Source: Azospirillaceae bacterium | Lineage (GTDB): Bacteria > Pseudomonadota > Alphaproteobacteria > Azospirillales > Azospirillaceae | Reading direction: 5' to 3' | DNA: 64,000 bases | Assembly: GCA_028283825.1 (NCBI GenBank) | Contig: JAPWJW010000003.1 | Coordinates: forward strand, 2,294,501-2,358,500 | Shown here: positions 1-64,000 of the stretch, one piece after another | How positions within the stretch are numbered: the first letter of the stretch is position 1 | Layout of the letters: each line of letters begins with the position of its first letter | Notes under the pieces: model-generated | Seen by the model: only the letters and a program-made list of their open reading frames with translations | What the model was told of the DNA's origin: nothing | Database searches by the model: none | Position numbers and translations under genes: made by a program

Positions 1-557
<557 letters not shown>

Positions 558-580
558 TCACGGGGCGGGGCGGCCCAAGG

Positions 581-1246
581 TTACGGGTTGGCCAGGGCCG
601 CCAGCGAGGCCCGCAGTTCCGGCACGCCCTCGCCCGTCTCGCTGCTGGTGAACAGCACTTCGGGATGGGCGGCAGGATGCTTTTTCAGGGCGCCGGCCGT
701 GGCGGCGTGGACGTGGTTCAGCGCCAGGCGGGTCAGCTTGTCGGTCTTGGTCAGCACCACCTGATAGACCACGGCGGCGTTGTCCAGCATGTCCATGACC
801 TCCATGTCGATGGGCTTGAACCCATGGCGGCTGTCGATCAGCAGGCAGCAGCGGCGGAGCGTCACCCGGCCCTTGAGGTAGGATCGGACGAAGTCGTTCC
901 AGGCCGCCACCTTCTCCTTGCTTTCCTTGGCGTAGCCGTAGCCCGGCATGTCCACCAGCGACAGCCGGTCGCCCAGGTCGAAGAAGTTCAGCTGCTGTGT
1001 CCGGCCGGGGGTGTGGGAGGTGCGGGCCAAAGTCTTGCGCCCCGTCAGCGCGTTCACCAGGCTGGACTTGCCCACGTTGGACCGGCCGGCGAAGGCCACC
1101 TCCGGCAGGTTCTGCGGCGGCAGGTCGCCCTGGGCCGCGGCCCCCCACTTGAACTCGCACTCCTTGGCGAACAGCAGGCGGCCGGTTTCCAGCGCCTCCG
1201 GCGTGATGGGGGACAGGGTGGGCAGGGGGGGAAGCTCGCGGGCCAT
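581..1246 (-). CDS. yihA: Ribosome biogenesis GTP-binding protein YihA/YsxC (EngB)
   Basis: Translation-factor-like GTPase needed for large ribosomal subunit assembly; 221 aa, the normal length. The G motifs appear in order: G1 GRSNVGKS (about residues 54-61), G2 around TSHTPGRTQ, G3 DMPGYG, G4 TKTD, and G5 near FTSSETG. It lies downstream of yidC on the same strand, separated by a gap full of hairpins. The order yidC-yihA-argB is the usual alphaproteobacterial arrangement. Confidence 0.95.
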   Translation of the reverse strand: MARELPPLPTLSPITPEALETGRLLFAKECEFKWGAAAQGDLPPQNLPEVAFAGRSNVGKSSLVNALTGRKTLARTSHTPGRTQQLNFFDLGDRLSLVDMPGYGYAKESKEKVAAWNDFVRSYLKGRVTLRRCCLLIDSRHGFKPIDMEVMDMLDNAAVVYQVVLTKTDKLTRLALNHVHAATAGALKKHPAAHPEVLFTSSETGEGVPELRASLAALANP

Positions 1247-1274
1247 GGGCCTTACTTTCTATCTCTACTCAAGG

Positions 1275-1400
1275 TTCAGGGGCATGGAACGGCGGTTCCA
1301 TGCCCCTGAAGGATCGTGCTCTTCCGTGAGGTGGGGCCGCGCCATCACTGGTCAAGGCCCCACCAGCCGCCTGAGGCCCGCTGATGGGTTACCATCAGCG
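1275..1400. other. Cluster of three strong hairpins between yidC and yihA
   Basis: Three inverted repeats follow one another: 1275-1290 with 1295-1310 (16 perfect pairs, 4-nt loop), about 1331-1339 with 1357-1365 (GGTGGGGCC/GGCCCCACC), and about 1379-1402 (CCGCTGATGG/CCATCAGCGG, 4-nt loop). None is followed by a T-run on the minus strand, so they are not textbook terminators. They could stabilise the yidC mRNA 3' end, mark a processing site, or dampen read-through into yihA. Confidence 0.7.
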
Positions 1401-1409
1401 GGAACTGGA

Positions 1410-3137
1410 TCACGTCGGCTTCACGCCCATGCGGCGCATCAGGACGTACTGCTGCGTCACGCTGAACAGGTTGGACCACACGTAGTAGATCACCAGGCCG
1501 GCGGGCAGGGAGCCCATCATCCAGGTGAAGACCAGCGGCATGGTCATCATCACCTTCTGCTGCGTCGGGTCCATGCCCGGGGCGGGCGTCATCTTCTGCA
1601 GCAGGAACATGGTGCAGCCCAGCAGGATGGGCCAGACGCCCAGGTGCAGGAAGAGGGGCGGGGTGAAGGGCAGCAGGCCGAACAGGTTGAACACCGTCGT
1701 CGGGTCAGGCGCCGAAAGGTCGTGGATCCAGCCGAAGAAGGGCGCGTGCCGCATCTCGATGGTGATCGACAGCACCTTGTACAGCGACCAGAAGATCGGC
1801 ATCTGGATCAGCACCGGCAGGCAGCCGGTCATGGGGTTGGCGCCTTCCTTCTTGTACAGCGCCATCATCTCCAGCGACGCCTTCTGCTTGTCGTCGCCGG
1901 CGGCCTTGCGGATGGCCTCCACCTGCGGCTGCAGCTTCTTCATGCGGGCGGCGCTGCGGAACTGCTTCTGCGCCAGCGGGAACATGATGCCGCGCAGGCA
2001 CAGGGTGAACAGCATGATGCCCAGGCCGAAGTTGCCCAGCAGGCGGCCGAAGAAGTCCAGCGCCAGCGAGAACGGCATGGTCAGGAACCACAGGTGGCCG
2101 AAATCGATGGCGCGGTTGAACAGCGGGATGCCCAAATCATCCTGGTAGCTGTCCAGCAGCTTCATTTCCTTGGCGCCGGCGAACAGGCGGGCGCTGCTCT
2201 CGGTGCTCTGCCCGGCCTCCAGCGTCACCGACGGCTCGGCATAGTCGGTCTGGTACAGGTCGCCCTTTTCCTGGTGGGTGACGTGGGCCGTCAGGGTCTT
2301 GCCCTGGTCCGGCACCAGGCTGACCAGCCAGTACTTGTCGGTGATGCCCAGCCAGCCGCCCTTGGTGTCGAAGGACTTCGAAATCTCGCCCGACACGTCC
2401 TTGTAGGAGATTTCGTGCAGGGTGCCGTCGATCTGGCCGATGGGCCCCTCATGCAGCATGTAGGAACCCAGCAGGGCCGGGTGGCCGGCGCGGGCGATGC
2501 GGGCATAGGGGTACAGGGTGACGGCACTGGTGCCGTTGTTCGTCACCTTCTGGCTGACGGTGAACATGTAGTTGGCGTCGATGGCCACCGTGCGCTCGAA
2601 CGTCAGTCCCTGGCCGTTGTCCCAATGCAGGGTGACCGGGTGCGACGGCGTCAGGTCGGCGGTGTCGGCCGCCTGCCATTCGGTGGTGGGGCCGGGGACG
2701 GCCGCACCCTCGGCGGTCCAGCCGTATTCGGCGAAATAGGCGCCGGGGGCGCCGCTGGGCGACAGCAGGGTGACGGCCGGGCTGCTCTTGTCCACCGTCT
2801 CACGGTAGTCCTGCAGGCTCAAATCGTCGAAACGGCCGCCGCGCAGGTTCAGGGTGCCGGCCAGGCGCGGGGTGCGGATGGCGATGCGCTGTCCTTCGCC
2901 CAGCACCGTGGCCCGATCGCGCAGGGCGCCGGCCACATCACCGGCCGCCACGGCGCCAGGCGCGCCGGTGGGCGCGGCACCTGGGGTGGGCGGGGCCGCC
3001 TGCGCCTGCTCCGCTTCCTGCTTCGCCTTCGCCAGCTGCACCGCGCGGTCATGCGGCACCTGGTAGAAGAAGTGGAAGCCCAGCAGGATGGCGGCGGACA
3101 GGCCGATGGTGATGAACAGGTTCTTCTGATCGCTCAT
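1410..3137 (-). CDS. yidC: Membrane protein insertase YidC
   Basis: Inserts and folds inner-membrane proteins, alone or with SecYEG; 575 aa, the length usual for Gram-negative YidC. An N-terminal membrane segment (FITIGLSAAILLGFHFFY) is followed by a low-complexity linker, a large periplasmic beta-sandwich domain (about residues 60-345) and the conserved C-terminal membrane core, including the PMFWSLYKVL-like segment and the QQKVMMTMPLVFTWMM region. The ATG at 3137 is chosen over an in-frame GTG at 3152 because GGGA precedes it at normal spacing and MSDQKN is the usual YidC start. It lies in the rpmH-rnpA-yidD-yidC block. Confidence 0.96.
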   Translation of the reverse strand: MSDQKNLFITIGLSAAILLGFHFFYQVPHDRAVQLAKAKQEAEQAQAAPPTPGAAPTGAPGAVAAGDVAGALRDRATVLGEGQRIAIRTPRLAGTLNLRGGRFDDLSLQDYRETVDKSSPAVTLLSPSGAPGAYFAEYGWTAEGAAVPGPTTEWQAADTADLTPSHPVTLHWDNGQGLTFERTVAIDANYMFTVSQKVTNNGTSAVTLYPYARIARAGHPALLGSYMLHEGPIGQIDGTLHEISYKDVSGEISKSFDTKGGWLGITDKYWLVSLVPDQGKTLTAHVTHQEKGDLYQTDYAEPSVTLEAGQSTESSARLFAGAKEMKLLDSYQDDLGIPLFNRAIDFGHLWFLTMPFSLALDFFGRLLGNFGLGIMLFTLCLRGIMFPLAQKQFRSAARMKKLQPQVEAIRKAAGDDKQKASLEMMALYKKEGANPMTGCLPVLIQMPIFWSLYKVLSITIEMRHAPFFGWIHDLSAPDPTTVFNLFGLLPFTPPLFLHLGVWPILLGCTMFLLQKMTPAPGMDPTQQKVMMTMPLVFTWMMGSLPAGLVIYYVWSNLFSVTQQYVLMRRMGVKPT

Positions 3138-3215
3138 GTATTCAATTCCCACGACTTCCCGGCGCTAACCACCCGGGCCCAACGGCGAACGTATCGGATG
3201 CACGGCGGCAGGACC

Positions 3216-3536
3216 CTAACGGGCCGCGCGGCCCCCGTCCATATGGCAGCAATCAATGTCAGGTGAATGACGGCCGCGCAGGGCCGTTTCGGGCGGTTTG
3301 ACGCGCCCGCCGCCCGCCGGCGGCACCGGGTCCAGCCCACTTCCGCCCCAGGGATGGCAACGCGCGATGCGCCGGGCCGCCAGCCAGCCGCCCTTGATGC
3401 CGCCGTGCGTGGCCAGCGCCTGTAGCGCGTAGGCCGAACAGCTGGGCTCGAACCGGCAGCGCGGGCCCAGCATGGGGGCCAGCAACAGCCGATAGGCATG
3501 GATGGGCAGGCGCAGTAGCCGGGCGAGCGGGGTCAT
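3216..3536 (-). CDS. yidD: Membrane protein insertion efficiency factor YidD
   Basis: Small inner-membrane-associated protein that helps YidC-dependent insertion. It is 106 aa, slightly long for the family because of a C-terminal tail. The family core [14 protein letters not shown], then [15 protein letters not shown], then [17 protein letters not shown] is complete, including the conserved cysteines. Its ATG overlaps the rnpA stop (ATGA), so the two are translationally coupled. Confidence 0.95.
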
Positions 3537-3976
3537 GGTGCCGGCGGATCCCCGCCGGGCACGGTCCCGCCGTCGTCCGCTGCCGGCGCAGGCGCGCCGT
3601 CAACCCAGGCGCCCAGCTTTTTCAGGGCATGGGCCAGGTCGCGCACCAGATCGGCATAGGGGCGGGTCACGGTCTCGCTGCGGGCGATGACCACGAAATC
3701 ATGGGCCGGCTTGGCATGGGGGGCCAGCACGGCCGCGACGGCCGCGCGAAGACGGCGCCGGGCACGATTGCGCGCGACGGCATTGCCGACCTTCTTGCTG
3801 GCGGTAAACCCCACACGCACCAAAACGTCGCCGGCGGGTGGCCGCTGGCGATCGTCGTGGGCGCGGGCTTGAAGAATCAGGCCGGGGGTTGCCCATTTGC
3901 GGCGCGCCCCAGCGACGGCCAGAAATTCTGACCGTTTCAGGAGGCGCCCCACCACGGCTGCGCGCCGGGGCGCCAT
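3533..3976 (-). CDS. rnpA: Ribonuclease P protein component
   Basis: Protein subunit of RNase P, which binds pre-tRNA leaders and assists the catalytic RNA. 147 aa from the ATG at 3976. The family signature is visible: [13 protein letters not shown] near the N-terminus, then [26 protein letters not shown] (RNR motif), then a variable C-terminal tail rich in Ala, Pro and Gly. It follows rpmH closely (7 nt) and overlaps yidD. Confidence 0.95.
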
Positions 3977-3983
3977 CTGGCGC

Positions 3984-4118
3984 TTAGGCCGACAGACGCT
4001 TGCGGCCCTGGGCGCGACGGCGGGCCAGAATCTTGCGACCGCCGGGGGTGGCCATGCGGGTGCGGAAGCCATGGCGGCGGGCGCGCACGAGCTTGCTCGG
4101 CTGGAACGTACGCTTCAC
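3984..4118 (-). CDS. rpmH: 50S ribosomal protein L34
   Basis: A 44-aa basic protein of the large subunit. The translation begins (GTG)[17 protein letters not shown], continues [18 protein letters not shown], and ends GRKRLSA, which matches L34 along its whole length. The GTG start at 4118 is fixed by the family N-terminus. It is the first gene of the rpmH-rnpA-yidD-yidC cluster, and its promoter must lie between 4119 and the divergent gene at 4222. Confidence 0.97.
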
Positions 4119-4221
4119 GACGGATACTCCGGTATAAGAACTGAAAAAAGGAAGGGCGTTGTATAGTGTCGGCCCGGCGCAGAGTCAATGCGCCAGTTGC
4201 AGAGACCAAACCCGCGCCGCC

Positions 4222-4992
4222 ATGACCACACCTATGCGTGAATTCACACCCGACCCGTCAGAACCTTCATCGGTTGCCGGCCGGGCTGGCCATGTTCGCC
4301 GCTGGACGCTACGCCTGGCGCCGCTGGCCCTGCTGCTGTTGGCCCTGGCGCTTGTGCTGACCTTGGGCGGCCAGCGCTGGCTGACCATAGACGCTTTGGC
4401 CGGCCGGCTCCAGGCCTTGTCCGTGCTGGTGGCGGACCATCCCTGGTGGGCGGCCGGCGCCCTGGTGGCCGTCTCGGCCGGCACGGCGGCCCTGTCGCTG
4501 CCGGCGGCCACGGTGCTCAGCCTGGCGGCGGGTTATGCTTTCGGGGCGCCCTTCGGTGCGGTTCTCTCTGTTTCGGGCGCCACTCTGGGCGGCGTGGTTG
4601 CCTTCCTGGCCCTGCGGCAGGCGGGCGTGGGCGGCCTGGCCGCGCGGCTGCCCGTATGGCTGCGACCGCTGATGGGGAAAATGGCGGGTCGGCCTTGGGC
4701 GGTGATCATCATCCTGCGCCTGCTGCCGGTGCTGCCCTTTTCCGCCATCAATGTGCTGGCGGTGGCGATTCGCATGCCCCTGGGCATCTTCGCCGCCGGT
4801 ACGGCCCTGGGCGCCTATCCGCCGCAGTTCCTCTACGCCCTGCTGGGTGCGCGCCTGCCGACCCTGCTGGCCCAGGGCGTGCGGCCGGGGGCGGGTTTGT
4901 TGCTGCGCCCGGACGTGGGCCTGCCGCTGGCGGCCCTGGTCCTGCTGGCCGCGGCGCCGGTTCTGGCGCGATACTGGCGCCGCACCCCATGA
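4222..4992 (+). CDS. TVP38/TMEM64 (DedA-like) family membrane protein
   Basis: A polytopic inner-membrane protein of 256 aa in the SNARE-associated (VTT) family, probably a lipid scramblase or transporter by family analogy. An N-terminal hydrophobic helix is followed by the VTT core: ALSLPAATVLSLAAGYAFGAPFGAVLSVSGATLGG, then RPWAVIIILRLLPVLPFSAINVLAVAIRMPLG with the conserved R-P-F/N pattern. The ATG at 4222 is preferred because the hydrophobic start of the protein follows it and the earlier start at 4159 would run into the rpmH promoter gap. It diverges from rpmH. Confidence 0.88.
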   Translation: MTTPMREFTPDPSEPSSVAGRAGHVRRWTLRLAPLALLLLALALVLTLGGQRWLTIDALAGRLQALSVLVADHPWWAAGALVAVSAGTAALSLPAATVLSLAAGYAFGAPFGAVLSVSGATLGGVVAFLALRQAGVGGLAARLPVWLRPLMGKMAGRPWAVIIILRLLPVLPFSAINVLAVAIRMPLGIFAAGTALGAYPPQFLYALLGARLPTLLAQGVRPGAGLLLRPDVGLPLAALVLLAAAPVLARYWRRTP

Positions 4993-5016
4993 TGCCAGCG
5001 GCACGAAAGTTGTGCC

Positions 5017-5090
5017 GCCGTAGCCCGCGATCACGGGCGCCGGAGCTTTCCGGGAAGCGAAGCGGACTGGAAAGCGCGGATAAGAGAAGG
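5017..5090 (-). repeat. Three-hairpin dispersed repeat, copy R1 (reverse, 5'-truncated)
   Basis: On the minus strand it reads linker CTTATCCGC, hairpin C with stem GCTTTCC/GGAAAGC, TCCGGC, then a hairpin D variant (GCCCG/CGGGC). Hairpin A is missing. It lies between the TVP38-like gene and tam. Confidence 0.8.
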
Positions 5091-5099
5091 ATGTGAGCC

Positions 5100-5870
5100 A
5101 TGGCCTGGGACCCCGCGCAATACGGCTTGTTCGAGGCGGCACGCGCCCGTCCCGGCCATGATCTGATGGCGGCCCTGCCGCCGCTGAAGCCCGCCCGCGT
5201 CGTCGATCTGGGCTGTGGCGCCGGCAAGCTGACCATGGCGTTGGCCAGCCGCTGGACGGGGGCGGAGGTGGCGGGCGTGGACAGTTCCACCAGCATGCTG
5301 GGCCGCGCCGCCCAACTGGACACGCGCGTGGCCTGGGAACTGGGCGACATCCGCCAATGGCGGCCGGACGCGCCGGTGGATGTCGTCTTCTCCAACGCCG
5401 CCCTGCAGTGGGTGGAGGGGCATGAGGCGCTGTTCCCCCGCCTGCTGTCCGCCGTGGCGCCGGGCGGCGTGCTGGCGGCGCAGATGCCGCGCAACTTCGC
5501 CAGCCCCTCCCACGTCCTGCTGCGGCAGGTGGCGGCCGAGGGACCTTGGGCCGAGCGGCTGGAGGGGGCCTTGCGTGAGGCGCCGGTGCACGAACCGGCG
5601 CAGTATTACGACTGGCTGGCGCCGGCCAGCGCCCGAGTCGATGTATGGGAGACGGAGTACCTGCACGTCCTGGACGGCGCCGACCCCGTGCTGGAATGGA
5701 CCAAGGGCACCGCCCTGCTGCCGGTGCTGGAAACGCTGCAAGGTGCCGAACTGGCGGATTTCCTGGAACGCTATCGCGCGGCCCTGGCGGTGGCATATCC
5801 CCGCCGCGCCGACGGCCGCACCCTGTTCCCCTTCCGCCGCCTGTTCATCGTGGCGACAAAACAGGGGTGA
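5100..5870 (+). CDS. tam: Trans-aconitate 2-methyltransferase
   Basis: SAM-dependent methyltransferase that methylates trans-aconitate, a by-product that inhibits the citric acid cycle; 256 aa as in E. coli Tam. The start MAWDPAQYGLFEAARARPGHDL is characteristic. Motif I is VVDLGCGAGKLT (about residues 34-45), GVDSSTSML is motif II, and FSNAALQWVEGHEALFPRL is the family-typical substrate region. It stands alone on the plus strand after repeat R1. Confidence 0.93.
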   Translation: MAWDPAQYGLFEAARARPGHDLMAALPPLKPARVVDLGCGAGKLTMALASRWTGAEVAGVDSSTSMLGRAAQLDTRVAWELGDIRQWRPDAPVDVVFSNAALQWVEGHEALFPRLLSAVAPGGVLAAQMPRNFASPSHVLLRQVAAEGPWAERLEGALREAPVHEPAQYYDWLAPASARVDVWETEYLHVLDGADPVLEWTKGTALLPVLETLQGAELADFLERYRAALAVAYPRRADGRTLFPFRRLFIVATKQG

Positions 5871-5876
5871 TGCCCC

Positions 5877-5943
5877 CTCAAGCGCCGGCAGACGCTATCG
5901 CGCCCTACAGCGGCATGGGCCAAACGCGCACGCCGCTGGTATA
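5877..5943 (+). repeat. Dispersed repeat, internally deleted copy R2
   Basis: It keeps the left end CTCAAGCGCCGG and the optional right-end hairpin E (CAGCGGCATG ... CACGCCGCTG) but lacks the linker and hairpins C and most of D. It looks like a deletion derivative of the full repeat. Confidence 0.65.
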
Positions 5944-5971
5944 AACCTCGAAACAACGGGGAGAGCTTGCC

Positions 5972-6316
5972 ATGACCGTGCTTGAGGTCGCCGTCTATGC
6001 CTTGGTGCTGACCGGCGGCAAGACCGCCTTCTTCTGCGAACAGAAGGCCGACGCGGTGGAATGTTCCAACGGCCTGTCGGCGACGGAGGGGGAGAAGGGC
6101 ACCATCCGTTATGACGATGGCGTCGTCGTCTCGCGCCTGGCCGACGGCAGCCTGTCTTTCTCCAACGGCATCACCGCCCATTGGGGGGCTGGCAGCTGGG
6201 TGCAGTTCAGCAACGGCGTGAGCCTGCGGCGCGTGGCCGGCGGCAACTTCAAATCCTCCACCGGCATGCTGTGCGACGCCGGCGGGACGACCAAGGCGTC
6301 GTGTCATGAGGAATAG
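5972..6316 (+). CDS. Small protein of unknown function
   Basis: 114 aa, not recognised. The N-terminus (MTVLEVAVYALVLTG) is mildly hydrophobic but is not a clear signal peptide. The body is polar, with repeating short strands (GTIRYDDGVVVSRLADGSLSFSNGITAHWGAGSWVQFSNGVSLRRV) that suggest a small beta-structure made of near-repeats of a SNG-containing unit. It has three cysteines, two of them late. A GGGGAGAG ribosome binding site precedes the ATG. It is bounded by repeat copies R2 and R3. Confidence 0.6.
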   Translation: MTVLEVAVYALVLTGGKTAFFCEQKADAVECSNGLSATEGEKGTIRYDDGVVVSRLADGSLSFSNGITAHWGAGSWVQFSNGVSLRRVAGGNFKSSTGMLCDAGGTTKASCHEE

Positions 6317-6324
6317 GTTTTCGG

Positions 6325-6432
6325 TTTCTCAAGCGCCGGCGGCGCTTCCGCGCCTTGGCTATCCTCGCCTTCCGGTCCGCTACGCTCCCCAAAAGGCTCC
6401 GGCGGACGCCGTCGCGTCCTAGTCGCTACGCT
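6325..6432 (+). repeat. Three-hairpin dispersed repeat, copy R3 (forward)
   Basis: Order: CTCAAGCGCCGG, hairpin A (GGCGC, loop TTCC, GCGCC), linker TTGGCTATCCTCG, hairpin C (GCCTT/AAGGC), CTCCGGC, hairpin D (GGACGC/GCGTCC). It fills the gap between two convergent genes. Confidence 0.85.
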
Positions 6433-6435
6433 TCC

Positions 6436-7491
6436 TTATACCACGCTGTCCGGCGCCAGGGCGCAGGGCTCGCCCCGGCCGCTTTCCACCTGCACCGTGG
6501 CATGGTTGATGCGGAATTGGGCCTTCAACTCGCGGCAGGCCTGGGCCAGCAGGCGGTCACAATCGGGATTGTCGGGCCGCACCAGGTGGGCGGTCAGGGC
6601 CGTGTCGGTGGTGCTGAGCGCCCAGACGTGCAGGTCGTGCACCTCCGTCACGCCGGGCAGGCCCGCCAGGTAGGTCCGTACGGCGGCCAGGTCGATGCCC
6701 GCGGGCACGGCATCCAGCGCCAGGCTCAGCGATTCGCGCAGCAATGACCAGGTGCCGATGACGATGACCACGCTGATCACCAGGCTGATCACCGGGTCCA
6801 GCCAGATCCAGCCCGTCACCATCATCAGGGCGCCGGCGATCACCACACCCAGGGTGACCAGGGCATCGGATGCCAGGTGCATGAAGGCGCTGCGCAGGTT
6901 CAAATCGTGCTTGGACCCGCGCATGAACAGCAGGGCGGTGCCGCCGTTGACCAGGATGCCGCCGGCCGCCACCCACATCATGACGGTGGGGGCCGCGGGC
7001 TCCGGCTCCGTGAAGCGGCGCACCGCCTCCCAGGCGATGCCGCCGGTGACCAGCAGCAGGGCCACGGCGTTGGCCAGGGCCGCCAGGATGGAACTGCCGC
7101 CCAGGCCGTAGGTGTAGCGGCTGGACGGCCGCCGCCGCGCCAGAATGACCGCTACCCAGCTGGCCGCCAGGCCCAGCACGTCACTGAGGTTGTGGCCGGC
7201 GTCCGCCAGCAGGGCCAGCGAATTGCTGGCCACGCCGTAGAATGCCTCCGCCGCCGTATAAGCCAGGTTCACGGCGATGCCGATGGCGAAGGCCGCACCC
7301 GCGTCGGCCGGGGCCGCATGGTGATGCCCGCCCAGGCCGTGGCTGTGGCCGTGGTGATCGTGGTCGTGATCATGCCCGTCATGGTCATGATCGGGGGCAT
7401 GGTCCGCGTGATCGTGGCCCGCATGGTCATGCCCCTTGTGGTCATGGCCGGCGTGATCGTGGGAATGGTCGTGGTCGTGCGGCGGGGCCAT
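6436..7491 (-). CDS. Cation diffusion facilitator (CzcD/ZitB-type metal exporter)
   Basis: An inner-membrane proton-coupled exporter of Zn2+ or a related divalent metal; 351 aa. The first 45 residues are an extreme His/Asp-rich metal-binding tail (repeats of HDHD, HAGHD). Then come six membrane segments, with HNLSDV (LADAGHNLSDVLGL) in TM2 and HLASDAL in TM5 as the paired metal sites, and a C-terminal cytoplasmic domain with VHDLHVWAL. The ATG at 7491 starts the His-rich tail directly; a longer start at 7554 is less likely. The metal specificity cannot be read from sequence alone. Confidence 0.92.
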   Translation of the reverse strand: MAPPHDHDHSHDHAGHDHKGHDHAGHDHADHAPDHDHDGHDHDHDHHGHSHGLGGHHHAAPADAGAAFAIGIAVNLAYTAAEAFYGVASNSLALLADAGHNLSDVLGLAASWVAVILARRRPSSRYTYGLGGSSILAALANAVALLLVTGGIAWEAVRRFTEPEPAAPTVMMWVAAGGILVNGGTALLFMRGSKHDLNLRSAFMHLASDALVTLGVVIAGALMMVTGWIWLDPVISLVISVVIVIGTWSLLRESLSLALDAVPAGIDLAAVRTYLAGLPGVTEVHDLHVWALSTTDTALTAHLVRPDNPDCDRLLAQACRELKAQFRINHATVQVESGRGEPCALAPDSVV

Positions 7492-7575
7492 GGGATCCGT
7501 CGATGGCAAAGGGCGTTGGCGGCAACCATACAGGCAGCCCGGACGGCGGGCCATCGGCTTGGGACGGGCCAGAGC

Positions 7576-8559
7576 TTATGACGCAGGCGCCTGCGGCTGC
7601 GATTCGCCGGCGTTCTTGGCTTGCGTCAATTGTTCCAGGCGGCTGCGATAGCCGCTGACGGCGGTCGTCACTTCCTGCGTCCGCTGCTCCGGGTCCGACA
7701 CCCGGCTGGTCAGCGCCAGCAAGGCATAGGCATCGCGGTGCAGGTTTTCCAGGTCGGCGACGGCGACGTTGCCCTGGGCCTTCAGGGGGGCCAGCATGGC
7801 CGTGATCCGCTCGACCAGCGGCGTCGCCCGTTCCTGCAATGCGCCGCCGGGCAGCCGCCGCTCCAGATCCTCCAGCACGCCCAGCACGCGGAAGATGTGG
7901 TCCACCGCCCGCTTGTCGTTGGGCTGGGCGCGCAGGCCGGGCAGGGCGAATTCCACCAGGAAGGCCACCTGGAAGCCGTGGCGCACCACCTTTTCCGCGT
8001 CGATGACCTCGGTTGCCTTGGCCGTCAGCTCAAAGATGTTCACGCGCTCGATTTCGCCGCTGCTTTTCAGGCGCATGGGGTTGGGCACGTCGATCAGCTG
8101 CACCACCTGGCCCTCGCGCGGGGAGCGGCGGCGATCCGGGCCGATATAATCGCTGGTGACGACGAATTTCTTGCGGTTTTCCACCAGGTTGATCAGCCGT
8201 TCCTGCACCTGCTTGGGCGAGTAGGGCTTCACCAGGATGTCGTCGGCACCCGAGCCGGCGAAGCGGATCATCATCTGCTGGGTGGGGTTCCAGGTCATGG
8301 CCATGGCGCCGACAAAGGGGTTCAGCCCCGTCAGGCCGTGGCGGATGGCGTGGATCCAGCGCAGGGCCGCGCCCTCCGCCTGGTCGGCGTCCAGGATCAC
8401 CAGGTCGGCGGTGGTGGGGCCGGCCGCCGCCTCCGCCAGGGTGGCGAAATCGGTCACCTTGTCCATGCCCATGCGCGCCAGCATGGCGCGCAGGATGCGA
8501 CGCGTGTTGAGGTCGGCATCGACCAGCAGGGTCTGGATCTTGCTGAGGTCCGGGGTCAT
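7576..8559 (-). CDS. CheY-like response regulator with C-terminal extension
   Basis: 327 aa. The receiver domain (about residues 1-125) shows LLVDADLNTRR (acidic pocket), LVILDADQ with the phospho-acceptor Asp, and DDILVKPYS with the conserved Lys. The remaining 200 residues have no DNA-binding or enzymatic motif that I recognise. They look helical and include FELTAKATEVIDAEKVV and a Leu-rich stretch, so output is probably by protein contact. No histidine kinase lies beside it. The ATG at 8559 is chosen since MTPDLSKIQTLLVDAD starts the fold. Confidence 0.8.
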   Translation of the reverse strand: MTPDLSKIQTLLVDADLNTRRILRAMLARMGMDKVTDFATLAEAAAGPTTADLVILDADQAEGAALRWIHAIRHGLTGLNPFVGAMAMTWNPTQQMMIRFAGSGADDILVKPYSPKQVQERLINLVENRKKFVVTSDYIGPDRRRSPREGQVVQLIDVPNPMRLKSSGEIERVNIFELTAKATEVIDAEKVVRHGFQVAFLVEFALPGLRAQPNDKRAVDHIFRVLGVLEDLERRLPGGALQERATPLVERITAMLAPLKAQGNVAVADLENLHRDAYALLALTSRVSDPEQRTQEVTTAVSGYRSRLEQLTQAKNAGESQPQAPAS

Positions 8560-8722
8560 GGGCGTCGGGTGGGGCAGGCGGTTCTGAAGGGCGACCGGCC
8601 CCTCAAGCACAAGGGACCACCCGGGGATGAAGGACGGCCGGCAGGCGCGATCATTCCGTCACCCCAACGACGGTTCCGAATCATGGCCTCAATTTACCAG
8701 GAATGCAATCAAACGCGGATTT

Positions 8723-8797
8723 TTCCGGGGGATCCAAAGGGATGCCCCCGGAAGATAATCCAGATTGTCAGGGGTACGAGACGTCGTCTCATGCCCC
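8723..8797 (-). terminator. Two hairpins downstream of deoA
   Basis: 8771-8797 holds GAGACG/CGTCTC flanked by GGGG and CCCC, ending 5 nt from the deoA stop. 8723-8731 pairs with 8745-8753 (TTCCGGGGG/CCCCCGGAA). Neither has a strong T-run on the minus strand; they most likely end or protect the cdd-deoC-deoA transcript. Confidence 0.5.
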
Positions 8798-8802
8798 CGG
8801 TC

Positions 8803-10125
8803 TTAGCCGGTGATACGGTCGGCCACCACCGGGCCGTGGCTGGCCGGACCGGCGCCCACGGTGACGGCCCGGCGCAGGGCCGCCACGGCGGCGGCGGCAT
8901 CGGCTTCGGTCGCGGCATAGACGCGGGCGAGCGGCCGGCCACCGGGGCCCACCGCGGCGCCCAGTCCGGCGATGTCGGTGAAGCCCACGCTGTGGTCCAC
9001 GCCATCCTGCGGGCGGGTGCGGCCGCCGCCCAGGGCCACCACGGCGATGCCGACGGCACGGGTGTCGATGGCGGTCACGGTCCCTTCGGCCTCGGCGTGG
9101 ATGTCGCGCACCACCGGCCCCTGGATCAGATACCTGTCCGCGCGTTCCAGGAAATCGGCCGGGCCGCCCAGGGCCGCCACCATGCGGCCGAAGCGATCGG
9201 CCGCACTGCCGTCGGCCAGCGCCCGGTCCACCTTGGCACGGGCCTCATCCAAATCGGCGGCCAGGTCGCCCAGCAGGATCAGTTCGGCCGTCAGGTCGCG
9301 GGTGACCTCCCACAGGCGGGCGTCGGGCTTCTCGCCACGCAGGATGGCCACGCATTCCGCCACCTCCACCGCGTTGCCGGCGGTGGTGCCCAGCACCTCG
9401 TTCATGTCGGTCAGCAGCGACACGGTGGGCAATCCGGCACCCCGCGCCACGGTGGCGATGCTGCGGGCCAGCGCCTCGGCATCCTCATACTTGGCCATGA
9501 AGGCGCCGTTGCCGAACTTCACGTCCATCACCAGGCCGTCCAGGCCGGCCGCCAGCTTCTTGGACAGGATGGAGGCGGTGATCAGGTCGATGCTTTCCAC
9601 CGTTGCCGTCACGTCGCGGATGGAATAGAGGCGGCGGTCGGCGGGCGCCAGGTCGGCCGTGGCGCCGATGACGGCGCAGCCGACCTCGCGCACCACATGG
9701 CGCAGCTTCTCCAGGTTCGGCTGCACGACGTAACCGGGGATGCTTTCCATCTTGTCGAAGGTGCCGCCGGTGTGGCCCAGGCCGCGGCCGGACAGCATGG
9801 GCACGAAACCACCGCAGGCCGCGACCAACGGGGCCAGCAGCAGGCTGACCTTGTCGCCCACGCCGCCGGTGGAATGCTTGTCCAGGATGGGGCCGGGCAG
9901 TTCTTGCGACCGCCATTCCATCACCGTGCCGGAATGCGTCATGGCGCGGGTCAGGGCCACGCGCTCATCCATGTCCAGTCCCTGGAAGAAGACGGCCATG
10001 GCGAAGGCGGCGGCCTGGCCCTCGGTCACGCGGCCGTCGGTCAGGCCATGCACGAAGTCGGTGATGCTCTGGGCGCTGAGGCGTCCGCCGTCGCGCTTCT
10101 GGCGTATGATTTCCTGGGGAAGCAT
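8803..10125 (-). CDS. deoA: Thymidine phosphorylase
   Basis: Cleaves thymidine with phosphate to thymine and 2-deoxyribose 1-phosphate; 440 aa, the family length. Signature motifs: DKHSTGGVGDK (phosphate site, about residues 82-92), SGRGLGHTGGT (pyrimidine phosphorylase signature), and MDVKFGNGAFM. The C-terminal alpha/beta domain is intact. It is the last gene of the cdd-deoC-deoA operon, 26 nt after deoC, and its product feeds DeoC after isomerisation. Confidence 0.96.
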   Translation of the reverse strand: MLPQEIIRQKRDGGRLSAQSITDFVHGLTDGRVTEGQAAAFAMAVFFQGLDMDERVALTRAMTHSGTVMEWRSQELPGPILDKHSTGGVGDKVSLLLAPLVAACGGFVPMLSGRGLGHTGGTFDKMESIPGYVVQPNLEKLRHVVREVGCAVIGATADLAPADRRLYSIRDVTATVESIDLITASILSKKLAAGLDGLVMDVKFGNGAFMAKYEDAEALARSIATVARGAGLPTVSLLTDMNEVLGTTAGNAVEVAECVAILRGEKPDARLWEVTRDLTAELILLGDLAADLDEARAKVDRALADGSAADRFGRMVAALGGPADFLERADRYLIQGPVVRDIHAEAEGTVTAIDTRAVGIAVVALGGGRTRPQDGVDHSVGFTDIAGLGAAVGPGGRPLARVYAATEADAAAAVAALRRAVTVGAGPASHGPVVADRITG

Positions 10126-10151
10126 GGATGTCCGTTATCCGTCGGGAGAGG

Positions 10152-10970
10152 TCAGTAGGTGCTGGGCCGGCCGGTGGCGCCGGCTTCCTGCCCCAGGGCC
10201 GCCAGCAAGGCGTCCAGCAGGCCGGAGGCGCCGAAGCGGAAGGTGGCGGGGCTGACCCAGCCAGGGCCGCAGATGTGGTCGGCCAGGGCCAGATAGTCGC
10301 GGGCGCCGTCGATGTCGCGGATGCCGCCGGACGCCTTGAAGCCGACGGGGCGTTTGAGCACCCCGTCTTCCGGCACCAGGCTGTCGCGACAGGCGGCCAG
10401 CATGATGCGGGCCGCCCCCAGGGTGGCGCCGACCGGCACCTTGCCGGTGGAGGTCTTCAGGAAATCGGCGCCGTTGCGCACCGCGATCTCCACCGCCCGC
10501 TCGATGAAGACGGGCTTGGCCAGGCTGCCGGTTTCCAGGATGACCTTCATCACGGCATCGCCCGCCGCCTCGCGCGTGGCGGCCAGCACCTCGTCCGGCT
10601 GGGTGCTGTTGGGGTACAGCATGATGCTGTGATAGGGGATGACCACGTCGATCTCATCGGCGCCGTCGGCCAGGGCCGCGGTGGTCTGTTCCGCCACCCG
10701 TTCCGGCGACAGGCTGCCGCCGGGGAAATTCACCACCGTGGCGATGCGCACGCCGCTGCCGGCCAGCAGTTCCCTGGCTTGCGGGATGAAGGATGGCCAC
10801 AGGCAGACGGCGGCCACGGATCCCGCCGGGCTGAGCGCGCGGGCGCACAGGGCGGCGGCGGTGTCCTCATCCTCGCCTTCACCCAGGCTGGTCAGGTCCA
10901 GCAGGGGCAGGGCCCGGCGCGCCAGGGCGGCGTGGGCTTCGGCGTCCTCAGGTTTGATGGTCAGGGTCAT
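10152..10970 (-). CDS. deoC: Deoxyribose-phosphate aldolase
   Basis: Splits 2-deoxyribose 5-phosphate to acetaldehyde and glyceraldehyde 3-phosphate; 272 aa. This is a class I TIM-barrel aldolase: the Schiff-base lysine is in VGFKASGGIRD, the assisting lysine in FLKTSTGKVP, and DEIDVVIPY holds the conserved Asp. It sits between cdd and deoA in a nucleoside-salvage operon. No phosphopentomutase (deoB) is present in the window. Confidence 0.96.
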   Translation of the reverse strand: MTLTIKPEDAEAHAALARRALPLLDLTSLGEGEDEDTAAALCARALSPAGSVAAVCLWPSFIPQARELLAGSGVRIATVVNFPGGSLSPERVAEQTTAALADGADEIDVVIPYHSIMLYPNSTQPDEVLAATREAAGDAVMKVILETGSLAKPVFIERAVEIAVRNGADFLKTSTGKVPVGATLGAARIMLAACRDSLVPEDGVLKRPVGFKASGGIRDIDGARDYLALADHICGPGWVSPATFRFGASGLLDALLAALGQEAGATGRPSTY

Positions 10971-10979
10971 GGCGCGTGC

Positions 10980-11438
10980 TCAGAAGCTGAGGTTGTCCGG
11001 CCCGAAGGAGAAGGGCAGAAGCTGATCCAGGGTGAAGGTGGCGCGCACCCCCTCCGGCCCCGCCACGTGGATCAGGGTGTCGGGGGCGGAGAATTCGCGC
11101 AGGCGCTGGCGGCAGCCGCCGCAGGGCGTGCACAGGCCGGACGCGTCGGCGGCCGGATCGGCCGGGCCGCCGATGACGACGATCTCCGCGATGCGCTTGG
11201 CGCCCGCCGTCACCATGGCGCCGATGGCGCTGGCCTCCGCGCACTGGCCCTGGGGATATGCGGCGTTCTCCACGTTGCAGCCGGCGAAGACCCTGCCGTC
11301 GGGCGTGCGGATGGCGGCCCCCACCTGGAAACGGGAATAGGGCACGTGGGCGTGGCCGCGCGCGGCGGCGGCGGCGGCGAACAGTTCGGGCACGGCGGGG
11401 GTGGGGGCCGGGGAGGGCGGGGGGGCGGGGCTGGTCAT
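10980..11438 (-). CDS. cdd: Cytidine deaminase
   Basis: Zn-dependent deamination of cytidine and deoxycytidine to (deoxy)uridine; 152 aa. Catalytic motifs: GCNVENAAYPQGQCAEASAI (Cys ligand and catalytic Glu) and PCGGCRQRL (two Cys ligands), the all-cysteine zinc site of the short tetrameric class. The first 17 residues are a Pro/Ala tail. First gene of the operon, with 9 nt to deoC. Confidence 0.95.
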   Translation of the reverse strand: MTSPAPPPSPAPTPAVPELFAAAAAARGHAHVPYSRFQVGAAIRTPDGRVFAGCNVENAAYPQGQCAEASAIGAMVTAGAKRIAEIVVIGGPADPAADASGLCTPCGGCRQRLREFSAPDTLIHVAGPEGVRATFTLDQLLPFSFGPDNLSF

Positions 11439-11570
11439 GTCGTCACGTCTCCTACGCGAAAAGAGGCGCGGTTCACACGTGCGTCTGCCGCCGGCCGCCC
11501 CCGCAACCTGACCAAATGGTCAAGATGACAAGGTGTGCCGAAGGATCGGAAACCGCAAGGCCAGAAACAA

Positions 11571-11596
11571 GAAAGCGGCCCTTGCGGGCCGCTTTC
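11571..11596 (-). terminator. Terminator hairpin downstream of cheZ
   Basis: GAAAGCGGCCC/GGGCCGCTTTC with a 4-nt loop, 28 nt after the cheZ stop on the minus strand. The plus-strand side is followed by a T7 tract, so it may act in both directions. Confidence 0.8.
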
Positions 11597-11624
11597 AATG
11601 ACTTTTTTTGCCTATTCCCGCATC

Positions 11625-12464
11625 TTAATCGAACAGGGCGTCGATGTCCGACTGGCTGCTGGGGCCGGTGGGCTTGGGCGGCTCCGCCGGCTTGACCTCG
11701 GTGGCGTTGAACAACTCGTCGATGTTGTCCTGGCTGACGTCGGTCAGGGCCGGGCCGTTCAGCAGGTGGGCGTCGGGCCGGGTGTCGCCGGGCTTGGTCG
11801 ACATCATGGCGTCGCCGTTGCCCTCCACCCCCCAGATGCCGATCATTGCCGCCACGCGATGCTCGATATACCGCAGGGTGTTCACCACCTTGGTGGTGCG
11901 CTGGCCGGTGATGTCCTGGAAACTGCAGGCCATCAGGATGGACATGACGTGGTTCTCGATCTCGGTGGCGATCTCGATAACCTCGATGTGGCCGGTGCGG
12001 GCCAGGCGTTCGGTGGTGGCCTGGATGGCCTCCGCGGCGCCCAGGATGTCGCTGGTCGCCCGTTCCGTCGCGGTGACGATGGCGTCCAGTTCCGAGGTGG
12101 CGGCCAGGATGCGGCTGTTGGCCGAATCCTTGGGCACCATCTGGGCGATTTCCTGCTTCGTCTGCTCGATGTGCGACGACAGCTGGCGCAGTTCATGCCG
12201 CATCATGTGCATGTGCGGATGTTGGGCCGCGACGGCGATGGTGCCGTCGGCCAACTGATGGCTCATGGACTGCAGCTTGCCGACCTCAGCCTTCAGCACC
12301 GCCAACAGGTCGGTGCCGCCGGCGGCACCGGCATTGCGCATCTGCGCGTCGCGCCGTTCCAGGAAGGCCCGGGTCCGCGGATCGCGCAGCAGGTCGGTCT
12401 CAATGGCCGTGTAATCGGCGGCCGTCAGGGCCGCCGTTTGCGCCACACCCGTCTTCTGACCCAT
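11625..12464 (-). CDS. cheZ: Protein phosphatase CheZ
   Basis: Dephosphorylates CheY-P to end the signal to the flagellar motor; 279 aa. The catalytic region ACSFQDITGQRTTKVVNTL contains the family Gln and Asp. Long helical segments on both sides form the dimer hairpin. The C-terminal peptide SQSDIDALFD is the CheY-binding tail. It starts 6 nt after the cheY stop, so the two are one operon. Confidence 0.93.
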   Translation of the reverse strand: MGQKTGVAQTAALTAADYTAIETDLLRDPRTRAFLERRDAQMRNAGAAGGTDLLAVLKAEVGKLQSMSHQLADGTIAVAAQHPHMHMMRHELRQLSSHIEQTKQEIAQMVPKDSANSRILAATSELDAIVTATERATSDILGAAEAIQATTERLARTGHIEVIEIATEIENHVMSILMACSFQDITGQRTTKVVNTLRYIEHRVAAMIGIWGVEGNGDAMMSTKPGDTRPDAHLLNGPALTDVSQDNIDELFNATEVKPAEPPKPTGPSSQSDIDALFD

Positions 12465-12470
12465 CGCGGG

Positions 12471-12860
12471 TTACTCCAGCGTGCCGAGGACGCTCTCGAT
12501 CTTCTTCTTCAGCGTTTCGGCGTTGAACGGCTTCACGATGTAGTTGTTGACGCCGGCTTCCTTGGCGGCAACGACGTTCTCGGTCTTGGATTCGGCCGTC
12601 ACCATGATGAAGGGCGTGCCCTTCAGGCGCACGTCGGCGCGCACTTCCTTCAGCAACTGCAGGCCGGTCATCGGCTCCATGTTCCAGTCGGAGATGACCA
12701 GGCCCACCGGGGCGGCGCGCAGCTTGCCCAGGGCCTCGGCGCCATCGGCCGCCTCTTCGATATTGGTGAAGCCGATCTGGGTCAGCAGGTTGCGCACGAT
12801 GCGGCGCATGGTGGCGTAATCGTCGACGACGAGAACGGAGGTAGCAGAGGCCTTGGCCAT
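12471..12860 (-). CDS. cheY: Chemotaxis response regulator CheY
   Basis: Single-domain receiver of 129 aa that carries the phosphoryl signal to the flagellar switch. The residues expected of CheY are all visible: VVDDYATMRR (acidic pocket), LVISDWNMEPMTG (phospho-acceptor Asp), IMVTAES (switch Thr) and NYIVKPF (Lys). It is transcribed with cheZ. The upstream gap of about 500 nt to 13359 holds its promoter, which I could not define. Confidence 0.95.
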   Translation of the reverse strand: MAKASATSVLVVDDYATMRRIVRNLLTQIGFTNIEEAADGAEALGKLRAAPVGLVISDWNMEPMTGLQLLKEVRADVRLKGTPFIMVTAESKTENVVAAKEAGVNNYIVKPFNAETLKKKIESVLGTLE

Positions 12861-13280
12861 AGGGACGTGTCTCCAGGGGTACTAGGGCTCGGGTTAATAT
12901 TGAGGAGTGGTTATTAAAAGGAGATGAACAAAAAGCCGCCTTGGGGCGACGAATCGCTCGCAGGGCAGCTTTTCGAATGATTTCGCGCGAGACCCTACCA
13001 TGAACTGGTTCGTCCGCCCACCACCCACCCGTATGGGGAGCATCGAAAGAAGGTGTGCCGCCAAAGGCTTCCCCGGCAAGGGCCCGGATTTCCAGGGTGT
13101 TTGCGTTATGCAATGCCTATGGCAAGCAACCTAACCTAAGGATGTGATGCGGGATGCGTCGATAGGTGTACTTCCGTCGGCCTATAGCGAATGGCGTAGA
13201 CCGACACCGCCGGCGGAGATTGTGGTTATGCATTTGAAATTAAATACAAATTTTGGCTTCGGTGCACAATGCCGAGTCAA
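12861..13280. other. Long intergenic region between cheY and the beta-rich paralogues
   Basis: About 420 nt, noticeably AT-richer than its surroundings, with no convincing gene. A tiny plus-strand ORF at 12924 has AGGAG touching its ATG, too close to function. The region should hold the cheY promoter and, near its right end, activator sites for the sigma-54 promoter at 13281. I see no clear palindrome to name. Confidence 0.6.
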
Positions 13281-13298
13281 TTGGCACGGTGGATGCTT
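13281..13298 (+). promoter_or_regulatory. Sigma-54 (RpoN) promoter for the first beta-rich paralogue
   Basis: TTGGCACGGTGGATGCTT has the -24 GG (13283-13284) and -12 GC (13295-13296) with exactly 10 nt between, as RpoN requires; only one base of the TTGC box differs. The predicted start is near 13308, giving a leader of about 51 nt. Confidence 0.85.
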
Positions 13299-13320
13299 CT
13301 ATTCCGGCATGAACCAACCT

Positions 13321-13350
13321 GGGCAGCAAGCCCACCCGAACCGATAGGAA
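13321..13350 (+). promoter_or_regulatory. Conserved 5' leader element, copy 1
   Basis: A small hairpin (GGGC, loop AGCAA, GCCC) is followed by CCGAACCGATAGGAA, which ends in the ribosome binding site. The same block recurs at 14117-14146 in front of the second paralogue with two differences (one base change and one missing C). Confidence 0.7.
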
Positions 13351-13358
13351 TTCACGTC

Positions 13359-13835
13359 ATGATCCGCCGCATCGCCGTCGCCGCCACTGCCGCCGTTGTC
13401 TTCGCCGCTTTCGCCGCCGCCCCGTCCTTCGCCGCCACCACCGGCACCTCGGGTACCGTGCAGCTGAACAGCACCGTGGCGCTGACCTGCACCGTGGCCG
13501 TCACCGACAGCAATGCCACGCTGAACATCCTGGCCGGCTCCAGCAACGTGCAGGTCGGTTCGGTGGTTGAGAACTGCAACGACGGTGCCGGCTACACCAT
13601 CACGGTGGCCTCCGCCAACAACGGCGCGCTGAAGTCCTCGGCCACCGGCGCCCAGGCCATCAACTACACCACCACCTACGACGGCACCAACGGCTCCGGC
13701 TCCAGCTTCACGGTCACCCGGTCGGGCGCGCAGTTCGCCAAGACCGCCGCCATGTACGTGACGGTCCCGGCCAGCGCCCAGGCCATTGCCGGCAGCTACG
13801 CCGACACCCTGACGGTCACCATCGCCGGCAAGTAA
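13359..13835 (+). CDS. Secreted beta-rich protein (fimbrial/spore-coat-U-like), paralogue 1
   Basis: 158 aa. An N-terminal signal peptide (MIRRIAVAATAAVVFAAFAAAPSFA) is followed by about 130 residues rich in Thr, Ser, Ala, Gly and Val in a strand pattern. Two cysteines (VALTCTV and VENCND) could form a disulfide. The end GSYADTLTVTIAGK resembles the closing strand of spore-coat-U and fimbrial-type domains. It may be an exported surface or pilus-like subunit; no chaperone or usher gene is nearby. A sigma-54 promoter precedes it. The ATG at 13359 follows TAGGAA at good spacing. It is a tandem paralogue of 14154-14609. Confidence 0.75.
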   Translation: MIRRIAVAATAAVVFAAFAAAPSFAATTGTSGTVQLNSTVALTCTVAVTDSNATLNILAGSSNVQVGSVVENCNDGAGYTITVASANNGALKSSATGAQAINYTTTYDGTNGSGSSFTVTRSGAQFAKTAAMYVTVPASAQAIAGSYADTLTVTIAGK

Positions 13836-13864
13836 GCCGCCGCATCGGTTCGGTAGCGTTCGCG

Positions 13865-13895
13865 AAGGGGCGGTCCCAGCCGGGGCCGCCCCTTT
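13865..13895 (+). terminator. Rho-independent terminator after paralogue 1
   Basis: AAGGGGCGG (13865-13873) pairs with CCGCCCCTT (13886-13894), followed by TTTGTG. This separates the two paralogues into two transcription units. Confidence 0.8.
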
Positions 13896-14076
13896 GTGCT
13901 GTCCGGCCCGTGGCTGAATGCATCTTGTAATGCATTGATTCTGTTGAATTTATTTTCTGAGGGATATTGCGAAACGCCATGGGTGGCGGGCGTCCCTTCC
14001 CGATCGGGCGGAGTCAGATTCTAAAATCATGAGTTATTCCAGTTACTTGGATGAAGTTCCCCGCATGGGGCCGGCA

Positions 14077-14094
14077 CTGGCACCCGAATTGCTT
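14077..14094 (+). promoter_or_regulatory. Sigma-54 (RpoN) promoter for the second beta-rich paralogue
   Basis: CTGGCACCCGAATTGCTT has GG at 14079-14080 and GC at 14091-14092 with the required 10-nt spacing, and a full TTGC box. The predicted start is near 14104, giving a 50-nt leader like that of paralogue 1. Confidence 0.9.
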
Positions 14095-14116
14095 ATATCG
14101 AAAGTATCAAATAGCC

Positions 14117-14146
14117 GGGCAACAAGCCCACCGAACCGATAGGAAC
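14117..14146 (+). promoter_or_regulatory. Conserved 5' leader element, copy 2
   Basis: The hairpin (GGGC, loop AACAA, GCCC) plus CCGAACCGATAGGAA is nearly identical to the block at 13321-13350, although the promoters and spacers around them have diverged. Confidence 0.7.
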
Positions 14147-14153
14147 TTTCGCC

Positions 14154-14609
14154 ATGATCCGCCGCATCGCCGCCGCCGCCGTTGTCCTCGCCGCTTTCGC
14201 CGCCGCCCCGGCCTTGGCCGACACCTCCGGCAGCGTGAAGCTCAGCGGCACCGTGGCGCTGTCGTGCAGCGTGGCCGTCACCGACAACAACGCCAGCCTC
14301 AACATCCTGTCGGGCTCCAGCAACATCACCGTCGGCGCGGTGGTCGAGACCTGCAACGATGGTGCGGGCTACACCATCACGGTGACCTCGGCCAACGGCG
14401 GCAGCCTGAAGTCCAGCGCCAACGGCGCCCAGCCGGTCAGCTACACCACCATCTACGACGGCCAGTCCGCCACCGGCACCGTCAACGTCAGCCGTTCCTC
14501 CGCCCAGTTCGGCAAGCAGGCCACCATCGCCGTCACCGTCCCCGCCAACGCTCAGGCCATCGCCGGCAGCTACAGCGACACCCTGACCGTCACCATCCAG
14601 GGCAAGTGA
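14154..14609 (+). CDS. Secreted beta-rich protein (fimbrial/spore-coat-U-like), paralogue 2
   Basis: 151 aa and clearly homologous to the preceding gene along its whole length. It has the same signal peptide type (MIRRIAAAAVVLAAFAAAPALA), the same two cysteines (VALSCSV, VETCND), the shared GAGYTITV core, and the same end GSYSDTLTVTIQGK. The pair arose by tandem duplication that included the 5' leader. The function is not known to me; secretion and RpoN control suggest a surface component linked to motility, attachment or nitrogen status. Confidence 0.75.
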   Translation: MIRRIAAAAVVLAAFAAAPALADTSGSVKLSGTVALSCSVAVTDNNASLNILSGSSNITVGAVVETCNDGAGYTITVTSANGGSLKSSANGAQPVSYTTIYDGQSATGTVNVSRSSAQFGKQATIAVTVPANAQAIAGSYSDTLTVTIQGK

Positions 14610-14728
14610 GCACGGGAAACAGTTCGTTAAGGGCTTCAAGAACCTGATCTTTTAACCGGGGTGTATTCCCATCGGCCTCTCGGTTACTCTCAACGGTATT
14701 GCCGGGGCCAAGCGTTAGGGGCTTGAGG

Positions 14729-15619
14729 GTGACTTTGAACGAACGCGGCGCACGACCGGTGCGCAGACCAGGTCCGACGGGTTCGGGCACCCCGGGCGGC
14801 CCTCAGCCAGCGGCACCGGGCCCCCGGGGTGGTGGCGTGACCTCCCGCCTCATCGGCACGACGCTGGTGGGGGTGGTCGCCACGGTGGCCCTGCTGTGGT
14901 TCGTGGTGGCGTCGGGGGGCAACTGGCGCTTCTACGTCAATCCCGAGGGCCTGGTGATCGTGCTGGGCGGCGTCGTCTGCGTCGCCCTGCTGGCCTTTCG
15001 CGGTGATGAGATCCGCGCGGCCCTGGGCGCCCTGGTCGGCATCGTGCGCGACCGCGACAGCATCCACACCGACGTGGCCGAATTGCTGGAGGTCGCGCGC
15101 CACCTGCATGAAAAGCGCATCCAGGCGGCGGACGAACGGGCGCAACGCGTGGGCCATCCCTTCCTGCGGCTGGGCCTGCAGATGGTGGTGGACGGCCAGC
15201 CGCTGGAGGACCTGCTGCAGGTGATGAACTGGCGCATCCAGAAACAGATGGAGCTTGAGGCCGGCCAGTCGCGCTTCTTCCGCACGCTGGCGACATTCTC
15301 CCCCGCCTTCGGCCTGCTGGGCACGCTGGCCGGCATGGTCGGCATGCTGAAGCATCTGGGCGAGGGCGACATCGGCCTGATCGGCGGCAGCATGGCGGTG
15401 GCGATGCTGGCCACGCTGTACGGCCTGATTCTGGCCAACCTGGTGTTCAAGCCCATCGCCATCAAGCTGGAACAGCGCACCGGCCGCCGTGTCGCCCTGC
15501 TGAACGTGCTGCTGGAGGGGGTCGTGCTGACCCACCTCGGCCGTTCCCCCACCCTCATCCAGGACAGCCTGGACCACTACCTGCGCGACGCGCGGGAGGA
15601 GGACTGGGGTGGCGCCTAG
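14729..15619 (+). CDS. MotA/TolQ/ExbB-type proton channel (flagellar stator MotA/PomA-like)
   Basis: 296 aa from the GTG at 14729, which follows AGGGG; a TTG at 14699 is less likely. After a Pro-rich N-terminal tail come two membrane segments (TTLVGVVATVALLWFVVA; VIVLGGVVCVALLAF), a cytoplasmic loop, then two more with FSPAFGLLGTLAGMVGML (conserved Pro) and GGSMAVAMLATLYGLILANLVFKP. This is the PomA/MotA pattern. It overlaps the MotB-like gene by 11 nt. With cheY-cheZ nearby, a stator function is likely. Confidence 0.88.
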   Translation: MTLNERGARPVRRPGPTGSGTPGGPQPAAPGPRGGGVTSRLIGTTLVGVVATVALLWFVVASGGNWRFYVNPEGLVIVLGGVVCVALLAFRGDEIRAALGALVGIVRDRDSIHTDVAELLEVARHLHEKRIQAADERAQRVGHPFLRLGLQMVVDGQPLEDLLQVMNWRIQKQMELEAGQSRFFRTLATFSPAFGLLGTLAGMVGMLKHLGEGDIGLIGGSMAVAMLATLYGLILANLVFKPIAIKLEQRTGRRVALLNVLLEGVVLTHLGRSPTLIQDSLDHYLRDAREEDWGGA

Positions 15620-16634
15620 TGATACTGATGACCCGCCGCCCAAGCCGCGCCATACGGCCCGCGTCTTCTCCAGCGCCAGCGTCGTGCTGACCAATCCCCC
15701 CCAGGGCGGCCAGCAGACGCCGTCCCTCGCCCAGCCGGCGACACGCACGCGGCCCAGCGGACGCAGTGGCCGCCTGCCCGGTGACCGCCAGCACGGCACC
15801 GTGCCCGGCCGCATGCCCGGCGAACCGGCGGAGGAGTCTGAGGAATGGGTCATCAGCTACATGGACATGGTCACGCTGCTGATGATCGTGTTCCTGGGCA
15901 TGGTGGCCATCCTGGGCCTCAACGGCCGCCTGAAGGTCCGCAAGGATGACGCGGCGGAGCCCGGTGCCGGTCGGGTGGCCGTGAGCGCAGATCCCGTGGG
16001 CGCCCCGGCCCGCGACATGGCCAAGGATCCCACGGCGGCGTCGGTCTCCAGCCCGACCTTTCCGCCCATCCCCCCCATGCCACCGCCGGTCAAGCCGGCG
16101 GATGACGTGCCCCTGGGCTCCCCCCCTGACACGGATGCCAATACCCCATCCGGCCTGCCCGATGCCGCCCCGGCGGAAGAGGCGACCGACGCCGCCAAGC
16201 GTCTGGCCCAGGATCTGGAGGCGCAGAATCTGCCGCCGGACGTTCAGGTGACGGCGCGCGGCAAGGGCCTGTCGATCGAGATCAAGGACCGGGTGCTGTT
16301 CGCCTCCGCCCGGGCCGATCTGGGCGATGAGGGGCAAAAGCTGCTGTCCCGCCTGGTGCCCATGCTGCAATCGCTGAAGGGCATGGTGACGGTGGAGGGG
16401 CACACCGACAGCAACGCCATCAACACCGCGCGCTTCCCCAGCAATTGGGAACTGTCGGCCGCCCGCGCCGCCGCCGTGGTGCGCATGCTGATCAACGACG
16501 GCGTGCCGGCCAACCGCCTGCGCGCCGTGGGCTACGCCGATACCCGGCCGCATGATGCCGGTTCCGACCCCGCGGCACCCGACCACGACCGCGCCGCCGA
16601 CCGCCGCGTCACCTTGATCGTCGAGACGCCTTGA
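15609..16634 (+). CDS. MotB-type stator protein with OmpA domain
   Basis: 341 aa from a GTG at 15609 inside the end of the MotA-like gene. About 80 disordered residues come first, then [23 protein letters not shown], a single membrane helix with the proton-carrying Asp (YMDM). After a Pro-rich linker comes an OmpA-like peptidoglycan-binding domain (about residues 205-338) with [27 protein letters not shown] and [12 protein letters not shown]. The long N-terminal tail is unusual. Its 3' end overlaps the convergent pseudouridine synthase gene by 26 nt. Confidence 0.9.
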
Positions 16635-17199
16635 GCGCCTGCGGGCGGGGGGACGCCGGCAGCGGTACCTCGCGCCACGTTCCCGGCGCGATGCCGTCCA
16701 GGGTCCAGTCGCCCACGGCCCAGCGCACCAGGCGCAGGGTGGGGAATCCCACCGCCGCCGTCATGCGGCGGACCTGGCGGTTACGCCCTTCCCGCAGGGT
16801 CAGTTCGATCCAGCGGGTGGGGATGGCCGCGCGATAGCGGATGGGCGGGTCGCGGGGCCATAGGGCCGCGGGCTCCTCCATCAGGCGGGCGCCGGCGGGT
16901 AGGGTCGGGCCGTCCTTCAGGGTGACGCCCCGGCGCAACGCGTTCAGCGCCGCCTCATCCGGCACACCCTCCACCTGCGCCCAATAGGTCTTGGGCTGCT
17001 TGTGCTTGGGATCGGCGATGCGATGGATGAGGGGGCCGTCATCGCTCAGGATCAGCAGGCCTTCGCTGTCGCGGTCCAGCCGCCCGGCGGGATAGACGCC
17101 GGGCACATCGACGAAGTCCTTCACCGTGGCCCGGCCTTCACCATCGCTGAATTGCGACAGCACGTCGTAGGGCTTGTTGAACAGGATCAGCCGGGACAT
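16609..17199 (-). CDS. rluE: rRNA large-subunit pseudouridine synthase, RluE-type
   Basis: Converts a uridine of 23S rRNA to pseudouridine; 196 aa, a short RsuA-family enzyme without an S4 domain, as in RluE. The catalytic Asp is in [15 protein letters not shown] (about residues 37-51). Further family motifs are [10 protein letters not shown] and [25 protein letters not shown]. It is separated by 13 nt from the upstream SpoU methyltransferase gene, so two RNA-modifying enzymes are probably co-transcribed. Confidence 0.88.
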
Positions 17200-17212
17200 G
17201 GGGACGCGCGCC

Positions 17213-17992
17213 TCACGCCCGCTGGGCCAGGGCGTGCACCAGGATGGCGGCGGTGGCCGAGACGTTCAGCGACTGCACCTGGCCGCTGCCCTTCAGGGTG
17301 ACCAGCTGGCTGCACGCCTGCACGGTCATGGCGGGCAGGCCCACTTCCTCGTTCCCCAGGATCAGGGCGGCCGGCTTGGCGCCGGCTTGCGACAGCACGA
17401 CGGCCGGGTCGGGATGGTCGCCCAGGGCGGTGCCGACGATGCGGTAATGCTGGCGCAGGTGCCGCAGGCTGGGGACGAAACGCGCCATCTGGTACAGGGT
17501 CACATACTCGAACCCGCCCTCGGCCACGCGATACGCCGCTTCCGACGGCAGGGCCTGTTCGGCATGGTCGGACAGCACCAGGCGGTTGATGCCGAAGAAG
17601 GCGCAGGTGCGGACGATGGCGCCCAGATTGTGCGGGTTGCCGACGCCGTCCAGGATCATCAGCGGCTCACGCGCCGCCGCCCATCCCTGGGCCGCGTCCA
17701 GGTCGAAGGGCAGGACGGGCCGCGCCGCCGCCACCGCCACCACGCCGCCGTGCAGGGGCGTGCCCGCCACCTTCTCCATCTCCTCAGGCGGCAGCAGGCG
17801 GTAGACCTTGCGCGCCTGCGCCAGGGTGGAGCAGTAGGCGCCCACCTTTTCCTTCATGCGATCATCGAAGAACAGCCGCTCCACCCGGTCCGGATCCTGG
17901 GCGAACAGGGCGGACACGGCTGGCAGGCCCAGGATGCGAAAGGGCTTGCGGCGGGTGCTGTCGCCGGCGGCGGCGCTGTGGGGGTCCGGCAT
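17213..17992 (-). CDS. TrmH/SpoU-family RNA 2'-O-methyltransferase
   Basis: SAM-dependent 2'-O-ribose methyltransferase, 259 aa. After an RNA-binding N-terminal domain comes the knotted SPOUT domain with motif 1 [21 protein letters not shown], motif 2 [11 protein letters not shown] and motif 3 [14 protein letters not shown]. The substrate (tRNA Gm18 or a 23S rRNA position) cannot be told. The ATG at 17992 is preferred over 18007 because AGGATCC lies at the right distance. Confidence 0.88.
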
Positions 17993-18059
17993 CCCTGGGA
18001 TCCTCATGCGGAAAGCGGGTGGTGATGGGGGCGCATGAAGCGCGGCAGCCCGCGGACCG

Positions 18060-18917
18060 TCAATCGCTTTCGTGCAGCCGTCCCAGCCGCACGCCCGTGC
18101 GCTCCAGCAAATCGGCGAAGGCGCCGCCGGCCAGATAGGCCTGTTCCACCTGGCGGCTGGTCACCACCGGGTCCAATCCTGCCAGCACATCGTCGGGCAG
18201 GGCCGGGTGCACCATGATCAGCGTGCGGTCGCGGGCAGGGCTCAGGAACTTGGCCATCAGGGCCGGGAAGTCGCGGGTGGGTCCGAAATCATACACGCCG
18301 CGGAAACCCCGGTTGGTGGGAATGCCGCGCCGCGCCGCCTCTGCCCGCAGGCCCCAGGCCAGGGTGGCGATGATCAGGGTTTTGGCGCTGTCCACGCCCC
18401 GAGCCAGGATGGCGGTCAGCGGTTCGGAACAGTCGCGGACATAGACGCTGCCCCTGGGATAGCGCCGGGCGATGGTGTCCAGCAGCAGGCCGCGCACGCC
18501 CGGCAGCAGGTGGACGTGCTGGTGCCCGTCGACATGGGCGGGCGGGCGGCCCATGTGGCGTTCGAACAGCGCCAGCTGGCGGTCGATCTCCGCCTTGATG
18601 TCGGCTTGGGCCCCCGGCCCCATCAGGCGGCCGGTCAGGGACCGGGCCATCAGGTCGCCCACGCTGCCGAAACGGCCGGTGGGGGCCAGGACCCGGCAGG
18701 GGCCGGCCGGCTGCTGGTCGGTCAGGGTCAGGTGCAGGCCGATGTCGGCCTGGTCCGCCACCTCCGCCAGCCAGGGGGCGTGGTCCGGCCAGAAGGCGGT
18801 CGCCGTCATGCAACTGGTGCCCGACAGGCGGCCCTGGCGGATCAGGTCCAGGATGCCCTGGGAAACTCCCGGCGACAGACCATAGTCGTCAGCGTTCAGC
18901 ACGATGGTGGCGGTCAT
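18060..18917 (-). CDS. ChbG/HpnK-family carbohydrate deacetylase (YdjC-like)
   Basis: Metal-dependent deacetylase of acetylated sugars or hopanoid glycans; 285 aa. Motifs: LNADDYGLSPGVS (metal site), IGLHLTLTDQQP, VDGHQHVHLLPGV (two His ligands), and MVHPALPDD near the C-terminus. Its start overlaps the lipoprotein hydrolase stop (ATGA). The acceptor substrate is not evident. Confidence 0.85.
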   Translation of the reverse strand: MTATIVLNADDYGLSPGVSQGILDLIRQGRLSGTSCMTATAFWPDHAPWLAEVADQADIGLHLTLTDQQPAGPCRVLAPTGRFGSVGDLMARSLTGRLMGPGAQADIKAEIDRQLALFERHMGRPPAHVDGHQHVHLLPGVRGLLLDTIARRYPRGSVYVRDCSEPLTAILARGVDSAKTLIIATLAWGLRAEAARRGIPTNRGFRGVYDFGPTRDFPALMAKFLSPARDRTLIMVHPALPDDVLAGLDPVVTSRQVEQAYLAGGAFADLLERTGVRLGRLHESD

Positions 18918-20017
18918 GGGCGGCGTCCCTCGGCCAGCAGCTTGGGGATCTCCGGGTTCAGGTCCATGCCGCTGGGCAGGGGGGCGGATGTGTCGGTGAT
19001 CCAGGCCAGGATGTCCTGCCAGACCGTCTGGGCGTGGATGTCGCGCAGCATCATGTGCCAGGCCGTGGGATAGAAGGCGATGCGCGGTCCCCCCTGGCTC
19101 AGGTCCGGCAGATGGGCCAGGGCCTTGGTCATGGGCTCCCGCGGGATCAGTTGCTCATGCTGGCCATACATCACCAGCGACGTCACCCGGAAACTGGGGG
19201 TGGCCGCCATGGCCGTGTCCATCAGGTCGGTCAGGCCCCGCAGGCTGTCGATCCGCGTTTCCTTGACGACCAGGGGGTCGCGGCCCAGGGCGATCATCAT
19301 GGGGATGTTGTCCGACGCCTGCACGTGCACCAGGCCGCGCGGCGGGCTGACGGCCAGCCACGGCACCGTCCAGCTGGCGACCGCCAGGGCCCAGCGCTGG
19401 TAGAAGGGCATGGTGCCGCGCGACCAGACGGCGGGGGCGGTCAGGATGGCGCCCTTGAAGCCCGTGGGCAGATCATGCCCCGCCAACGCCGACAGGATCA
19501 CCGCCCCGCCCATGCTTTCCCCCGTCAGGAACAGGGGCGTGTCGGGATAGCGGGCGTGCAACGCCGCGGCCGTGTCCCACAGGTCGCGCACCATGATGTC
19601 GCCGCCGGCCCAGACGCCGGGGTTGGGGTTGCGGCCGAAACCACGCTGGTCATAGGCATAGGTGGCGACACCGTTTTCCGCCCACCAGCGGCCCGGCGCG
19701 TCATAGGAATTGGCGTAGTCGTTGAAGCCGTGCAGCGCCAGGATGACGGCGCGCGGGGGGACGCCGTCGGCCGGCAGCCAGGACTGGGTGGGCAGCTTGA
19801 CGCCGTCGCGGGCGGTGAAACCCCGGTCGGTCAGCACCGGCGTCACCGCCACCAGCGGCGCGTTGATCCGCCCGGTGGGGACGCAGGCGCTCAGCGATGT
19901 CATCAACGGCGCTGCCAGGCACAGCAGGGACAACAACAGCCGGCGGGGCCATCGATTTCCCGGCCCCGCATGATCAATTGTTCCGGACTGTGCGTCGGGG
20001 GCCTCAGTGCTGGCCAT
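18914..20017 (-). CDS. Alpha/beta-hydrolase lipoprotein (lysophospholipase/monoacylglycerol lipase type)
   Basis: 367 aa. A basic N-terminus and hydrophobic stretch lead to a lipobox (LSAC), so it is probably tethered to the periplasmic face of a membrane. The hydrolase_4 fold shows LALHGFNDYANSY (oxyanion loop), GESMGGAV (nucleophile Ser), and HEQLIPREP and TAWHMMLRD (Asp/His region). It overlaps the ABC ATPase gene by 14 nt upstream and the deacetylase by 4 nt downstream, one tight operon. Confidence 0.85.
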   Translation of the reverse strand: MASTEAPDAQSGTIDHAGPGNRWPRRLLLSLLCLAAPLMTSLSACVPTGRINAPLVAVTPVLTDRGFTARDGVKLPTQSWLPADGVPPRAVILALHGFNDYANSYDAPGRWWAENGVATYAYDQRGFGRNPNPGVWAGGDIMVRDLWDTAAALHARYPDTPLFLTGESMGGAVILSALAGHDLPTGFKGAILTAPAVWSRGTMPFYQRWALAVASWTVPWLAVSPPRGLVHVQASDNIPMMIALGRDPLVVKETRIDSLRGLTDLMDTAMAATPSFRVTSLVMYGQHEQLIPREPMTKALAHLPDLSQGGPRIAFYPTAWHMMLRDIHAQTVWQDILAWITDTSAPLPSGMDLNPEIPKLLAEGRRP

Positions 20018-21029
20018 CAGGGCTGGCGGGCGCGCGGGTCAGCTGAAGGAAGATGTCCTCCAGGTCCGATTCCTTGGTGCTGAGATCGACGATGGTCAGG
20101 CCGGCGGCGGCGATGGCGTTCAGCACCTCGCCCACCTTCACCCGGCTGGGCGGGTACTGCACCGTCAGTTGCCGGCCCTTCAGGGTGACATCGAAGGCCG
20201 ACAGGGTGTCGGGCACCGCCTCCAGGTCACGGTCCACTACCGCCACCAGATCCTTGCGGTCCAGGGTGCGCAGCAGCTTGTCGGTGCTGTCGCAGGCCAC
20301 CACCTGGCCATGGTTGACGATGGCGATGTAATCACACAGTTCCTGGGCTTCTTCCAGGTAGTGGGTGGTTAGGACCACGGTGGTGCCGGCGCGGTTCAGT
20401 TCGCGCACATGGGCCCACAAGGATTGGCGCAGTTCCACGTCCACGCCGGCGGTGGGTTCGTCCAGCACCAGCACCGGCGGGGTGTGCACCATGGCCTTGG
20501 CCACCATCAGGCGGCGGCGCATGCCGCCCGACAGGGTGCGGGCGTAGGCGTTGGCCTTGTCCTTCAGGCCCACCGCTTCCAGCAGGCGGTCGGTCTGGCG
20601 TTCCGCCTTGGGCACGCCATAGAGGCCGGCCTGCAGGTCCAGCAGTTCCCGGGGCGTGAAGAAGGGGTCCATGTTCAGTTCCTGGGGCACCACGCCGATG
20701 GCGGCGCGGGCGGCCCGGGCATCCTGGTCGATGTCGATGCCCCAGATCTTGGCGGTGCCGCCGCTCTTGGTCACCAGGCCCGCCAGGATGTTGATCATGG
20801 TGGACTTGCCGGCGCCGTTGGGGCCCAGCAGGCCGTAGACGGAACCGCGCGGGATGGCCAGGTCGATACCCTTCAGCGCCAGCTTGGCCGGCGCCTTGCC
20901 CGTGGCCTTGTAGGTCTTGGTCAGGCCGCGCAGTTCCACCGCCAGGTCGGGCTGGTTTTCGGCAGGCGTGCTGGAATGGGGCCGGGAATCGGGCGCGCGC
21001 GTATCGGGCATGGGATCGGTGCGGTCCAT
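20004..21029 (-). CDS. ABC transporter ATP-binding protein
   Basis: 341 aa. Walker A GLLGPNGAGKST, Q-loop VVPQELNMDP, signature LSGGMRRRLMVAKA, Walker B VLVLDEPTAGVD and H-loop LTTHYLEEA are all intact. The C-terminal 90 residues are an accessory domain, as in YadG/Nod-type exporters. No permease gene adjoins it. It heads an operon with a lipoprotein hydrolase and a deacetylase, so export or remodelling of a lipid or glycolipid is a reasonable guess only. Confidence 0.88.
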   Translation of the reverse strand: MDRTDPMPDTRAPDSRPHSSTPAENQPDLAVELRGLTKTYKATGKAPAKLALKGIDLAIPRGSVYGLLGPNGAGKSTMINILAGLVTKSGGTAKIWGIDIDQDARAARAAIGVVPQELNMDPFFTPRELLDLQAGLYGVPKAERQTDRLLEAVGLKDKANAYARTLSGGMRRRLMVAKAMVHTPPVLVLDEPTAGVDVELRQSLWAHVRELNRAGTTVVLTTHYLEEAQELCDYIAIVNHGQVVACDSTDKLLRTLDRKDLVAVVDRDLEAVPDTLSAFDVTLKGRQLTVQYPPSRVKVGEVLNAIAAAGLTIVDLSTKESDLEDIFLQLTRAPASPDGQH

Positions 21030-21305
21030 CAGGGGCGTCTTGGAACTTCAAGGAAAGCCGCCGGACGCAGCCGGTTTCAAGCTTTCTTCGGGCGCATTAC
21101 GGGGTACACCCGCGATACCCCAGGGTCAACAACGGCCGTCACACCCTCCGCCGACCATTCGGGTCGCCTGACAGGGGCCCGCATGACGCGGTTTCCACGT
21201 CCCCTTGTCACGCGGGCGGTTGATCCGGCGGCGCGCTTGGTTATGATCCGGGCGTCGGCGGGCCCGCATGCCCGCCCCGGACCTTAATTATGGGAAGCCA
21301 AGGCC

Positions 21306-21491
21306 ATGCAGCCGATTGAGACGATCTATGTCGATACCCCGTCCGTCGGGTGCGATGGGGGCGGCGGCGCCCTGGGCCATCCGCTGGTCTACCTGACCAT
21401 GGAAAAGAAGGGCGAGATCGACTGCCCCTACTGCGGCCGTCACTACATCCTGTCCGAGGCCGGCAAGGCCGCCGGCGGACACGGCCATTAA
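21306..21491 (+). CDS. Zinc-finger protein, zf-CHCC (NDUFS6-like)
   Basis: 61 aa. The pattern GCDGGGGALGHPLVYL ... DCPYCGRHYIL gives the Cys-His-Cys-Cys zinc site of the small alphaproteobacterial relatives of the complex I accessory subunit NDUFS6. It has a His-rich end (GGHGH). It is a monocistronic gene. Confidence 0.9.
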   Translation: MQPIETIYVDTPSVGCDGGGGALGHPLVYLTMEKKGEIDCPYCGRHYILSEAGKAAGGHGH

Positions 21492-21655
21492 AAACGCGTT
21501 AATGCGGCCCCCGTGCGAGGCGTGAAATCGCCCGCGCGGGGCCTGTTCTTCCGCATGGTTGGCGGGCCGCCGTTCACCGCTATATGCCAGGGGCAGTAGT
21601 CGCCTGTTCCTGATGACGCTATCGCTGGACAGGTGTCGTTTCGTCCCCGGTAGCC

Positions 21656-21970
21656 ATGGCACCCCATCTCCACCCCTCCCCGTCCTCCCGCCTGCCCTTG
21701 GCCAAGCTGCCCTTCGTGGGGCCGCGGCGCGACGGCGCCCAGGGTTATTGGACCATGCCGGCTGGTGCTGGCGCCGCCATCCTGGGCGGCCATGGCCTGG
21801 GCCGCACCTATGCCGCCTGGTTCCTGCTGTATGCCGAGGTCAACGGCCAAGCCATCGCCCGCGCCCTGCTGGACGCGATCGAGCGGGAAATGCCGTCGTG
21901 CTTCCCCGCCGTGGACCGTGCCTTCCTGGGGGAGATCGCAGGGCGTGGCTACGCCCGTAGTGCGGCCTGA
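21656..21970 (+). CDS. Conserved-looking small protein of unknown function
   Basis: 104 aa. The first 20 residues are Pro/His-rich and low complexity; the rest has a natural composition with a Gly-rich segment (MPAGAGAAILGGHGLGRTYAAWFLLYAEV) and an amphipathic helix (GQAIARALLDAIEREM). No family is recognised. A 162-aa reading frame on the opposite strand (21488-21976) has a less natural composition and is rejected. No strong ribosome binding site is visible, so the start is uncertain. Confidence 0.5.
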   Translation: MAPHLHPSPSSRLPLAKLPFVGPRRDGAQGYWTMPAGAGAAILGGHGLGRTYAAWFLLYAEVNGQAIARALLDAIEREMPSCFPAVDRAFLGEIAGRGYARSAA

Positions 21971-22029
21971 AAACATTTCCTATTCAACCGCCTAGCTTGC
22001 ATCGCCCCTTCTCCTTGGGGGAAGCTGGC

Positions 22030-22060
22030 CAGGGCTGATAGGATCATCCGGTCAGCCCTG
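22030..22060 (+). promoter_or_regulatory. Hairpin in the leader of the coiled-coil gene pair
   Basis: CAGGGCTGA (22030-22038) pairs with TCAGCCCTG (22052-22060), 13-nt loop, ending 20 nt before the GTG start at 22081 and 8 nt before its ribosome binding site. Confidence 0.45.
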
Positions 22061-22080
22061 TGGGCCTGAAGGGAGCGGTC

Positions 22081-22641
22081 GTGCTTGAGGAATTCAGCAT
22101 CAGCCTGTTCGTCGTGGCGCTGTTGGGCGCCATCGGCATGGTGGCCATGGTGCTGTTCCGGCAGATGCTGCTCTACGCCGCGCGCAACGCGGTGGCGGCC
22201 CTTGAGGAACGCGTGGCCAAGGCCCGCGCCGCGCTGGATGTGGCCGACAAGGACCATGCCCGCTTTGAGGCCCGCATCCGTGACCTGGAGGAGGAGCGGC
22301 GGATGATCGAGAACCGGTTGGCCGAGGCACAGCGGCGCATCACCGCGACACAGGCCGACACTTTCGACCTGATCCATGAGGTGGGCGAGGCCGGCGGCAG
22401 CCGTCGCCTTTACGCCGGCGCCCTGGCCCTGGGGCCGACCCTGACCGTCAACCAGACCACCACCACCCACAGCATCCTGCGCGGCTGCCCGCATACGGTC
22501 GAGGTCTGGGCCGAAAGCCCGACGGAGGCGCTGCGCCTGGCCCGCCAGGCCTTCCCGGCGGAGGCCGGGTTCACCGTCGCCGTCCTGCAACCCCAGGCCC
22601 CGGCCGGGCAGGCGGTGCCCTCGCCGATGGCGGTTTCCTGA
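22081..22641 (+). CDS. Membrane-anchored coiled-coil protein, unknown function (1)
   Basis: 186 aa from the GTG at 22081, which follows AGGGAG at 7 nt. One N-terminal membrane helix (ISLFVVALLGAIGMVAMVLF) is followed by a charged coiled coil (about residues 38-95; EERVAKARAALDVADK, RFEARIRDLEEERRMIENRLAEAQRR) and a small globular C-terminal domain with LRGCPHTVEVWAESPTEALRLARQAFP. It overlaps the next gene by one base (TGATG). The next gene has the same plan, so the two may work as partners. Confidence 0.7.
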   Translation: MLEEFSISLFVVALLGAIGMVAMVLFRQMLLYAARNAVAALEERVAKARAALDVADKDHARFEARIRDLEEERRMIENRLAEAQRRITATQADTFDLIHEVGEAGGSRRLYAGALALGPTLTVNQTTTTHSILRGCPHTVEVWAESPTEALRLARQAFPAEAGFTVAVLQPQAPAGQAVPSPMAVS

Positions 22642-23135
22642 TGTCGGGCGCCCTGCTGGCCAATCTGGGCCTGATCGCCCTGCTGCTCTATTCGCTGATC
22701 CAGTTCATCCTGTCGGCCCGTGCCATCGATCAGGACCGCCAGGCGCGGGAACGCCGCCTGGCCCGGCTGGAGGAGGAATTGGGCCATGCCAATGCCGCCG
22801 TCACCCAGGCGCGGGCCGCCGCCGACGGCAGCGCCCGGCAGGCGGGCGACCTGGAAGGCGCCTTGGAAACCCTGCGCGCGGCGTGGACGGAGATCGATGC
22901 CAGGCTGCGTGCCCTGCAGGCCGCCCCGCGCCGCCGCATCACCCTGCTGGACAAGGCGGTGCTGGTGCACGGCCGGCTGTGGGAGGTGGCCGTCGGGGGG
23001 AACATGGACGGGGCCGCCCGCCTTTACCTGTTCGCGGCCGCCACCGACCGCGACGCGCGTTTCCGCGCCGAGCAGCGCTTTCCCGCCAGCCTGGGCTTCC
23101 GTGTCCAGCGGGTGGACCGGTTCAAGCGGGGCTGA
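22641..23135 (+). CDS. Membrane-anchored coiled-coil protein, unknown function (2)
   Basis: 164 aa. An N-terminal membrane helix (LLANLGLIALLLYSLIQFIL), then a coiled coil (about residues 28-92), then a C-terminal domain (LLDKAVLVHGRLWEVAVGGNMDGAARLYLFAAATDRDARFRAEQRFP). The end of both proteins (an AxxxFP element followed by a short strand) looks similar, which suggests divergent paralogues in tandem. It is followed after 5 nt by mmcB, so all three probably share a transcript. Confidence 0.7.
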   Translation: MSGALLANLGLIALLLYSLIQFILSARAIDQDRQARERRLARLEEELGHANAAVTQARAAADGSARQAGDLEGALETLRAAWTEIDARLRALQAAPRRRITLLDKAVLVHGRLWEVAVGGNMDGAARLYLFAAATDRDARFRAEQRFPASLGFRVQRVDRFKRG

Positions 23136-23140
23136 CCGCC

Positions 23141-23650
23141 ATGACCCTTCCGCCCGATGACGGTGCCGAGGCCGATTTCGTCATTCCCGCCACCGTGCCC
23201 CCCTTCTTCGGGCGGCCCGGCATGGAACGCGCCTTGCTGCTGGCGCGCGGGGTGCGCCGCATGCTGGTCCACCGCGGCATGCGTTCGATGCTGGAGGTGC
23301 CGCTGGCCAACAACCGCCGCGCCGACATCCTGGCGCTCAGCGGCGACGGCACCGTCACCATCGTGGAGATCAAAAGCTCCGTCGCCGATTTCCGCGCCGA
23401 CCACAAATGGGGCGACTACCTGGAATTCTGCGACCGTTTCTATTTCGCCGTGGGCGAGGATTTTCCCCAGGAACTGATCCCCGAGGAGTGCGGGCTGATC
23501 GTCGCCGACGGCTATGGCGCTGAAATCCTGCGCGAGGGGCCCGAGGTCAAGCTGAACGCCGCCCGGCGCAAGACCCTGCTGCTGCGCGTCGCCATGCAGG
23601 CCTTCCAACGCCTGCACCAGGTGGAGGATCCACGGCCGACGGCTCTTTGA
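23141..23650 (+). CDS. mmcB: MmcB-family DNA repair protein (PD-(D/E)XK nuclease fold)
   Basis: 169 aa. The family is named after Caulobacter MmcB, which takes part in damage response and mutagenic repair. The nuclease-like core is visible: LLLARGVRRMLVHRGMRSMLEVPL, then NRRADILALSGDGTVTIVEIKSSVADFRADHKWGDY with the D and ExK residues, and YLEFCDRFYFAV. Its start is the ATG at 23141. It is the last gene of a three-gene unit with the two coiled-coil membrane proteins. Confidence 0.88.
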   Translation: MTLPPDDGAEADFVIPATVPPFFGRPGMERALLLARGVRRMLVHRGMRSMLEVPLANNRRADILALSGDGTVTIVEIKSSVADFRADHKWGDYLEFCDRFYFAVGEDFPQELIPEECGLIVADGYGAEILREGPEVKLNAARRKTLLLRVAMQAFQRLHQVEDPRPTAL

Positions 23651-23654
23651 GCCG

Positions 23655-23790
23655 TCCCTCAAACGCCAGGGCGCCCGCATCCGCGGGCTGGGCTTGTCCT
23701 CGAATTTCAGTCCGCTAACGCTCCCCGAAATTTTCCGGCGGCCGCAGTCGCGGCCTACAGTGGCATGAGGCAAGACCTCACGCCGCTGTA
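23655..23790 (+). repeat. Three-hairpin dispersed repeat, copy R4 (forward, with hairpin E)
   Basis: CCTCAAACGCCAGG, hairpin A (GCCCGC, loop ATCC, GCGGGC), linker GGCTTGTCCTCG, hairpin C (GAATTTC/GAAATTT), hairpin D (GGCCGC/GCGGCC), then hairpin E (CTACAGTGGCATGAGG with CCTCACGCCGCTGTAG). It lies between convergent mmcB and acs. Confidence 0.88.
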
Positions 23791-23806
23791 GGCGGGGGCG
23801 GGGTAT

Positions 23807-23845
23807 GAAAAAAGCCGGCCAGGTCGCCCCGGCCGGCTTCTCGTT
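23807..23845 (-). terminator. Rho-independent terminator of acs
   Basis: On the minus strand AAGCCGGCC/GGCCGGCTT (10-nt loop) is followed by a T-run (TTTTTT), 25 nt after the acs stop. Confidence 0.93.
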
Positions 23846-23863
23846 ACTGCTCTGAACCTTGGC

Positions 23864-25804
23864 TCAGCCGCGGTTCATGCGGCTGTCCACCAGGTCGGTG
23901 ACCACGGCGGGATCGGCCAGGGTGCTGGTGTCGCCCAGCGCCTCATGCTCGTTGGCGGCGATCTTGCGCAGGATGCGGCGCATGATCTTGCCCGACCGGG
24001 TCTTGGGCAGGCCCGAGGCGAACTGGATCAGGTCGGGCGTGGCGATGGGCCCGATCTCCTTGCGCACCCAGGCCACCAGTTCCTTGCGCAACGTCTCGGT
24101 CGGGTTCTCCCCGGCGTTCAGCGTCACATAGGCGTAGATGCCCTGGCCCTTGATGTCGTGCGGGTAGCCCACCACGGCGGCCTCGGCCACCTTGGGGTGG
24201 GACACCAGCGCGCTTTCCACCTCGGCCGTGCCCAGGCGATGGCCGGAGACGTTGATGACGTCGTCCACGCGGCCGGTGATCCAGTAATAGCCGTCCTCAT
24301 CCCGGCGGCAGCCGTCGCCGGTGAAGTACTTGCCCTTGAAGGTGCTGAAGTAGGTCTGCTTGAAGCGCTCATGGTCGCCGAACACGGTGCGCATCTGGCC
24401 GGGCCAGCTGTCGGCGATGCAGAGGTTGCCCTCCGTCGCCCCTTCCAGCGGGTGGCCGTCGTTATCGACGATCATTGGCTTGACCCCGAAGAACGGCAGG
24501 GTGGCCGATCCCGGCTTCAGGTTGGTGGCGCCGGGCAGGGGGGTGATCAGGATGCCGCCCGTTTCCGTCTGCCACCAGGTGTCGACGATGGGGCAACGAT
24601 CATCGCCCACCACCGCGTGGTACCACAGCCAGGCCTCGGGGTTGATGGGTTCGCCCACCGATCCCAGCAGGCGCAGGCTCTTGCGGCTGTGGCGCTTCAC
24701 CGGGCCCTCGCCCTCACGCATCAGGGCGCGGATGGCGGTGGGGGCGGTGTAGAAAATGTTGACCTTGTGCTTGTCGATCACCTCCCAGAACCGGCCGCTG
24801 TCCGGATAGTTGGGCACGCCCTCGAACATCAGGGTGATGGCGCCATTGGCCAGCGGTCCGTACAGGATGTAGCTATGGCCGGTGACCCAGCCTACGTCGG
24901 CCGTGCACCAGTAGATGTCACCCTCGTGATAGTCGAAGACGTACTGGTGGGTCATGGCGGCGTAGACCAGATAGCCGCCGGTGGTGTGCAGCACGCCCTT
25001 GGGCTTGCCGGTGGAACCGGAGGTGTAGAGGATGAACAGCGGGTCTTCCGCGTTCATCGGCTCCGGCGGGCAATCGTTGGAGGCGGCGGCGACCGCCTCA
25101 TGGTACCAGACGTCGCGGCCCTCCACCCAGGCGACGGCGCCACCGGTGCGGCGCACGACGATGACGGTGTCCACGTCCGGGCAGGACTTCAGCGCCTGGT
25201 CGGCATTGACCTTCAGGCCGACCTTGCGGCCGCCGCGCAGGCCCTCATCCGCCGTGATCACCACGGTGCTGCCGCAGTCCAGCACGCGATCCTTCAGGCT
25301 GTCGGGCGAAAAGCCGCCGAACACCACGGAATGCACGGCACCGATGCGGGCGCAGGCCAGCATGGCGTAGGCGGCCTCGGGGATCATGGGCAGGTAGATG
25401 GTGACCCGGTCGCCCTTCTTGACGCCGCGCGCCTTCAGCACGTTGGCCAGGCGGGTGACGTTCTCGTACACCTCGGAATAGGTGATGTGCTTGTGTTCGG
25501 ACGGGCTGTCGCCCTCCCACAGGATGGCGGTCTGGTCGGCGCGGGCCGGCAGGTGGCGATCCACGCAGTTGGCGCAGGCGTTCAGCACGCCGTCCTCGAA
25601 CCAGCGGATGGAAACGTCGCCGGTGAAGCTGGTGTTCTTCACCTTGGTGTAGGGCGTCATCCAGTGCAGGCGCTTGCCGTGTTCGCCCCAGAAGCCATCC
25701 GGGTCGCTGATGGAGCGGTCGTACATCTGCTGGTACTTGGTCGCATCGACCCAGGCGTCGGCGGCCACCGCTTCGGGAACGGGGAACAGGGTGTTGTTGC
25801 TCAT
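23864..25804 (-). CDS. acs: Acetyl-CoA synthetase (AMP-forming)
   Basis: Activates acetate to acetyl-CoA through acetyl-AMP; 646 aa, standard length. Motifs: [21 protein letters not shown] (P-loop), [11 protein letters not shown] (A5), [36 protein letters not shown] (A7-A8), and the C-terminal [16 protein letters not shown] with the catalytic lysine that is a known acetylation site. The ATG at 25804 begins [11 protein letters not shown]; the longer frame upstream has no coding character. Confidence 0.97.
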
Positions 25805-26337
25805 GGGGTCTTCGTTTCCTTCCCTGATGTGTTGTCGCGGGCCCGAGGGGCGCGCCGGACGGTTTCCATCCAGGCGGTGCCTCCGGCTCCGGCCGGGCCG
25901 CCCTCCATCCACGGGGGCCGCTCCTGCCGGTACTATTGCTCCGGGCCGTCGCGACGATCACCATCGCTTGCGCCCTTGGAGTATCCCTCGCGACCCCGTA
26001 TTCCACAAGCGCGGGGCCGTTGCGCCAGGCGGTAAATTCACGGCAATTCACGGGTTTGCCGACTTTTCCGCCCGCACTGGTTGGGAAAACAACCGTGGGG
26101 CGGACCAGTAGTTCAAGCCACCGCCCGCCGGTCCGCCATGATGTGGATCACCTGGCCTTGGCGCCCCCTCGAAAGAGCCTTGGCCGGAGTGCGAAAAGCG
26201 CACACGGAAAATCGTATTTTCCGGCCGCCTTCCCCATTGGCGGTGCTGCGCCCTGTGTTCATCCTGTGTTATTGGTACGCCCTCGCCTTTACAACGGGGG
26301 GCTGGCCCCCGGCGGCGACGCGCGGATGAGGATGGTC
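25805..26337. other. Intergenic region between acs and a small plus-strand gene
   Basis: About 530 nt. It should contain the acs promoter and the leader of the gene at 26338. Visible structure: a small hairpin GGTTG/CAACC at 26079-26094 and GGGGG/CCCCC at about 26296-26310, shortly before the small gene. A reading frame runs through part of it on the plus strand but has no coding character. No recognisable operator. Confidence 0.5.
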
Positions 26338-26691
26338 ATGGACACCGGTGCTGGACAGGACGGATCGGACCTGATCGGCCGCTTGAGCCAGATCAGCAGC
26401 CGCACCAGCCTGATGGCGATCGACAGCGTGTTGCGCGCCCTGTCCCATCCGGCCGTGACCCGGACGCCCAGCGTGGCCGCCACCAGCGACCTGGCCGCGG
26501 ATGGCACTGCGGTTGGCGGCATGACCCAGGCCGGCACGGCCCAGTCGGCCGCAGTGGCGGGGGAAATTCCGACCGCCACCCTGACCGACGTGGCGCGTGA
26601 GGTGGGCGTGATCGCCCGCCGCATGGTCACCGCGACGGAAGACTTCGCCGCCACCATGCGTACCCGCTCCGCCGCCCAGGGCGGACGCTGA
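26338..26691 (+). CDS. Small helical protein of unknown function
   Basis: 117 aa from the ATG at 26338, which has GAGG at the right distance. The N-terminal half (LIGRLSQISSRTSLMAIDSVLRAL) and the C-terminal half (LTDVAREVGVIARRMVTATEDFAATMRTRS) look like amphipathic helices joined by an Ala/Thr/Gly-rich linker. This faintly recalls the helical hairpin of chemoreceptor signalling domains, but there is no hairpin-tip motif. No family is recognised. It lies convergent to the Rieske gene. Confidence 0.55.
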   Translation: MDTGAGQDGSDLIGRLSQISSRTSLMAIDSVLRALSHPAVTRTPSVAATSDLAADGTAVGGMTQAGTAQSAAVAGEIPTATLTDVAREVGVIARRMVTATEDFAATMRTRSAAQGGR

Positions 26692-26699
26692 GTTTTCAC

Positions 26700-27044
26700 T
26701 TAAATAGGCTCAACCAGCAGGACGGCACCGTCCTGCACGCGTACCGGCACGGCTGACAGGCTGCGCCCGGCGCAGGGGCCGTGGACGCAGAACCCATCCT
26801 CCACCCGGAACAACGCGCCGTGGGTGGCGCAGTGCAGGTGGCGGCCGTCGGCGCTCATGAATTGGCCCGGCGTCCAGTCCAGGCTGGTGCCGACATGGGG
26901 GCAGCGGTTGCGGTAGCCGTAGGCCGCATCGCCCCGCCGGACCACCAGGATATCCTCGCGCGCGCTGCCCACACCCCAGCTGATCCCCTTGGCCTGCCCG
27001 TCGGGAATGTCGTCCAGGCGGCAGAGGGGATGGGGGATCGTCAT
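26700..27044 (-). CDS. Rieske [2Fe-2S] ferredoxin-like protein
   Basis: 114 aa, soluble. The Rieske ligands are in CPHVGTSLDW (Cys, His) and CATHGALFRVEDGFCVHGPC (Cys, His). The start overlaps the EVE gene stop by one base, so they are co-expressed. Small stand-alone Rieske proteins of this type act as electron carriers or regulatory subunits; the partner is unknown here. Confidence 0.9.
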   Translation of the reverse strand: MTIPHPLCRLDDIPDGQAKGISWGVGSAREDILVVRRGDAAYGYRNRCPHVGTSLDWTPGQFMSADGRHLHCATHGALFRVEDGFCVHGPCAGRSLSAVPVRVQDGAVLLVEPI

Positions 27045-27457
27045 CAGGCCGTGACGCCCATGCGCTGGCAGGCCAGGTCCCATTCGGCGTCGGTGATGGG
27101 GCAGACGGACAGGCGCGACTGGCGCACCAGGGCCATGGTGGACAGGTCCGGGTCGGCCTTGATGTCCTTCAGGGTCAGGGGCGTTTTCACTGGCACCACC
27201 GGCTTCAGATCCACCATGACGAAGCGGCCGCTTTCATCCGACGGGTCGGGGTAGGCTTCGCGCACGATCTCGGCGATGCCGACGATCTCCAGCCCCTCGT
27301 TGGAATGATAGAAGAAGGCGCGGTCGCCCACCTTCATGGCCTTCAGGTTGTTGGCGGCCTGATAGTTGCGCACGCCGTCCCAATGGGTGCGGCCGTCCGC
27401 CACGAACTTTTCCCAGGAATACTTGAACGGTTCCGATTTCACCAACCAGTGGGCCAT
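27044..27457 (-). CDS. EVE domain protein (thymocyte nuclear protein 1-like)
   Basis: 137 aa, one PUA-like EVE domain, a family that binds modified bases in nucleic acid. Motifs: WLVKSEPFKYSWEKF, TWDGVRNYQA-type segment (HWDGVRNYQAANNLKAMKVGDRAFFYHS), and GIAEIVREAYPDP. It belongs to the gpsA-YciI-EVE block, where EVE proteins are commonly found in alphaproteobacteria. Repeat R5 lies between it and the YciI gene. Confidence 0.93.
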   Translation of the reverse strand: MAHWLVKSEPFKYSWEKFVADGRTHWDGVRNYQAANNLKAMKVGDRAFFYHSNEGLEIVGIAEIVREAYPDPSDESGRFVMVDLKPVVPVKTPLTLKDIKADPDLSTMALVRQSRLSVCPITDAEWDLACQRMGVTA

Positions 27458-27479
27458 GAAGCAGGGTCCTTTTTGTTCG

Positions 27480-27597
27480 CCTCAGTCGCCGGGCGCCGCC
27501 GGATGGCGGCTTGGCTATCCTCGCTGCGCCCTGCGGTACTCGCTCCGGAGTCGGCGGTCGCCGACCTTCGGTCCGGATGCTCCGGACCTGAGATATG
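27480..27597 (+). repeat. Dispersed repeat, diverged copy R5 (forward)
   Basis: The left half is intact: CCTCAGTCGCCGGG, hairpin A (GCCGCC, loop GGAT, GGCGGC), and linker TTGGCTATCCTCG. The right half (27525 onward) no longer fits hairpins C and D and has its own short inverted repeats (GGTCCGGA/TCCGGACC). Confidence 0.75.
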
Positions 27598-27599
27598 CA

Positions 27600-27884
27600 T
27601 CAAGCCTTGGGGTAGACCAGGCGGAAGGGGCGGATCGTTACGTTGGCGAAAAGACCCGCCTCGGCATACGGGTCGGCGTCGGCGAAGGCCTGGGCGGCGG
27701 CCAGGTCGGGGAACTCCACCACCAGCAGGCTGCCCACGGGGTTCTTGCCCTCGGCGTCCAGGATGGGGCCGGCGCAGGCGATGTGGGCCACCTGGCTGTC
27801 CAGGTATTCGATATGGGCCGGGCGGGTGGCGACGCGCAGGTCCAGGCTACCGGGCTTGTCGGTGCATTCGATGGCGAAATGCAT
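27600..27884 (-). CDS. YciI-like protein
   Basis: 94 aa, dimeric alpha-beta barrel (DABB) fold. The conserved His (RPAHIEYL) and Asp (FADADPYAEAGLF) of the family are present. The biochemical role is unsettled. It lies directly downstream of gpsA on the same strand. Confidence 0.92.
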   Translation of the reverse strand: MHFAIECTDKPGSLDLRVATRPAHIEYLDSQVAHIACAGPILDAEGKNPVGSLLVVEFPDLAAAQAFADADPYAEAGLFANVTIRPFRLVYPKA

Positions 27885-27916
27885 GGGATGTCTCCGTTTC
27901 TGCAGGGAAGGGGGCG

Positions 27917-28909
27917 TCAGGCGCCCTCGGTCTTCAAGGGGCGCGACAGCAGCGACTGTATGGTCGCCTCCACCTCCGCACCGTGGTTCAGGATGGCGTC
28001 GACCGCCTGGCAGATGGGCATGTCCACGCCCCGGCGTTTGGCCAGGCGCACCACGGCCTCCGCCGTGTAGACGCCCTCGGCCACCGAATTGCGGCCGGCC
28101 AGGATGTCGGCCAGGGGCTGGCCTTGGCCCAGGGCGTGGCCCAGCGACATGTTGCGCGACTGCAGGCTGCCGCAGGTCAGCGTCAGGTCGCCCAGGCCGG
28201 ACAGGCCCATGAAGGTTTCCGACCTGCCGCCCAGGGCCTGGCCCAGGCGCGCGATCTCCGCCAATCCCCGGGTGATCAATGCCGCGCGGGCGTTGTCGCC
28301 CAGGTCGCGGCCGGCGACGATGCCGCAGGCGATGGCCAGCACGTTCTTGACCGCGCCGCCGATCTCCGCCCCCACCAGGTCATCGCTGACGTAGGGGCGG
28401 AAGGTCCGGCTGCCCAGCGCCTGCGCCAGCCCGGCGCCCAGGGCGGTGTCGCGGCAGGCCAGGGTGACGGCGGTGGGCTGGCCGCGCGCCACCTCGGCCG
28501 CGAAGGTGGGGCCGGACAGCACGGCAAGCGGGTTGGCCGGCAATTCGGCCGCCGCCACCTCGGTCATCAGGCCGCCGCTGGCGATCTCGATGCCCTTGGC
28601 GCACAGCACGACGGGCGTGCCGGGCGCCAGCAGGGCGGCCAGCTTGGATGTCGTCGCGCGGATGTGCTGCGCCGGGGTGACCAGCAGCACTGCGTCGGCC
28701 TGCACGGCCTCGGCCAGGTCGCCGGTGGCGCGGATGGCGGGGTCCAGGGGCACGCCGGCCAGGAAGGGCGTGTTTTCGTGCGCGCCGTTGATGGCGGCCA
28801 CCACCTCGGCCTCGCGCGCCCACAGCACCACGTCGCGGCCGGCCCGGCGGGCGGCCATGGCCAGCGCCGTGCCCCAGGCGCCCGCCCCGATGACACCAAT
28901 GCGCTGCAT
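27917..28909 (-). CDS. gpsA: Glycerol-3-phosphate dehydrogenase [NAD(P)+]
   Basis: Makes sn-glycerol 3-phosphate from dihydroxyacetone phosphate for phospholipid synthesis; 330 aa. The Rossmann motif [13 protein letters not shown] starts at residue 4. [51 protein letters not shown] (catalytic Lys) and [14 protein letters not shown] follow in the usual order. The ATG at 28909 is taken. In many alphaproteobacteria tsaD directly precedes gpsA; here 2.5 kb separates them. Confidence 0.96.
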
Positions 28910-29093
28910 TCCCGTTCCTCCGGCCCGATCCATAGGTCTGGCTAGGGCTTACCCCGGATGGCCCGGCGTCCGCAACGGTCGTCCGTCGGCCGGTGACGGC
29001 GGTGGGATGGCGATGCTACCTTGGCGTTCAGCGGCCGGTGGGGGAACCGGCTGACGAAACAGGGACATGCTTCTTCTTGAAGGGGGACGCCTC

Positions 29094-30449
29094 ATGGCCA
29101 TTGCAACCGTTTTCACACGCGCTTTCGCCCTGCTGGCGGCCACGGCGCTGGCCGGGGCCGCCCAGGCGCAGGACGCGGCGCCGGCGCCCAAGCCGGTGGT
29201 GCTGCACTGCCCGGCCCTGCTGGACTCGGTGGCGGGCAAGATGCTGGGCCAGACCAGCGTGGTCATCCAGGGCGACCGGGTGATCGAGGTGGCGGCCGGC
29301 TTCGTCACGCGGGCGGATGCCGAGGTGGTGGAACTGCCGGGCGAGACCTGCCTGCCCGGCCTGATCGACGCCCACGTCCACCTCAGCAGCGAATTCAGCC
29401 CCAGCGCCTACAGCGACATGCTGCACTTCAACCTGGCGGACTGGGTGGTGCGCAGCACGGTGTGGGCCAAACGCACCCTGCTGGGCGGTTTCACCACCGT
29501 GCGCAACCTGGGCGACAGCCATTATGAGACGGTGGCCCTGCGCGACCAGATCAACAAGGGCTGGGTCCCCGGCCCCCGCATCCTGACGGCGGGCCCCGCC
29601 ATCGGCTCCACCGGCGGCCATGCCGATGACGGCGACGGCCTGCGCATGGATCTGCAGCCCGACGTCGGTCCGCACGACAGCATCATCAACGGCACCGCCG
29701 ACGCCTGGAAGGCGGTGCGGGAGCATTACAAGCAGAACGTCGACACCATCAAGATCATGACCACCGGCGGCGTCCTGGACCTGTCCAGCAGCGTCGACAA
29801 CGCCCAACTGACGGAGGAGGAGACCAAGGCCCTGGTCACCGCCGCGCATGAGTACGGCTACATCGTCGGCGTCCACGCCCATGGGGCGGAGGGCATCCGC
29901 CGCGCCGTCGTCGCCGGCGCCGACAGCATCGAGCACGGCACCTTCATGGACTTCCAGGACATGAAGCTGATGAAGGAACACGGCACCTACTACGTGCCCA
30001 CCATCTATGTCGGCAGCTACGTGACGGAAAAGGCCAAGGCCAACCCCCACGCCTATCCGCCGGCGGTGCAGGCCAAGGCCCTGCTGGTGGGGCCGCAACT
30101 GCTGAAGACGGTGGGCGACGCCTACAAGGCCGGGGTGAAGTTCGCCTACGGCACCGACAGCGGCGTCTTCCCCCATGGTGAGAACTGGAAGGACTTCCCC
30201 TTGCTGGTGCAGGTGGGGATGCCGGCCATCTACACCCTGCAGATGGCCACCATCAACGCCGCCACCCTGCTGAAAAAGGACAAGGAGATCGGCAGCGTCG
30301 CGGTTGGCAAATACGCCGACGTGGTGGCGGTGCCCGGCGACCCGCTGAAGGACATCACCGTCATGGGCAAGGTGGATTTCGTGATGAAGGGCGGCGTCGT
30401 CTTCAAGAAGGGCGGGACGGAGCAGGTGTTCACCAGCACGGCCCATTAA
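29094..30449 (+). CDS. Secreted metal-dependent amidohydrolase (Xaa-Pro dipeptidase-like)
   Basis: 451 aa with a signal peptide (AFALLAATALAGAAQAQ), so probably periplasmic. Amidohydrolase motifs: PGLIDAHVHLSS (two His), IKIMTTGGV (carboxylated Lys region), VGVHAHG (His), DSIEHGTF (His) and YGTDSGVFPHG (Asp). Related proteins hydrolyse dipeptides, some with C-terminal proline; the substrate here is unproven. The start at 29094 follows AGGGGGAC. It diverges from gpsA and converges on the NYN gene, so it interrupts the usual gpsA-tsaD order. Confidence 0.88.
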   Translation: MAIATVFTRAFALLAATALAGAAQAQDAAPAPKPVVLHCPALLDSVAGKMLGQTSVVIQGDRVIEVAAGFVTRADAEVVELPGETCLPGLIDAHVHLSSEFSPSAYSDMLHFNLADWVVRSTVWAKRTLLGGFTTVRNLGDSHYETVALRDQINKGWVPGPRILTAGPAIGSTGGHADDGDGLRMDLQPDVGPHDSIINGTADAWKAVREHYKQNVDTIKIMTTGGVLDLSSSVDNAQLTEEETKALVTAAHEYGYIVGVHAHGAEGIRRAVVAGADSIEHGTFMDFQDMKLMKEHGTYYVPTIYVGSYVTEKAKANPHAYPPAVQAKALLVGPQLLKTVGDAYKAGVKFAYGTDSGVFPHGENWKDFPLLVQVGMPAIYTLQMATINAATLLKKDKEIGSVAVGKYADVVAVPGDPLKDITVMGKVDFVMKGGVVFKKGGTEQVFTSTAH

Positions 30450-30453
30450 ACCG

Positions 30454-30479
30454 GGATGGCTCCCGGCCGGGGGCCATCC
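30454..30479. terminator. Terminator hairpin shared by convergent genes
   Basis: GGATGGC (30454-30460) pairs with GCCATCC (30473-30479) with an inner CCCGG/GGG pairing. It lies exactly between the amidohydrolase stop and the NYN gene stop. Confidence 0.7.
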
Positions 30480-31225
30480 TAACTGCTCCCGTTATCGCCG
30501 TTCAGTAGTTCCTCGATATCGTCATCGGGCGGAACGAAGGTCGGTGTCACGTGGCGACGGCTGGGATTTGGACAGGTGGATCGTAAACCGTCGATGTGCT
30601 CGTTCAGATCGGGATTGATGTGGTTCCACATCGGGTCGAGGACGAAATCGATCCCCTCCCGCCGTGCTTGCTTGGCTGCCGGAACGAAATCGCTATCGCC
30701 AGCAATCAGGATGATTTGGTTGGCGACGCGTTTGTGTGCGATCGACGCGATATCGAGACCGATCTTCATATCGACCACCTTCTGCTTAGCGTAGAAGGTG
30801 AAGTCGTCGTCGGTCAAATCTCCGAACTGAATCTTCTTTGAGATCAAATCCTTCAGTTTTCCGGGATTGATCTGCCACGTCGCGTTCTCTTCATCCCGCC
30901 GCCCCAGGCGTAGCGCCGTTTTCCTGAGGCGCTTAACCTCATCATGCAAGGACAGCCGGAACTTCGACGTGCCGTCTTTGGAAAAATCATGGGATCGACC
31001 GGACACCGGACGATGCACCTTCTTGGCCAATGGTGGGCAGTCGTAAAAGAAGATGCGGTAGAGGTGGGCGATGCGCTTGCCGGATTTGGCGTACAGGTGC
31101 GCCAGGGCCATCTTGTGCATGGTGCGAGCCACGACAATGGGGTCGCCGCTATCCAAGTCCGGGTAAACGAAGCGAAAGCGCTTCAGGAAAAAGCCACCAT
31201 CCACCAAAACGGCAGTTGTGAGCAT
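30479..31225 (-). CDS. NYN-domain (PIN-like) ribonuclease
   Basis: 248 aa. The NYN/PIN core is visible: AVLVDGGFFLKRF (first acidic residue), KVVDMKIGLDIASIA (second), and IILIAGDSDFVPAAKQARREG (third and fourth). The tail is acidic (PPDDDIEELLNGD). Such proteins cleave RNA and are common in mobile islands, some tied to phage defence. The DNA is visibly AT-richer than the genes on both sides, and it lies between gpsA and tsaD, both signs of acquisition. A strong inverted repeat lies just upstream. Confidence 0.85.
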   Translation of the reverse strand: MLTTAVLVDGGFFLKRFRFVYPDLDSGDPIVVARTMHKMALAHLYAKSGKRIAHLYRIFFYDCPPLAKKVHRPVSGRSHDFSKDGTSKFRLSLHDEVKRLRKTALRLGRRDEENATWQINPGKLKDLISKKIQFGDLTDDDFTFYAKQKVVDMKIGLDIASIAHKRVANQIILIAGDSDFVPAAKQARREGIDFVLDPMWNHINPDLNEHIDGLRSTCPNPSRRHVTPTFVPPDDDIEELLNGDNGSS

Positions 31226-31247
31226 TCCGGTCCCCAGAAAACAGAAC

Positions 31248-31303
31248 CCCCCGGGTTCGGCAACCTCATTAGCAAGCTAGAGGCAGCGTACAGCCGGGGG
31301 GGC
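31248..31303 (-). promoter_or_regulatory. Long-loop inverted repeat upstream of the NYN gene
   Basis: CCCCCCGG (minus strand, near 31294-31301) and CCGGGGGG (near 31247-31254) can form an 8-bp G/C stem around a loop of about 40 nt that holds a smaller CCTC/GAGG pairing. It lies in the leader of the NYN gene. The rest of the gap to tsaD (31304-31411) is AT-rich with a poly-purine run and no gene. Confidence 0.5.
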
Positions 31304-31411
31304 TAGAGAGCCCATAGATGTGTTTTTGCCCAAGTCCCGTCAAGGCCTAAAGGCGAAAAAAGAGCAAAAGAATCTCTCTATGGTAGAGGAAGCTGTGGTG
31401 CTCACCGATCA

Positions 31412-32467
31412 CTAGGCCTTGGCCCCCGCGAACTTCATCGGCTTGGCGTTCGGGTCCAGGGGCCAGCGGGGGCGGGGGGCGAAGTCCAGGGTGTCGGTCT
31501 GGCCGGCGCGGAAGCGTTCCAGGCCGGCCCAGGCGATCATGGCGGCGTTGTCGGTGCAGAGCGCCAGGGGCGGGGCGGTGAAGGTCAGGCCGCGCTTGGC
31601 CGCCAGTTTGCTCAACTGCGCGCGCAGGTATTTGTTGGCGGCGACACCGCCGGCCACCACCAGGTGCCGGCCTTCCGGATGCCGATCCTTGAAGGCCCTG
31701 ATGGCGCGGTCGCAACGGTCCAGCAGCGATTGGCCGACGGCATGGTGGAAGGCGGCGGCCAGGTCCGCCACGTCCTCCGCTGTCGGCGTTCCGAGCTGTT
31801 CCACATGCCGGCGCACGGCGGTCTTGAGGCCGGAGAAGGAGAAGTCGCAGTCCGGCCTGCCTTTCATCGGCGCCGGCAACTCGAACCGGCCGGGGTTGGT
31901 GGCGCGCTCGGCCGCCTTTTCCAGCAGCGGGCCGCCGGGATAACCCAGGCCCAGCAGCTTGGCCGTCTTGTCGAACGCCTCGCCCACCGCGTCGTCGATG
32001 GTGGTGCCCAGGCGACGGTACTGTCCCACGCCCTCCACCTCCAGCAACTGGCAATGCCCGCCCGACACCAGCAGCAGCAGGTAGGGGAAGGGCACGTCGT
32101 CCGTCAGGCGCGCGGTCAGGGCGTGGCCTTCCAGATGGTTGACGGCCACGAAGGGAAGGTTGCGCGCCGCCGCCATCGCCTTGGCCGTCATGACGCCGAC
32201 GATGACGCCGCCGATCAGGCCGGGCCCGCCGGTGGCGGCGATGGCGTCCACCCCACCCAGGCTCAGGCCCGATTCGTCCAGCGCCTGGCGGATCAGGCCG
32301 TCCAGGTAATGCAGGTGGGCGCGGGCCGCCACCTCCGGCACCACGCCGCCATAGGGGCGGTGTTCGTCCAGCTGTGACAGCACGACGTTGGCCAGGATGT
32401 TCCGATCACCGTCCACGATGGCGCAGGCGGTCTCATCACAGCTGGTCTCGATACCCAGGACGATCAT
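31412..32467 (-). CDS. tsaD: tRNA N6-adenosine threonylcarbamoyltransferase TsaD
   Basis: Transfers threonylcarbamoyl to A37 of ANN-decoding tRNAs, with TsaB and TsaE; 351 aa. ASKHA-fold motifs: [19 protein letters not shown] at the N-terminus, NHLEGH metal site, [32 protein letters not shown] and [13 protein letters not shown]. The ATG at 32467 follows GAGGG; the 14-residue longer start at 32509 has no ribosome binding site. It diverges from hemC. Confidence 0.97.
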
Positions 32468-32587
32468 CACATACCCTCGGGAAGCCCGCACCGGCCGGGC
32501 CTCACTCATATCAAATCGGCACGATTTGCGCCGTTGTCACCGACCGGGCCCTTTCCCGCAACCGCAAAGGGCGATAGACAGGCAGTC

Positions 32588-33547
32588 ATGACGACCGCGA
32601 CGCCCACCCATACCCCGACCTCTCCCCTGCGCATCGGCACGCGGGGCAGCCCGCTCGCCCTGGCCCAGGCGCATGAAACGCGCGAGCGGCTGGGCCGGGC
32701 CCACCCGCACCTGGCGGTGCCGGGCGCCATCGACATCATCGTCATCAAGACGACGGGCGACCGCATCCTGGACCGCACCCTGGCGGAGGCCGGTGGCAAG
32801 GGTCTGTTCACCAAGGAGATCGAGGAGGCCTTGAGCGAAGGCGCCATCGACCTGGCCGTCCATTCCATGAAGGACGTGCCCACGGTGCTGCCCGAAGGGC
32901 TTGCCATCACCACCCTGCTGCCGCGCGAGGATCCGCGCGACGCCTGGTTCAGCCGCGACGGCATCCGCCTGGCGGATTTGGCACCTGGCGCCGTGGTCGG
33001 CACCGCCAGCCTGCGCCGCCAGGCGCAAATCCTGGCCCGTCGCCCGGACCTTAAGGTCGTGCCCCTGCGTGGCAATGTCCAGACCCGCCTGCGCAAGCTG
33101 GCGGAAGGGGAGGTTGACGCCACCCTGCTGGCCCTGGCCGGCCTGCGCCGCCTGTCGTTGGAAGGCCAGGTGACGGCGGTACTGGAACCAGATGAGATGC
33201 TGCCGGCGGTGGCCCAGGGCGCCATCGGCATCGAGGCGCGGCTGGACGATGCCGTCACCAACGGCCTGCTGGCCGCCCTGAACTGCGCTGAGACCGCCAT
33301 CCGCGTGACGGCGGAACGCGGCGTGCTGACGGCGCTGGACGGGTCGTGCCGCACACCCATCGCGGCGCTGGCGACCCTGCGCCCCGACGGCGATGTGGAT
33401 CTGGACGCGATGGCGCTCAGCCCGGATGGCAAGATCATCGTCACCACCAGCCGCCGCTTCGCTCCGGCCGACGCGCTGACGGCCGGCCTGGACGCGGGCG
33501 CGGAACTGAAGGGCCGCCTGCCGCCCGGCATCTTCACCGTCACCTGA
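32588..33547 (+). CDS. hemC: Porphobilinogen deaminase (hydroxymethylbilane synthase)
   Basis: Joins four porphobilinogens into hydroxymethylbilane; 319 aa. Key residues: LRIGTRGSPLALAQA, VIKTTGDRILDRTLAE with the catalytic Asp, GLFTKEIEEALSEGAIDLAVHSMKDVP, GTASLRRQAQ, LRGNVQTRL, and LDGSCRTPIAALA holding the Cys that binds the dipyrromethane cofactor. First gene of a hemC-hemD-Mic60-hemY operon. Confidence 0.97.
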   Translation: MTTATPTHTPTSPLRIGTRGSPLALAQAHETRERLGRAHPHLAVPGAIDIIVIKTTGDRILDRTLAEAGGKGLFTKEIEEALSEGAIDLAVHSMKDVPTVLPEGLAITTLLPREDPRDAWFSRDGIRLADLAPGAVVGTASLRRQAQILARRPDLKVVPLRGNVQTRLRKLAEGEVDATLLALAGLRRLSLEGQVTAVLEPDEMLPAVAQGAIGIEARLDDAVTNGLLAALNCAETAIRVTAERGVLTALDGSCRTPIAALATLRPDGDVDLDAMALSPDGKIIVTTSRRFAPADALTAGLDAGAELKGRLPPGIFTVT

Positions 33548-33564
33548 GGCGGGGTGGGGCGGCC

Positions 33565-34293
33565 ATGGCCACCGTCCTGATCACCCGCCCCCGGCCGCAG
33601 GCTGATGAGACGGCCGCGCATATCGTGGCCCTGGGCCATACGCCCCTGATCGATCCGCTGATGAGTGTCGCGCCGGTGGACGCCGTCCTGCCGCCGGCCG
33701 ACGATGTGCAGGCCTATCTGGTCACCAGCGTCAACGGCGTACGGGCGCTGGTGCGCCTGGGTGCCGCCCGTACGCGCCCCGTGTACGCTGTGGGTGATCG
33801 CAGCGCCGCCGCCGCGCGGGACGTGGGCTTCATGGACGTCCATTCCGCTGGTGGTGATGCCGAGGATCTGGCGCGCCTGGTGGTGGCGCGGGCTCGGCCG
33901 GACGATGGCCTGTTGCTGCACGCCGCCGGGGCCGATGTGGCCGGTGACCCGGCCGCCGCCCTGGGGGCCCAGGGCTTTTCCGCCCGGCGGCTGACCGTCT
34001 ACCGCGCGGTGGCGGCCACCGCCCTGCTGCCCGACGTGTGCGATGCGCTGGCGGCCGGCCTGGTGGAGCGCGTGCTGCTTTTTTCTCCCCGGTCGGCGCG
34101 TACGTTTGTTAACCTCGCGGTACAGGATGGGGTTTCCGCCCCTCTGGCCGGGGTTGTGGCGCTGTGCCTAAGTCCCGCCGTGGCGGGGGCCTTGGCCGGC
34201 GATGCTGGCCTGTTCGGTGGGGTGGCCGTGGCCGCCCAGCCCAATCAAGCCGCCCTTCTCGACCTGCTTACGGTCGATGCGCCGGGACCCTGA
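33565..34293 (+). CDS. hemD: Uroporphyrinogen-III synthase
   Basis: Cyclises hydroxymethylbilane with inversion of ring D; 242 aa. The family is poorly conserved, but VLITRPRPQADETAAHIVALGH at the N-terminus, YLVTSVNGVRALV, PVYAVGDRSAAAARD and LLFSPRSARTFVNL are its typical blocks. It begins 17 nt after hemC, and position alone would also predict it. Confidence 0.92.
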   Translation: MATVLITRPRPQADETAAHIVALGHTPLIDPLMSVAPVDAVLPPADDVQAYLVTSVNGVRALVRLGAARTRPVYAVGDRSAAAARDVGFMDVHSAGGDAEDLARLVVARARPDDGLLLHAAGADVAGDPAAALGAQGFSARRLTVYRAVAATALLPDVCDALAAGLVERVLLFSPRSARTFVNLAVQDGVSAPLAGVVALCLSPAVAGALAGDAGLFGGVAVAAQPNQAALLDLLTVDAPGP

Positions 34294-34339
34294 CGGGCCC
34301 GCGAAGGGACGGTTCCCAAGGGGAAGAAAGGATCGCCGC

Positions 34340-36070
34340 ATGACCGGTGAAGGATCGGCGCCCAACAACATCAGCAGCGGGGAGAAGGGCGACGGCAGCC
34401 CCCAGGTGGATGTGATCGTCGAGCGTTTCGGCGGCATCCGTCCCATGGCGGCCAAGCTGGGCATCCCCGTGACCACGGTCCAGGGCTGGAAGAAACGTGG
34501 CACCATTCCCCCCAACCGGCGTGCGGACCTGGAAACCGCCGCCGCGCGCCTGGGCATTTCCCTGACCGCGGCCGAACTGGACGCGGCGATGGGCGCGCCG
34601 GAACCGGTGGCGCCGGCCGCCCCCGCCATCGCCCTGCCGTCGCCCGGCACCAGCCTGGCCACCCAACCCACGCCTTTCCTGTCGGCACCCGGTTCGTTCG
34701 TGCCCAAGCCGGATGCCAAGCCTGAACCCAAACCGGACCCGGCGCCCAGGATCGAAACTTTCCGGACGGAGACCAAGGCCGATCCCTTCAAGCCGGACCC
34801 GGCGAAGCCCGAGGGTGCGCGCCCCGCTTTCCGTGGTGACGCTGCACCCCCGCCGCGTCCGCCCCAGGCCCCGCCGACCGTCGTCAAGCGGGGTGGTGCG
34901 GTGTCCGCGCTGGCCCTGCTGGTGGCGCTGGCGGCCCTGGGCGCCGGTGGCTACAGCCTGTGGCGCGGCGGCGCGCTGGACCCGGCCCTGATCCGCCTGG
35001 GCCTGGCGCCGGTGGGTGGCGTGTCGGCCGAACCGGCGCCGGCGGCCGACTATGTCGGCACCCAGACGGCGTTGGCGGAGGTGGGGCGGCGCCTGAGCGC
35101 CGCCGCCCAGCGCCAGCAAGCCTTGGAGCAGGAGGTGGCCGACCTGAAGGCCAAGCTGGCCGCCGCGCCCGCCGCGGCCACCGGCGATGGCGCCCCGGCG
35201 GCCGACCCCGCCCTGGCCGCTCGCCTGGACCAGATGACGGAGCAGTTCACCCGCCTGACCGATCGTCAGCGGGCGCTGGAGCAGGCGCTGGCGCAATCGG
35301 CGCAGCAGCGCGAGGAATTGAGCGCCCGGTTGGCGGCGCAGAACGCGGCCGCCGGGCGGGGCCAGGCCTTGCTGGTCGCCACCAACCAGTTGCAGGCGGC
35401 CCTGGTGGCCGGCCGACCCTATGACGTGGAACTGTCGGCCGTGCGCAGCCTGGCGCCGGACGACGACGCCCTGCGCCAGATCCTGGATCGGCTGGCCCAA
35501 ACCCAAGGCAAGGGCCTGGCCGGGCCGCTGGCCCTGCGCGACGGTTTCGACCGCGCGGCGGATGCCGCCCAGCGCGCCGCCCGCGTGCCGGAGGGTGCCG
35601 ATTGGCTGGAGCAGCTGTGGGGCCGGCTGAAGGCCCTGGTCACCATCCGCCGCAAGGACGGACATATGGAGGGCAATGAGCCCGACGCCGTGGTCTCCCG
35701 CGCTGGCGCCGCCCTGGATCGCGGCGACCTGGGCACGGCCGTGGCCGAGATGTCGGCCCTGGCCGGTCCGCCGGCCGCGACGCCGGAGGTGCAGGCCTGG
35801 CTGCGCGACGCGCAGGCCCGGCTGGCGGCGGATGACGCCATGACCCGCCTGTCCCGCCGTGCCGTCAGCGACGTGCAGGGCGGCCTGCCGCCCGCCAAGG
35901 AGCAAGCGAAGGAAGCGCCCAAGGACGGGCCTGCCGAATCCCTGCCTCTTCCGGAGAACAAGCCGGAACCGCCGTCCGCCGAAGGCGCCAAGCCCGAGGG
36001 CCAGCCGGATGGTGCGACGCCGCAGCCGGCACCCGCCGCCGACAACGCCCAGGACGGGGGCCACCTATGA
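34340..36070 (+). CDS. Mic60/mitofilin-like protein with an N-terminal helix-turn-helix
   Basis: 576 aa. The conserved alphaproteobacterial ancestor-type of mitochondrial Mic60 sits here after hemD and shapes membranes or contacts the outer membrane. Order: a helix-turn-helix-like segment (about residues 22-75: VIVERFGGIRPMAAKLGIPVTTVQGWKKRG), a long Pro/Lys-rich linker, one membrane helix (SALALLVALAALGAGGYSLW, about residue 190-210), a coiled coil (about 245-350), the mitofilin domain (AALVAGRPYDVELSAVRSLAPDD to QAWLRDAQARL), and a disordered acidic tail. A DNA-binding-like module ahead of a membrane helix is unusual. It overlaps hemY by 4 nt. Confidence 0.85.
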   Translation: MTGEGSAPNNISSGEKGDGSPQVDVIVERFGGIRPMAAKLGIPVTTVQGWKKRGTIPPNRRADLETAAARLGISLTAAELDAAMGAPEPVAPAAPAIALPSPGTSLATQPTPFLSAPGSFVPKPDAKPEPKPDPAPRIETFRTETKADPFKPDPAKPEGARPAFRGDAAPPPRPPQAPPTVVKRGGAVSALALLVALAALGAGGYSLWRGGALDPALIRLGLAPVGGVSAEPAPAADYVGTQTALAEVGRRLSAAAQRQQALEQEVADLKAKLAAAPAAATGDGAPAADPALAARLDQMTEQFTRLTDRQRALEQALAQSAQQREELSARLAAQNAAAGRGQALLVATNQLQAALVAGRPYDVELSAVRSLAPDDDALRQILDRLAQTQGKGLAGPLALRDGFDRAADAAQRAARVPEGADWLEQLWGRLKALVTIRRKDGHMEGNEPDAVVSRAGAALDRGDLGTAVAEMSALAGPPAATPEVQAWLRDAQARLAADDAMTRLSRRAVSDVQGGLPPAKEQAKEAPKDGPAESLPLPENKPEPPSAEGAKPEGQPDGATPQPAPAADNAQDGGHL

Positions 36071-37485
36071 GGCGGACCCTGTGGTTCCTGCTGCGCCTGG
36101 CCGTGGTGATCGCGCTGGCGGTCTGGGTGGCGCAGCGGCCCGGCACCCTGCGCCTGGATTGGCAGGGTTACATCATCCAGACCCAGGTGGGCGTGGTGGC
36201 CGTGGCGCTGCTGGCTGTCGCGGTGGCCGCCTACCTTCTGGTGCGGCTGTTCCTGCTGCTGTGGCGCAGCCCCCGGCGCCTGGGCGCCGGGCGGCGCACC
36301 AGCCGGCGGACGCGGGGGTTTCAGGCCCTGACCCATGGGCTGGTGGCGGTGGCGGCGGGCGACGGTGCGGCGGCCGCGCGCTGGGCCGCCAAGGCGGACG
36401 GATTGCTGGACGACCCCTCCCTGACCCTGCTGCTGTCGGCGCAGGCGGCGCAACTGTCGGGGGATGAGGGGGCCGCCGCCGACCGTTTCCGCGCCATGCG
36501 TACCCTGGGGGCGGAAAAGGCCCGGCCGGACATGGCCTTCGTCGGCCTGCGCGGCCTGGCGGCCCAGGCGTTGGCCGCCGGCGACACCGGCCGCGCCCTG
36601 GCATTGGCGCGCGAGGCGGCAGTCCTGCGGCCCAAGGCGCGCTGGCCCCTGCAAACCCAGCTGGAACTTGAGGCGCGGGCCGGCGACTGGACGGCCGCCA
36701 CGGCGGCACTGGACCAGTTGACCGCGGCCAAGGTCTTGGCCGGGGACACGCTGCGCCGCCACCGCGCCGCCCTGCTGGTGGAACGCAGCCGGGCTGCGGC
36801 GGCCGAGGGCGCGCTGGACCAGGCCCTGGCCCAGGCGCGCAAGGCCCATGACCTGGAACCCGCGTCCGTTCCCGCCGCCGTGCAGGCCGCCCGCCTGCTG
36901 GCCGCCACCGGCTCCGCCAAGGCCGCGACCCGCGTGCTGGAACAGGCCTGGCACCTGGCGCCCCATCCCGATTTGGCGGAAGCCTGGGGACTGACGGGCG
37001 AGAAAGCCGGCGACGATCCCGATCCGCTGGCCCGCGTGAAGCGGCTGGAGGCGCTGGTGGCGCTGGATCCAGACTCGGCCGATGCCCATCTGGCCCTGGC
37101 CCGCGCTGCCATCGACGCCCGGCTGTGGGGTGTCGCGCGCGGCCACCTGAAACGCGTGCTGGCCACGCGGCCCGGCGCCCGCGTCCATCGCCTGCTGGCG
37201 GCCCTGGCCGAGGCGGAACACGGGCCCGGCGCCGAAGAGCGCGGTCATTTGGCCGATGCCGCCCATGCGGCGGCCGATCCGGCCTGGGTCTGCACCGCCT
37301 GCGGCGGCGTCAATGCCGTTTGGGGCGCGTCGTGCGGCCAGTGCGGTGGCTTCGACACCTTGGCCTGGCGCCTGCCGGCCGGCGTCGACTCAGTGGTGGC
37401 CGGACCCGCCGCCCTGCCCACCGCCAAAGGCGGTTTGGGCCGGCTGGTGCCGCGCCTGTCCCGGTTCCGCTCTGGTGCGTCGTGA
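36067..37485 (+). CDS. hemY: HemY-like membrane protein with TPR region and C-terminal zinc ribbon
   Basis: 472 aa. Two N-terminal membrane helices (WFLLRLAVVIALAVWVA; VGVVAVALLAVAVAAYLLVRLFLLL) form the HemY_N part. The rest is Ala/Leu-rich helical repeats of TPR type (QALAQARKAHDLEPASVPAAVQAARLL and similar). Near the end WVCTACGGVNAVWGASCGQCGGF gives two CxxC pairs, a small zinc ribbon. Despite the name the role in haem synthesis is indirect and unclear; this is not the Bacillus-type HemY oxidase. Confidence 0.85.
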   Translation: MRRTLWFLLRLAVVIALAVWVAQRPGTLRLDWQGYIIQTQVGVVAVALLAVAVAAYLLVRLFLLLWRSPRRLGAGRRTSRRTRGFQALTHGLVAVAAGDGAAAARWAAKADGLLDDPSLTLLLSAQAAQLSGDEGAAADRFRAMRTLGAEKARPDMAFVGLRGLAAQALAAGDTGRALALAREAAVLRPKARWPLQTQLELEARAGDWTAATAALDQLTAAKVLAGDTLRRHRAALLVERSRAAAAEGALDQALAQARKAHDLEPASVPAAVQAARLLAATGSAKAATRVLEQAWHLAPHPDLAEAWGLTGEKAGDDPDPLARVKRLEALVALDPDSADAHLALARAAIDARLWGVARGHLKRVLATRPGARVHRLLAALAEAEHGPGAEERGHLADAAHAAADPAWVCTACGGVNAVWGASCGQCGGFDTLAWRLPAGVDSVVAGPAALPTAKGGLGRLVPRLSRFRSGAS

Positions 37486-37495
37486 TGGGGGCGTC

Positions 37496-38476
37496 ATGAT
37501 TCCCCTGCCGTTCGCCCCGCCCCGGGCTGATTCGCTGCTGTTGCTGGCCCTGGCCTTGGTACTGAATGCCTTCATCGCCGGTTTCCCGGCGGTGGACCGC
37601 TGGCTGATGACACCGCAGGGCCAGATGGTGGAGGCTGTGCGCTGGGCCGACAAGCGCCTGAACCGGATCGAACGCCTGGACAGCGTGCGCCTGGCACGCG
37701 GCGCCCTGGTGACCATCGTCATGGCTATCGGCGTGGGCCTGGCCGCCTTGGCGCTGACCATCGCCGCCCTCCACCTGCGCGTCGCCTGGTTGCTGGAACT
37801 GCTGGTGGTGACGCGCGTGTTGGTTTTTGGGCGCCTGCTGGTGACCATACGCACTCTGCTGGCCGCCGCTCCGGCGGAGGACGCGGACGTCCTGCGTCAG
37901 GCGGTGGCGCCCCTGACGCACAAGCCGGTCTGGACCATGGACCGCCACGCCGTGCTGCGCGCGGGCATGGAGGCGCTGGTGGTCCTGATGGAACGGGGCC
38001 TGGTGGCACCGCTGTTCTGGTTCGCCCTGCTGGATCTGCCGGGCCTGATGGTCTGGGTGACGGTGCAGACCGTGGCGGTGACGGTGGGGCACACCTCGCC
38101 CCGCTATGCCGCCTTCGGCCGGCCCGCCCGCCGCGCCCTGCTGGCGCTGGACTGGGTGCCGTCGCGCCTGACGGTGCTGCTGCTGGCGGCGGGTTGCCTG
38201 ATCGTGCCGGGCAGCCGGCCGGGCGCGGTCATGGCCGCGCTACGCATCCGCCACGCCCAAGGGACCGCCGCCTTGCCGCTGGCCGCCGTGGCCAACGCCC
38301 TGAACCTGGCCCTGGCCGGCCCCCGGCGCGAGGGTGAGATGACGGTGCACGAGGATTGGCTGGGCACCGGCCGCGCCCGCGTGGACACGTCCGACCTGCG
38401 CGCCGTGGTGGCGCTGACCGGTGCCGCCGGCCTGCTGGCCGTCTGCGTCACCCTGCTGGCGCTGGTCTGGGCTTGA
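37496..38476 (+). CDS. CbiB/CobD-like membrane protein, divergent
   Basis: 326 aa, at least five membrane segments. CbiB (adenosylcobinamide-phosphate synthase) likeness is clearest in LVAPLFWFALLDLPGLMVWVTVQTVAVTVGHTSPRYAAFGRPARRALLALDWVPSRLTVLLL and in ANALNLALAGPRREGEM near the end. However, the VGRDT block and the paired Asp before the N-W-I/V-P-A/S-R motif of true CbiB are changed (MDRHAVLRA; LLALDWVPSR), so activity is doubtful or altered. It follows hemY by 10 nt. True cobS, cobC and cobT lie 2-5 kb downstream. Confidence 0.72.
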   Translation: MIPLPFAPPRADSLLLLALALVLNAFIAGFPAVDRWLMTPQGQMVEAVRWADKRLNRIERLDSVRLARGALVTIVMAIGVGLAALALTIAALHLRVAWLLELLVVTRVLVFGRLLVTIRTLLAAAPAEDADVLRQAVAPLTHKPVWTMDRHAVLRAGMEALVVLMERGLVAPLFWFALLDLPGLMVWVTVQTVAVTVGHTSPRYAAFGRPARRALLALDWVPSRLTVLLLAAGCLIVPGSRPGAVMAALRIRHAQGTAALPLAAVANALNLALAGPRREGEMTVHEDWLGTGRARVDTSDLRAVVALTGAAGLLAVCVTLLALVWA

Positions 38477-38512
38477 TTACACCTGGCTTTTGATCGTGGC
38501 CGATCAAAAGCT

Positions 38513-38548
38513 GCCCGCAGTTGCCGGGTGCGGCCATCCGGCCGCTTG
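38513..38548 (+). repeat. Three-hairpin repeat copy R6, left half (split by IS110)
   Basis: CAGTTGCCGGG, hairpin A (GCGGCC, loop ATCC, GGCCGC), then CTTG, where the insertion element begins. The right half resumes at 39695. Confidence 0.85.
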
Positions 38549-38565
38549 TATCTTCCCAATCTGCG

Positions 38566-38737
38566 TAAAGTAGCGCCGTCACGGGCTGGGGCATGCCCCA
38601 GCCCGTGATCCGACCGGAAGACCGTTCCAACGGCGGGAAGTTCCGGCTCCGTAGCCAAGCAAGGCTCTCCGGTCGGCCCCTTCATTAGCCCGAACAGTTG
38701 CACGGGGTCGCCGCCCCGCATGCGCAAGGCTGGGAGT
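38566..38737 (+). ncRNA. Candidate IS110 bridge RNA
   Basis: The left non-coding end has the length and fold expected of an IS110-group bridge RNA. A -10-like TAAAGT ends at 38571. A 30-nt perfect palindrome at 38579-38608 would form the 5' stem-loop. A second structure is closed by GACCGGA (38612-38618) and TCCGGTC (38668-38674), and a third is closed by CCCC/GGGG around 38677-38706. In the second, AGCCAAG (38653-38659) is complementary to the target CTTGGCT. In the third, ACAGTTGC (38694-38701) equals the element's own right-end sequence at 39688-39695. The other two guides could not be assigned. Confidence 0.65.
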
Positions 38738-39685
38738 ATGAAGATGGCGCAGAACGACTCTATCATCGCCCTGGATGTCAGCAAGGACCGTCTCGACGGC
38801 TTCGACGATGAAACCGGGGATGTCTTCCAAATTGAGAATTCCCCGGCTGGCTACGTGGCTTTGCGGCAACGCTGCCGGAAACGCACCGTGCAGATCGTCA
38901 TGGAGGCCAGCGGTGGCTATGAACGGCCCGTCGCTCAGACCATGGTGAAGGCCGAGATCCCAGTTCGGATCGTCGACCCCCGCAAGGTTCGCTACTACGC
39001 CAAAGCTTCCGGTCGTTGGGCCAAGAATGATCGGCTCGACGCCCGCATGATCGCAGCCTATGCCAAGGCGATCAAAGGGGAAGACCACAAGCCGGACAAA
39101 GACCGGGAAGCGTTGGCTGAGCTGACAACATACCGCCGCCAATTGCTTGAGGATCGGACCACGATCACCAACCAGGCCAGACGGCTGGAGAACGCCGAAC
39201 TGCGCCGACTGGCCAAGCGACGATTGAAATCCATCGCCCTTCAGATCGTCCTGGTCGATAAGCGCATCGCCAGCCACATCGCCGCCTCGGAGGTCTTGAA
39301 GACCAAGAACAAATTCCTCCGCTCCATCCCCGCCATAGGCCCTGTCTTCGCAAGTACCGCGCTGGCCCATATGCCCGAACTGGGCGCCCTTACACGCCAA
39401 CAGGCTGCCGCCCTCGCCGGCGTCGCACCCATGGACAATCAAAGCGGAAAACGCGACGGGCCCCGGAGCATCTACGGCGGAAGACCCGCCGTCCGTAACG
39501 TTCTCTACATGGCCGCCGTCGTCGCCAGCCGCCACAACCCACCCCTGGCCGCCTTCTACAAAAAGCTCATCGCCGCCGGCAAAAAGCCCAAGGTCGCTCT
39601 CACCGCACTCATGCGGAAAATCATCGTCCTCGCAAACTCAATCCTCAGGCAACAGCGCGAATACGATCCGGCTCACGCCTCATGA
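38738..39685 (+). CDS. IS110-family transposase (DEDD recombinase)
   Basis: 315 aa from the ATG at 38738 (an in-frame ATG at 38720 is possible). The RuvC-like DEDD domain shows IIALDVSKDRLDGF (first Asp), VMEASGGYERPVAQ (Glu), and KNDRLDARMIAAYA (two Asp). The C-terminal Tnp20 domain shows LRSIPAIGPVFASTALAHMPELGALTRQQAAALAGVAPMDNQSGKRDG with the catalytic Ser region (QSG), and RRPAVRNVLYMAAVVASRHN-type ending. Full length, so probably active. Confidence 0.95.
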   Translation: MKMAQNDSIIALDVSKDRLDGFDDETGDVFQIENSPAGYVALRQRCRKRTVQIVMEASGGYERPVAQTMVKAEIPVRIVDPRKVRYYAKASGRWAKNDRLDARMIAAYAKAIKGEDHKPDKDREALAELTTYRRQLLEDRTTITNQARRLENAELRRLAKRRLKSIALQIVLVDKRIASHIAASEVLKTKNKFLRSIPAIGPVFASTALAHMPELGALTRQQAAALAGVAPMDNQSGKRDGPRSIYGGRPAVRNVLYMAAVVASRHNPPLAAFYKKLIAAGKKPKVALTALMRKIIVLANSILRQQREYDPAHAS

Positions 39686-39694
39686 AGACAGTTG

Positions 39695-39775
39695 CTTGGC
39701 TTGTCCTCGGTTTCCAGTCCACTTCGTTCCCCGGAAACCTGCGGCGGACGCGGTCGCGTCCTAGTCGCTTCGCTC
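39695..39775 (+). repeat. Three-hairpin repeat copy R6, right half
   Basis: CTTGGCTTGTCCTCG linker, hairpin C (GGTTTCC/GGAAACC), TGCGGC, hairpin D (GGACGCG, loop GT, CGCGTCC), CTAG. Joined to 38513-38548 it restores a whole repeat. Confidence 0.88.
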
Positions 39776-39789
39776 CGAAATGAGCCTTC

Positions 39790-39897
39790 CTAGGCCCCGA
39801 CTGGGGCCGCCGGAGCTTGTCCGGGGAGCCGCAGGCGGACTGGAAAGCGAGGACAAGGCAAGGGCGCGGATGCGCCCGCCCGCCGCCTGAGGGAACG
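39790..39897 (-). repeat. Three-hairpin dispersed repeat, copy R7 (reverse)
   Basis: On the minus strand: CCTCAGGCGGCGGG, hairpin A (GGGCGC, loop ATCC, GCGCCC), linker TTGCCTTGTCCTCG, hairpin C (GCTTTCC/GGACAAGC, one bulge), hairpin D (GGCCCC/GGGGCC), CTAGG. With R6 it forms an inverted pair. Confidence 0.88.
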
Positions 39898-39899
39898 CC

Positions 39900-40586
39900 T
39901 TAAGACTCAGACAACACCTGGGCCAAAGCCTGGGCTTCGGGGCGGAAGAAGGAACGGTCCAGCAGGATTTGTTCCGGCGTGGTCTGCTGGCCGTAGAAGA
40001 TGTCGTTCCATTCCTTGCGCGGCGTGATGACGGAACCGTCGATCGCCAGGCCGCCGAACAGGCCGGCGGTCTTGGCGTAGACGTACATGTCGGCATCCAT
40101 GCCCACGCCGTAGCCCGCACCCACCTGGCTGCCCAGTTCGCCTACCGCCACCTTGGCGTCGGCGCCCAGCTTCACGGCGCGGTCCATGACGGCGTTCAGG
40201 CCCTTGTCGGTCATGATCACCAGCATCATCTGCGCCTGCTGGCCGCCGAACTGCAGGCCGAAGCTGGCCTCCGCCATGGTGTAGAAGGCCGGGCCGCTCC
40301 ACGCCCCATCGCTGCCGCGCGCCACCAGCACGCCGGTGCCGCCGCCGCCGCCCAGGAAGAAGCCGGCCTGGATGACGTTGGGCAGGATCAGCACGCCCTT
40401 GGCCCGGCGCAGCAGGCCCTTCAGCGGCGCGTATTGCGGATCGCCCAGCAGGCTCATGGCCGTCAGGCGCGCGCGCTCCACCATCAGCTGGGCCTCCGTC
40501 ACCTCCGCCCACGCCGGCCCGGCGGCACCCAGCGCCAGGGTCAGACCCGCCGCCGCACCCGCCAACACCTGCCGCCGATTGACCAT
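39900..40586 (-). CDS. Secreted SYLF (Ysc84-type) lipid-binding domain protein
   Basis: 228 aa. A signal peptide (MVNRRQVLAGAAAGLTLALGAAGPAWA) with a twin-Arg-like start (NRRQ) is followed by the SYLF domain: RAKGVLILPNVIQAGFFLGGGGGTGVLVAR, FYTMAEASFGLQFGGQQAQMMLVIMT, and VGAGYGVGMDADMYVYAKTAGLFGGLAIDGSVI. The eukaryotic and bacterial relatives bind phospholipid; the bacterial role is unknown. The start at 40586 has GAGG upstream; 40595 is an alternative. Confidence 0.85.
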   Translation of the reverse strand: MVNRRQVLAGAAAGLTLALGAAGPAWAEVTEAQLMVERARLTAMSLLGDPQYAPLKGLLRRAKGVLILPNVIQAGFFLGGGGGTGVLVARGSDGAWSGPAFYTMAEASFGLQFGGQQAQMMLVIMTDKGLNAVMDRAVKLGADAKVAVGELGSQVGAGYGVGMDADMYVYAKTAGLFGGLAIDGSVITPRKEWNDIFYGQQTTPEQILLDRSFFRPEAQALAQVLSES

Positions 40587-40757
40587 CGCTTCCATCCTCT
40601 TCCCGTCAGGGGCCGTCCTTAGCCGACAGCCCATCCGTTGACGCAGTTATGTGAATTCCTACCATATCTGGGAACGGACGCCCATGGCTTGCGGCGTCCG
40701 GATCCCCATGGGCGGGACCCTAGCGGCGAAGTAAGGCAAGTGTGCGGCAAGTTTTAT

Positions 40758-40799
40758 CGGATGCCGTCAGTCGCCGGGCGCGGCCAGTCGCGGCCTAAG
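40758..40799 (-). repeat. Dispersed repeat, short deletion derivative R8
   Basis: CAGTCGCCGGGCG (left end) is joined directly to CGGCCAGTCGCGGCC (hairpin D side) without the linker and hairpin C. It touches the end of the phosphatase gene. Confidence 0.6.
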
Positions 40800-41418
40800 G
40801 GAGATGGTTGACGGTGCGCACGGCCCAGGCCCCGCCATCGGCGCTGTGCGGATCCGGAATATGCTCCAGCCGCGTCAACGCCAGGGGCGACACGTCCAGC
40901 GCCAGGGCGCGGGCGGGCGTCAGGTCCAGGGCCAGGGCCACGGCGGCGCGCACCGGGCCGGCGTGGCTGACGCAGACGATGTCGTGTTCGCCGTCGGGGG
41001 CCAGGCGTTCCCCCACGGCTTGGGCCAGACGGCGGCACAGGTCGGCGAAGCTTTCACCGCCCGGTGGCGCCTGGTGGGTGGGATCGGCCCAGAAGGGCGC
41101 CAGGCTGGGGTCGCCCTCGGCCTCAAGGTCGGCGTAGCGATGGCCCTGCCAGCGGCCGAAGGACTGTTCCATCAGCCGGCCGTCGGTCTCGATCACCGGG
41201 CGGGGGCCGGGGATCAATGCCGCCAGGCGCTGCGCCGTCTCATGCGTGCGGGTCAGCGGGCTGGACAGCCAGCGGGCGCCGGTGGGCAGGCGGGCGGCCA
41301 GGCGTACGGCGGCGGCGTGGGGCCAGGGGGCCAGGGCCACGTCGGCCTGGCCGGCGATGCGGTCGGGTTCCGCCAGGGGGGCGTGGCGTATCCACCACCA
41401 GCGCGTCACACCGGTCAT
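40795..41418 (-). CDS. cobC: Histidine phosphatase, probable alpha-ribazole phosphatase
   Basis: 207 aa. The histidine phosphatase core is RWWWIRHAPLAEPDRIAGQADVAL (catalytic RH), SSPLTRTHETAQRLA, LMEQSFGRWQG (Glu) and CVSHAGPVRAAVALAL (second His). Its ATG overlaps the cobS stop (ATGA), which supports the role of removing phosphate from alpha-ribazole 5'-phosphate in the last steps of cobalamin assembly. Confidence 0.85.
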   Translation of the reverse strand: MTGVTRWWWIRHAPLAEPDRIAGQADVALAPWPHAAAVRLAARLPTGARWLSSPLTRTHETAQRLAALIPGPRPVIETDGRLMEQSFGRWQGHRYADLEAEGDPSLAPFWADPTHQAPPGGESFADLCRRLAQAVGERLAPDGEHDIVCVSHAGPVRAAVALALDLTPARALALDVSPLALTRLEHIPDPHSADGGAWAVRTVNHLP

Positions 41419-42230
41419 GGGGCGGGCACGCCTTGGCCCAGGGCGCCGGTCACGGCCACCAGGAACAGGATTTCCGACGCCTGCTCGGCGGCACCCAGCA
41501 CGTCGCCGGTCACGCCGCCCACTTGGCGGCGGGCCAGTTGCGCCACGACGATGGTGCCGCCGCCCGCCACCAGCAGGATGGCCAGGCGGGGCAAGCCGCC
41601 GTCCAGCGGCAGCTTCGCCAGGGTGGCGGCGGCCAGCATGAGGCCGGCCAGCAAGGCCGCCAGGGCGCGGGCGCTGTTGGGTTTGCCCACGCCGGCGCTG
41701 TGGCCCATCAGCCGCGCCTCGGGCATCAGCAGCTTCAGCCCCGGCAGGAAACACCGGGCATAGGCGTGGGCACCCATCAGGGCGGCGGCGACATGGTGGG
41801 GGCTGGAAATGGCGGCCAGCGCCAGGGTGCGGGCGGCGACGCTCAGCACCAGGGCCACGGCGCCATAGGTGCCGACCCGGCTGTCCTTCATGATGGACAG
41901 CTTGGTCTCGCGGTCACGTCCGCCGCCGAAACCATCGGCAACGTCGGCCAGCCCGTCCTCATGCAGCGCGCCGGTCAGCGCCATCAGCGCGCCCACTGTC
42001 AGCAGGCCGCTCAACAACGGCGGTACGCCCAGGCTGGACAGCGCCCAATAGACGCCGCCGCCGATGGCACCAATCAGTGTGCCGACGATGGGAAACCAGG
42101 TGAGCGCCCGGGAATTCAGGTCGGGCGGCCACTCACCACGCCAGCGCAACGGCAGGCGGGTCAAAAAGATCACGGCCGCTATGAATTCGGCGAAGACACC
42201 GCCCAGGCGCGGCCCCGTTGCATCAGTCAT
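41415..42230 (-). CDS. cobS: Adenosylcobinamide-GDP ribazoletransferase (cobalamin synthase)
   Basis: Joins adenosylcobinamide-GDP and alpha-ribazole; an inner-membrane enzyme of 271 aa with about six helices. Family motifs: FIAAVIFLTRLPLRW near the N-terminus, WFPIVGTLIGAIGG, ALHEDGLADVADGFGGGRDRETKLSIMKDSRVGTYGAVALV with the Asp-rich active site. It diverges from cobT, with 110 nt between their starts. Confidence 0.95.
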   Translation of the reverse strand: MTDATGPRLGGVFAEFIAAVIFLTRLPLRWRGEWPPDLNSRALTWFPIVGTLIGAIGGGVYWALSSLGVPPLLSGLLTVGALMALTGALHEDGLADVADGFGGGRDRETKLSIMKDSRVGTYGAVALVLSVAARTLALAAISSPHHVAAALMGAHAYARCFLPGLKLLMPEARLMGHSAGVGKPNSARALAALLAGLMLAAATLAKLPLDGGLPRLAILLVAGGGTIVVAQLARRQVGGVTGDVLGAAEQASEILFLVAVTGALGQGVPAP

Positions 42231-42340
42231 GGTTCCGGTATACGGGAAGTCCTGTCCACCCGCCAGCGCCACTCCGGCACCTTACGGCGGGACCTATCCT
42301 GATACGCGCGGCCCCCGCGCCCACCATCGGTCGGAACATC

Positions 42341-43384
42341 ATGAGCGACACCCTCACCTTCGACGAAATCCGCCGCCTGCTGGCCGACTTGCCGGGTCCG
42401 GACCTGGAGGCCGCCACCGCCGTCATGCAGCGCGAGGTGCAGTTGACCAAGCCGCGCGGCGCGCTGGGCCGGCTGGAGTCCTTGAGCGAATGGCTGGCCA
42501 CCTGGCAGGGCCGCACCCCGCCCCGGGTGCAGCATCCGCGCGTGGCGGTGTTCGCCGGTAACCACGGCGTGGCGGCGTTGGGTGTCTCCGCCTATCCGGC
42601 GGCGGTGACGGCGCAGATGGTGCAGAACTTTACCCAGGGCGGTGCCGCGGTGAACCAGTTGTGCGGCCAGGCCGATGCCGACCTGCGCGTCTATGAACTG
42701 GATCTGGACAACCCCACCGCCGACTTCACCCATGGCCCCGCCATGAGCGAGGACGCCTGCGCCCGGGCCATGGCCTATGGCATGATGGCGGTGGAAACCG
42801 GCATCGACGTGCTGTGCCTGGGGGAAATGGGCATCGGCAACTCCACCTCGGCCGCCGCCCTGTGCATGGGCCTGTTCGGCGGCACGGCTGAGGAATGGGT
42901 GGGCCCCGGCACCGGCCTGGACGCCGACGGCATGGCGCGCAAGGCGGCGGTGGTCGCCGCGGGCGTGGCCGCCAACGCCGACCTGCTGTCCGATCCCTTC
43001 CAGGTGCTGCGCGCCTTGGGCGGGTATGAGCTGGCGGCCATCGTCGGCGCCATCATGGCAGCCCGCATGGCGCGCACGCCGGTGGTGCTGGACGGCTACG
43101 CCTGCACCGCCGCCGCCGCCGTGCTGTTCAAGGCCGATCCCCGCGCCCTGGACCATTGCATCGTCGGCCATCTGTCGGCCGAGCCGGCGCACCGCCGCCT
43201 GCTGGACCGGATCGGCCAGGAACCGCTGCTGTCCCTGGGCATGCGCCTGGGCGAAGGCTCGGGTGCCGCCCTGGCCCTGCCCATCCTGCAGGCCGCCGTC
43301 GCCTGTCACACCGGCATGTCCACCTTCGCCGAGGCCGGCGTCGCCACCAAGAGCGCCGTCCCGGAAGGCCGCTCGACGCACTGA
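42341..43384 (+). CDS. cobT: Nicotinate-nucleotide--dimethylbenzimidazole phosphoribosyltransferase
   Basis: Makes alpha-ribazole 5'-phosphate from DMB and nicotinate mononucleotide; 347 aa. Motifs: QLTKPRGALGRLESL, VAVFAGNHGVAALGVSAYP, LGEMGIGNSTSAAAL, PVVLDGYACTAAA, and MRLGEGSGAALALPILQAA with the catalytic Glu. There is no room for a cobalamin riboswitch in the 110-nt divergent gap to cobS. Confidence 0.96.
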   Translation: MSDTLTFDEIRRLLADLPGPDLEAATAVMQREVQLTKPRGALGRLESLSEWLATWQGRTPPRVQHPRVAVFAGNHGVAALGVSAYPAAVTAQMVQNFTQGGAAVNQLCGQADADLRVYELDLDNPTADFTHGPAMSEDACARAMAYGMMAVETGIDVLCLGEMGIGNSTSAAALCMGLFGGTAEEWVGPGTGLDADGMARKAAVVAAGVAANADLLSDPFQVLRALGGYELAAIVGAIMAARMARTPVVLDGYACTAAAAVLFKADPRALDHCIVGHLSAEPAHRRLLDRIGQEPLLSLGMRLGEGSGAALALPILQAAVACHTGMSTFAEAGVATKSAVPEGRSTH

Positions 43385-43425
43385 TGAAAAGGGCCGGGTC
43401 CCTCGAAGGACCCGGCCCTTTTCAT
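43384..43425 (+). terminator. Rho-independent terminator of cobT
   Basis: An 18-bp perfect stem (43384-43401 with 43408-43425; core GGGCCGGGTCC) and a 6-nt loop start at the last base of the stop codon. The right arm carries TTTT. Confidence 0.93.
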
Positions 43426-43444
43426 GTCGGGACTACCCCGAACC

Positions 43445-43547
43445 CTAGGCCCCGACCGGGGCCGCCGCAGAATTCCGGGGAGCGGCAGCGGACTGGAATT
43501 CGAGGATAGCCAAAGGCCCGGACGGGCCTGCCGGCGCCTGAGGAACC
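43445..43547 (-). repeat. Three-hairpin dispersed repeat, copy R9 (reverse)
   Basis: Minus strand: CCTCAGGCGCCGG, hairpin A (AGGCCCG, loop TC, CGGGCCT), linker TTGGCTATCCTCG, hairpin C (GAATTCC/GGAATTC), TGCGGC, hairpin D (GGCCCCG, loop GT, CGGGGCC), CTAGG. It lies between convergent cobT and the GntR gene. Confidence 0.9.
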
Positions 43548-43551
43548 GGCA

Positions 43552-44214
43552 TCAAGCCGCCTCTTGCTCTTCCAGCACGGCCACCAGTTCCTCCAGCGCG
43601 TGGGTCAGGTGGGTGCGCAGCATCTCCACCGCGTCCGCCGCCTTGCCGTCGCGGCACAGTGCCACCAGCGACTCGTGCTCCGCCATGGAGCGGTCGTGGA
43701 TGTCCGGCGTGATGGACAGGTGCAGTCGGACATAGCGGTCCAGGCTGTCGTGGATGCGCTTCACCATGTCCAGCATCACCGGCCGCTGGGCCGGTTCGTA
43801 CAGCGCCTCGTGCAACTGCCAGTTCAGGGCGCCCCAGCGGCTGGGCTCGGCCGTGTGCAAATCCTTCAGCACCTGTTCGGCCCGCTTGATGTGCTTGGTG
43901 GTCAGCTGCGGGATGGCGCGGCGCAGCAGGTCGATTTCCAGCAGCAGCCGGACCTCATAATATTCGCGCACCTGGGCGGGCGACAGCTGCGCCACCACCG
44001 ACCCCTTGTAGGGGATGGTGGCCACCAGGCCCTCCGCCTCCAGCTGTTGCAGCGCCTCGCGCACCGGGATGCGACTGACGCCCAGCTTCTGGGCGATCTC
44101 ATCCTGGCGCAGCTGGGCGCCCAGGGCGTATTCGCCGGAAAGGATCATCTGCCGCAAGGCGTCGACCACCTGGGCCGAAAGCGATTTCCGTTCGATCTTC
44201 GCGCGTGCAATCAT
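43552..44214 (-). CDS. GntR-family (FCD) transcriptional regulator of the hydroxyproline locus
   Basis: 220 aa. The winged helix-turn-helix is at about residues 8-75 (SLSAQVVDALRQMILSGEY, then LGVSRIPVREALQQLEAEGLV). The FCD ligand domain has the metal-ligand pattern (LNWQLHEALYEPA, MAEHESLVALCRDG). It diverges from the POT transporter gene. Three GGATA-N3-TATCC palindromes in this locus are its likely operators, and a pathway intermediate its likely inducer; both are inference. Confidence 0.9.
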   Translation of the reverse strand: MIARAKIERKSLSAQVVDALRQMILSGEYALGAQLRQDEIAQKLGVSRIPVREALQQLEAEGLVATIPYKGSVVAQLSPAQVREYYEVRLLLEIDLLRRAIPQLTTKHIKRAEQVLKDLHTAEPSRWGALNWQLHEALYEPAQRPVMLDMVKRIHDSLDRYVRLHLSITPDIHDRSMAEHESLVALCRDGKAADAVEMLRTHLTHALEELVAVLEEQEAA

Positions 44215-44472
44215 CTTGGTGGCTTCTTGACGGAATGCGGTTTTTGGAAAAGGCGGCCCGTTTTGTCCCCCGGTTTCCGCATCCTTGTTTTCATGGCGGA
44301 AGACGTGCAAGGGAACAATGATTTTGTCGTTACGCTAGACGGTTCGGGACGCGCGCGCCATGGGCTGTTGGTGCATGGCCCGGTCTATTTCCCGTTCAGC
44401 CTCAAGCCATAACGATGTCACCCCTCCCCCTGGCCTTCCCGCCGATGGCGGCGGCCTTGCGGCGGCGCTAAG

Positions 44473-44501
44473 CTTGACAGTTTGGATATCGTATCCGATA
44501 T
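44473..44501 (+). promoter_or_regulatory. Sigma-70 promoter with GntR operator, transporter gene
   Basis: TTGACA (44473-44478), a 17-nt spacer, and GATATG (44496-44501). The spacer contains the palindrome GGATA-TCG-TATCC (44483-44495), so a bound repressor would block polymerase. An outer GACAG/CTGTC pair also brackets it. Confidence 0.85.
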
Positions 44502-44589
44502 GCTGTCATCCTGCCAATAAGGGCTGCCAACTATCCCGTCGCCCCCCGGGGCGGTTCGTGGGACAAGCCTGGTAACGATCAAGCAGGGA

Positions 44590-46332
44590 ATGGGCGACAG
44601 CATGCGGGCGACGACGGCGGCGGTTGACGTGGGAAGCGAAACCTCGGGGGCCGAGGATCGCGGCGGCCATCCGCCCGGGCTCTATCTGCTGTTCGCCGTG
44701 GAGTTTTGGGAACGGTTCTCCTACTACGGCCTGCAATCCATCCTGATCTTCTTCCTGCTGTGGCACCTGTCGCTGGACAAGGTGTCGGCGTATGCGGAGT
44801 TGGGGGCCTTCGGCGTCCTGGTCTACATGTGCCCGGTGGTGGGCGGTTTCCTGGCCGACCGGCTGGTGGGGGCGCGCCACGCCGTGCGCGCCGGGGCCGT
44901 GCTGCTGATGCTGGGCCACGGCCTGATGGCCTGGCAGCCGGCGCAGACGGTGGAACGCCTGGTGACGCCCGAGGCGACCTACGACCTGAAGCGCCCCATC
45001 CTCTATCCCGCGGAGGGGGAGGACGGCGCCCGCCAGGTGGTGGTGAACGGCACGGCCCAGGTGATCACCGGCCTGGCCTCGGTCGCCGGCGGTGATCCGG
45101 ACGCCCGCGCGCTGACCTATGTCGGTCCCGACGGGGCGTCCATCACCCTGCAAGGCCGGCTGGAAAAGACGCCGGACGGCGCGGGGCTCCGGCTGTTCTA
45201 CCTGGCGCTGGCCCTGATCGCCGCCGGTGTCGGCCTGCTGAAGCCCAATATTTCCGCCCTGGTCGGCCGGTTGTACGGCCAGCGCCATGCCGCGCGCGAC
45301 CGGGGCTTCCTGATCTTCTACCTGGGGATCAACGCCGGCGGCCTGATGGGCAGCATCGTCTGCGGCTGGCTGGGCGCCGCCCTCGGCTGGGAATGGGGCT
45401 TCGGCGCCGCCGGCATCGGCATGGCCGTGGCGCTGGCCACCTTCACCCTGGGCCGCCGCCTGCTGCCGCCGGAGCTGGCGGCGGCGGAGGGCGGGCCCGT
45501 GGCGGCCGCCAGCGCCGGCGGTGCGGTATGGGCGCTGGTGGCCGGCCTGGGCGTGGCGCTGGCCTGCTGGCTGGTGGTGGACCACCCGGTGGTGGTGGGC
45601 CATGTGCTGGACGCCTGCGCCGTGGCCGGCCTGGCGGCGGTGTTCTACTTCGCCCGCAAGCTGGACGGGCGTCAGCGCCGCCACCTGGCGCTGCTCCTCC
45701 TGCTGATGCTGGTGTCCGTCTTGTACTGGACGCTGTTCTACCAGGGGCCGGCCTCGCTGAACGTTTTCGCCGCCGAATGGACCGACCGCCACATCGGCCC
45801 GGTGCTGGTGCCGGCCCCCGTGCTGCAATTCCCGGACAAGGCCTTCGTCATCCTGCTGGCCCTGCCGCTGGCCGCCGTGTGGCGCTGGCTGGACGGGCGG
45901 CGGCGCGACCCCGGCCCGGTGATGAAGTTCTGCCTGGGCGTGCTGTTCGTGGGCCTGGGTTTCCTGGCGCTGGCCTTCGGGATCGAGGTGACGCCCGCCG
46001 GTTTGCGGGTGGGCGTCACCTGGCTGCTGACCCTGTACCTGCTGCAGGAGGTGGGGGAGCTGTGCCTGTCGCCCACCGGCCTGTCGGCCATCACCCGGCT
46101 GTCGCCGCCGGCCATCACCAGCCTGCTGGTGGGCCTGTGGTTCCTGTCCACCGCTTACGGCCAGCGGCTCAGCGCCCTGCTGGCCCAGGCGACGGTGGTT
46201 GACAGCGGCCTGCCGGCGGCGGCGCAATTGGCCTCATACCAGGCGGTGTACCTGAAGGCGGGCCTGTGGTCCTGTGCCGTGGCCCTGCTGCTGATGCTAG
46301 CCGTGCCTTTGCTGCGCCGCCTGAACGATTAA
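44590..46332 (+). CDS. POT-family proton-coupled oligopeptide transporter (1)
   Basis: 580 aa, an MFS-fold inner-membrane importer of di- and tripeptides. The proton-coupling motif EFWERFSYYGLQSIL (ExxER) is in TM1. Further family signatures are FGVLVYMCPVVGGFLADRLVG and LFYLALALIAAGVGLLKPNISALVGRLY, then FYLGINAGGLMGS. An extra periplasmic/loop domain of about 70 residues after TM4 is typical of the longer bacterial POTs. First structural gene of the locus, so hydroxyproline-containing peptides are a plausible substrate. ATG at 44602 is an alternative start. Confidence 0.88.
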   Translation: MGDSMRATTAAVDVGSETSGAEDRGGHPPGLYLLFAVEFWERFSYYGLQSILIFFLLWHLSLDKVSAYAELGAFGVLVYMCPVVGGFLADRLVGARHAVRAGAVLLMLGHGLMAWQPAQTVERLVTPEATYDLKRPILYPAEGEDGARQVVVNGTAQVITGLASVAGGDPDARALTYVGPDGASITLQGRLEKTPDGAGLRLFYLALALIAAGVGLLKPNISALVGRLYGQRHAARDRGFLIFYLGINAGGLMGSIVCGWLGAALGWEWGFGAAGIGMAVALATFTLGRRLLPPELAAAEGGPVAAASAGGAVWALVAGLGVALACWLVVDHPVVVGHVLDACAVAGLAAVFYFARKLDGRQRRHLALLLLLMLVSVLYWTLFYQGPASLNVFAAEWTDRHIGPVLVPAPVLQFPDKAFVILLALPLAAVWRWLDGRRRDPGPVMKFCLGVLFVGLGFLALAFGIEVTPAGLRVGVTWLLTLYLLQEVGELCLSPTGLSAITRLSPPAITSLLVGLWFLSTAYGQRLSALLAQATVVDSGLPAAAQLASYQAVYLKAGLWSCAVALLLMLAVPLLRRLND

Positions 46333-46371
46333 ACGACCATTTTCCGACGATTAAATGTGGGTTTTCGAATC

Positions 46372-47589
46372 ATGACCAAGGGTGTAGGGGGGCTGTCCGC
46401 CCCGGCGGTGCTGTCGACCTTGAAATCCCGCCGGGCGGCGGTGCAACCCATCACGGCCGATGAGTATCGCGGCCGGATCGAGGCCGTGCGGCGCCACATG
46501 GCGGCGCGCAAGATCGACGCCCTGTTGCTGCCGGCCTCCAGCAACCTGCTGTACTTCACGGGCCTCGACTGGCACGCCAGCGAGCGGCTGACGGCGGCCC
46601 TGATCCTGAAGGACGGCGACCCCGTCTACGTCTGCCCGGGGTTTGAGGAGCCCAAGCTGCGCGGCCACCTCAGCCTCGGCGACCGGGTTCTGACCTGGCA
46701 GGAGGACGAGAGCGCCTACGCCCTGGTGGCCGACCTGGTGCGCGACCAGTCGGGCGGCAGTGCCACCGTGGCGGTCGACGCCCTGGGCTATGCCGGGGTG
46801 TTCTTCGACTTGGGCGCCGCCCTGCCGCAGGCGACCCTGGTGGACGCCCGCGGCGTGACGGAGGCCTGCCGGCGGGTGAAGTCGGCGCATGAGATCGCCC
46901 TGCTGTCGCATGCCAAGGCCATCACGCTGGAGGTCCACCGCCTGGCCGCCGGCATCCTGCGCCCCGGTATCACCCCGGCGGAGGTCATCACCTTCATCGA
47001 CCAGGCGCACCGCGCCATGGGGGCGGACGGCGGCAACACCTTCTGCGCCGTGCAGTTCGGCGAGGCCACGGCCTATCCCCACGGCGCGCCGGGCGAGTGG
47101 TTCCTGAAGGAGGGCGATCCCGTCCTGATCGACACCGGCTGCGCCATCGAGGGCTACAAGTCCGACATCACCCGCTGCTACAGCTTCGGCCACCCCACGG
47201 CCGAATACCGCCGGGTGTGGGAGGATGAGCGCGACGCCCAGATGGCGGCCTTCAACGCCGCCCGGATCGGTGCCACCTGCGAATCGGTGGACATCGCTGC
47301 CCGGTCCCTGCTGGAGGCGCGCGGCTACGGCCCCGGCTACCAGGTCCCCGGCTGCCCCCACCGCACCGGCCACGGCGTCGGCCTGGACCTGCACGAACCC
47401 GCCTACATCGTCGGCGGCAACAAGCAGCCGCTGGAGGCCGGCCTGTGCTTCAGCGTGGAGCCCATGCTGTGCCTCTACGGCAAGTTCGGCGTCCGCTTCG
47501 AGGACCACGTCCACATGACCGAGGACGGCCCGCGCTGGTTCACCACCCCGCCGACCGACATCGACAACCCGTTCGCGCTTCACCACTGA
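46372..47589 (+). CDS. M24-family Xaa-Pro aminopeptidase/dipeptidase
   Basis: 405 aa, cytoplasmic. After a creatinase-type N-terminal domain comes the pita-bread fold with metal ligands in VLIDTGCAIEGYKSDITRCYSFG (two Asp), HRTGHGVGLDLHEPAYI (His), CFSVEPMLCLYG (Glu) and VRFEDHVHMTEDG (Glu). This family cuts bonds next to proline and hydroxyproline, which fits release of Hyp from imported peptides. It begins 39 nt after the transporter. Confidence 0.9.
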   Translation: MTKGVGGLSAPAVLSTLKSRRAAVQPITADEYRGRIEAVRRHMAARKIDALLLPASSNLLYFTGLDWHASERLTAALILKDGDPVYVCPGFEEPKLRGHLSLGDRVLTWQEDESAYALVADLVRDQSGGSATVAVDALGYAGVFFDLGAALPQATLVDARGVTEACRRVKSAHEIALLSHAKAITLEVHRLAAGILRPGITPAEVITFIDQAHRAMGADGGNTFCAVQFGEATAYPHGAPGEWFLKEGDPVLIDTGCAIEGYKSDITRCYSFGHPTAEYRRVWEDERDAQMAAFNAARIGATCESVDIAARSLLEARGYGPGYQVPGCPHRTGHGVGLDLHEPAYIVGGNKQPLEAGLCFSVEPMLCLYGKFGVRFEDHVHMTEDGPRWFTTPPTDIDNPFALHH

Positions 47590-47603
47590 GCGCACATGAA
47601 AAC

Positions 47604-47627
47604 GGGGCCGGTCGTGAGACCGGCCCC
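47604..47627. terminator. Terminator hairpin between convergent genes
   Basis: GGGGCCGGTC, loop GTGA, GACCGGCCCC, placed between the Xaa-Pro peptidase and epimerase stops. Confidence 0.8.
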
Positions 47628-47650
47628 GAAGCATTTACAGGCGCGTCGTG

Positions 47651-48697
47651 TCAGACCTGGAAGCCACGCCAGAACGGATCCTGGGTGGGGTCCACGAAAA
47701 TGGTGTTGAGGCCGGTCTGCACGGCCCAGCCCTTGATGGACGGGCGGATGCTGTCGAACTCGCCCAGCTTGCCGGCACTTTCCACCCGGCCTTCGAACAG
47801 GCTGCCGATGATGCTCTCATGCACGAAGCTCTGGCCGACGGCCAGCTTGCCCTGCGCCGCCAGGTGGGCCATGCGGGCCGAGGTGCCGGTGCCGCAGGGG
47901 GAACGGTCGATGGCGCGGTCGCCGTAGAACACGGCGTTGCGGCCGTGGGCGTCGGGATGCTTGGGCTTATCCACCCACATCACGTGGCTCAGGCCCCGGA
48001 TGGTGTCGTTCAGGGGGTGGACGGGGGTGATCTTGTCGCGCACCAGCTGGCGCACCAGGCCGCTGAAATGCACGATCTTCTGCGAACCCAGATCGTCGAT
48101 GCCCTTGTAGGCGCCCTGCGGTTCGATGATGCCGTAGAAGTTGCCGCCATAGCTGATGTCCAGCGTGATGGGGCCCAGTTCCGGCACCTCGATGGTGATG
48201 CCGCGGGTGTGGAGGAAGCTGTCGATGTTGAACAGCCGCACCCAGGCGACCTTGCCGGCCGCCATCTCATATTCCACGCCGATCTGGCCGGCGGGCACGT
48301 CCAGCACCAGCTTGCCGGGGGTGCGGGGGCGGATCAGGCCGTGTTCCAGCGCGAAGGTCACCATGCCGATGGTACCGTGGCCGCACATGGGCAGGCAGCC
48401 CGAGGTCTCGATGAACAGGATGGAGGCGTCGGCCTCCGGGCTGCACGGCGGATAGACGAATCCACCGGACATCATGTCGTGGCCACGCGGCTCAAAGCAC
48501 AGCGCGGTGCGGATCCAGTCGAAGCGCGACAGGAAGTCCTGGCGCTTCTCGCTCATGGTGGCGCCCGCCAGGGGCGGATGGCCGCCCATGACCAGGCGCA
48601 CCGGGTTGCCGCAGGTGTGCCCGTCGATGCAGGGGAAGGTCTGGCGGCCGGTCGGCAGCACAAGGTCGCCGGTCGGGTGGCTGGGGGTGGTGGTCAT
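47651..48697 (-). CDS. 4-hydroxyproline 2-epimerase (proline racemase family)
   Basis: Converts trans-4-hydroxy-L-proline to cis-4-hydroxy-D-proline; 348 aa. Both catalytic cysteines are present, in LPMCGHGTIGMVTFAL and in RSPCGTGTSARMAHL, so it is an epimerase or racemase and not the Thr-containing 3-hydroxyproline dehydratase. Flanking genes for D-Hyp dehydrogenase and pyrroline-4-hydroxy-2-carboxylate deaminase make Hyp the substrate. It is followed on the same strand as the upstream DHDPS-type gene after about 100 nt. Confidence 0.92.
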   Translation of the reverse strand: MTTTPSHPTGDLVLPTGRQTFPCIDGHTCGNPVRLVMGGHPPLAGATMSEKRQDFLSRFDWIRTALCFEPRGHDMMSGGFVYPPCSPEADASILFIETSGCLPMCGHGTIGMVTFALEHGLIRPRTPGKLVLDVPAGQIGVEYEMAAGKVAWVRLFNIDSFLHTRGITIEVPELGPITLDISYGGNFYGIIEPQGAYKGIDDLGSQKIVHFSGLVRQLVRDKITPVHPLNDTIRGLSHVMWVDKPKHPDAHGRNAVFYGDRAIDRSPCGTGTSARMAHLAAQGKLAVGQSFVHESIIGSLFEGRVESAGKLGEFDSIRPSIKGWAVQTGLNTIFVDPTQDPFWRGFQV

Positions 48698-48799
48698 GGG
48701 ATCAGGCCTTCCAGGCAGACGGGAACGTTACTTCGTCAAGGATATGGGCGGGAACCGGCGGAACCGCGACTGGGAATTCCGCCGGCGCCCCTACTTACT

Positions 48800-49702
48800 T
48801 TACAGAGCCGGACGAGTCGCGGCGGCCTTTTCCACGGCGGCGATGACGTCGGCGCGGACCTGGCCTTCCAGCGGGTAGCGCGGCGGACGCACGCGCTCGG
48901 ACCCACGGCCCATCACCTGCTCGGCCAACTTGATGCTCTGCACCAGGTCGTGGCGGGCATCCAGGTGCAGCAGCGGCAGGAACCAGCGGTAGATGGCGCG
49001 GGCCTTGGCCAGGTCGCCGGCGATGACGGCGTCATAGATCGCCACCGACTCCTTGGGGAAGGCGTTGGTCAGGCCGGAGATCCAGCCCTTGGCGCCCAGC
49101 AGCAGGCCTTCCAGGGCCACGTCGTCCAAGCCGGCCAGCAGCAGCAGCTTCGACTCGTCGATGGCGTTGGCCAGGTCGGTGAAGCGGCGGGTGTCGGGGG
49201 CCGATTCCTTCAGCGCGACGATGGTCGGGATTTCCGCCAGGCGCTGCAGCAGGGGGATGCTGATGTCCACGCGGTAGGCCGGCGGGTTGTTGTACAGCAT
49301 GATCGGCAGGGGGGAGGCGGCGGCCACGGCGGAGAAGTGGCGGAACAGCTCTTCTTCCGTGGGCACGTACACCATGGCCGGCAGCACCATCAGGCCGTCG
49401 GCGCCGATCTCGGCGGCGTCGCGGGCATAGGCGGCGGCGCGCGGGGTGGTCAGTTCGGACACGCCGGTGATCACCGGAACCCGGCCGGCGACCACTTCCT
49501 TGGCGGCGGCCAGGACCTTGCGCTTCTCGTCGGGCTCAAGCGAGTTGTTCTCGCCCACCGTGCCCATCATGATGAGGCCGTGCACGCCGTCGCGGACCAG
49601 GCCGTCGATCACCCGCTGGGTTTCAGCGTAGTTGATGCTGAGGTCTTCGTTGAACTGCGTCGTCACCGCGGGGAACACGCCGCGCCAGTTGGGCAAGGAC
49701 AT
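48800..49702 (-). CDS. DHDPS-family lyase, probable pyrroline-4-hydroxy-2-carboxylate deaminase
   Basis: 300 aa TIM barrel. The Schiff-base Lys is in IVALKESAPDTRRF, the family Tyr in IMLYNNPPAYRVDI, and the substrate loop in IMMGTVGENNSLEPDE. In Hyp catabolism the DHDPS-family enzyme converts the dehydrogenase product to alpha-ketoglutarate semialdehyde; position next to the epimerase and dehydrogenase supports this over lysine synthesis. It diverges from the dehydrogenase gene. Confidence 0.88.
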   Translation of the reverse strand: MSLPNWRGVFPAVTTQFNEDLSINYAETQRVIDGLVRDGVHGLIMMGTVGENNSLEPDEKRKVLAAAKEVVAGRVPVITGVSELTTPRAAAYARDAAEIGADGLMVLPAMVYVPTEEELFRHFSAVAAASPLPIMLYNNPPAYRVDISIPLLQRLAEIPTIVALKESAPDTRRFTDLANAIDESKLLLLAGLDDVALEGLLLGAKGWISGLTNAFPKESVAIYDAVIAGDLAKARAIYRWFLPLLHLDARHDLVQSIKLAEQVMGRGSERVRPPRYPLEGQVRADVIAAVEKAAATRPAL

Positions 49703-49759
49703 CTCTCAAAACCTTTCACAGTCGCATACACGCTTGTCGGCAAGCGTTCAGGTGGATAC

Positions 49760-49779
49760 TATAATGGGATATTGTATCC
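49760..49779 (+). promoter_or_regulatory. Promoter -10 and GntR operator between divergent Hyp genes
   Basis: A perfect TATAAT (49760-49765) is followed at once by the palindrome GGATA-TTG-TATCC (49767-49779). The operator would cover the start site of the dehydrogenase gene and could also affect the divergent lyase gene. The ribosome binding site AGGGA follows before the ATG at 49798. Confidence 0.85.
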
Positions 49780-49797
49780 AATCAAGGGACTCAACGC

Positions 49798-51093
49798 ATG
49801 TCCGCCGCCGCTGGAACCAGCAACCCACCCATGTCATCCGGTCCGGGGCCCTTCCGCCCGGGTGCCGGCACCATCGCGGTGGTGGGGGCAGGCGTGGTGG
49901 GCACGGCCACGGCGCTGGCGCTGGTGCGCGATGGCCATGACGTGGTGTTGGTGGACCGGGATGAGCCCGGGCGCGGCTGTTCCTTCGGCAACGCCGGTCA
50001 CATCGCCACGGAACAGCTGCTGCCGCTGGCCTCCTTCGCCACCATGCGGCGCGTTCCCGGCCTGCTGCTGAACCGCAAGGGGCCCCTGGGCATTCGCGCC
50101 GGCGCCCTGCCCATCCTGGCGGGCGGCTGGGCCAAGGATTTCCTGGCGGCCTGCCTGCCCAAGGCCCACGCGCGCGGCACCCGGGTCCTGACGGAAATGA
50201 TCGGCACCGTCGTGGGCGACTGGCGCACCCTGTTGGTGGGCACGGGCGCTGAGGACCGTTTCCAGACGCGCGGCCATTACAGCGTATGGGAAAGTGCCGG
50301 ACCCCAGGCGGCGGTGGATGCCGCCGTGGCTGCCGCCCAGGCGCTGGGCGTGCCCGCCGTCGCCTGGGATCGCAACGACTGGCCCGACCTGCCGCCCGCC
50401 CTGCGCCAGCGTGCCACCGGCGGCATGACCTATACCGGCACCGGCCACGTCAACGATCCCCACGGCCTGACCCTGGACCTGGCCGCCGCCTTCGTGGCGC
50501 GCGGCGGGCGGATCGAGCGGGCGGCCATCCAGTCGCTGGAAACGGACGGCAAGGGCTGGCGCCTGCGGCATGAGGGCGGCACGCTGACGGCCGACGCCGT
50601 GCTGGTGGCCATGGGCATCGACTCGGGATCGTTGCTGGAACCGCTGGGCTATCGCGTGCCGCTGATCGCGGAACGCGGCTACCACGTCGTGGTGCCGGGC
50701 GACTCGGGATTGGACCGGCCTGTGGTGTTCGAGGATCGCACCGTCATCGTCACCCCCATGGCCATGGGCCTGCGCGCCACCAGCTTCACCGATTTCAGCG
50801 GCCCGAACGACGCGCCCGACCCGCGCCGCCCGGCCTTGTTGCGCCATCATCTGCGCGACACCGGCCTGCTGGCGCCCGAAGCCGAGACGACAGAATGGAC
50901 CGGCTGCCGGCCCAGCCTGCCGGACTACCTGCCCATCCTGGACGCCAGCCGCCGCCATGCCGGCCTCTATGCCGCTTGCGGCCACCAGCATCTGGGCCTG
51001 ACCCTGGCCGCGGTCAGCGCGCGCCGCATGGCCGACATCGTCGCCGGCCGGGTCGAGCCCGATCCGGCCATGGCCCTGGACCGTTTCACCTGA
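49798..51093 (+). CDS. FAD-dependent D-amino-acid dehydrogenase, probable D-hydroxyproline dehydrogenase
   Basis: 431 aa of the DAO/DadA fold. The FAD-binding motif TIAVVGAGVVGTATALALVRDGHDVVLVDRD starts near residue 25, followed by CSFGNAGHIATEQLLP (DadA signature) and the C-terminal EWTGCRPSLPDYLPILD with the substrate-binding Arg. It would oxidise cis-4-hydroxy-D-proline to the pyrroline; electrons go to the respiratory chain in related enzymes. It has its own operator-promoter. Confidence 0.9.
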   Translation: MSAAAGTSNPPMSSGPGPFRPGAGTIAVVGAGVVGTATALALVRDGHDVVLVDRDEPGRGCSFGNAGHIATEQLLPLASFATMRRVPGLLLNRKGPLGIRAGALPILAGGWAKDFLAACLPKAHARGTRVLTEMIGTVVGDWRTLLVGTGAEDRFQTRGHYSVWESAGPQAAVDAAVAAAQALGVPAVAWDRNDWPDLPPALRQRATGGMTYTGTGHVNDPHGLTLDLAAAFVARGGRIERAAIQSLETDGKGWRLRHEGGTLTADAVLVAMGIDSGSLLEPLGYRVPLIAERGYHVVVPGDSGLDRPVVFEDRTVIVTPMAMGLRATSFTDFSGPNDAPDPRRPALLRHHLRDTGLLAPEAETTEWTGCRPSLPDYLPILDASRRHAGLYAACGHQHLGLTLAAVSARRMADIVAGRVEPDPAMALDRFT

Positions 51094-51157
51094 ATTCATC
51101 CCGAACCACCACTTCCGTCCTATGACCGGAGGCGTAGTTATCCTATGAAGAAAAATC

Positions 51158-51170
51158 GGATACGATATCC
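51158..51170 (+). promoter_or_regulatory. GntR operator upstream of the arabinofuranosidase gene
   Basis: GGATA-CGA-TATCC, the third copy of the palindrome. It ties the glycosidase and the DUF885 peptidase to the same regulator as the Hyp catabolic genes. AT-rich TATCCT/TATGAA just upstream may be the -10. Confidence 0.82.
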
Positions 51171-51281
51171 GCATTCAACTTGGCAGTTGGGTCCGCTCGC
51201 TCCGCCCGCCTTCATGGCGGCGGACGATGGCCGTTTAGAACAAACCCGTTTAAAACAAACAGACAAAACAGGGGCTTGCTG

Positions 51282-53723
51282 ATGGGGCGCGACCTTACGG
51301 GCTTCGCGCCCTCCCGCCGGACCGTGTTGCGTGGTGCCGCGTCGGCCGCGGCATTGATGGCGGTGCCGGCAATGGCCGCACCCCTGGTGCCGTCGCCGAA
51401 CGCGGCCACGGCCGCCCCGTTCCCGCTGGACGCGGTGCGGCTGAAACCGTCGCCCTTCCTGTCGGCGGTGGAGGCCAACGCCAAATACCTGCACAGCCTT
51501 GAGGCCGACCGCCTGCTGCACAACTTCCGCACCGGCGCCGGTTTGCCGGCCAAGGGCGCGGTCTATGGCGGCTGGGAATCCGACACCATCGCCGGCCACA
51601 CCCTGGGCCATTACCTCAGCGCCTTGGCGTTGATGCACGCCCAGACCGGTGACGCCGAATGCAAGCGGCGGGTCGATTACATCGTCACCGAACTGGCGGA
51701 ATGCCAGAAGGCCCAGGGCGACGGTTATGTCGCCGGCTTCACCCGCAAGCGCGGCGACATCGTCGAGGACGGCAAGGTCGTGTTCGACGAATTGCGCCGG
51801 GGCGAAATCCGCTCCGCCGGGTTCGACCTCAACGGCTGCTGGGTCCCGCTGTACAACTGGCACAAGCTCTACACCGGCCTGTTCGACGCCCAGACCCTGT
51901 GCGGCAATGCCCAGGCCCTGGACGTGGGCGTCAAGCTGGGCGGCTACATCGATGAGGTGTTCAGCCACCTGAATGACGACCAGGTCCAGCAGGTGCTGGA
52001 TTGCGAGCACGGCGGCATCAACGAATCGTTCGCCGAACTCTACGCCCGCACCGGCGACCGCCGCTGGCTGCTGCTGGCCGAACGCCTCTACCACGCCAAG
52101 GTGCTGGTGCCGCTGTCGGAAGGCCGGGATGAGTTGGCCAACATCCACGCCAACACCCAGATCCCCAAGCTGATCGGCCTGGCCCGCCTGTATGAACTGA
52201 CGGGGGCGGAACGCCACGCCAAGGCGTCCGGTTTCTTCTGGCAGACGGTGACGACCAACCATTCCTACGTCATCGGCGGCAACGCGGACCGGGAGTATTT
52301 CCAGGAACCGCGCAGCATCTCCCGCCACATCACCGAACAGACCTGCGAAGGCTGCAACAGCTACAACATGCTGAAGCTGACCCGCATGCTGTACGCCCGC
52401 CAGGCCGACGCTCATTACTTCGACTTCTATGAGCGCGCGCACCTGAACCACGTGCTGGCGCAGCAGAACCCGGCCACCGGCATGTTCACCTACATGACGC
52501 CGCTGATGTCCGGTGCCGCGCGTGAATTCTCCACCCCCACGGAAGATTTCTGGTGCTGTGTCGGCACCGGCATGGAAAGCCATGCCAAGCACGGCGAGAG
52601 CATCTATTGGAAGCGCGGGGCCGAAGACCTGGCCGTCAACCTCTACATCCCCTCCACCCTGAAATGGGCGGAGCGGGGGGCGGTCATCGACCTGGACACG
52701 CACTATCCGGAGCGGGAGACGGTGCTGCTGACGGTCAAGGCGCTGGCGCGGCCCGCCACCTTCACCCTCAGCCTGCGCATCCCCGCCTGGTGCACCGGTG
52801 CCACCCTGGCCGTGAACGGCAAGCCCCAGGATCTGGCGGTCCAGGGCGGTTACGCCACCATCCGCCGGGAATGGAAGGCGGGCGACGCCGTCGCCCTGCG
52901 CCTGCCCATGGCGTTGCGGCTTGAGGCCACCAACGACGATCCGGACACCGTGGCATTGCTGCACGGGCCGCTGGTGCTGGCGGCCGACCTGGGTGCCGCG
53001 CCGGTGAGCGAGGCGCCCACCGGCTCCCCCCAGCCCACGCCCGTCTCGGCGGCTTTCCAGGGGCCGGCGCCGGCCCTGGTGGCGGCCAATGTGCTGGATG
53101 GTTTCCAGCGCCGGGACGCCGACAGCCTGGTGTGGCGCACCACCGGCATGGGCCGGCCGGGCGATATGGACTTCCAGCCCTTCTACCGCCAGTACACGCG
53201 GCGCAGCGCCGTCTACTTCAAGCGCTACACCGACGCGCAGTGGAAGACGGCCGAGGTCGCCCTGGCGGCGGAGGCGGCACGCCAGCGCGACATCCAGGCG
53301 CGCTCCGTCGACGTCATGCATCTGGGCGAGATGCAGCCGGAACGCGACCACGCCCTGGACGCCAAGATCTCCTACCCCGTCACGTACCGCGGCCGGAACG
53401 GCCGTGACGCCCGCACCGGCGGCTATTTCGAATTCAAGGCCAAGGTGCGCGACGGCGCCATGGTGTTGCAGGCGACCTACTGGGGGGATGAGCGCAAGCG
53501 CCTGTTCCACATCCTGGTCGACGGCACCCGCATCGCCACGCAGAAGCTGGACGCGGAGCGTCCGGGTGAGTTCTTTGACGTGGAATACGCCATCCCCGCC
53601 AACCTGACGGCGGGCAAGTCCAGTGTCGTCATCCGATTCGAGCCGGAAACCGGCCATTCCGCGGGGCCGGTGTTCGGCTGCCGCGTCGTTGCAGCCTCAG
53701 CCTCTCAGGGAGCGCCCATCTGA
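51282..53723 (+). CDS. Secreted beta-L-arabinofuranosidase-type glycoside hydrolase (DUF1680; GH127/GH146)
   Basis: 813 aa. A Tat-type signal peptide (SRRTVLRGAASAAALMAV) directs it to the periplasm. The (alpha/alpha)6 barrel shows YGGWESDTIAGHTLGHYLSALA, GGINESFAELYA and NPATGMFTYMTPL. The zinc-thiolate active site is EGCNSYNMLKLTRMLY (Glu356, Cys358) with WCCVGTGMESHAKHGE (Cys425, Cys426). C-terminal beta-sandwich domains follow. Enzymes of this group remove L-arabinose, including from hydroxyproline of plant extensins. The ATG at 51282 follows AGGGG. It overlaps the next gene by one base. Confidence 0.9.
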   Translation: MGRDLTGFAPSRRTVLRGAASAAALMAVPAMAAPLVPSPNAATAAPFPLDAVRLKPSPFLSAVEANAKYLHSLEADRLLHNFRTGAGLPAKGAVYGGWESDTIAGHTLGHYLSALALMHAQTGDAECKRRVDYIVTELAECQKAQGDGYVAGFTRKRGDIVEDGKVVFDELRRGEIRSAGFDLNGCWVPLYNWHKLYTGLFDAQTLCGNAQALDVGVKLGGYIDEVFSHLNDDQVQQVLDCEHGGINESFAELYARTGDRRWLLLAERLYHAKVLVPLSEGRDELANIHANTQIPKLIGLARLYELTGAERHAKASGFFWQTVTTNHSYVIGGNADREYFQEPRSISRHITEQTCEGCNSYNMLKLTRMLYARQADAHYFDFYERAHLNHVLAQQNPATGMFTYMTPLMSGAAREFSTPTEDFWCCVGTGMESHAKHGESIYWKRGAEDLAVNLYIPSTLKWAERGAVIDLDTHYPERETVLLTVKALARPATFTLSLRIPAWCTGATLAVNGKPQDLAVQGGYATIRREWKAGDAVALRLPMALRLEATNDDPDTVALLHGPLVLAADLGAAPVSEAPTGSPQPTPVSAAFQGPAPALVAANVLDGFQRRDADSLVWRTTGMGRPGDMDFQPFYRQYTRRSAVYFKRYTDAQWKTAEVALAAEAARQRDIQARSVDVMHLGEMQPERDHALDAKISYPVTYRGRNGRDARTGGYFEFKAKVRDGAMVLQATYWGDERKRLFHILVDGTRIATQKLDAERPGEFFDVEYAIPANLTAGKSSVVIRFEPETGHSAGPVFGCRVVAASASQGAPI

Positions 53724-55534
53724 TGAACCGCCTTAAAGCCGGCCTGCTCGGCACCGCCTTTGTCTTCGGCACGCTGTCCCTGGGTGGCCTGGTCACCGGA
53801 AGCCCCGCCTTCGTCGGCGCCGCCCATGCGGCCCCGGCCGCCGCGCCTGCCAAGGCCGACGCTCAGTTCAAGGCCATCTACACCAAGGAATGGAAGTGGC
53901 GGCAGGAGGAATTCAAGGGCGAGGATGACGAGGACAGCACCGACACCGCCGCCGGCCACCTGCCCAAGGTGGATGCCGCCACCCAGGAAAAGCGCCTGAA
54001 GGTCTGGGAAGGCGTGATCAAGGAACTGGACGGCGTGAACCAGGCCGAGCTGTCGCCGGAAGAACGCGTCAACTTCAGCATCTATCACGACCAGGTGGCG
54101 GTCCTGCTGGCCAGCCAGAAGTTCCGTGACTATGAAAAGCCGCTGAACGCCGACACCAGCTTCTGGTCCAACCTGGCCGGTGGTGCCCGCAAGCCGTTCA
54201 AGACCGAGGAAGAGTACCGCGCCTTCATCGGCCAGATGAACGACATGCCCCGTTATTTCGGGGAGCAGATCGTCAACATGCGCGCCGGCCTGAAGCGCGG
54301 CTTCACCCCGCCCAAGGTGACGCTGGTCGGCCGTGACAGCGGCCTGGTGGTGGTGGCTGAGGCCAAGACGCCGCAGGACAACGTCTATTACGTGCCGTTC
54401 AAGGACATGCCGGCCACCATCCCGGCGGCCAAGCAGGCGGAGTTGCGGGCGGAAGCGGTGGCGGCCATCACCAAGTCGGTGGTGCCGGCCCACGCCGCGG
54501 TGCTGAAGTTCATGCGGGAAGAATACGTGCCGGGCGCCCGCACCGACTTGGCGGCCGAGACCCTGCCGGACGGCAAGGCCTACTACCAGTCCAAGATCAA
54601 GGAATTCGCCACCGTCGACCTGACGGCCGACCAGATCCACCAGCTCGGCCTGGATGAGGTGGCGAAGATCCACCAGCAGATGCTGGACGTGATGAAGCAG
54701 GCGAACTTCCAGGGCGACATGCCCGCCTTCCTGAAGTTCCTGCGCACCGATCCGCAGTTCTACGCCAAGACGCCGGAGGAACTGCTGATGCGGTCGGCGT
54801 GGGTGGCCAAGAAGTTCGACGGCGTGGCCAGCCAGTATTTCGGCTACCTGCCGCGGTCGCGCTTCGCCATCGTCCCGGTGCCGGCGGACGTGGCGCCGTT
54901 CTACACCTCCGGCCGCGGCGGCCCCGGCGTCTACCTGGTCAACACCTACGACCTGCCGTCCCGCCCGCTCTATTCCATGCCGGCGCTGACCCTGCACGAA
55001 TCGGCCCCGGGCCACGCCTTCCAGATGCCCATCGCGGCGGAACAGAAGGACCAGCCGGAGTTCCGGCAGAAGGTCTACATCTCCGCCTTCGGTGAGGGCT
55101 GGGCGCTGTACTGTGAGAAGCTGGGCGATGAGATGGGCATCTATGAGACGCCCTACGAACGCTTCGGCATGCTCAGCTACCAGATGTGGCGCGCCGCCCG
55201 CCTGGTGGTGGACACCGGCATCCATGCCAAGGGCTGGACGCGTGAACAGGCGCAGCAGTACCTGCACGACAACACCGCCCTGGCCGATCATGAGATCGAG
55301 ACCGAGGTGGACCGTTACATCGCGTGGCCGGGCCAGGCCCTGTCCTACTACCTGGGTGAAATGGCCATCCTGAAGGCCCGCGCCAAGGCGGAGAAGGCGC
55401 TGGGCCAGAAGTTCGACCTGCGCAACTTCCACGACACGGTGCTGAAGATGGGCGGCGTGCCCCTGCCGGTGCTGGAGGCCCGCATCGACCGCTTCATCGC
55501 CGAGGGCGGCAAGAGCCCGTACCCGGCGCAGTAA
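53723..55534 (+). CDS. Secreted DUF885 zinc metallopeptidase
   Basis: 603 aa with a long signal peptide (to about residue 37, ending AAHAAPA). The zinc site is LTLHESAPGHAFQM (HExxxGH), with a downstream Glu in SAFGEGWALYCEKLGDEMG. DUF885 proteins are M32-like dipeptidases or carboxypeptidases of the periplasm. TGATG coupling with the arabinofuranosidase suggests that both act on the same material, first deglycosylating and then trimming peptides for the POT transporter. Confidence 0.9.
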   Translation: MNRLKAGLLGTAFVFGTLSLGGLVTGSPAFVGAAHAAPAAAPAKADAQFKAIYTKEWKWRQEEFKGEDDEDSTDTAAGHLPKVDAATQEKRLKVWEGVIKELDGVNQAELSPEERVNFSIYHDQVAVLLASQKFRDYEKPLNADTSFWSNLAGGARKPFKTEEEYRAFIGQMNDMPRYFGEQIVNMRAGLKRGFTPPKVTLVGRDSGLVVVAEAKTPQDNVYYVPFKDMPATIPAAKQAELRAEAVAAITKSVVPAHAAVLKFMREEYVPGARTDLAAETLPDGKAYYQSKIKEFATVDLTADQIHQLGLDEVAKIHQQMLDVMKQANFQGDMPAFLKFLRTDPQFYAKTPEELLMRSAWVAKKFDGVASQYFGYLPRSRFAIVPVPADVAPFYTSGRGGPGVYLVNTYDLPSRPLYSMPALTLHESAPGHAFQMPIAAEQKDQPEFRQKVYISAFGEGWALYCEKLGDEMGIYETPYERFGMLSYQMWRAARLVVDTGIHAKGWTREQAQQYLHDNTALADHEIETEVDRYIAWPGQALSYYLGEMAILKARAKAEKALGQKFDLRNFHDTVLKMGGVPLPVLEARIDRFIAEGGKSPYPAQ

Positions 55535-55544
55535 GGAAAGGGCG

Positions 55545-55578
55545 AAAGGCCGGCTGCATTCAATCGCAGCCGGCCTTT
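55545..55578 (+). terminator. Rho-independent terminator of the glycosidase-peptidase operon
   Basis: AAAGGCCGGCTGC (55545-55557), 8-nt loop, GCAGCCGGCCTTT (55566-55578), followed by CCCGTCTTC; 10 nt after the DUF885 stop. Confidence 0.9.
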
Positions 55579-55599
55579 CCCGTCTTCATACGAACCGCT

Positions 55600-55896
55600 T
55601 CATAACCGCCGGGGAATGTCGGCCGTCTCATAGAACACGCCGGTGATGATCGGGTACGGCTTTATCCGGTACGCGATCCAATACCGCCCTGCTTTCACCC
55701 ATGCCAGCCCCGGTCGGACAAGGTGGGGATAGGCGCGTGGCGCCGATAGCCCAGCCATGGGATCGTGCTCAATGGCATCAGACGCCTTTTGCAGGGCGTG
55801 CATCAGGTTCACGACCGCTTCAAAGCGGTCCAAGGCTTCATAGTGACGACGAAGGGCGGAGACATGCTGCCCAGCTTCGCGGCTGAGCGGAATCAA
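55600..55896 (-). CDS. RelE/ParE-type toxin
   Basis: 98 aa of the ParE/RelE fold: SREAGQHVSALRRHYEAL (first helices), HPHLVRPGLAW-type strand (AYPHLVRPGLAWVKAGRYWIAYRI) and ITGVFYETADIPRRL at the end. ParE-like proteins poison gyrase, RelE-like proteins cut mRNA; the residues do not decide. Its start overlaps the antitoxin stop by 4 nt. Confidence 0.88.
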   Translation of the reverse strand: MIPLSREAGQHVSALRRHYEALDRFEAVVNLMHALQKASDAIEHDPMAGLSAPRAYPHLVRPGLAWVKAGRYWIAYRIKPYPIITGVFYETADIPRRL

Positions 55897-56102
55897 CGCG
55901 GAGCGGCGCTTCCCCGGGTCGGCCCTCGGGCAGGCGTCTCACGCCGCTTGGCCTTCATCCGGGCGATACTGGCACGGAGTTCCGCCATGACGGTTTCGCC
56001 CGACACGATATGACCCGCCTCGATATCCGCATCGCTGCGGTCCAAGGCGGCGGTCCAGTCGTCCAGGGTCAACTTGGTCGGGTCACGGTCCGTCATGGGC
56101 AT
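55893..56102 (-). CDS. Antitoxin of the RelE/ParE pair
   Basis: 69 aa, small and charged. The middle ADIEAGHIVSGETVMAELRASIARMKAKRR is the toxin-wrapping helix typical of ParD/RHH-like antitoxins. The ATG at 56102 or 56096 starts it. It is encoded before the toxin, as usual, and divergently overlaps the leader of rmuC. Confidence 0.85.
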   Translation of the reverse strand: MPMTDRDPTKLTLDDWTAALDRSDADIEAGHIVSGETVMAELRASIARMKAKRRETPARGPTRGSAAPR

Positions 56103-56241
56103 AAGATGGCACTGGGGGAGGGCCTTGTCGAGAGCACGGGGAGCCTACGTCCTTGTTTTGTTCTTTTGGGTGCCTTCCGCTCAAGTGGATGTGGGTGTAT
56201 CAAGGGGGAACCCCTTTCCCTTGATGCAGGCGCTACGCCCC

Positions 56242-57639
56242 ATGTCCCTGGACCTTCTCTCCCTCGCCCTTGGTTTCATCGCGGCGCTGATCGTGGCCCT
56301 GGTGGTCGCGCGCGTGGCCGGCGGGGCTGCGCGGGCGGCTCAGGAACAGCGCGTGATGGCGCTGGAGGCCGACCTGGACGATGTGCGCCAGGCCAAGGCG
56401 GAGGCCGACCGCCGGCTGGCGGTGGAGGGGGAACGGGCCTCGCGCATCCCCTTGCTGGAACGTGACCTGGCGCAGTTGCGGGATGAGAAGACCCGCCTGT
56501 CCCAGGATCTGTCGGCGTCGAGAGAGGCGCTGGTGCGTGAGTTGAAGCAGGCGGATGAGAAGCTGGCCCTGCTGATCCAGGCGCGCGAGACCATGGGGCG
56601 GGAATTCAAGGTACTGGCGGATGAGGTCATGACCCGCCATGGCGAGACCTTCGCCAAGCAGAACCGGGCGCAGCTGGACGGCCTGCTGGCGCCGATGCGC
56701 GACCGCATGGTGGAATTCCAGCAGGGCCTGCAACTGGCCCACACCGAAAGCGCCAAGGACCGGGCGGCGCTGGCGCAGCAGATCCGGTCCCTGACCGACA
56801 CCAGCGCCCGCATGACCAGCGAGACGCACAACCTGACCCAGGCCCTGAAGGGCAAGGCCCAGACCCAGGGCGCCTGGGGTGAGATGATCCTGTCCACCAT
56901 CCTGGAACGCTCCGGCCTGCGCGAGGGGGAGGAGTACGTGACCCAGGAAAGCCGTACGGATGCGGAAGGCGGCCGCCTGCGCCCCGACGTGGTGGTGAAC
57001 CTGCCGGGCGGCCAGCGCGTGGTGGTCGACGCCAAGGTGTCGCTGACCGCGTTCGAGGCGCACGTGAACGCGGAGAATGAGATCGACCGCATGGCGGCCC
57101 TGGCCCGCCACATCGTCTCGCTGCGCAGCCACATCAGGACGCTGGGCAGCAAGGACTACACCGGTGCGGTGGGCAGCAACCTGGACTATGTCCTGATGTT
57201 CGTGCCCATTGAGGGCGCCCTGGCCGTGGCCCTGACGGAGGACCCGGGCCTGACGGCCTTCGCCGCCGAGATGAACGTGGCCATCGCCACCCCCACCACC
57301 CTGATGGTGGCCCTGCGCACCGTCGCCAACGTCTGGCAGGTGGAACGCCGCAACCGCAACGCCGAGGCCATCGCCGACCGCGCCGGCAAGCTGTTCGACA
57401 AGTTCGTCGGCTTCCTGGAAGACATGCGCAGCCTGGGCACCCAGCTGGATCGCGTGCACAAGAGTTACGGCGGCGCCATGGCCAAGCTCAGCACCGGCAC
57501 CGGCAACCTGGTGCGCCAGGTGGAACAGCTGAAGGACATGGGCGCCAAGACCTCCAAGGCCATCCCCGCCGACTTGCGTGAGGACGGACCGGAGGAACAC
57601 GACCCGGAAGAGGCCAAGGCCGCGCTGGCGCTGGTGTGA
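56242..57639 (+). CDS. rmuC: DNA recombination protein RmuC
   Basis: 465 aa. An N-terminal membrane helix (LSLALGFIAALIVALVVARV) anchors a long coiled coil (about residues 35-200), followed by the RmuC nuclease-like domain: QGAWGEMILSTILERSGLREGEEYVTQ, LRPDVVVNLPGGQRVVVDAKVSLTAFEA (PD-(D/E)XK-type D and DAK), and VLMFVPIEGALAVAL. RmuC limits inversion of short repeats in DNA. An in-frame ATG at 56224 is an alternative start. Confidence 0.92.
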   Translation: MSLDLLSLALGFIAALIVALVVARVAGGAARAAQEQRVMALEADLDDVRQAKAEADRRLAVEGERASRIPLLERDLAQLRDEKTRLSQDLSASREALVRELKQADEKLALLIQARETMGREFKVLADEVMTRHGETFAKQNRAQLDGLLAPMRDRMVEFQQGLQLAHTESAKDRAALAQQIRSLTDTSARMTSETHNLTQALKGKAQTQGAWGEMILSTILERSGLREGEEYVTQESRTDAEGGRLRPDVVVNLPGGQRVVVDAKVSLTAFEAHVNAENEIDRMAALARHIVSLRSHIRTLGSKDYTGAVGSNLDYVLMFVPIEGALAVALTEDPGLTAFAAEMNVAIATPTTLMVALRTVANVWQVERRNRNAEAIADRAGKLFDKFVGFLEDMRSLGTQLDRVHKSYGGAMAKLSTGTGNLVRQVEQLKDMGAKTSKAIPADLREDGPEEHDPEEAKAALALV

Positions 57640-57655
57640 GGGGCCGATGCAGCGT

Positions 57656-58057
57656 TCAGAAATCGATGTCAGGCCCCACCAGATAGATGTATTTCCCCTC
57701 CGGCGTCTTCACAAACCCTGATCCCCCCATGTCGATCGTCCAGTTGAGCCGCTGGCCATCGCGGGTGGTCAGGTAGCCCTCCGCGTAGCATTCGGTGGTG
57801 GTCGCCTCCTCATTGAAATTCTCACTGGTGACCTCCCGGGTTTTCCTCAGCCATTTCAGGATGTTCTTTTCCGACGGCTTGAATCTCCTGCATGCGGTCT
57901 CGATGTACGGCCGTCCCGTTTCCTGGGGCTCATAGATCGCCGTCTTTTCCACCGTCAGGTTTGCGACGGTGAAGCTGTGGGGGCGGGCGCAAGCGGTGGA
58001 TGCCGCGACGCATGCAAGGAAAAGCGGAAGGACGAGGACGCGGCACCTGATCGCCAT
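57656..58057 (-). CDS. Small secreted protein of unknown function
   Basis: 133 aa. A signal peptide (MAIRCRVLVLPLFLACVAASTACA) is followed by a mixed alpha-beta domain with ACRRFKPSEKNILKWLRKTREV and GQRLNWTIDMGGSGFVKTPEGKYIYLVG at the end. Three cysteines remain after cleavage near residue 24-26. The region is less GC-rich than the neighbours. No family is recognised. It converges with rmuC, with 16 nt between stops. Confidence 0.7.
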   Translation of the reverse strand: MAIRCRVLVLPLFLACVAASTACARPHSFTVANLTVEKTAIYEPQETGRPYIETACRRFKPSEKNILKWLRKTREVTSENFNEEATTTECYAEGYLTTRDGQRLNWTIDMGGSGFVKTPEGKYIYLVGPDIDF

Positions 58058-58225
58058 GTCACACCTGAGCTGAGTTCCGAACCCGCATGGTCCACACACG
58101 GAACTATGCGCCGCCGCCCGCGCGGGCAATTGTCCGGATTGCGTAGGGGCTTTCGTCTGTCGCGCCCGCTGGCTCGGCGGCATTATGGTGGGCGTGTCAC
58201 GCCCTTCTTGCCGGAACCCGTTCCC

Positions 58226-58864
58226 ATGACCACCCCGCCCCGCCTCTGGGACATCAGCCAGCCTTTGCGCCCCGGCTTGCCGGTGTGGCCGGGGGACACG
58301 GCGTTCGGGGAGGAACGGACCTGGGCGATCGGGCCGGGCTGTCCGGTGAACGTCAGCCGGCTGGTGATGTCCACCCACAGCGGCACCCATGCCGACGCAC
58401 CCCTGCACTACGACGCCAGGGGGCTGACGGCGGGTGCGATGGATCTGGCGCCCTATCTGGGGCCGGCGCAAGTGGTGACGGTGCCGGCGGGCGTCCCCTT
58501 CGCCACGGTGGATCATGTGGCGCCGCATTGGCGGCCGGGCGTGCCCCGTCTGCTGCTGCACAGCTACGACCGCTTTCCGCATGATGCTTGGCGGTCGGAT
58601 TACACCGCCATCGACCCGGCGCTGATCGATTGGCTGGCGGGGCTGGGCGGGGTGCTGCTGGGCACCGACGCGCCGTCGCTGGACCCGCAGGACAGCAAGG
58701 ATTTGCCGGCCCACATGATGCTGAACCGCCACCGTTTGGCGGTGTTGGAAGGGTTGGTGTTCGACGGTGTGCCCGACGGCGTATACGAGCTGATCGCCCT
58801 GCCGCTGCCCCTGGGCAACGCCGACGCCTCGCCGGTGCGGGCGGTGTTGCGGGAACTGGCCTGA
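58226..58864 (+). CDS. kynB: Kynurenine formamidase (arylformamidase)
   Basis: Hydrolyses N-formylkynurenine in tryptophan breakdown; 212 aa, cyclase-family metal-dependent fold. MTTPPRLWDISQPLRPGLPVWPGDTAF at the N-terminus and the metal motif STHSGTHADAPLHYDARG are diagnostic, as is LLGTDAPSLDPQDSKDLPAHMMLNRH. No kynurenine dioxygenase or kynureninase is in the window. Confidence 0.93.
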   Translation: MTTPPRLWDISQPLRPGLPVWPGDTAFGEERTWAIGPGCPVNVSRLVMSTHSGTHADAPLHYDARGLTAGAMDLAPYLGPAQVVTVPAGVPFATVDHVAPHWRPGVPRLLLHSYDRFPHDAWRSDYTAIDPALIDWLAGLGGVLLGTDAPSLDPQDSKDLPAHMMLNRHRLAVLEGLVFDGVPDGVYELIALPLPLGNADASPVRAVLRELA

Positions 58865-58876
58865 ACCGAAACTCTT

Positions 58877-58978
58877 GACGCGACCGCGTCCGCCGGAGTT
58901 TTCCGGGGAGCGGAGCGGACTGGAAAACGAGGATAAGCCCAGCCGCCGGATGGCGGCGCCCCGCGCCTGAGGGAACAC
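58877..58978 (-). repeat. Three-hairpin dispersed repeat, copy R10 (reverse)
   Basis: Minus strand: CCTCAGGCGCGGGG, hairpin A (GCCGCC, loop ATCC, GGCGGC), linker GGCTTATCCTCG, hairpin C (GTTTTCC/GGAAAAC), TCCGGC, hairpin D (GGACGCG, loop GT, CGCGTC). It lies between convergent kynB and the TauE/SafE gene. Confidence 0.9.
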
Positions 58979-58984
58979 CCAACC

Positions 58985-59746
58985 CTACAAATATAACTTC
59001 CCGAAGAAATACGCGGTCATCGCCACGCCGGTGAGGATGACGAAGCGGCGCACCCATTCGCCGGGCAGCTTGCGGGCGACGTCGGCGCCAATATAGCCGC
59101 CGATGATGGCGGCCACCATCATCACCAGGGCGGGGGCCCACACCACCCGGCCACCCAGGACGAAGGTGACGGTGGCGATGGCGTTCAGGCTGCCGGACAG
59201 CAGGGTCTTCCACGCGTTCATGGCGTGCATGTCGCGCAGGCCGAACAGGGTCATCGCCGCCATGCTGAGGATGCCCACGCCGCCGCCGTAATAACCGCCG
59301 TAGATGGCGATGACGAACTGGCAGCACAGCAGGGCGGTGGGCGTCAGGTGCACGCTGTCCTTCACCAGGGCGGTGACGCGGCGGCCGAAGGCGAACACCA
59401 GGGTGGCCAGCAGCAGCAGCCAGGGCACCAGCGCCACGAACACCGATTCGGGCGTGTTCATCAGCAACAGGGCGCCGATCACGCTGCCCACCAGGCTGAC
59501 CGCCACCATGGGCGCCATGCCGACCCCCTGGATGGGTTGGAATTCACGCCGGTAGGCGTAGACGCTGGCGAAGGAACCGGGGAACAGGGCCACCGTGTTG
59601 GTGGCATTGGCCGTCACCGGCGGCAGGCCCGCGAACACCAATGCCGGAAAGCCCAGGAAACTGCCGCCGCCGGCGACCGCGTTCAGCACACCGGCGGCGA
59701 AGGCGGCGGCAACCAGCAAGGCCCAGGTCCAGATGTCCATCGGCAT
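58985..59746 (-). CDS. TauE/SafE-family anion exporter
   Basis: 253 aa, about eight membrane helices in two homologous halves. The first half has GVLNAVAGGGSFLGFPALVFAGLPPVTANATNTVALFPG and the second has IYGGYYGGGVGILSMAAMTLFGLRDMHAMNAWKTLL, the paired N/G-rich motifs of the family. Such proteins export sulfite, sulfoacetate or similar small anions; no context gene shows which. Confidence 0.9.
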   Translation of the reverse strand: MPMDIWTWALLVAAAFAAGVLNAVAGGGSFLGFPALVFAGLPPVTANATNTVALFPGSFASVYAYRREFQPIQGVGMAPMVAVSLVGSVIGALLLMNTPESVFVALVPWLLLLATLVFAFGRRVTALVKDSVHLTPTALLCCQFVIAIYGGYYGGGVGILSMAAMTLFGLRDMHAMNAWKTLLSGSLNAIATVTFVLGGRVVWAPALVMMVAAIIGGYIGADVARKLPGEWVRRFVILTGVAMTAYFFGKLYL

Positions 59747-59785
59747 CCCATGCGTGCCCCGGTCGTTGCCGGGGGCGTTCAGGCG

Positions 59786-61396
59786 TCAGGGGGCGGGCGC
59801 CTGGCCAGCCGCGACCGGTACGTCGCCGTGCAGCACGCGGTAGAGCTGGAACCCCTTGCCTTCGTGAACCAGGTCGGCCAGGCCCGTCAACTCCCGATGG
59901 CCGGCCTCGGTGTTCAGGACCATGACGTAGTCATAGTCGCGGCGCCAGTTCTGCCAGAAGGCGGGGACGGCGGGGGCGGGGCCGGTGGCGGCGCGCATCA
60001 TGTCGCCCGTGCTGGGCGGGTCGCCGTCCTCGCGGTCCACGCGGCCGGTATAGGCGGGCTTCACGGCCAGGATCTGCTTGCCGGCCACGCTGAAGGCCGT
60101 GCTGACCAGGCTGGCGCGATCGATGATGGCCAGGCACGGCGCGTGGCTGAAGGCGGCGTTGAAGTTGACGTCGCCGGTGGGCACCGTGGCCTCCGCCACC
60201 AGGATGGTGGATCCGGGTTCCACCACCGTCAGGGACGCCCGCATGTCCTTGTAGATCTGGCCCAGGGGGACCCAATCGCCCACCATCACCACGCTGCGGA
60301 CCACGATGACGGCCAGGATGGCGGCCAGGGCCGCCAGGCGGCCCCAGCGGGTGCGGAACTCGAACCGCACGAAGCCCAGGCCCAGGAACAGCAGCGCCAC
60401 CGGAAGCCGCTCGTCGGCATAGGCCGAACCGAACAGCACGGTGGGCATGGCGATGTAGGTGACCGCCCCCGTGCCCAGCAGCATCCAGCCGGCCACGTGC
60501 AGGTGCATGCGCCGGGTGACCAGCAGCAGGACGGCGACGGCCAGGGCCACCAGGCCCAGCCGCACCTCCCATGTCTCATGGAAGGTGGTGACCAGGAAAC
60601 GCAGGCCCTCGCCCTTGCCGACCCAGCTCCACACCACCTGGTCGGCCAGGCCCATGGTGGGGCTGAGCGCCAGCAGGGGGAAGACGACCAGGAAGGGCAG
60701 GGCCATCAGGCCCAGGTGCCGCAGGGCGCGCCGCCACGGCATGCGGGCCAGGGCCGGCGCCTCCAGGCAGAAGATGGCCATGCCATAGAGGCCGACGGCG
60801 AACAGGTGGCAGAAGAACAGCACCAGCACCGTGGCGGCCGACGCGGCCAGGCGCCTGAGATGCGATTGCCGGCGCAAGGACAGGCGGATGGCCGTGCCCC
60901 ACAGCGCCAGGCCGATGCCGAACAGGAAGTTGGTGAAGCCCAGCAGGAAGATGCCGTTGTAGGTGAAGGCCATGGCCACCAGGGCGTTGGCCCCGCCGGG
61001 GCCGTGCTGCGCCCGGTGCAATGCCCGGTGCAGCGCCCAGGTGCCGGTGACGATGCTGACGACGATGGCGGCGATGAACAGCTTGCCCGCCAGGAACACG
61101 CCCACCACCCGCACCAGCGGCGGCACCACGATGTCCATGGCCAGGTTGGGGATGACCTGCCAGTCGATGGAATAGAAGCGCTGCAGCAGCGGTTCCTGGC
61201 CCAGGCGCGCGATGATGTCCATGCGCGCCAAATGGTTGGCGTAGTCCGTCAGCGGCGGGACCAGGACATAGAACAGCGGCGCCAGCACCACCGCCAAGGC
61301 GATGACACCCATCACCGTGGCGATGGGCAGGTCCATACTGCGGGGGCGGGCATCGCTACGCGCGGCGGCGTCCAGGGCAACCATCATCCTTGCCAA
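59786..61396 (-). CDS. Polytopic membrane protein, GT-C glycosyltransferase-like
   Basis: 536 aa with about ten membrane helices and a C-terminal soluble domain of about 130 residues. The first periplasmic loop PPLTDYANHLARMDII resembles the Asp-bearing loop of lipid-linked GT-C enzymes. The C-terminal part includes DYDYVMVLNTEAGHRELTG. I cannot name a substrate. It stands alone, 460 nt from the divergent POT gene. Confidence 0.6.
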   Translation of the reverse strand: MARMMVALDAAARSDARPRSMDLPIATVMGVIALAVVLAPLFYVLVPPLTDYANHLARMDIIARLGQEPLLQRFYSIDWQVIPNLAMDIVVPPLVRVVGVFLAGKLFIAAIVVSIVTGTWALHRALHRAQHGPGGANALVAMAFTYNGIFLLGFTNFLFGIGLALWGTAIRLSLRRQSHLRRLAASAATVLVLFFCHLFAVGLYGMAIFCLEAPALARMPWRRALRHLGLMALPFLVVFPLLALSPTMGLADQVVWSWVGKGEGLRFLVTTFHETWEVRLGLVALAVAVLLLVTRRMHLHVAGWMLLGTGAVTYIAMPTVLFGSAYADERLPVALLFLGLGFVRFEFRTRWGRLAALAAILAVIVVRSVVMVGDWVPLGQIYKDMRASLTVVEPGSTILVAEATVPTGDVNFNAAFSHAPCLAIIDRASLVSTAFSVAGKQILAVKPAYTGRVDREDGDPPSTGDMMRAATGPAPAVPAFWQNWRRDYDYVMVLNTEAGHRELTGLADLVHEGKGFQLYRVLHGDVPVAAGQAPAP

Positions 61397-61858
61397 TTAA
61401 CAGGCCGCTCCCGCAGTGCACAAGACAATCAAAAGGGGATCGTTCAGCGAATGGGGAATACGCGATACCCGTTTCCGCCGCCGCTACTTTTTGCCTCAGT
61501 CCAGGGTATCGGGCCACGGGTGCGATCTTGTCCAGGATTGTTGCAAGTGTCGCGGATTTTGGCTTGGGGCGCCCCATGGCCTGACGGTGCCGGCACATGG
61601 TTAAAAAATTTGATGGCTGCGAATTTATGATTCACGGGCTTGTGTCCCGCGCGCGATTCCCCTAACGAAGCACCGAATGACGGCCGCCCCGGATTCGGGA
61701 GGACGGCCGCGATGGACGACAGGTGGGCATGAATGTCCCCGTGTGCGGCTTGGGGGCCGCCGGGGGCGGGGCTTTTTCGCGAGGCGTGGGCGGTTGCTGG
61801 TCAGCCGGCCTGGGGGACGCCGGCATTTCGACTGAGTGGTTTTCTCAAGGATTTGGGC
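61397..61858. other. Divergent intergenic region before the second POT gene
   Basis: About 460 nt, AT-richer around 61480-61680. It should hold promoters for both divergent genes. A hairpin-forming ACGGCCGC ... GACGGCCGC block is at about 61680-61711. No GGATA-N3-TATCC operator is present, so this transporter is not under the GntR locus. The POT ribosome binding site AAGGA is at 61847-61851. Confidence 0.5.
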
Positions 61859-63175
61859 ATGCAGGCACAGGTCACGGCACGCGTTCGGCATCCGGTAGGG
61901 TTCTGGTTCGTCTTCTGGGGGGAATTGGCCGAGCGCGCCTGTTATTACGGCATGCGCACGCTGCTGGCCCTGTACATCACCGCGCAGCTCGGCTTCTCCG
62001 ACAGCGACGCCGCCACCGTCATCCAGGTGTTCATGGCGTCCTGCTACGCCCTGCCGCTGATCGGCGGCTTCATCGCCGACCGCTGGCTGGGCCGCTATCC
62101 CACCATCATCATCTTCTCCTTCCCCTACATCGCGGGGCAGGTGGCGCTCAGCTTTGCCAGCACACCCTGGATGCTGTACGGCAGCCTGGCCATGCTGGCG
62201 GTGGGTGCCGGCGCCATCAAGCCGAACGTCAGCCCGCTGATGGCCCGCATGTACCAGGAACAGGGCAAGGAAGCCCTGATGGACAAGGCCTTCAGCTACT
62301 TCTACGTGGCGATCAACATCGGCGGCTTCGTCACCTCCTACGCGCTGCCCTGGGTGCGCGACAAGGCGGGTTACCAGGTGGCGCTGATGCTGCCGGCCGC
62401 CCTGATGGCCATTGCCCTGGTGGCCTTCGCCGCCGGCCGCCGCTTCTATCCGCAGGAAAGTGCCGCCGACCGTCGTGCCGCCCGTGCCCGGCAGGTGGCG
62501 GAGGGGGCGGCGGGCATGACGCCGGAGGAGCGCACCCGCCTGTTCCGCATGCTGGCCGGCTTCCCCATGCTGCTGGTGTTCTGGATGGCCTATGACCAGA
62601 CCGCCACCACCTGGGTGTTTTTCGCCCGCGACTATATCAACCTGGACCTCTGGCCCTTCGGTTTCGACCTGACGCCGGACCAGCTTCAGGCGGTCAACCC
62701 GTTGATGATCATCGTGCTGACCCCCATCTTCAACGCCTTCTGGGGATGGCGCGACCGGCGCCAGGGGGCCATCACCCCGGCGCGGACCAAGGTGTTCGTG
62801 GGTTTCCTGATCACCGCCCTGTCCATCGCCATCATGGCCCTGGCCGGTTATCTGGCCAGCGCGGAACACCCGGTCAGCATCTGGTACATGCTGGTTTCCA
62901 ACGTCGTGCTGGGCTTTGGCGAGCTGTGCATCAGCATGATCGGCCTGCAATGGGCTTATATGGAGGCGCCGGCCCGGCTGAAATCCTCCATCACCGCCCT
63001 CTTCCTGCTGACCGTCTTCGCCGGCGACATGGTGGGCGGGCTGTACGTCCAACTTTATGGCCGCCTGTCGTCCTTCAACTACTTCGGCGGCCAGGTGGCA
63101 GCCCTGCTGGCGGCGGCGGCTTTCTTCTACGCCGTGTCGCTGCGCCGCCAGCGTACGGTGCCGGCGGTCGCCTGA
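61859..63175 (+). CDS. POT-family proton-coupled oligopeptide transporter (2)
   Basis: 438 aa, 12 or more membrane helices. TM1 carries GELAERACYYGMRTLLALY (ExxER), then SCYALPLIGGFIADRWLGRYPTI and GSLAMLAVGAGAIKPNVSPLMARMYQ, then FYVAINIGGFVTS. It is shorter than the first POT since it lacks the large loop, like typical DtpT/DtpA forms. The ATG at 61859 has AAGGA at 7 nt. No adjacent peptidase gene. Confidence 0.9.
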   Translation: MQAQVTARVRHPVGFWFVFWGELAERACYYGMRTLLALYITAQLGFSDSDAATVIQVFMASCYALPLIGGFIADRWLGRYPTIIIFSFPYIAGQVALSFASTPWMLYGSLAMLAVGAGAIKPNVSPLMARMYQEQGKEALMDKAFSYFYVAINIGGFVTSYALPWVRDKAGYQVALMLPAALMAIALVAFAAGRRFYPQESAADRRAARARQVAEGAAGMTPEERTRLFRMLAGFPMLLVFWMAYDQTATTWVFFARDYINLDLWPFGFDLTPDQLQAVNPLMIIVLTPIFNAFWGWRDRRQGAITPARTKVFVGFLITALSIAIMALAGYLASAEHPVSIWYMLVSNVVLGFGELCISMIGLQWAYMEAPARLKSSITALFLLTVFAGDMVGGLYVQLYGRLSSFNYFGGQVAALLAAAAFFYAVSLRRQRTVPAVA

Positions 63176-63188
63176 CCGTCCTCAACCC

Positions 63189-63323
63189 GGCGGCATGAGG
63201 CAAAACCTCATGCCGCTGTAGGACGCGACCGCGTCCGCCGGAGATTTCCGGGGAGCCGCAGGCGGACTGGAAATCGAGGACAGCCAAGGGCCCGGACGGG
63301 CCCGCCCGGCGCCTGAGGGAACA
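63189..63323 (-). repeat. Three-hairpin dispersed repeat, copy R11 (reverse, with hairpin E)
   Basis: Minus strand: CCTCAGGCGCCGGG, hairpin A (GGGCCCG, loop TC, CGGGCCC), linker CTTGGCTGTCCTCG, hairpin C (GATTTCC/GGAAATC), TCCGGC, hairpin D (GGACGCG, loop GT, CGCGTCC), then hairpin E (CATGAGG/CCTCATG). The most complete copy. Confidence 0.92.
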
Positions 63324-63338
63324 CGGAAAGAGCAAAAG

Positions 63339-63377
63339 AAAAGGCCGCCGTCCTCTGCCAGGACAGCGGCCTTTTTC
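63339..63377. terminator. Bidirectional rho-independent terminator
   Basis: An AAAAGGCCGC arm and GCGGCCTTTTT arm, with inner GTCC/GGAC, between the convergent POT and LuxR-type genes. It has a T-run on the plus strand and an A-run on the other side (T-run on the minus strand). Confidence 0.88.
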
Positions 63378-63441
63378 TTTGAGCCCGCTTGCATGGGGCT
63401 TCGTGGGGAGGCGGTGCTGAAAGGAAAGGTGCGGCCCTGCG

Positions 63442-64000
63442 TCAGGCCGCACCGGCGGTGGGTGTGGCTTCCGTCAGGCCGTTGTTCAGGGCCCAGATGG
63501 CCGCCTGTGTGCGGTTGTTGCAGTTGATCTTCCGCAGCAGGCTCTTCAGGTGAACCTTCACCGTGGCCTCGGTAATGTGCAGGCCGTTGGCGATCACCTT
63601 GTTGCTTTCACCGCGGACCAGGGCGCGCAGGATCTGCGTCTCCCGCATCGACAGCCCCTTGTGCGGGCTGCCGGTTCCGACATTGCCATGGTTCTGCTGG
63701 GTCAACAGCAGGGCCAGGTCGGACGGGAACACCTTTTCCCCCAGCATCACCAGATGCAGGGATTGGATCAGGGCGTTGGACGACCGGTCCTTGGTGAGAT
63801 AGCCGTCGATCCCAGCCTCCAGCGCCATGCGCAGGCGGGGGGCGTCGAAGCCATTGGTCAGATAGACCAGGCGGGCCTCAGGGAACAGGCTGTGCAGTTG
63901 GCTGACGGTCGAGCGGAACTCGCCCGCGTCGGTGACATCGAACAGGACCAGGGTTATCCCCCGGCCCGGCGCCTTGCCGTTCGATACCTCATTGAGGGTA
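63442..64000 (-). CDS. NarL/FixJ-type response regulator, N-terminus beyond window
   Basis: At least 185 aa are in the window; the frame continues past 64000. The receiver end is visible: ITLVLFDVTDAGEF (putative phospho-acceptor Asp), LVYLTNGFDAPRL in place of the usual T/S switch strand, and ALEAGIDGYLTKDRSS with the conserved Lys. The LuxR HTH is LSMRETQILRALVRGESNKVIANGLHITEATVKVHLKSLLRKI. The kinase partner, if any, lies outside the window. Confidence 0.88.
   Translation of the reverse strand, partial: TLNEVSNGKAPGRGITLVLFDVTDAGEFRSTVSQLHSLFPEARLVYLTNGFDAPRLRMALEAGIDGYLTKDRSSNALIQSLHLVMLGEKVFPSDLALLLTQQNHGNVGTGSPHKGLSMRETQILRALVRGESNKVIANGLHITEATVKVHLKSLLRKINCNNRTQAAIWALNNGLTEATPTAGAA

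What the first reader, a model, noticed from the sequence alone, without database searches (positions are those of the whole stretch)
63189..63323. A dispersed intergenic repeat with three covarying hairpins, at about 11 sites in 64 kb
Copies lie at 5017-5090, 5877-5943, 6325-6432, 23655-23790, 27480-27597, 38513-38548 plus 39695-39775, 39790-39897, 40758-40799, 43445-43547, 58877-58978 and 63189-63323. Full copies have the order CCTCAG-CGCCGG, hairpin A (loop often ATCC), linker TTGGCTATCCTCG, hairpin C, TCCGGC, hairpin D (loop GT). Stems change while pairing is kept. Hairpin C is GCTTTCC/GGAAAGC, GGTTTCC/GGAAACC, GAATTCC/GGAATTC, GTTTTCC/GGAAAAC or GATTTCC/GGAAATC, so its second pair is C-G, G-C, A-T or T-A in different copies. 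Hairpin A is GGCCCG/CGGGCC, GCCGCC/GGCGGC, GCGGCC/GGCCGC or GCCCGC/GCGGGC. Hairpin D is GGACGCG/CGCGTCC or GGCCCCG/CGGGGCC. Paired change of this kind is strong evidence that the folded form is selected. Size recalls ERIC/REP families, but I do not recognise this one.
Basis: seen in the sequence. Interest (0 to 1): 0.88.

Follow-up and report, generated by a model that had tools for sequence, protein, structure and literature searches.

The report
Alphaproteobacterial three-hairpin intergenic repeat family
A roughly 100-letter DNA repeat sits just behind many genes in this bacterium, and its hairpin stems keep changing while staying paired, which points to a folded strand that matters; it resembles known palindromic repeats but fits none of the named families tested.

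Summary
A profile finds 145 copies in 1.26 Mb of the host genome, none in reversed sequence; by extrapolation about 560 genome-wide. Ten column pairs beat a tree-based null and all 10 are predicted base pairs. Stems are less conserved than unpaired parts. Mismatches are asymmetric, A·C 63 against G·T 24, as if the bottom strand folds. Copies occupy 62 of 109 convergent, 67 of 419 tandem and 2 of 178 divergent intergenic regions; 48 of 79 left ends facing a stop codon lie 2-14 nt from it. Hairpin A with free arms recurs in 22 of 385 class genomes, host included, control 0; in named records 84 of 92 matches have fully complementary arms. No RAYT match in the host or six congeners. Position, paired stem changes and lack of a transposase are already described for other REPs. 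So: a new composite variant of that kind, not a GTAG, CGTC or RAYT-REP member by the tests made. Function is inferred, not shown.

The parts
63189..63323 (-). Full copy: CCTCA end, hairpin A, linker, hairpin C, TCCGGC, hairpin D; hairpin E continues down to about 63189
   Evidence: (105.6 bits)
23655..23790 (+). Full copy A-C-D-E between convergent genes; full in G2 and G6, degenerate in G4, absent in G5 and G3; G1 not covered
43445..43547 (-). Full copy A-C-D between convergent genes; syntenic site differently arranged in G1, G2, G3, G4 and without it in G6
58875..58978 (-). Copy filling a 120-nt convergent intergenic region; the 5' end of the mechanical ORF 57656-58978 lies in it
39790..39897 (-). 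Full copy A-C-D next to the split copy, inverted to it
6325..6432 (+). Full copy A-C-D between convergent genes; present in G2 and G4, absent in G6 (other species not covered here)
27480..27597 (+). Variant copy, inverted hairpin A loop and short hairpin C; all six sister species have a copy at this site
5017..5090 (-). Partial copy, hairpins C and D
38513..38556 (+). Left half (hairpin A) of a copy split by an IS110 element
39691..39775 (+). Right half (hairpins C and D) of the same split copy
38720..39685 (+). IS110-family transposase inserted in the repeat (PF01548, PF02371)
38549..38719 (+). Putative bridge-RNA region of the IS (boundary inferred), holding AGCCAAGC at 38653-38660, complementary to the repeat's GCTTGGCT
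5877..5943 (+). Short derivative: left end, D-like hairpin, E hairpin (by eye)
   Evidence: not found by the model
40758..40799 (+). Shortest derivative: left end plus one hairpin; its CTA (40795-40797) is the TAG stop of the called minus-strand gene 40795-41418
   Evidence: not found by the model

Best explanation
It is a REP-like mosaic palindromic repeat: a non-coding, non-autonomous element of three core hairpins (A, C, D) with optional modules (E behind D; sometimes a further hairpin before the CCTCA end). Shown: hundreds of copies, covarying stems, conserved unpaired motifs, location at gene 3' ends. Inferred: copies were spread by an unidentified enzyme that recognises one folded single strand (the bottom strand, reading D-C-A) through its unpaired motifs, so stems may drift as long as they pair. 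Once placed, a copy is tolerated or kept behind genes, above all between convergent genes, where its transcript from either side folds into strong hairpins that should block read-through into the opposing gene and shield mRNA 3' ends. The propagation half is better supported than the 3'-end function.
For: Covariation: the 15 top-scoring column pairs are all structural, including the long-range pair 10-35; 10 pairs significant, 10 in structure. Paired columns have mean major-base frequency 0.788, unpaired 0.908; 32, 34 and 19 different arms for A, C, D; 116 different combinations in 127 copies. Strand: A·C 63 v G·T 24 without pair 51-69; 18 pairs lean one way, 2 the other, 3 tie (p 4e-4); 45 copies v 16, 3 ties, 78 without either (p 2.6e-4); unpaired conserved columns show the opposite transition bias (G>A 4 of 960, C>T 51 of 2794). 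The bottom strand folds better as RNA in 121 of 127 copies folded of 142. Place: 62/109 convergent, 67/419 tandem, 2/178 divergent (p 8e-17 and 5e-9); 48 of 79 CCTCA ends that face a stop lie 2-14 nt from it. Turnover: filled and empty sites between sister species. Wide spread.
Against: No mobilising gene was found: no Y1 transposase match in the host and six congeners, and in G010, which has near-identical copies, neither of its two Y1 genes is flanked by the repeat as a strict pattern sees it. Other enzyme classes were not searched. No transcript data. Classical terminator signatures are about as frequent with as without the element (convergent ends 35/124 v 27/76; tandem 12/64 v 80/328), so a terminator role is not supported by replacement. 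Orientation to tandem genes is random (35 v 36) and the wobble asymmetry does not flip with it, which argues against selection on the host mRNA as its source. In sister species G6 the convergent preference is weaker (6/32 v 14/181, p 0.09; 0/67 divergent). Copies share ancestry, so counts of cells and of pairwise comparisons are not independent events. For one copy folded with DNA parameters only part of the model structure appears.
Confidence: 0.55

Rival explanations
1. Pure selfish repeat. Structure is kept only because copying needs it, and the 3'-end location is what is left after selection removed insertions in genes and promoters. No host function. (Shares the propagation half with the best explanation.)
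For: Near-absence in divergent regions (2/178) fits promoter avoidance; random orientation in tandem regions; patchy distribution, 22/385 class genomes; site turnover between species.
Against: Convergent regions are hit about 3.5 times as often as tandem ones although both have 3' ends, and CCTCA ends cluster 2-14 nt from stops, closer than avoidance alone needs; but an insertion preference could do the same.
Confidence: 0.4
2. The paired changes come from intrastrand template switching (quasipalindrome correction) during replication, not from selection on a fold.
For: Such correction makes perfect palindromes; one copy (27480) shows an inverted loop, an expected by-product.
Against: It predicts no strand asymmetry, yet A·C exceeds G·T 63:24; it does not explain unpaired motifs conserved in distant genera or the covarying pair 10-35 that closes hairpin A beyond an internal loop.
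Confidence: 0.15
3. Bidirectional intrinsic terminator.
For: Convergent location, strong hairpins on both strands.
Against: No T-tract follows the hairpins on either strand in the flank consensus; T-tract terminators are not clearly rarer where the element is present.
Confidence: 0.2
4. RAYT-mobilised REP/REPIN family.
For: The bottom strand of hairpin D starts with GTAG in 62 of 108 copies with both ends aligned; copy number and 3' location as in REPs.
Against: No PF01797 and no NF047646 match in the host and six congeners; tag base variable; in the family, Y1 genes occur in 3 of 24 genomes with the hairpin-A pattern and 19 of 58 without; in G010 no Y1 gene flanked.
Confidence: 0.05
5. Binding site or sponge for an RNA-binding protein such as CsrA (the bottom strand carries GGA in several unpaired places).
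For: Conserved GGGGA, GGACT, GAGGA and loop GGAT in unpaired parts of the bottom strand; that GGA in loops suits CsrA is recalled.
Against: No CsrA (PF02599) match in 82 of 82 family genomes, while 3 of 14 control genomes ring. Another protein is not excluded.
Confidence: 0.07

Closest known systems
REP superfamilies GTAG and CGTC (Di Nocera et al. 2013, PMC3733652; abstract, passages and sections 5, 6, 15, 17 part 1 read)
   Same: High copy number, intergenic, mostly between convergent and co-directional genes, convergent ones mostly <20 bp from stops in the two species diagrammed, alternative complementary stem residues within families, head-head dimers, GTAG ends often providing TAG stops; CGTC repeats lack a dedicated transposase and are mainly alphaproteobacterial.
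   Different: Those are single 20-40 bp hairpins with a GTAG or CGTC tag. This is about 100-135 bp with three to four hairpins and conserved linkers; tag, stem start and CCA tail do not fit. The figures with the consensus sequences were not held, so no base-by-base comparison was made.
Br-REP1 of Bradyrhizobium (PMC5082802; passages and section 15 read)
   Same: Repeat with three palindromes in overlapping 3'-UTRs of convergent genes, its central hairpin at about 200 sites, in Alphaproteobacteria; transcripts seen there.
   Different: The stated central consensus differs from hairpins A, C and D; by eye it shares a short GAGATT(T)CCGG-like stretch with some hairpin C copies. No alignment or test was made, so kinship is open.
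RAYT-associated REPs / REPINs (PMC2817692 passages; PMC3116915 search listing only)
   Same: Palindromic repeats with paired stem changes.
   Different: RAYT genes flanked by the repeat define them; none was found here.
IS110 elements that insert in REPs (PMC1525189 passages; bridge RNA, PMC11208160 passages)
   Same: An IS110 element sits in the repeat at one fixed point; its 5' non-coding part holds an 8-nt complement of the target.
   Different: The repeat is the target, not the IS; this target was not among those named in the passages read.
BIME, ERIC, RIME/ABC mosaic elements (recalled)
   Same: Composite intergenic palindromic repeats.
   Different: Sequence comparison not made; recalled only.

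Membership tests
GTAG REP superfamily | Unpaired terminal GTAG in >90% of members of most families | tested here: not met
   Bottom strand of hairpin D: TA conserved (columns 98, 99 at 100% of letters), base before it G in 62 of 108, C 33, A 11, T 2; the last G of GTAG is the first paired base of the model
GTAG REP superfamily | Dedicated RAYT transposase flanked by the repeat | tested here: not met
   No PF01797 and no NF047646 match in the host and six congeners; G010 genes not flanked
CGTC REP superfamily | Terminal CGTC (TGTC or CCTC in many) | tested here: met
   CCTC at the left end, columns 1-4 at 99-100%; fits only the CCTC variant
CGTC REP superfamily | 8-9 bp stem starting with two A·T pairs, 4-5 nt loop, CCA tail | tested here: not met
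   Hairpin A: 3 bp GCC/GGC, internal loop, 6 bp, 4-nt loop; no A·T start, right end CTA. Compared with the text description only
CGTC REP superfamily | No dedicated transposase | tested here: met
   for the Y1 class only
Rfam families | Match at gathering score | tested here: not met
   0 matches in the window; in 63000-63500 six sub-threshold hits, 14.4-22.2 bits against cut-offs of 40-55
REP-like repeats in the broad sense | High-copy, palindromic, extragenic, 3'-end location | tested here: met
ERIC, RIME/ABC | Sequence consensus of the family | not tested
Br-REP1 | Central hairpin consensus | not tested
   consensus seen; compared by eye only
MITE with terminal inverted repeats and target duplication | TIRs and TSD | tested here: inconclusive
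   no TIR seen by eye in the copies listed; empty sites not clean enough to read a TSD

The most novel reading that the evidence does not exclude
A structured nucleic acid found across Alphaproteobacteria in which one folded single strand, read through conserved unpaired motifs and not through its freely drifting stems, is the unit that is recognised and propagated by an unidentified non-RAYT machinery. The T-rich stretch just outside the CCCTCA end (A-rich 3' of the bottom strand) even leaves room for an RNA-templated, SINE-like route; that last step is speculation.
Probability: 0.25. Interest if true: 0.82.

Novelty: new variant of a known kind. Interest (0 to 1): 0.55.

Why it matters
How REP-like repeats without a RAYT spread is an open question stated in the 2013 survey (PMC3733652). 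This family has about 560 estimated copies in one genome of a cultivated genus, near-identical copies in a genome of another genus (G010), a clean structural model, and a strand asymmetry that predicts which strand is recognised. Together these make the search for the mobiliser or binding protein a concrete experiment. The IS110 that uses it as a landing site gives a second testable handle.

Tried and rejected
RAYT/Y1 transposase as mobiliser: rejected for this genus. CsrA sponge: rejected, no match in 82 of 82 genomes. Known Rfam RNA: none. Replacement of T-tract terminators: not supported. A flip of the G·T/A·C asymmetry with the direction of host transcription: not seen (sense 20 A·C v 7 G·T, anti 26 v 4). 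A long-range closing stem GCCGG/CCGGC in the folded bottom strand of one copy: not backed by covariation, since column 10 covaries with 35 and not with 80. The stretches taken from contig 1 of G000 and contig 1 of G006: not syntenic. First pattern in the named collection: 0 hits. Per-genome counts by blastn and by the covariance model are capped (40 and 49 candidates scored) and are lower bounds. G077, 200 kb: 0 matches to a strict regular expression, though the whole genome has 44. Distant IS110 relatives: of 12 loci, 10 show no part of the repeat at E up to 1, L191 has a whole copy nearby and L199 the first 30 columns.

Numbers kept apart: pair statistics used 142 of 165 aligned copies (23 dropped for more than 12 gaps); arm statistics used the 127 of these that lie in G000; the stability count used 127 of the 142 in file order; distance statistics used 108 copies with both ends aligned; the outside-genus context used 45 of 92 matches (Nitrospirillum and one MAG dropped, and those with under 1 kb of flank): 26 of 45 had an ORF stop within 60 nt before CCTCA, 12 within 20 nt, random positions 6 of 45 within 60 nt. 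Pair 51-69 (32 A·C cells) was left out of the strand test; with it the count is 95 v 25. The gene caller is my own codon-usage script, not Prodigal. The null is my own script after R-scape's idea, 60 simulations. The genome-wide figure of 560 assumes that the pattern misses copies elsewhere as often as in the 1.26 Mb surveyed.

Full report
What was checked. The 12 intervals were read and a profile was built from six window copies and iterated. In 1.264 Mb of the host genome G000 (864 kb of contig 3 including the window, 400 kb of contig 1) it finds 145 copies at E<0.001; in all 1.78 Mb taken, 173 at E<0.1, and none in the same DNA reversed. A hairpin-A pattern with free arms and up to one mismatch has 204 matches in the whole genome; 53 of the 145 profile copies carry it, so by extrapolation there are about 560 copies. 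Density differs by replicon: 15.6 hits per 100 kb on the contig 3 stretch and 4.0 on the contig 1 stretch.

Anatomy. Top strand: CCTCA(A/G)-CGCCGGGC, hairpin A (six pairs, loop ATCC, with an outer GCC/GGC helix of three pairs), TTGGCT-TCCTCG linker, hairpin C (seven pairs, an AGTCC/TCCCC internal loop, a small inner stem), TCCGGC, hairpin D (six pairs), CTA. A fourth hairpin E was detected behind D in 45 of 108 copies. Seventeen copies have 35-48 nt between stop codon and CCTCA; in 15 of these the stretch folds at -8 kcal/mol or better. Read by eye, 11 of the 17 hold a TTTGA(T/A)CG-type hairpin, 4 a second left end of the repeat and 2 a hairpin with a T-rich tail. Short versions with fewer modules occur, so the family is a mosaic.

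Covariation. On 142 copies the 15 column pairs with the highest corrected mutual information are all base pairs of the model, among them the long-range pair 10-35 (C-G 122, G-C 15). Against a tree-based null 10 pairs are significant, all in the structure, none outside. With the structure named beforehand, 95.1% of cells pair and 259 cells are changed on both sides, against 74.6 in shuffles and at most 57 when the partner is slid; the number of pairs with any double change (16 v 13.9) and of pair types (40 v 36.0) is not exceptional. RNAalifold, left to itself, finds 22 pairs of the same helices, 15 with double changes. At four orthologous sites, pairwise comparisons of 15 copies show 37 pair changes that keep Watson-Crick pairing, against 21 A·C, 8 G·T and 13 other one-sided mismatches and 1 two-sided non-pair; these comparisons are not independent.

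What is conserved. Paired columns are less conserved than unpaired ones (0.788 against 0.908), and arms of A, C and D combine almost freely (116 of 127 combinations distinct; a weak association remains, 15, 23 and 31 of 500 shuffles reaching it). A double-stranded DNA binder would not be expected to see loops and stems differently; a reader of a folded single strand would. This is inference from the pattern.

Which strand. On the top strand A·C mismatches outnumber G·T 63 to 24 (pair 51-69 left out). A·C on top is G·T on the bottom strand, the tolerated wobble. The lean holds in 18 pairs against 2 (3 ties), and in 45 copies against 16; unpaired columns show the opposite transition bias. It does not flip between copies in sense and antisense to tandem genes. 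So the asymmetry seems to belong to the element and not to the host transcript. The bottom strand is also the more stable RNA in 121 of 127 copies folded.

Where it sits. Of intergenic regions of 60 nt or more, 62 of 109 convergent, 67 of 419 tandem and 2 of 178 divergent carry a copy. In sister genome G006 the same classes are 6 of 32, 14 of 181 and 0 of 67; convergent over tandem is then not significant (p 0.09). CCTCA ends that face a stop codon lie 2-14 nt from it in 48 of 79 cases. Outside the genus 26 of 45 matches have an ORF stop within 60 nt before CCTCA, random positions 6 of 45. E. coli REPs close to stop codons have been reported to stall ribosomes; this is recalled and was not found in the library.

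History. Window sites compared with sister species show a copy in all six at 27.5 kb, filled and empty versions at 6.3 and 23.6 kb, and different arrangements at 43.4 kb. Nearest-neighbour identity is 0.907 at the median. In G010, of another genus, the 19 matches printed are near-identical and 446 places match the pattern, which suggests recent spread. Contig lengths tie G006 to Nitrospirillum viridazoti CBAmc, G004 to N. amazonense BR 11622 and G010 to the MAG C5coas_bin-2163; G000 is of the same genus as G006 by the tool's grouping.

Spread. In the family the pattern matches 24 of 82 genomes, 4 of 13 genera, and the covariance model 44 of 82, 5 of 13 genera. In the named collection the scan found 120 stretches and stopped at its limit; I examined the 80 listed loci, titled as Alphaproteobacteria or, for two MAGs, Proteobacteria, including Niveispirillum, Magnetospirillum, Telmatospirillum, Roseomonas, Falsiroseomonas, Sphingorhabdus and Erythrobacter. 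They hold 92 matches; although the arms were left free, all four arm pairs are complementary in 84 of 92, three in 6 and two in 2. The 92 include many near-identical copies from the C5coas MAG; 26 share one arm. CCCTCA, of which the first five bases lie outside the pattern by several positions and were not asked for, is conserved at 87-98% per base in the 45 matches outside the genus and that MAG, with T at 49-67% six to nine nt before it. In an even sample of the class 22 of 385 genomes (host and two others of the family among them) and 17 of 277 genera have matches, reversed-pattern control 0.

Mobiliser. Y1 transposases (PF01797) give no match in the host and six congeners. In the family they occur in 22 of 82 genomes: 3 of the 24 with the hairpin-A pattern and 19 of the 58 without. 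The RAYT model NF047646 gives no match in the host and six congeners. G010 has two Y1 genes; neither is flanked by the repeat as a strict pattern sees it. Other enzyme classes were not searched.

The IS110 insertion. The split copy at 38513-39775 encloses a gene with the two IS110 Pfam domains. Seven close IS copies were found (four in G000, one of them in two pieces; three in G006 at 66% identity). Six have both halves of the repeat on their sides at the same point by profile; the seventh (L185) has the left half by profile and a variant right half by eye. The 5' non-coding part of both IS types holds AGCCAAGC, the complement of the target GCTTGGCT, as expected of a bridge RNA target loop (PMC11208160, passages); it is an 8-nt match and no significance was computed. 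Insertion of IS110 elements in REPs is known (PMC1525189, passages).

Comparison with print. PMC3733652 (abstract, passages, sections 5, 6, 15, 17 part 1) already reports for REPs the convergent and co-directional location, distances under 20 bp from stops, alternative complementary stem residues, TAG stops from repeat ends, and a transposase-less, mainly alphaproteobacterial group. So none of these is new in kind. Br-REP1 (PMC5082802, section 15) is also a three-palindrome repeat between convergent genes; kinship was not tested. I found no account of this composite architecture, its conserved unpaired motifs with drifting stems, the strand asymmetry or the class-wide distribution. Six stretches of its sequence occur in no paper of the library, and searches naming Nitrospirillum, Azospirillum and Niveispirillum with repeat terms listed no description, judged by titles and abstract starts; subscription papers are mostly not held.

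Verdict. Real, structured, REP-like, and a new composite variant. Its spread by one-strand recognition and its role behind genes are inferences awaiting experiment.

Noticed in passing
window 38549-39690: IS110-family element inserted in a copy of the repeat; the seven close IS copies found in two species sit in the repeat (six by profile on both sides, one partly by eye), and its 5' non-coding region holds an 8-nt complement of the target.
   Followed up: yes
G000 copies with 35-48 nt between stop codon and CCTCA; by eye also window 38486-38511: Another repeated hairpin of TTTGA(T/A)CG type, outer pairs varying, often lies between the stop codon and the repeat: 11 of 17 such copies by eye.
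   Followed up: partly
L165-L174 (genome G010, MAG C5coas_bin-2163): 446 pattern matches, near-identical in the 19 printed, often at contig ends; a recent burst that probably breaks the assembly.
   Followed up: partly
window 58875-58978 and ORF 57656-58978: The 5' end of this mechanical ORF lies inside the repeat, so translated repeat draws false protein matches across the genus.
   Followed up: yes
window 40795-40797: The end of a short derivative supplies the TAG stop codon of the called minus-strand gene; sister species appear to use TGA or TAA there, by eye.
   Followed up: partly
G000 contig 1 v contig 3: Repeat density is about four times lower on the stretch of contig 1 than on that of contig 3, with 11 of its 16 hits in one 100-kb bin.
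   Followed up: no
window 27480-27567: Copy with the hairpin A loop reversed (GGAT for ATCC), a possible template-switch product.
   Followed up: no
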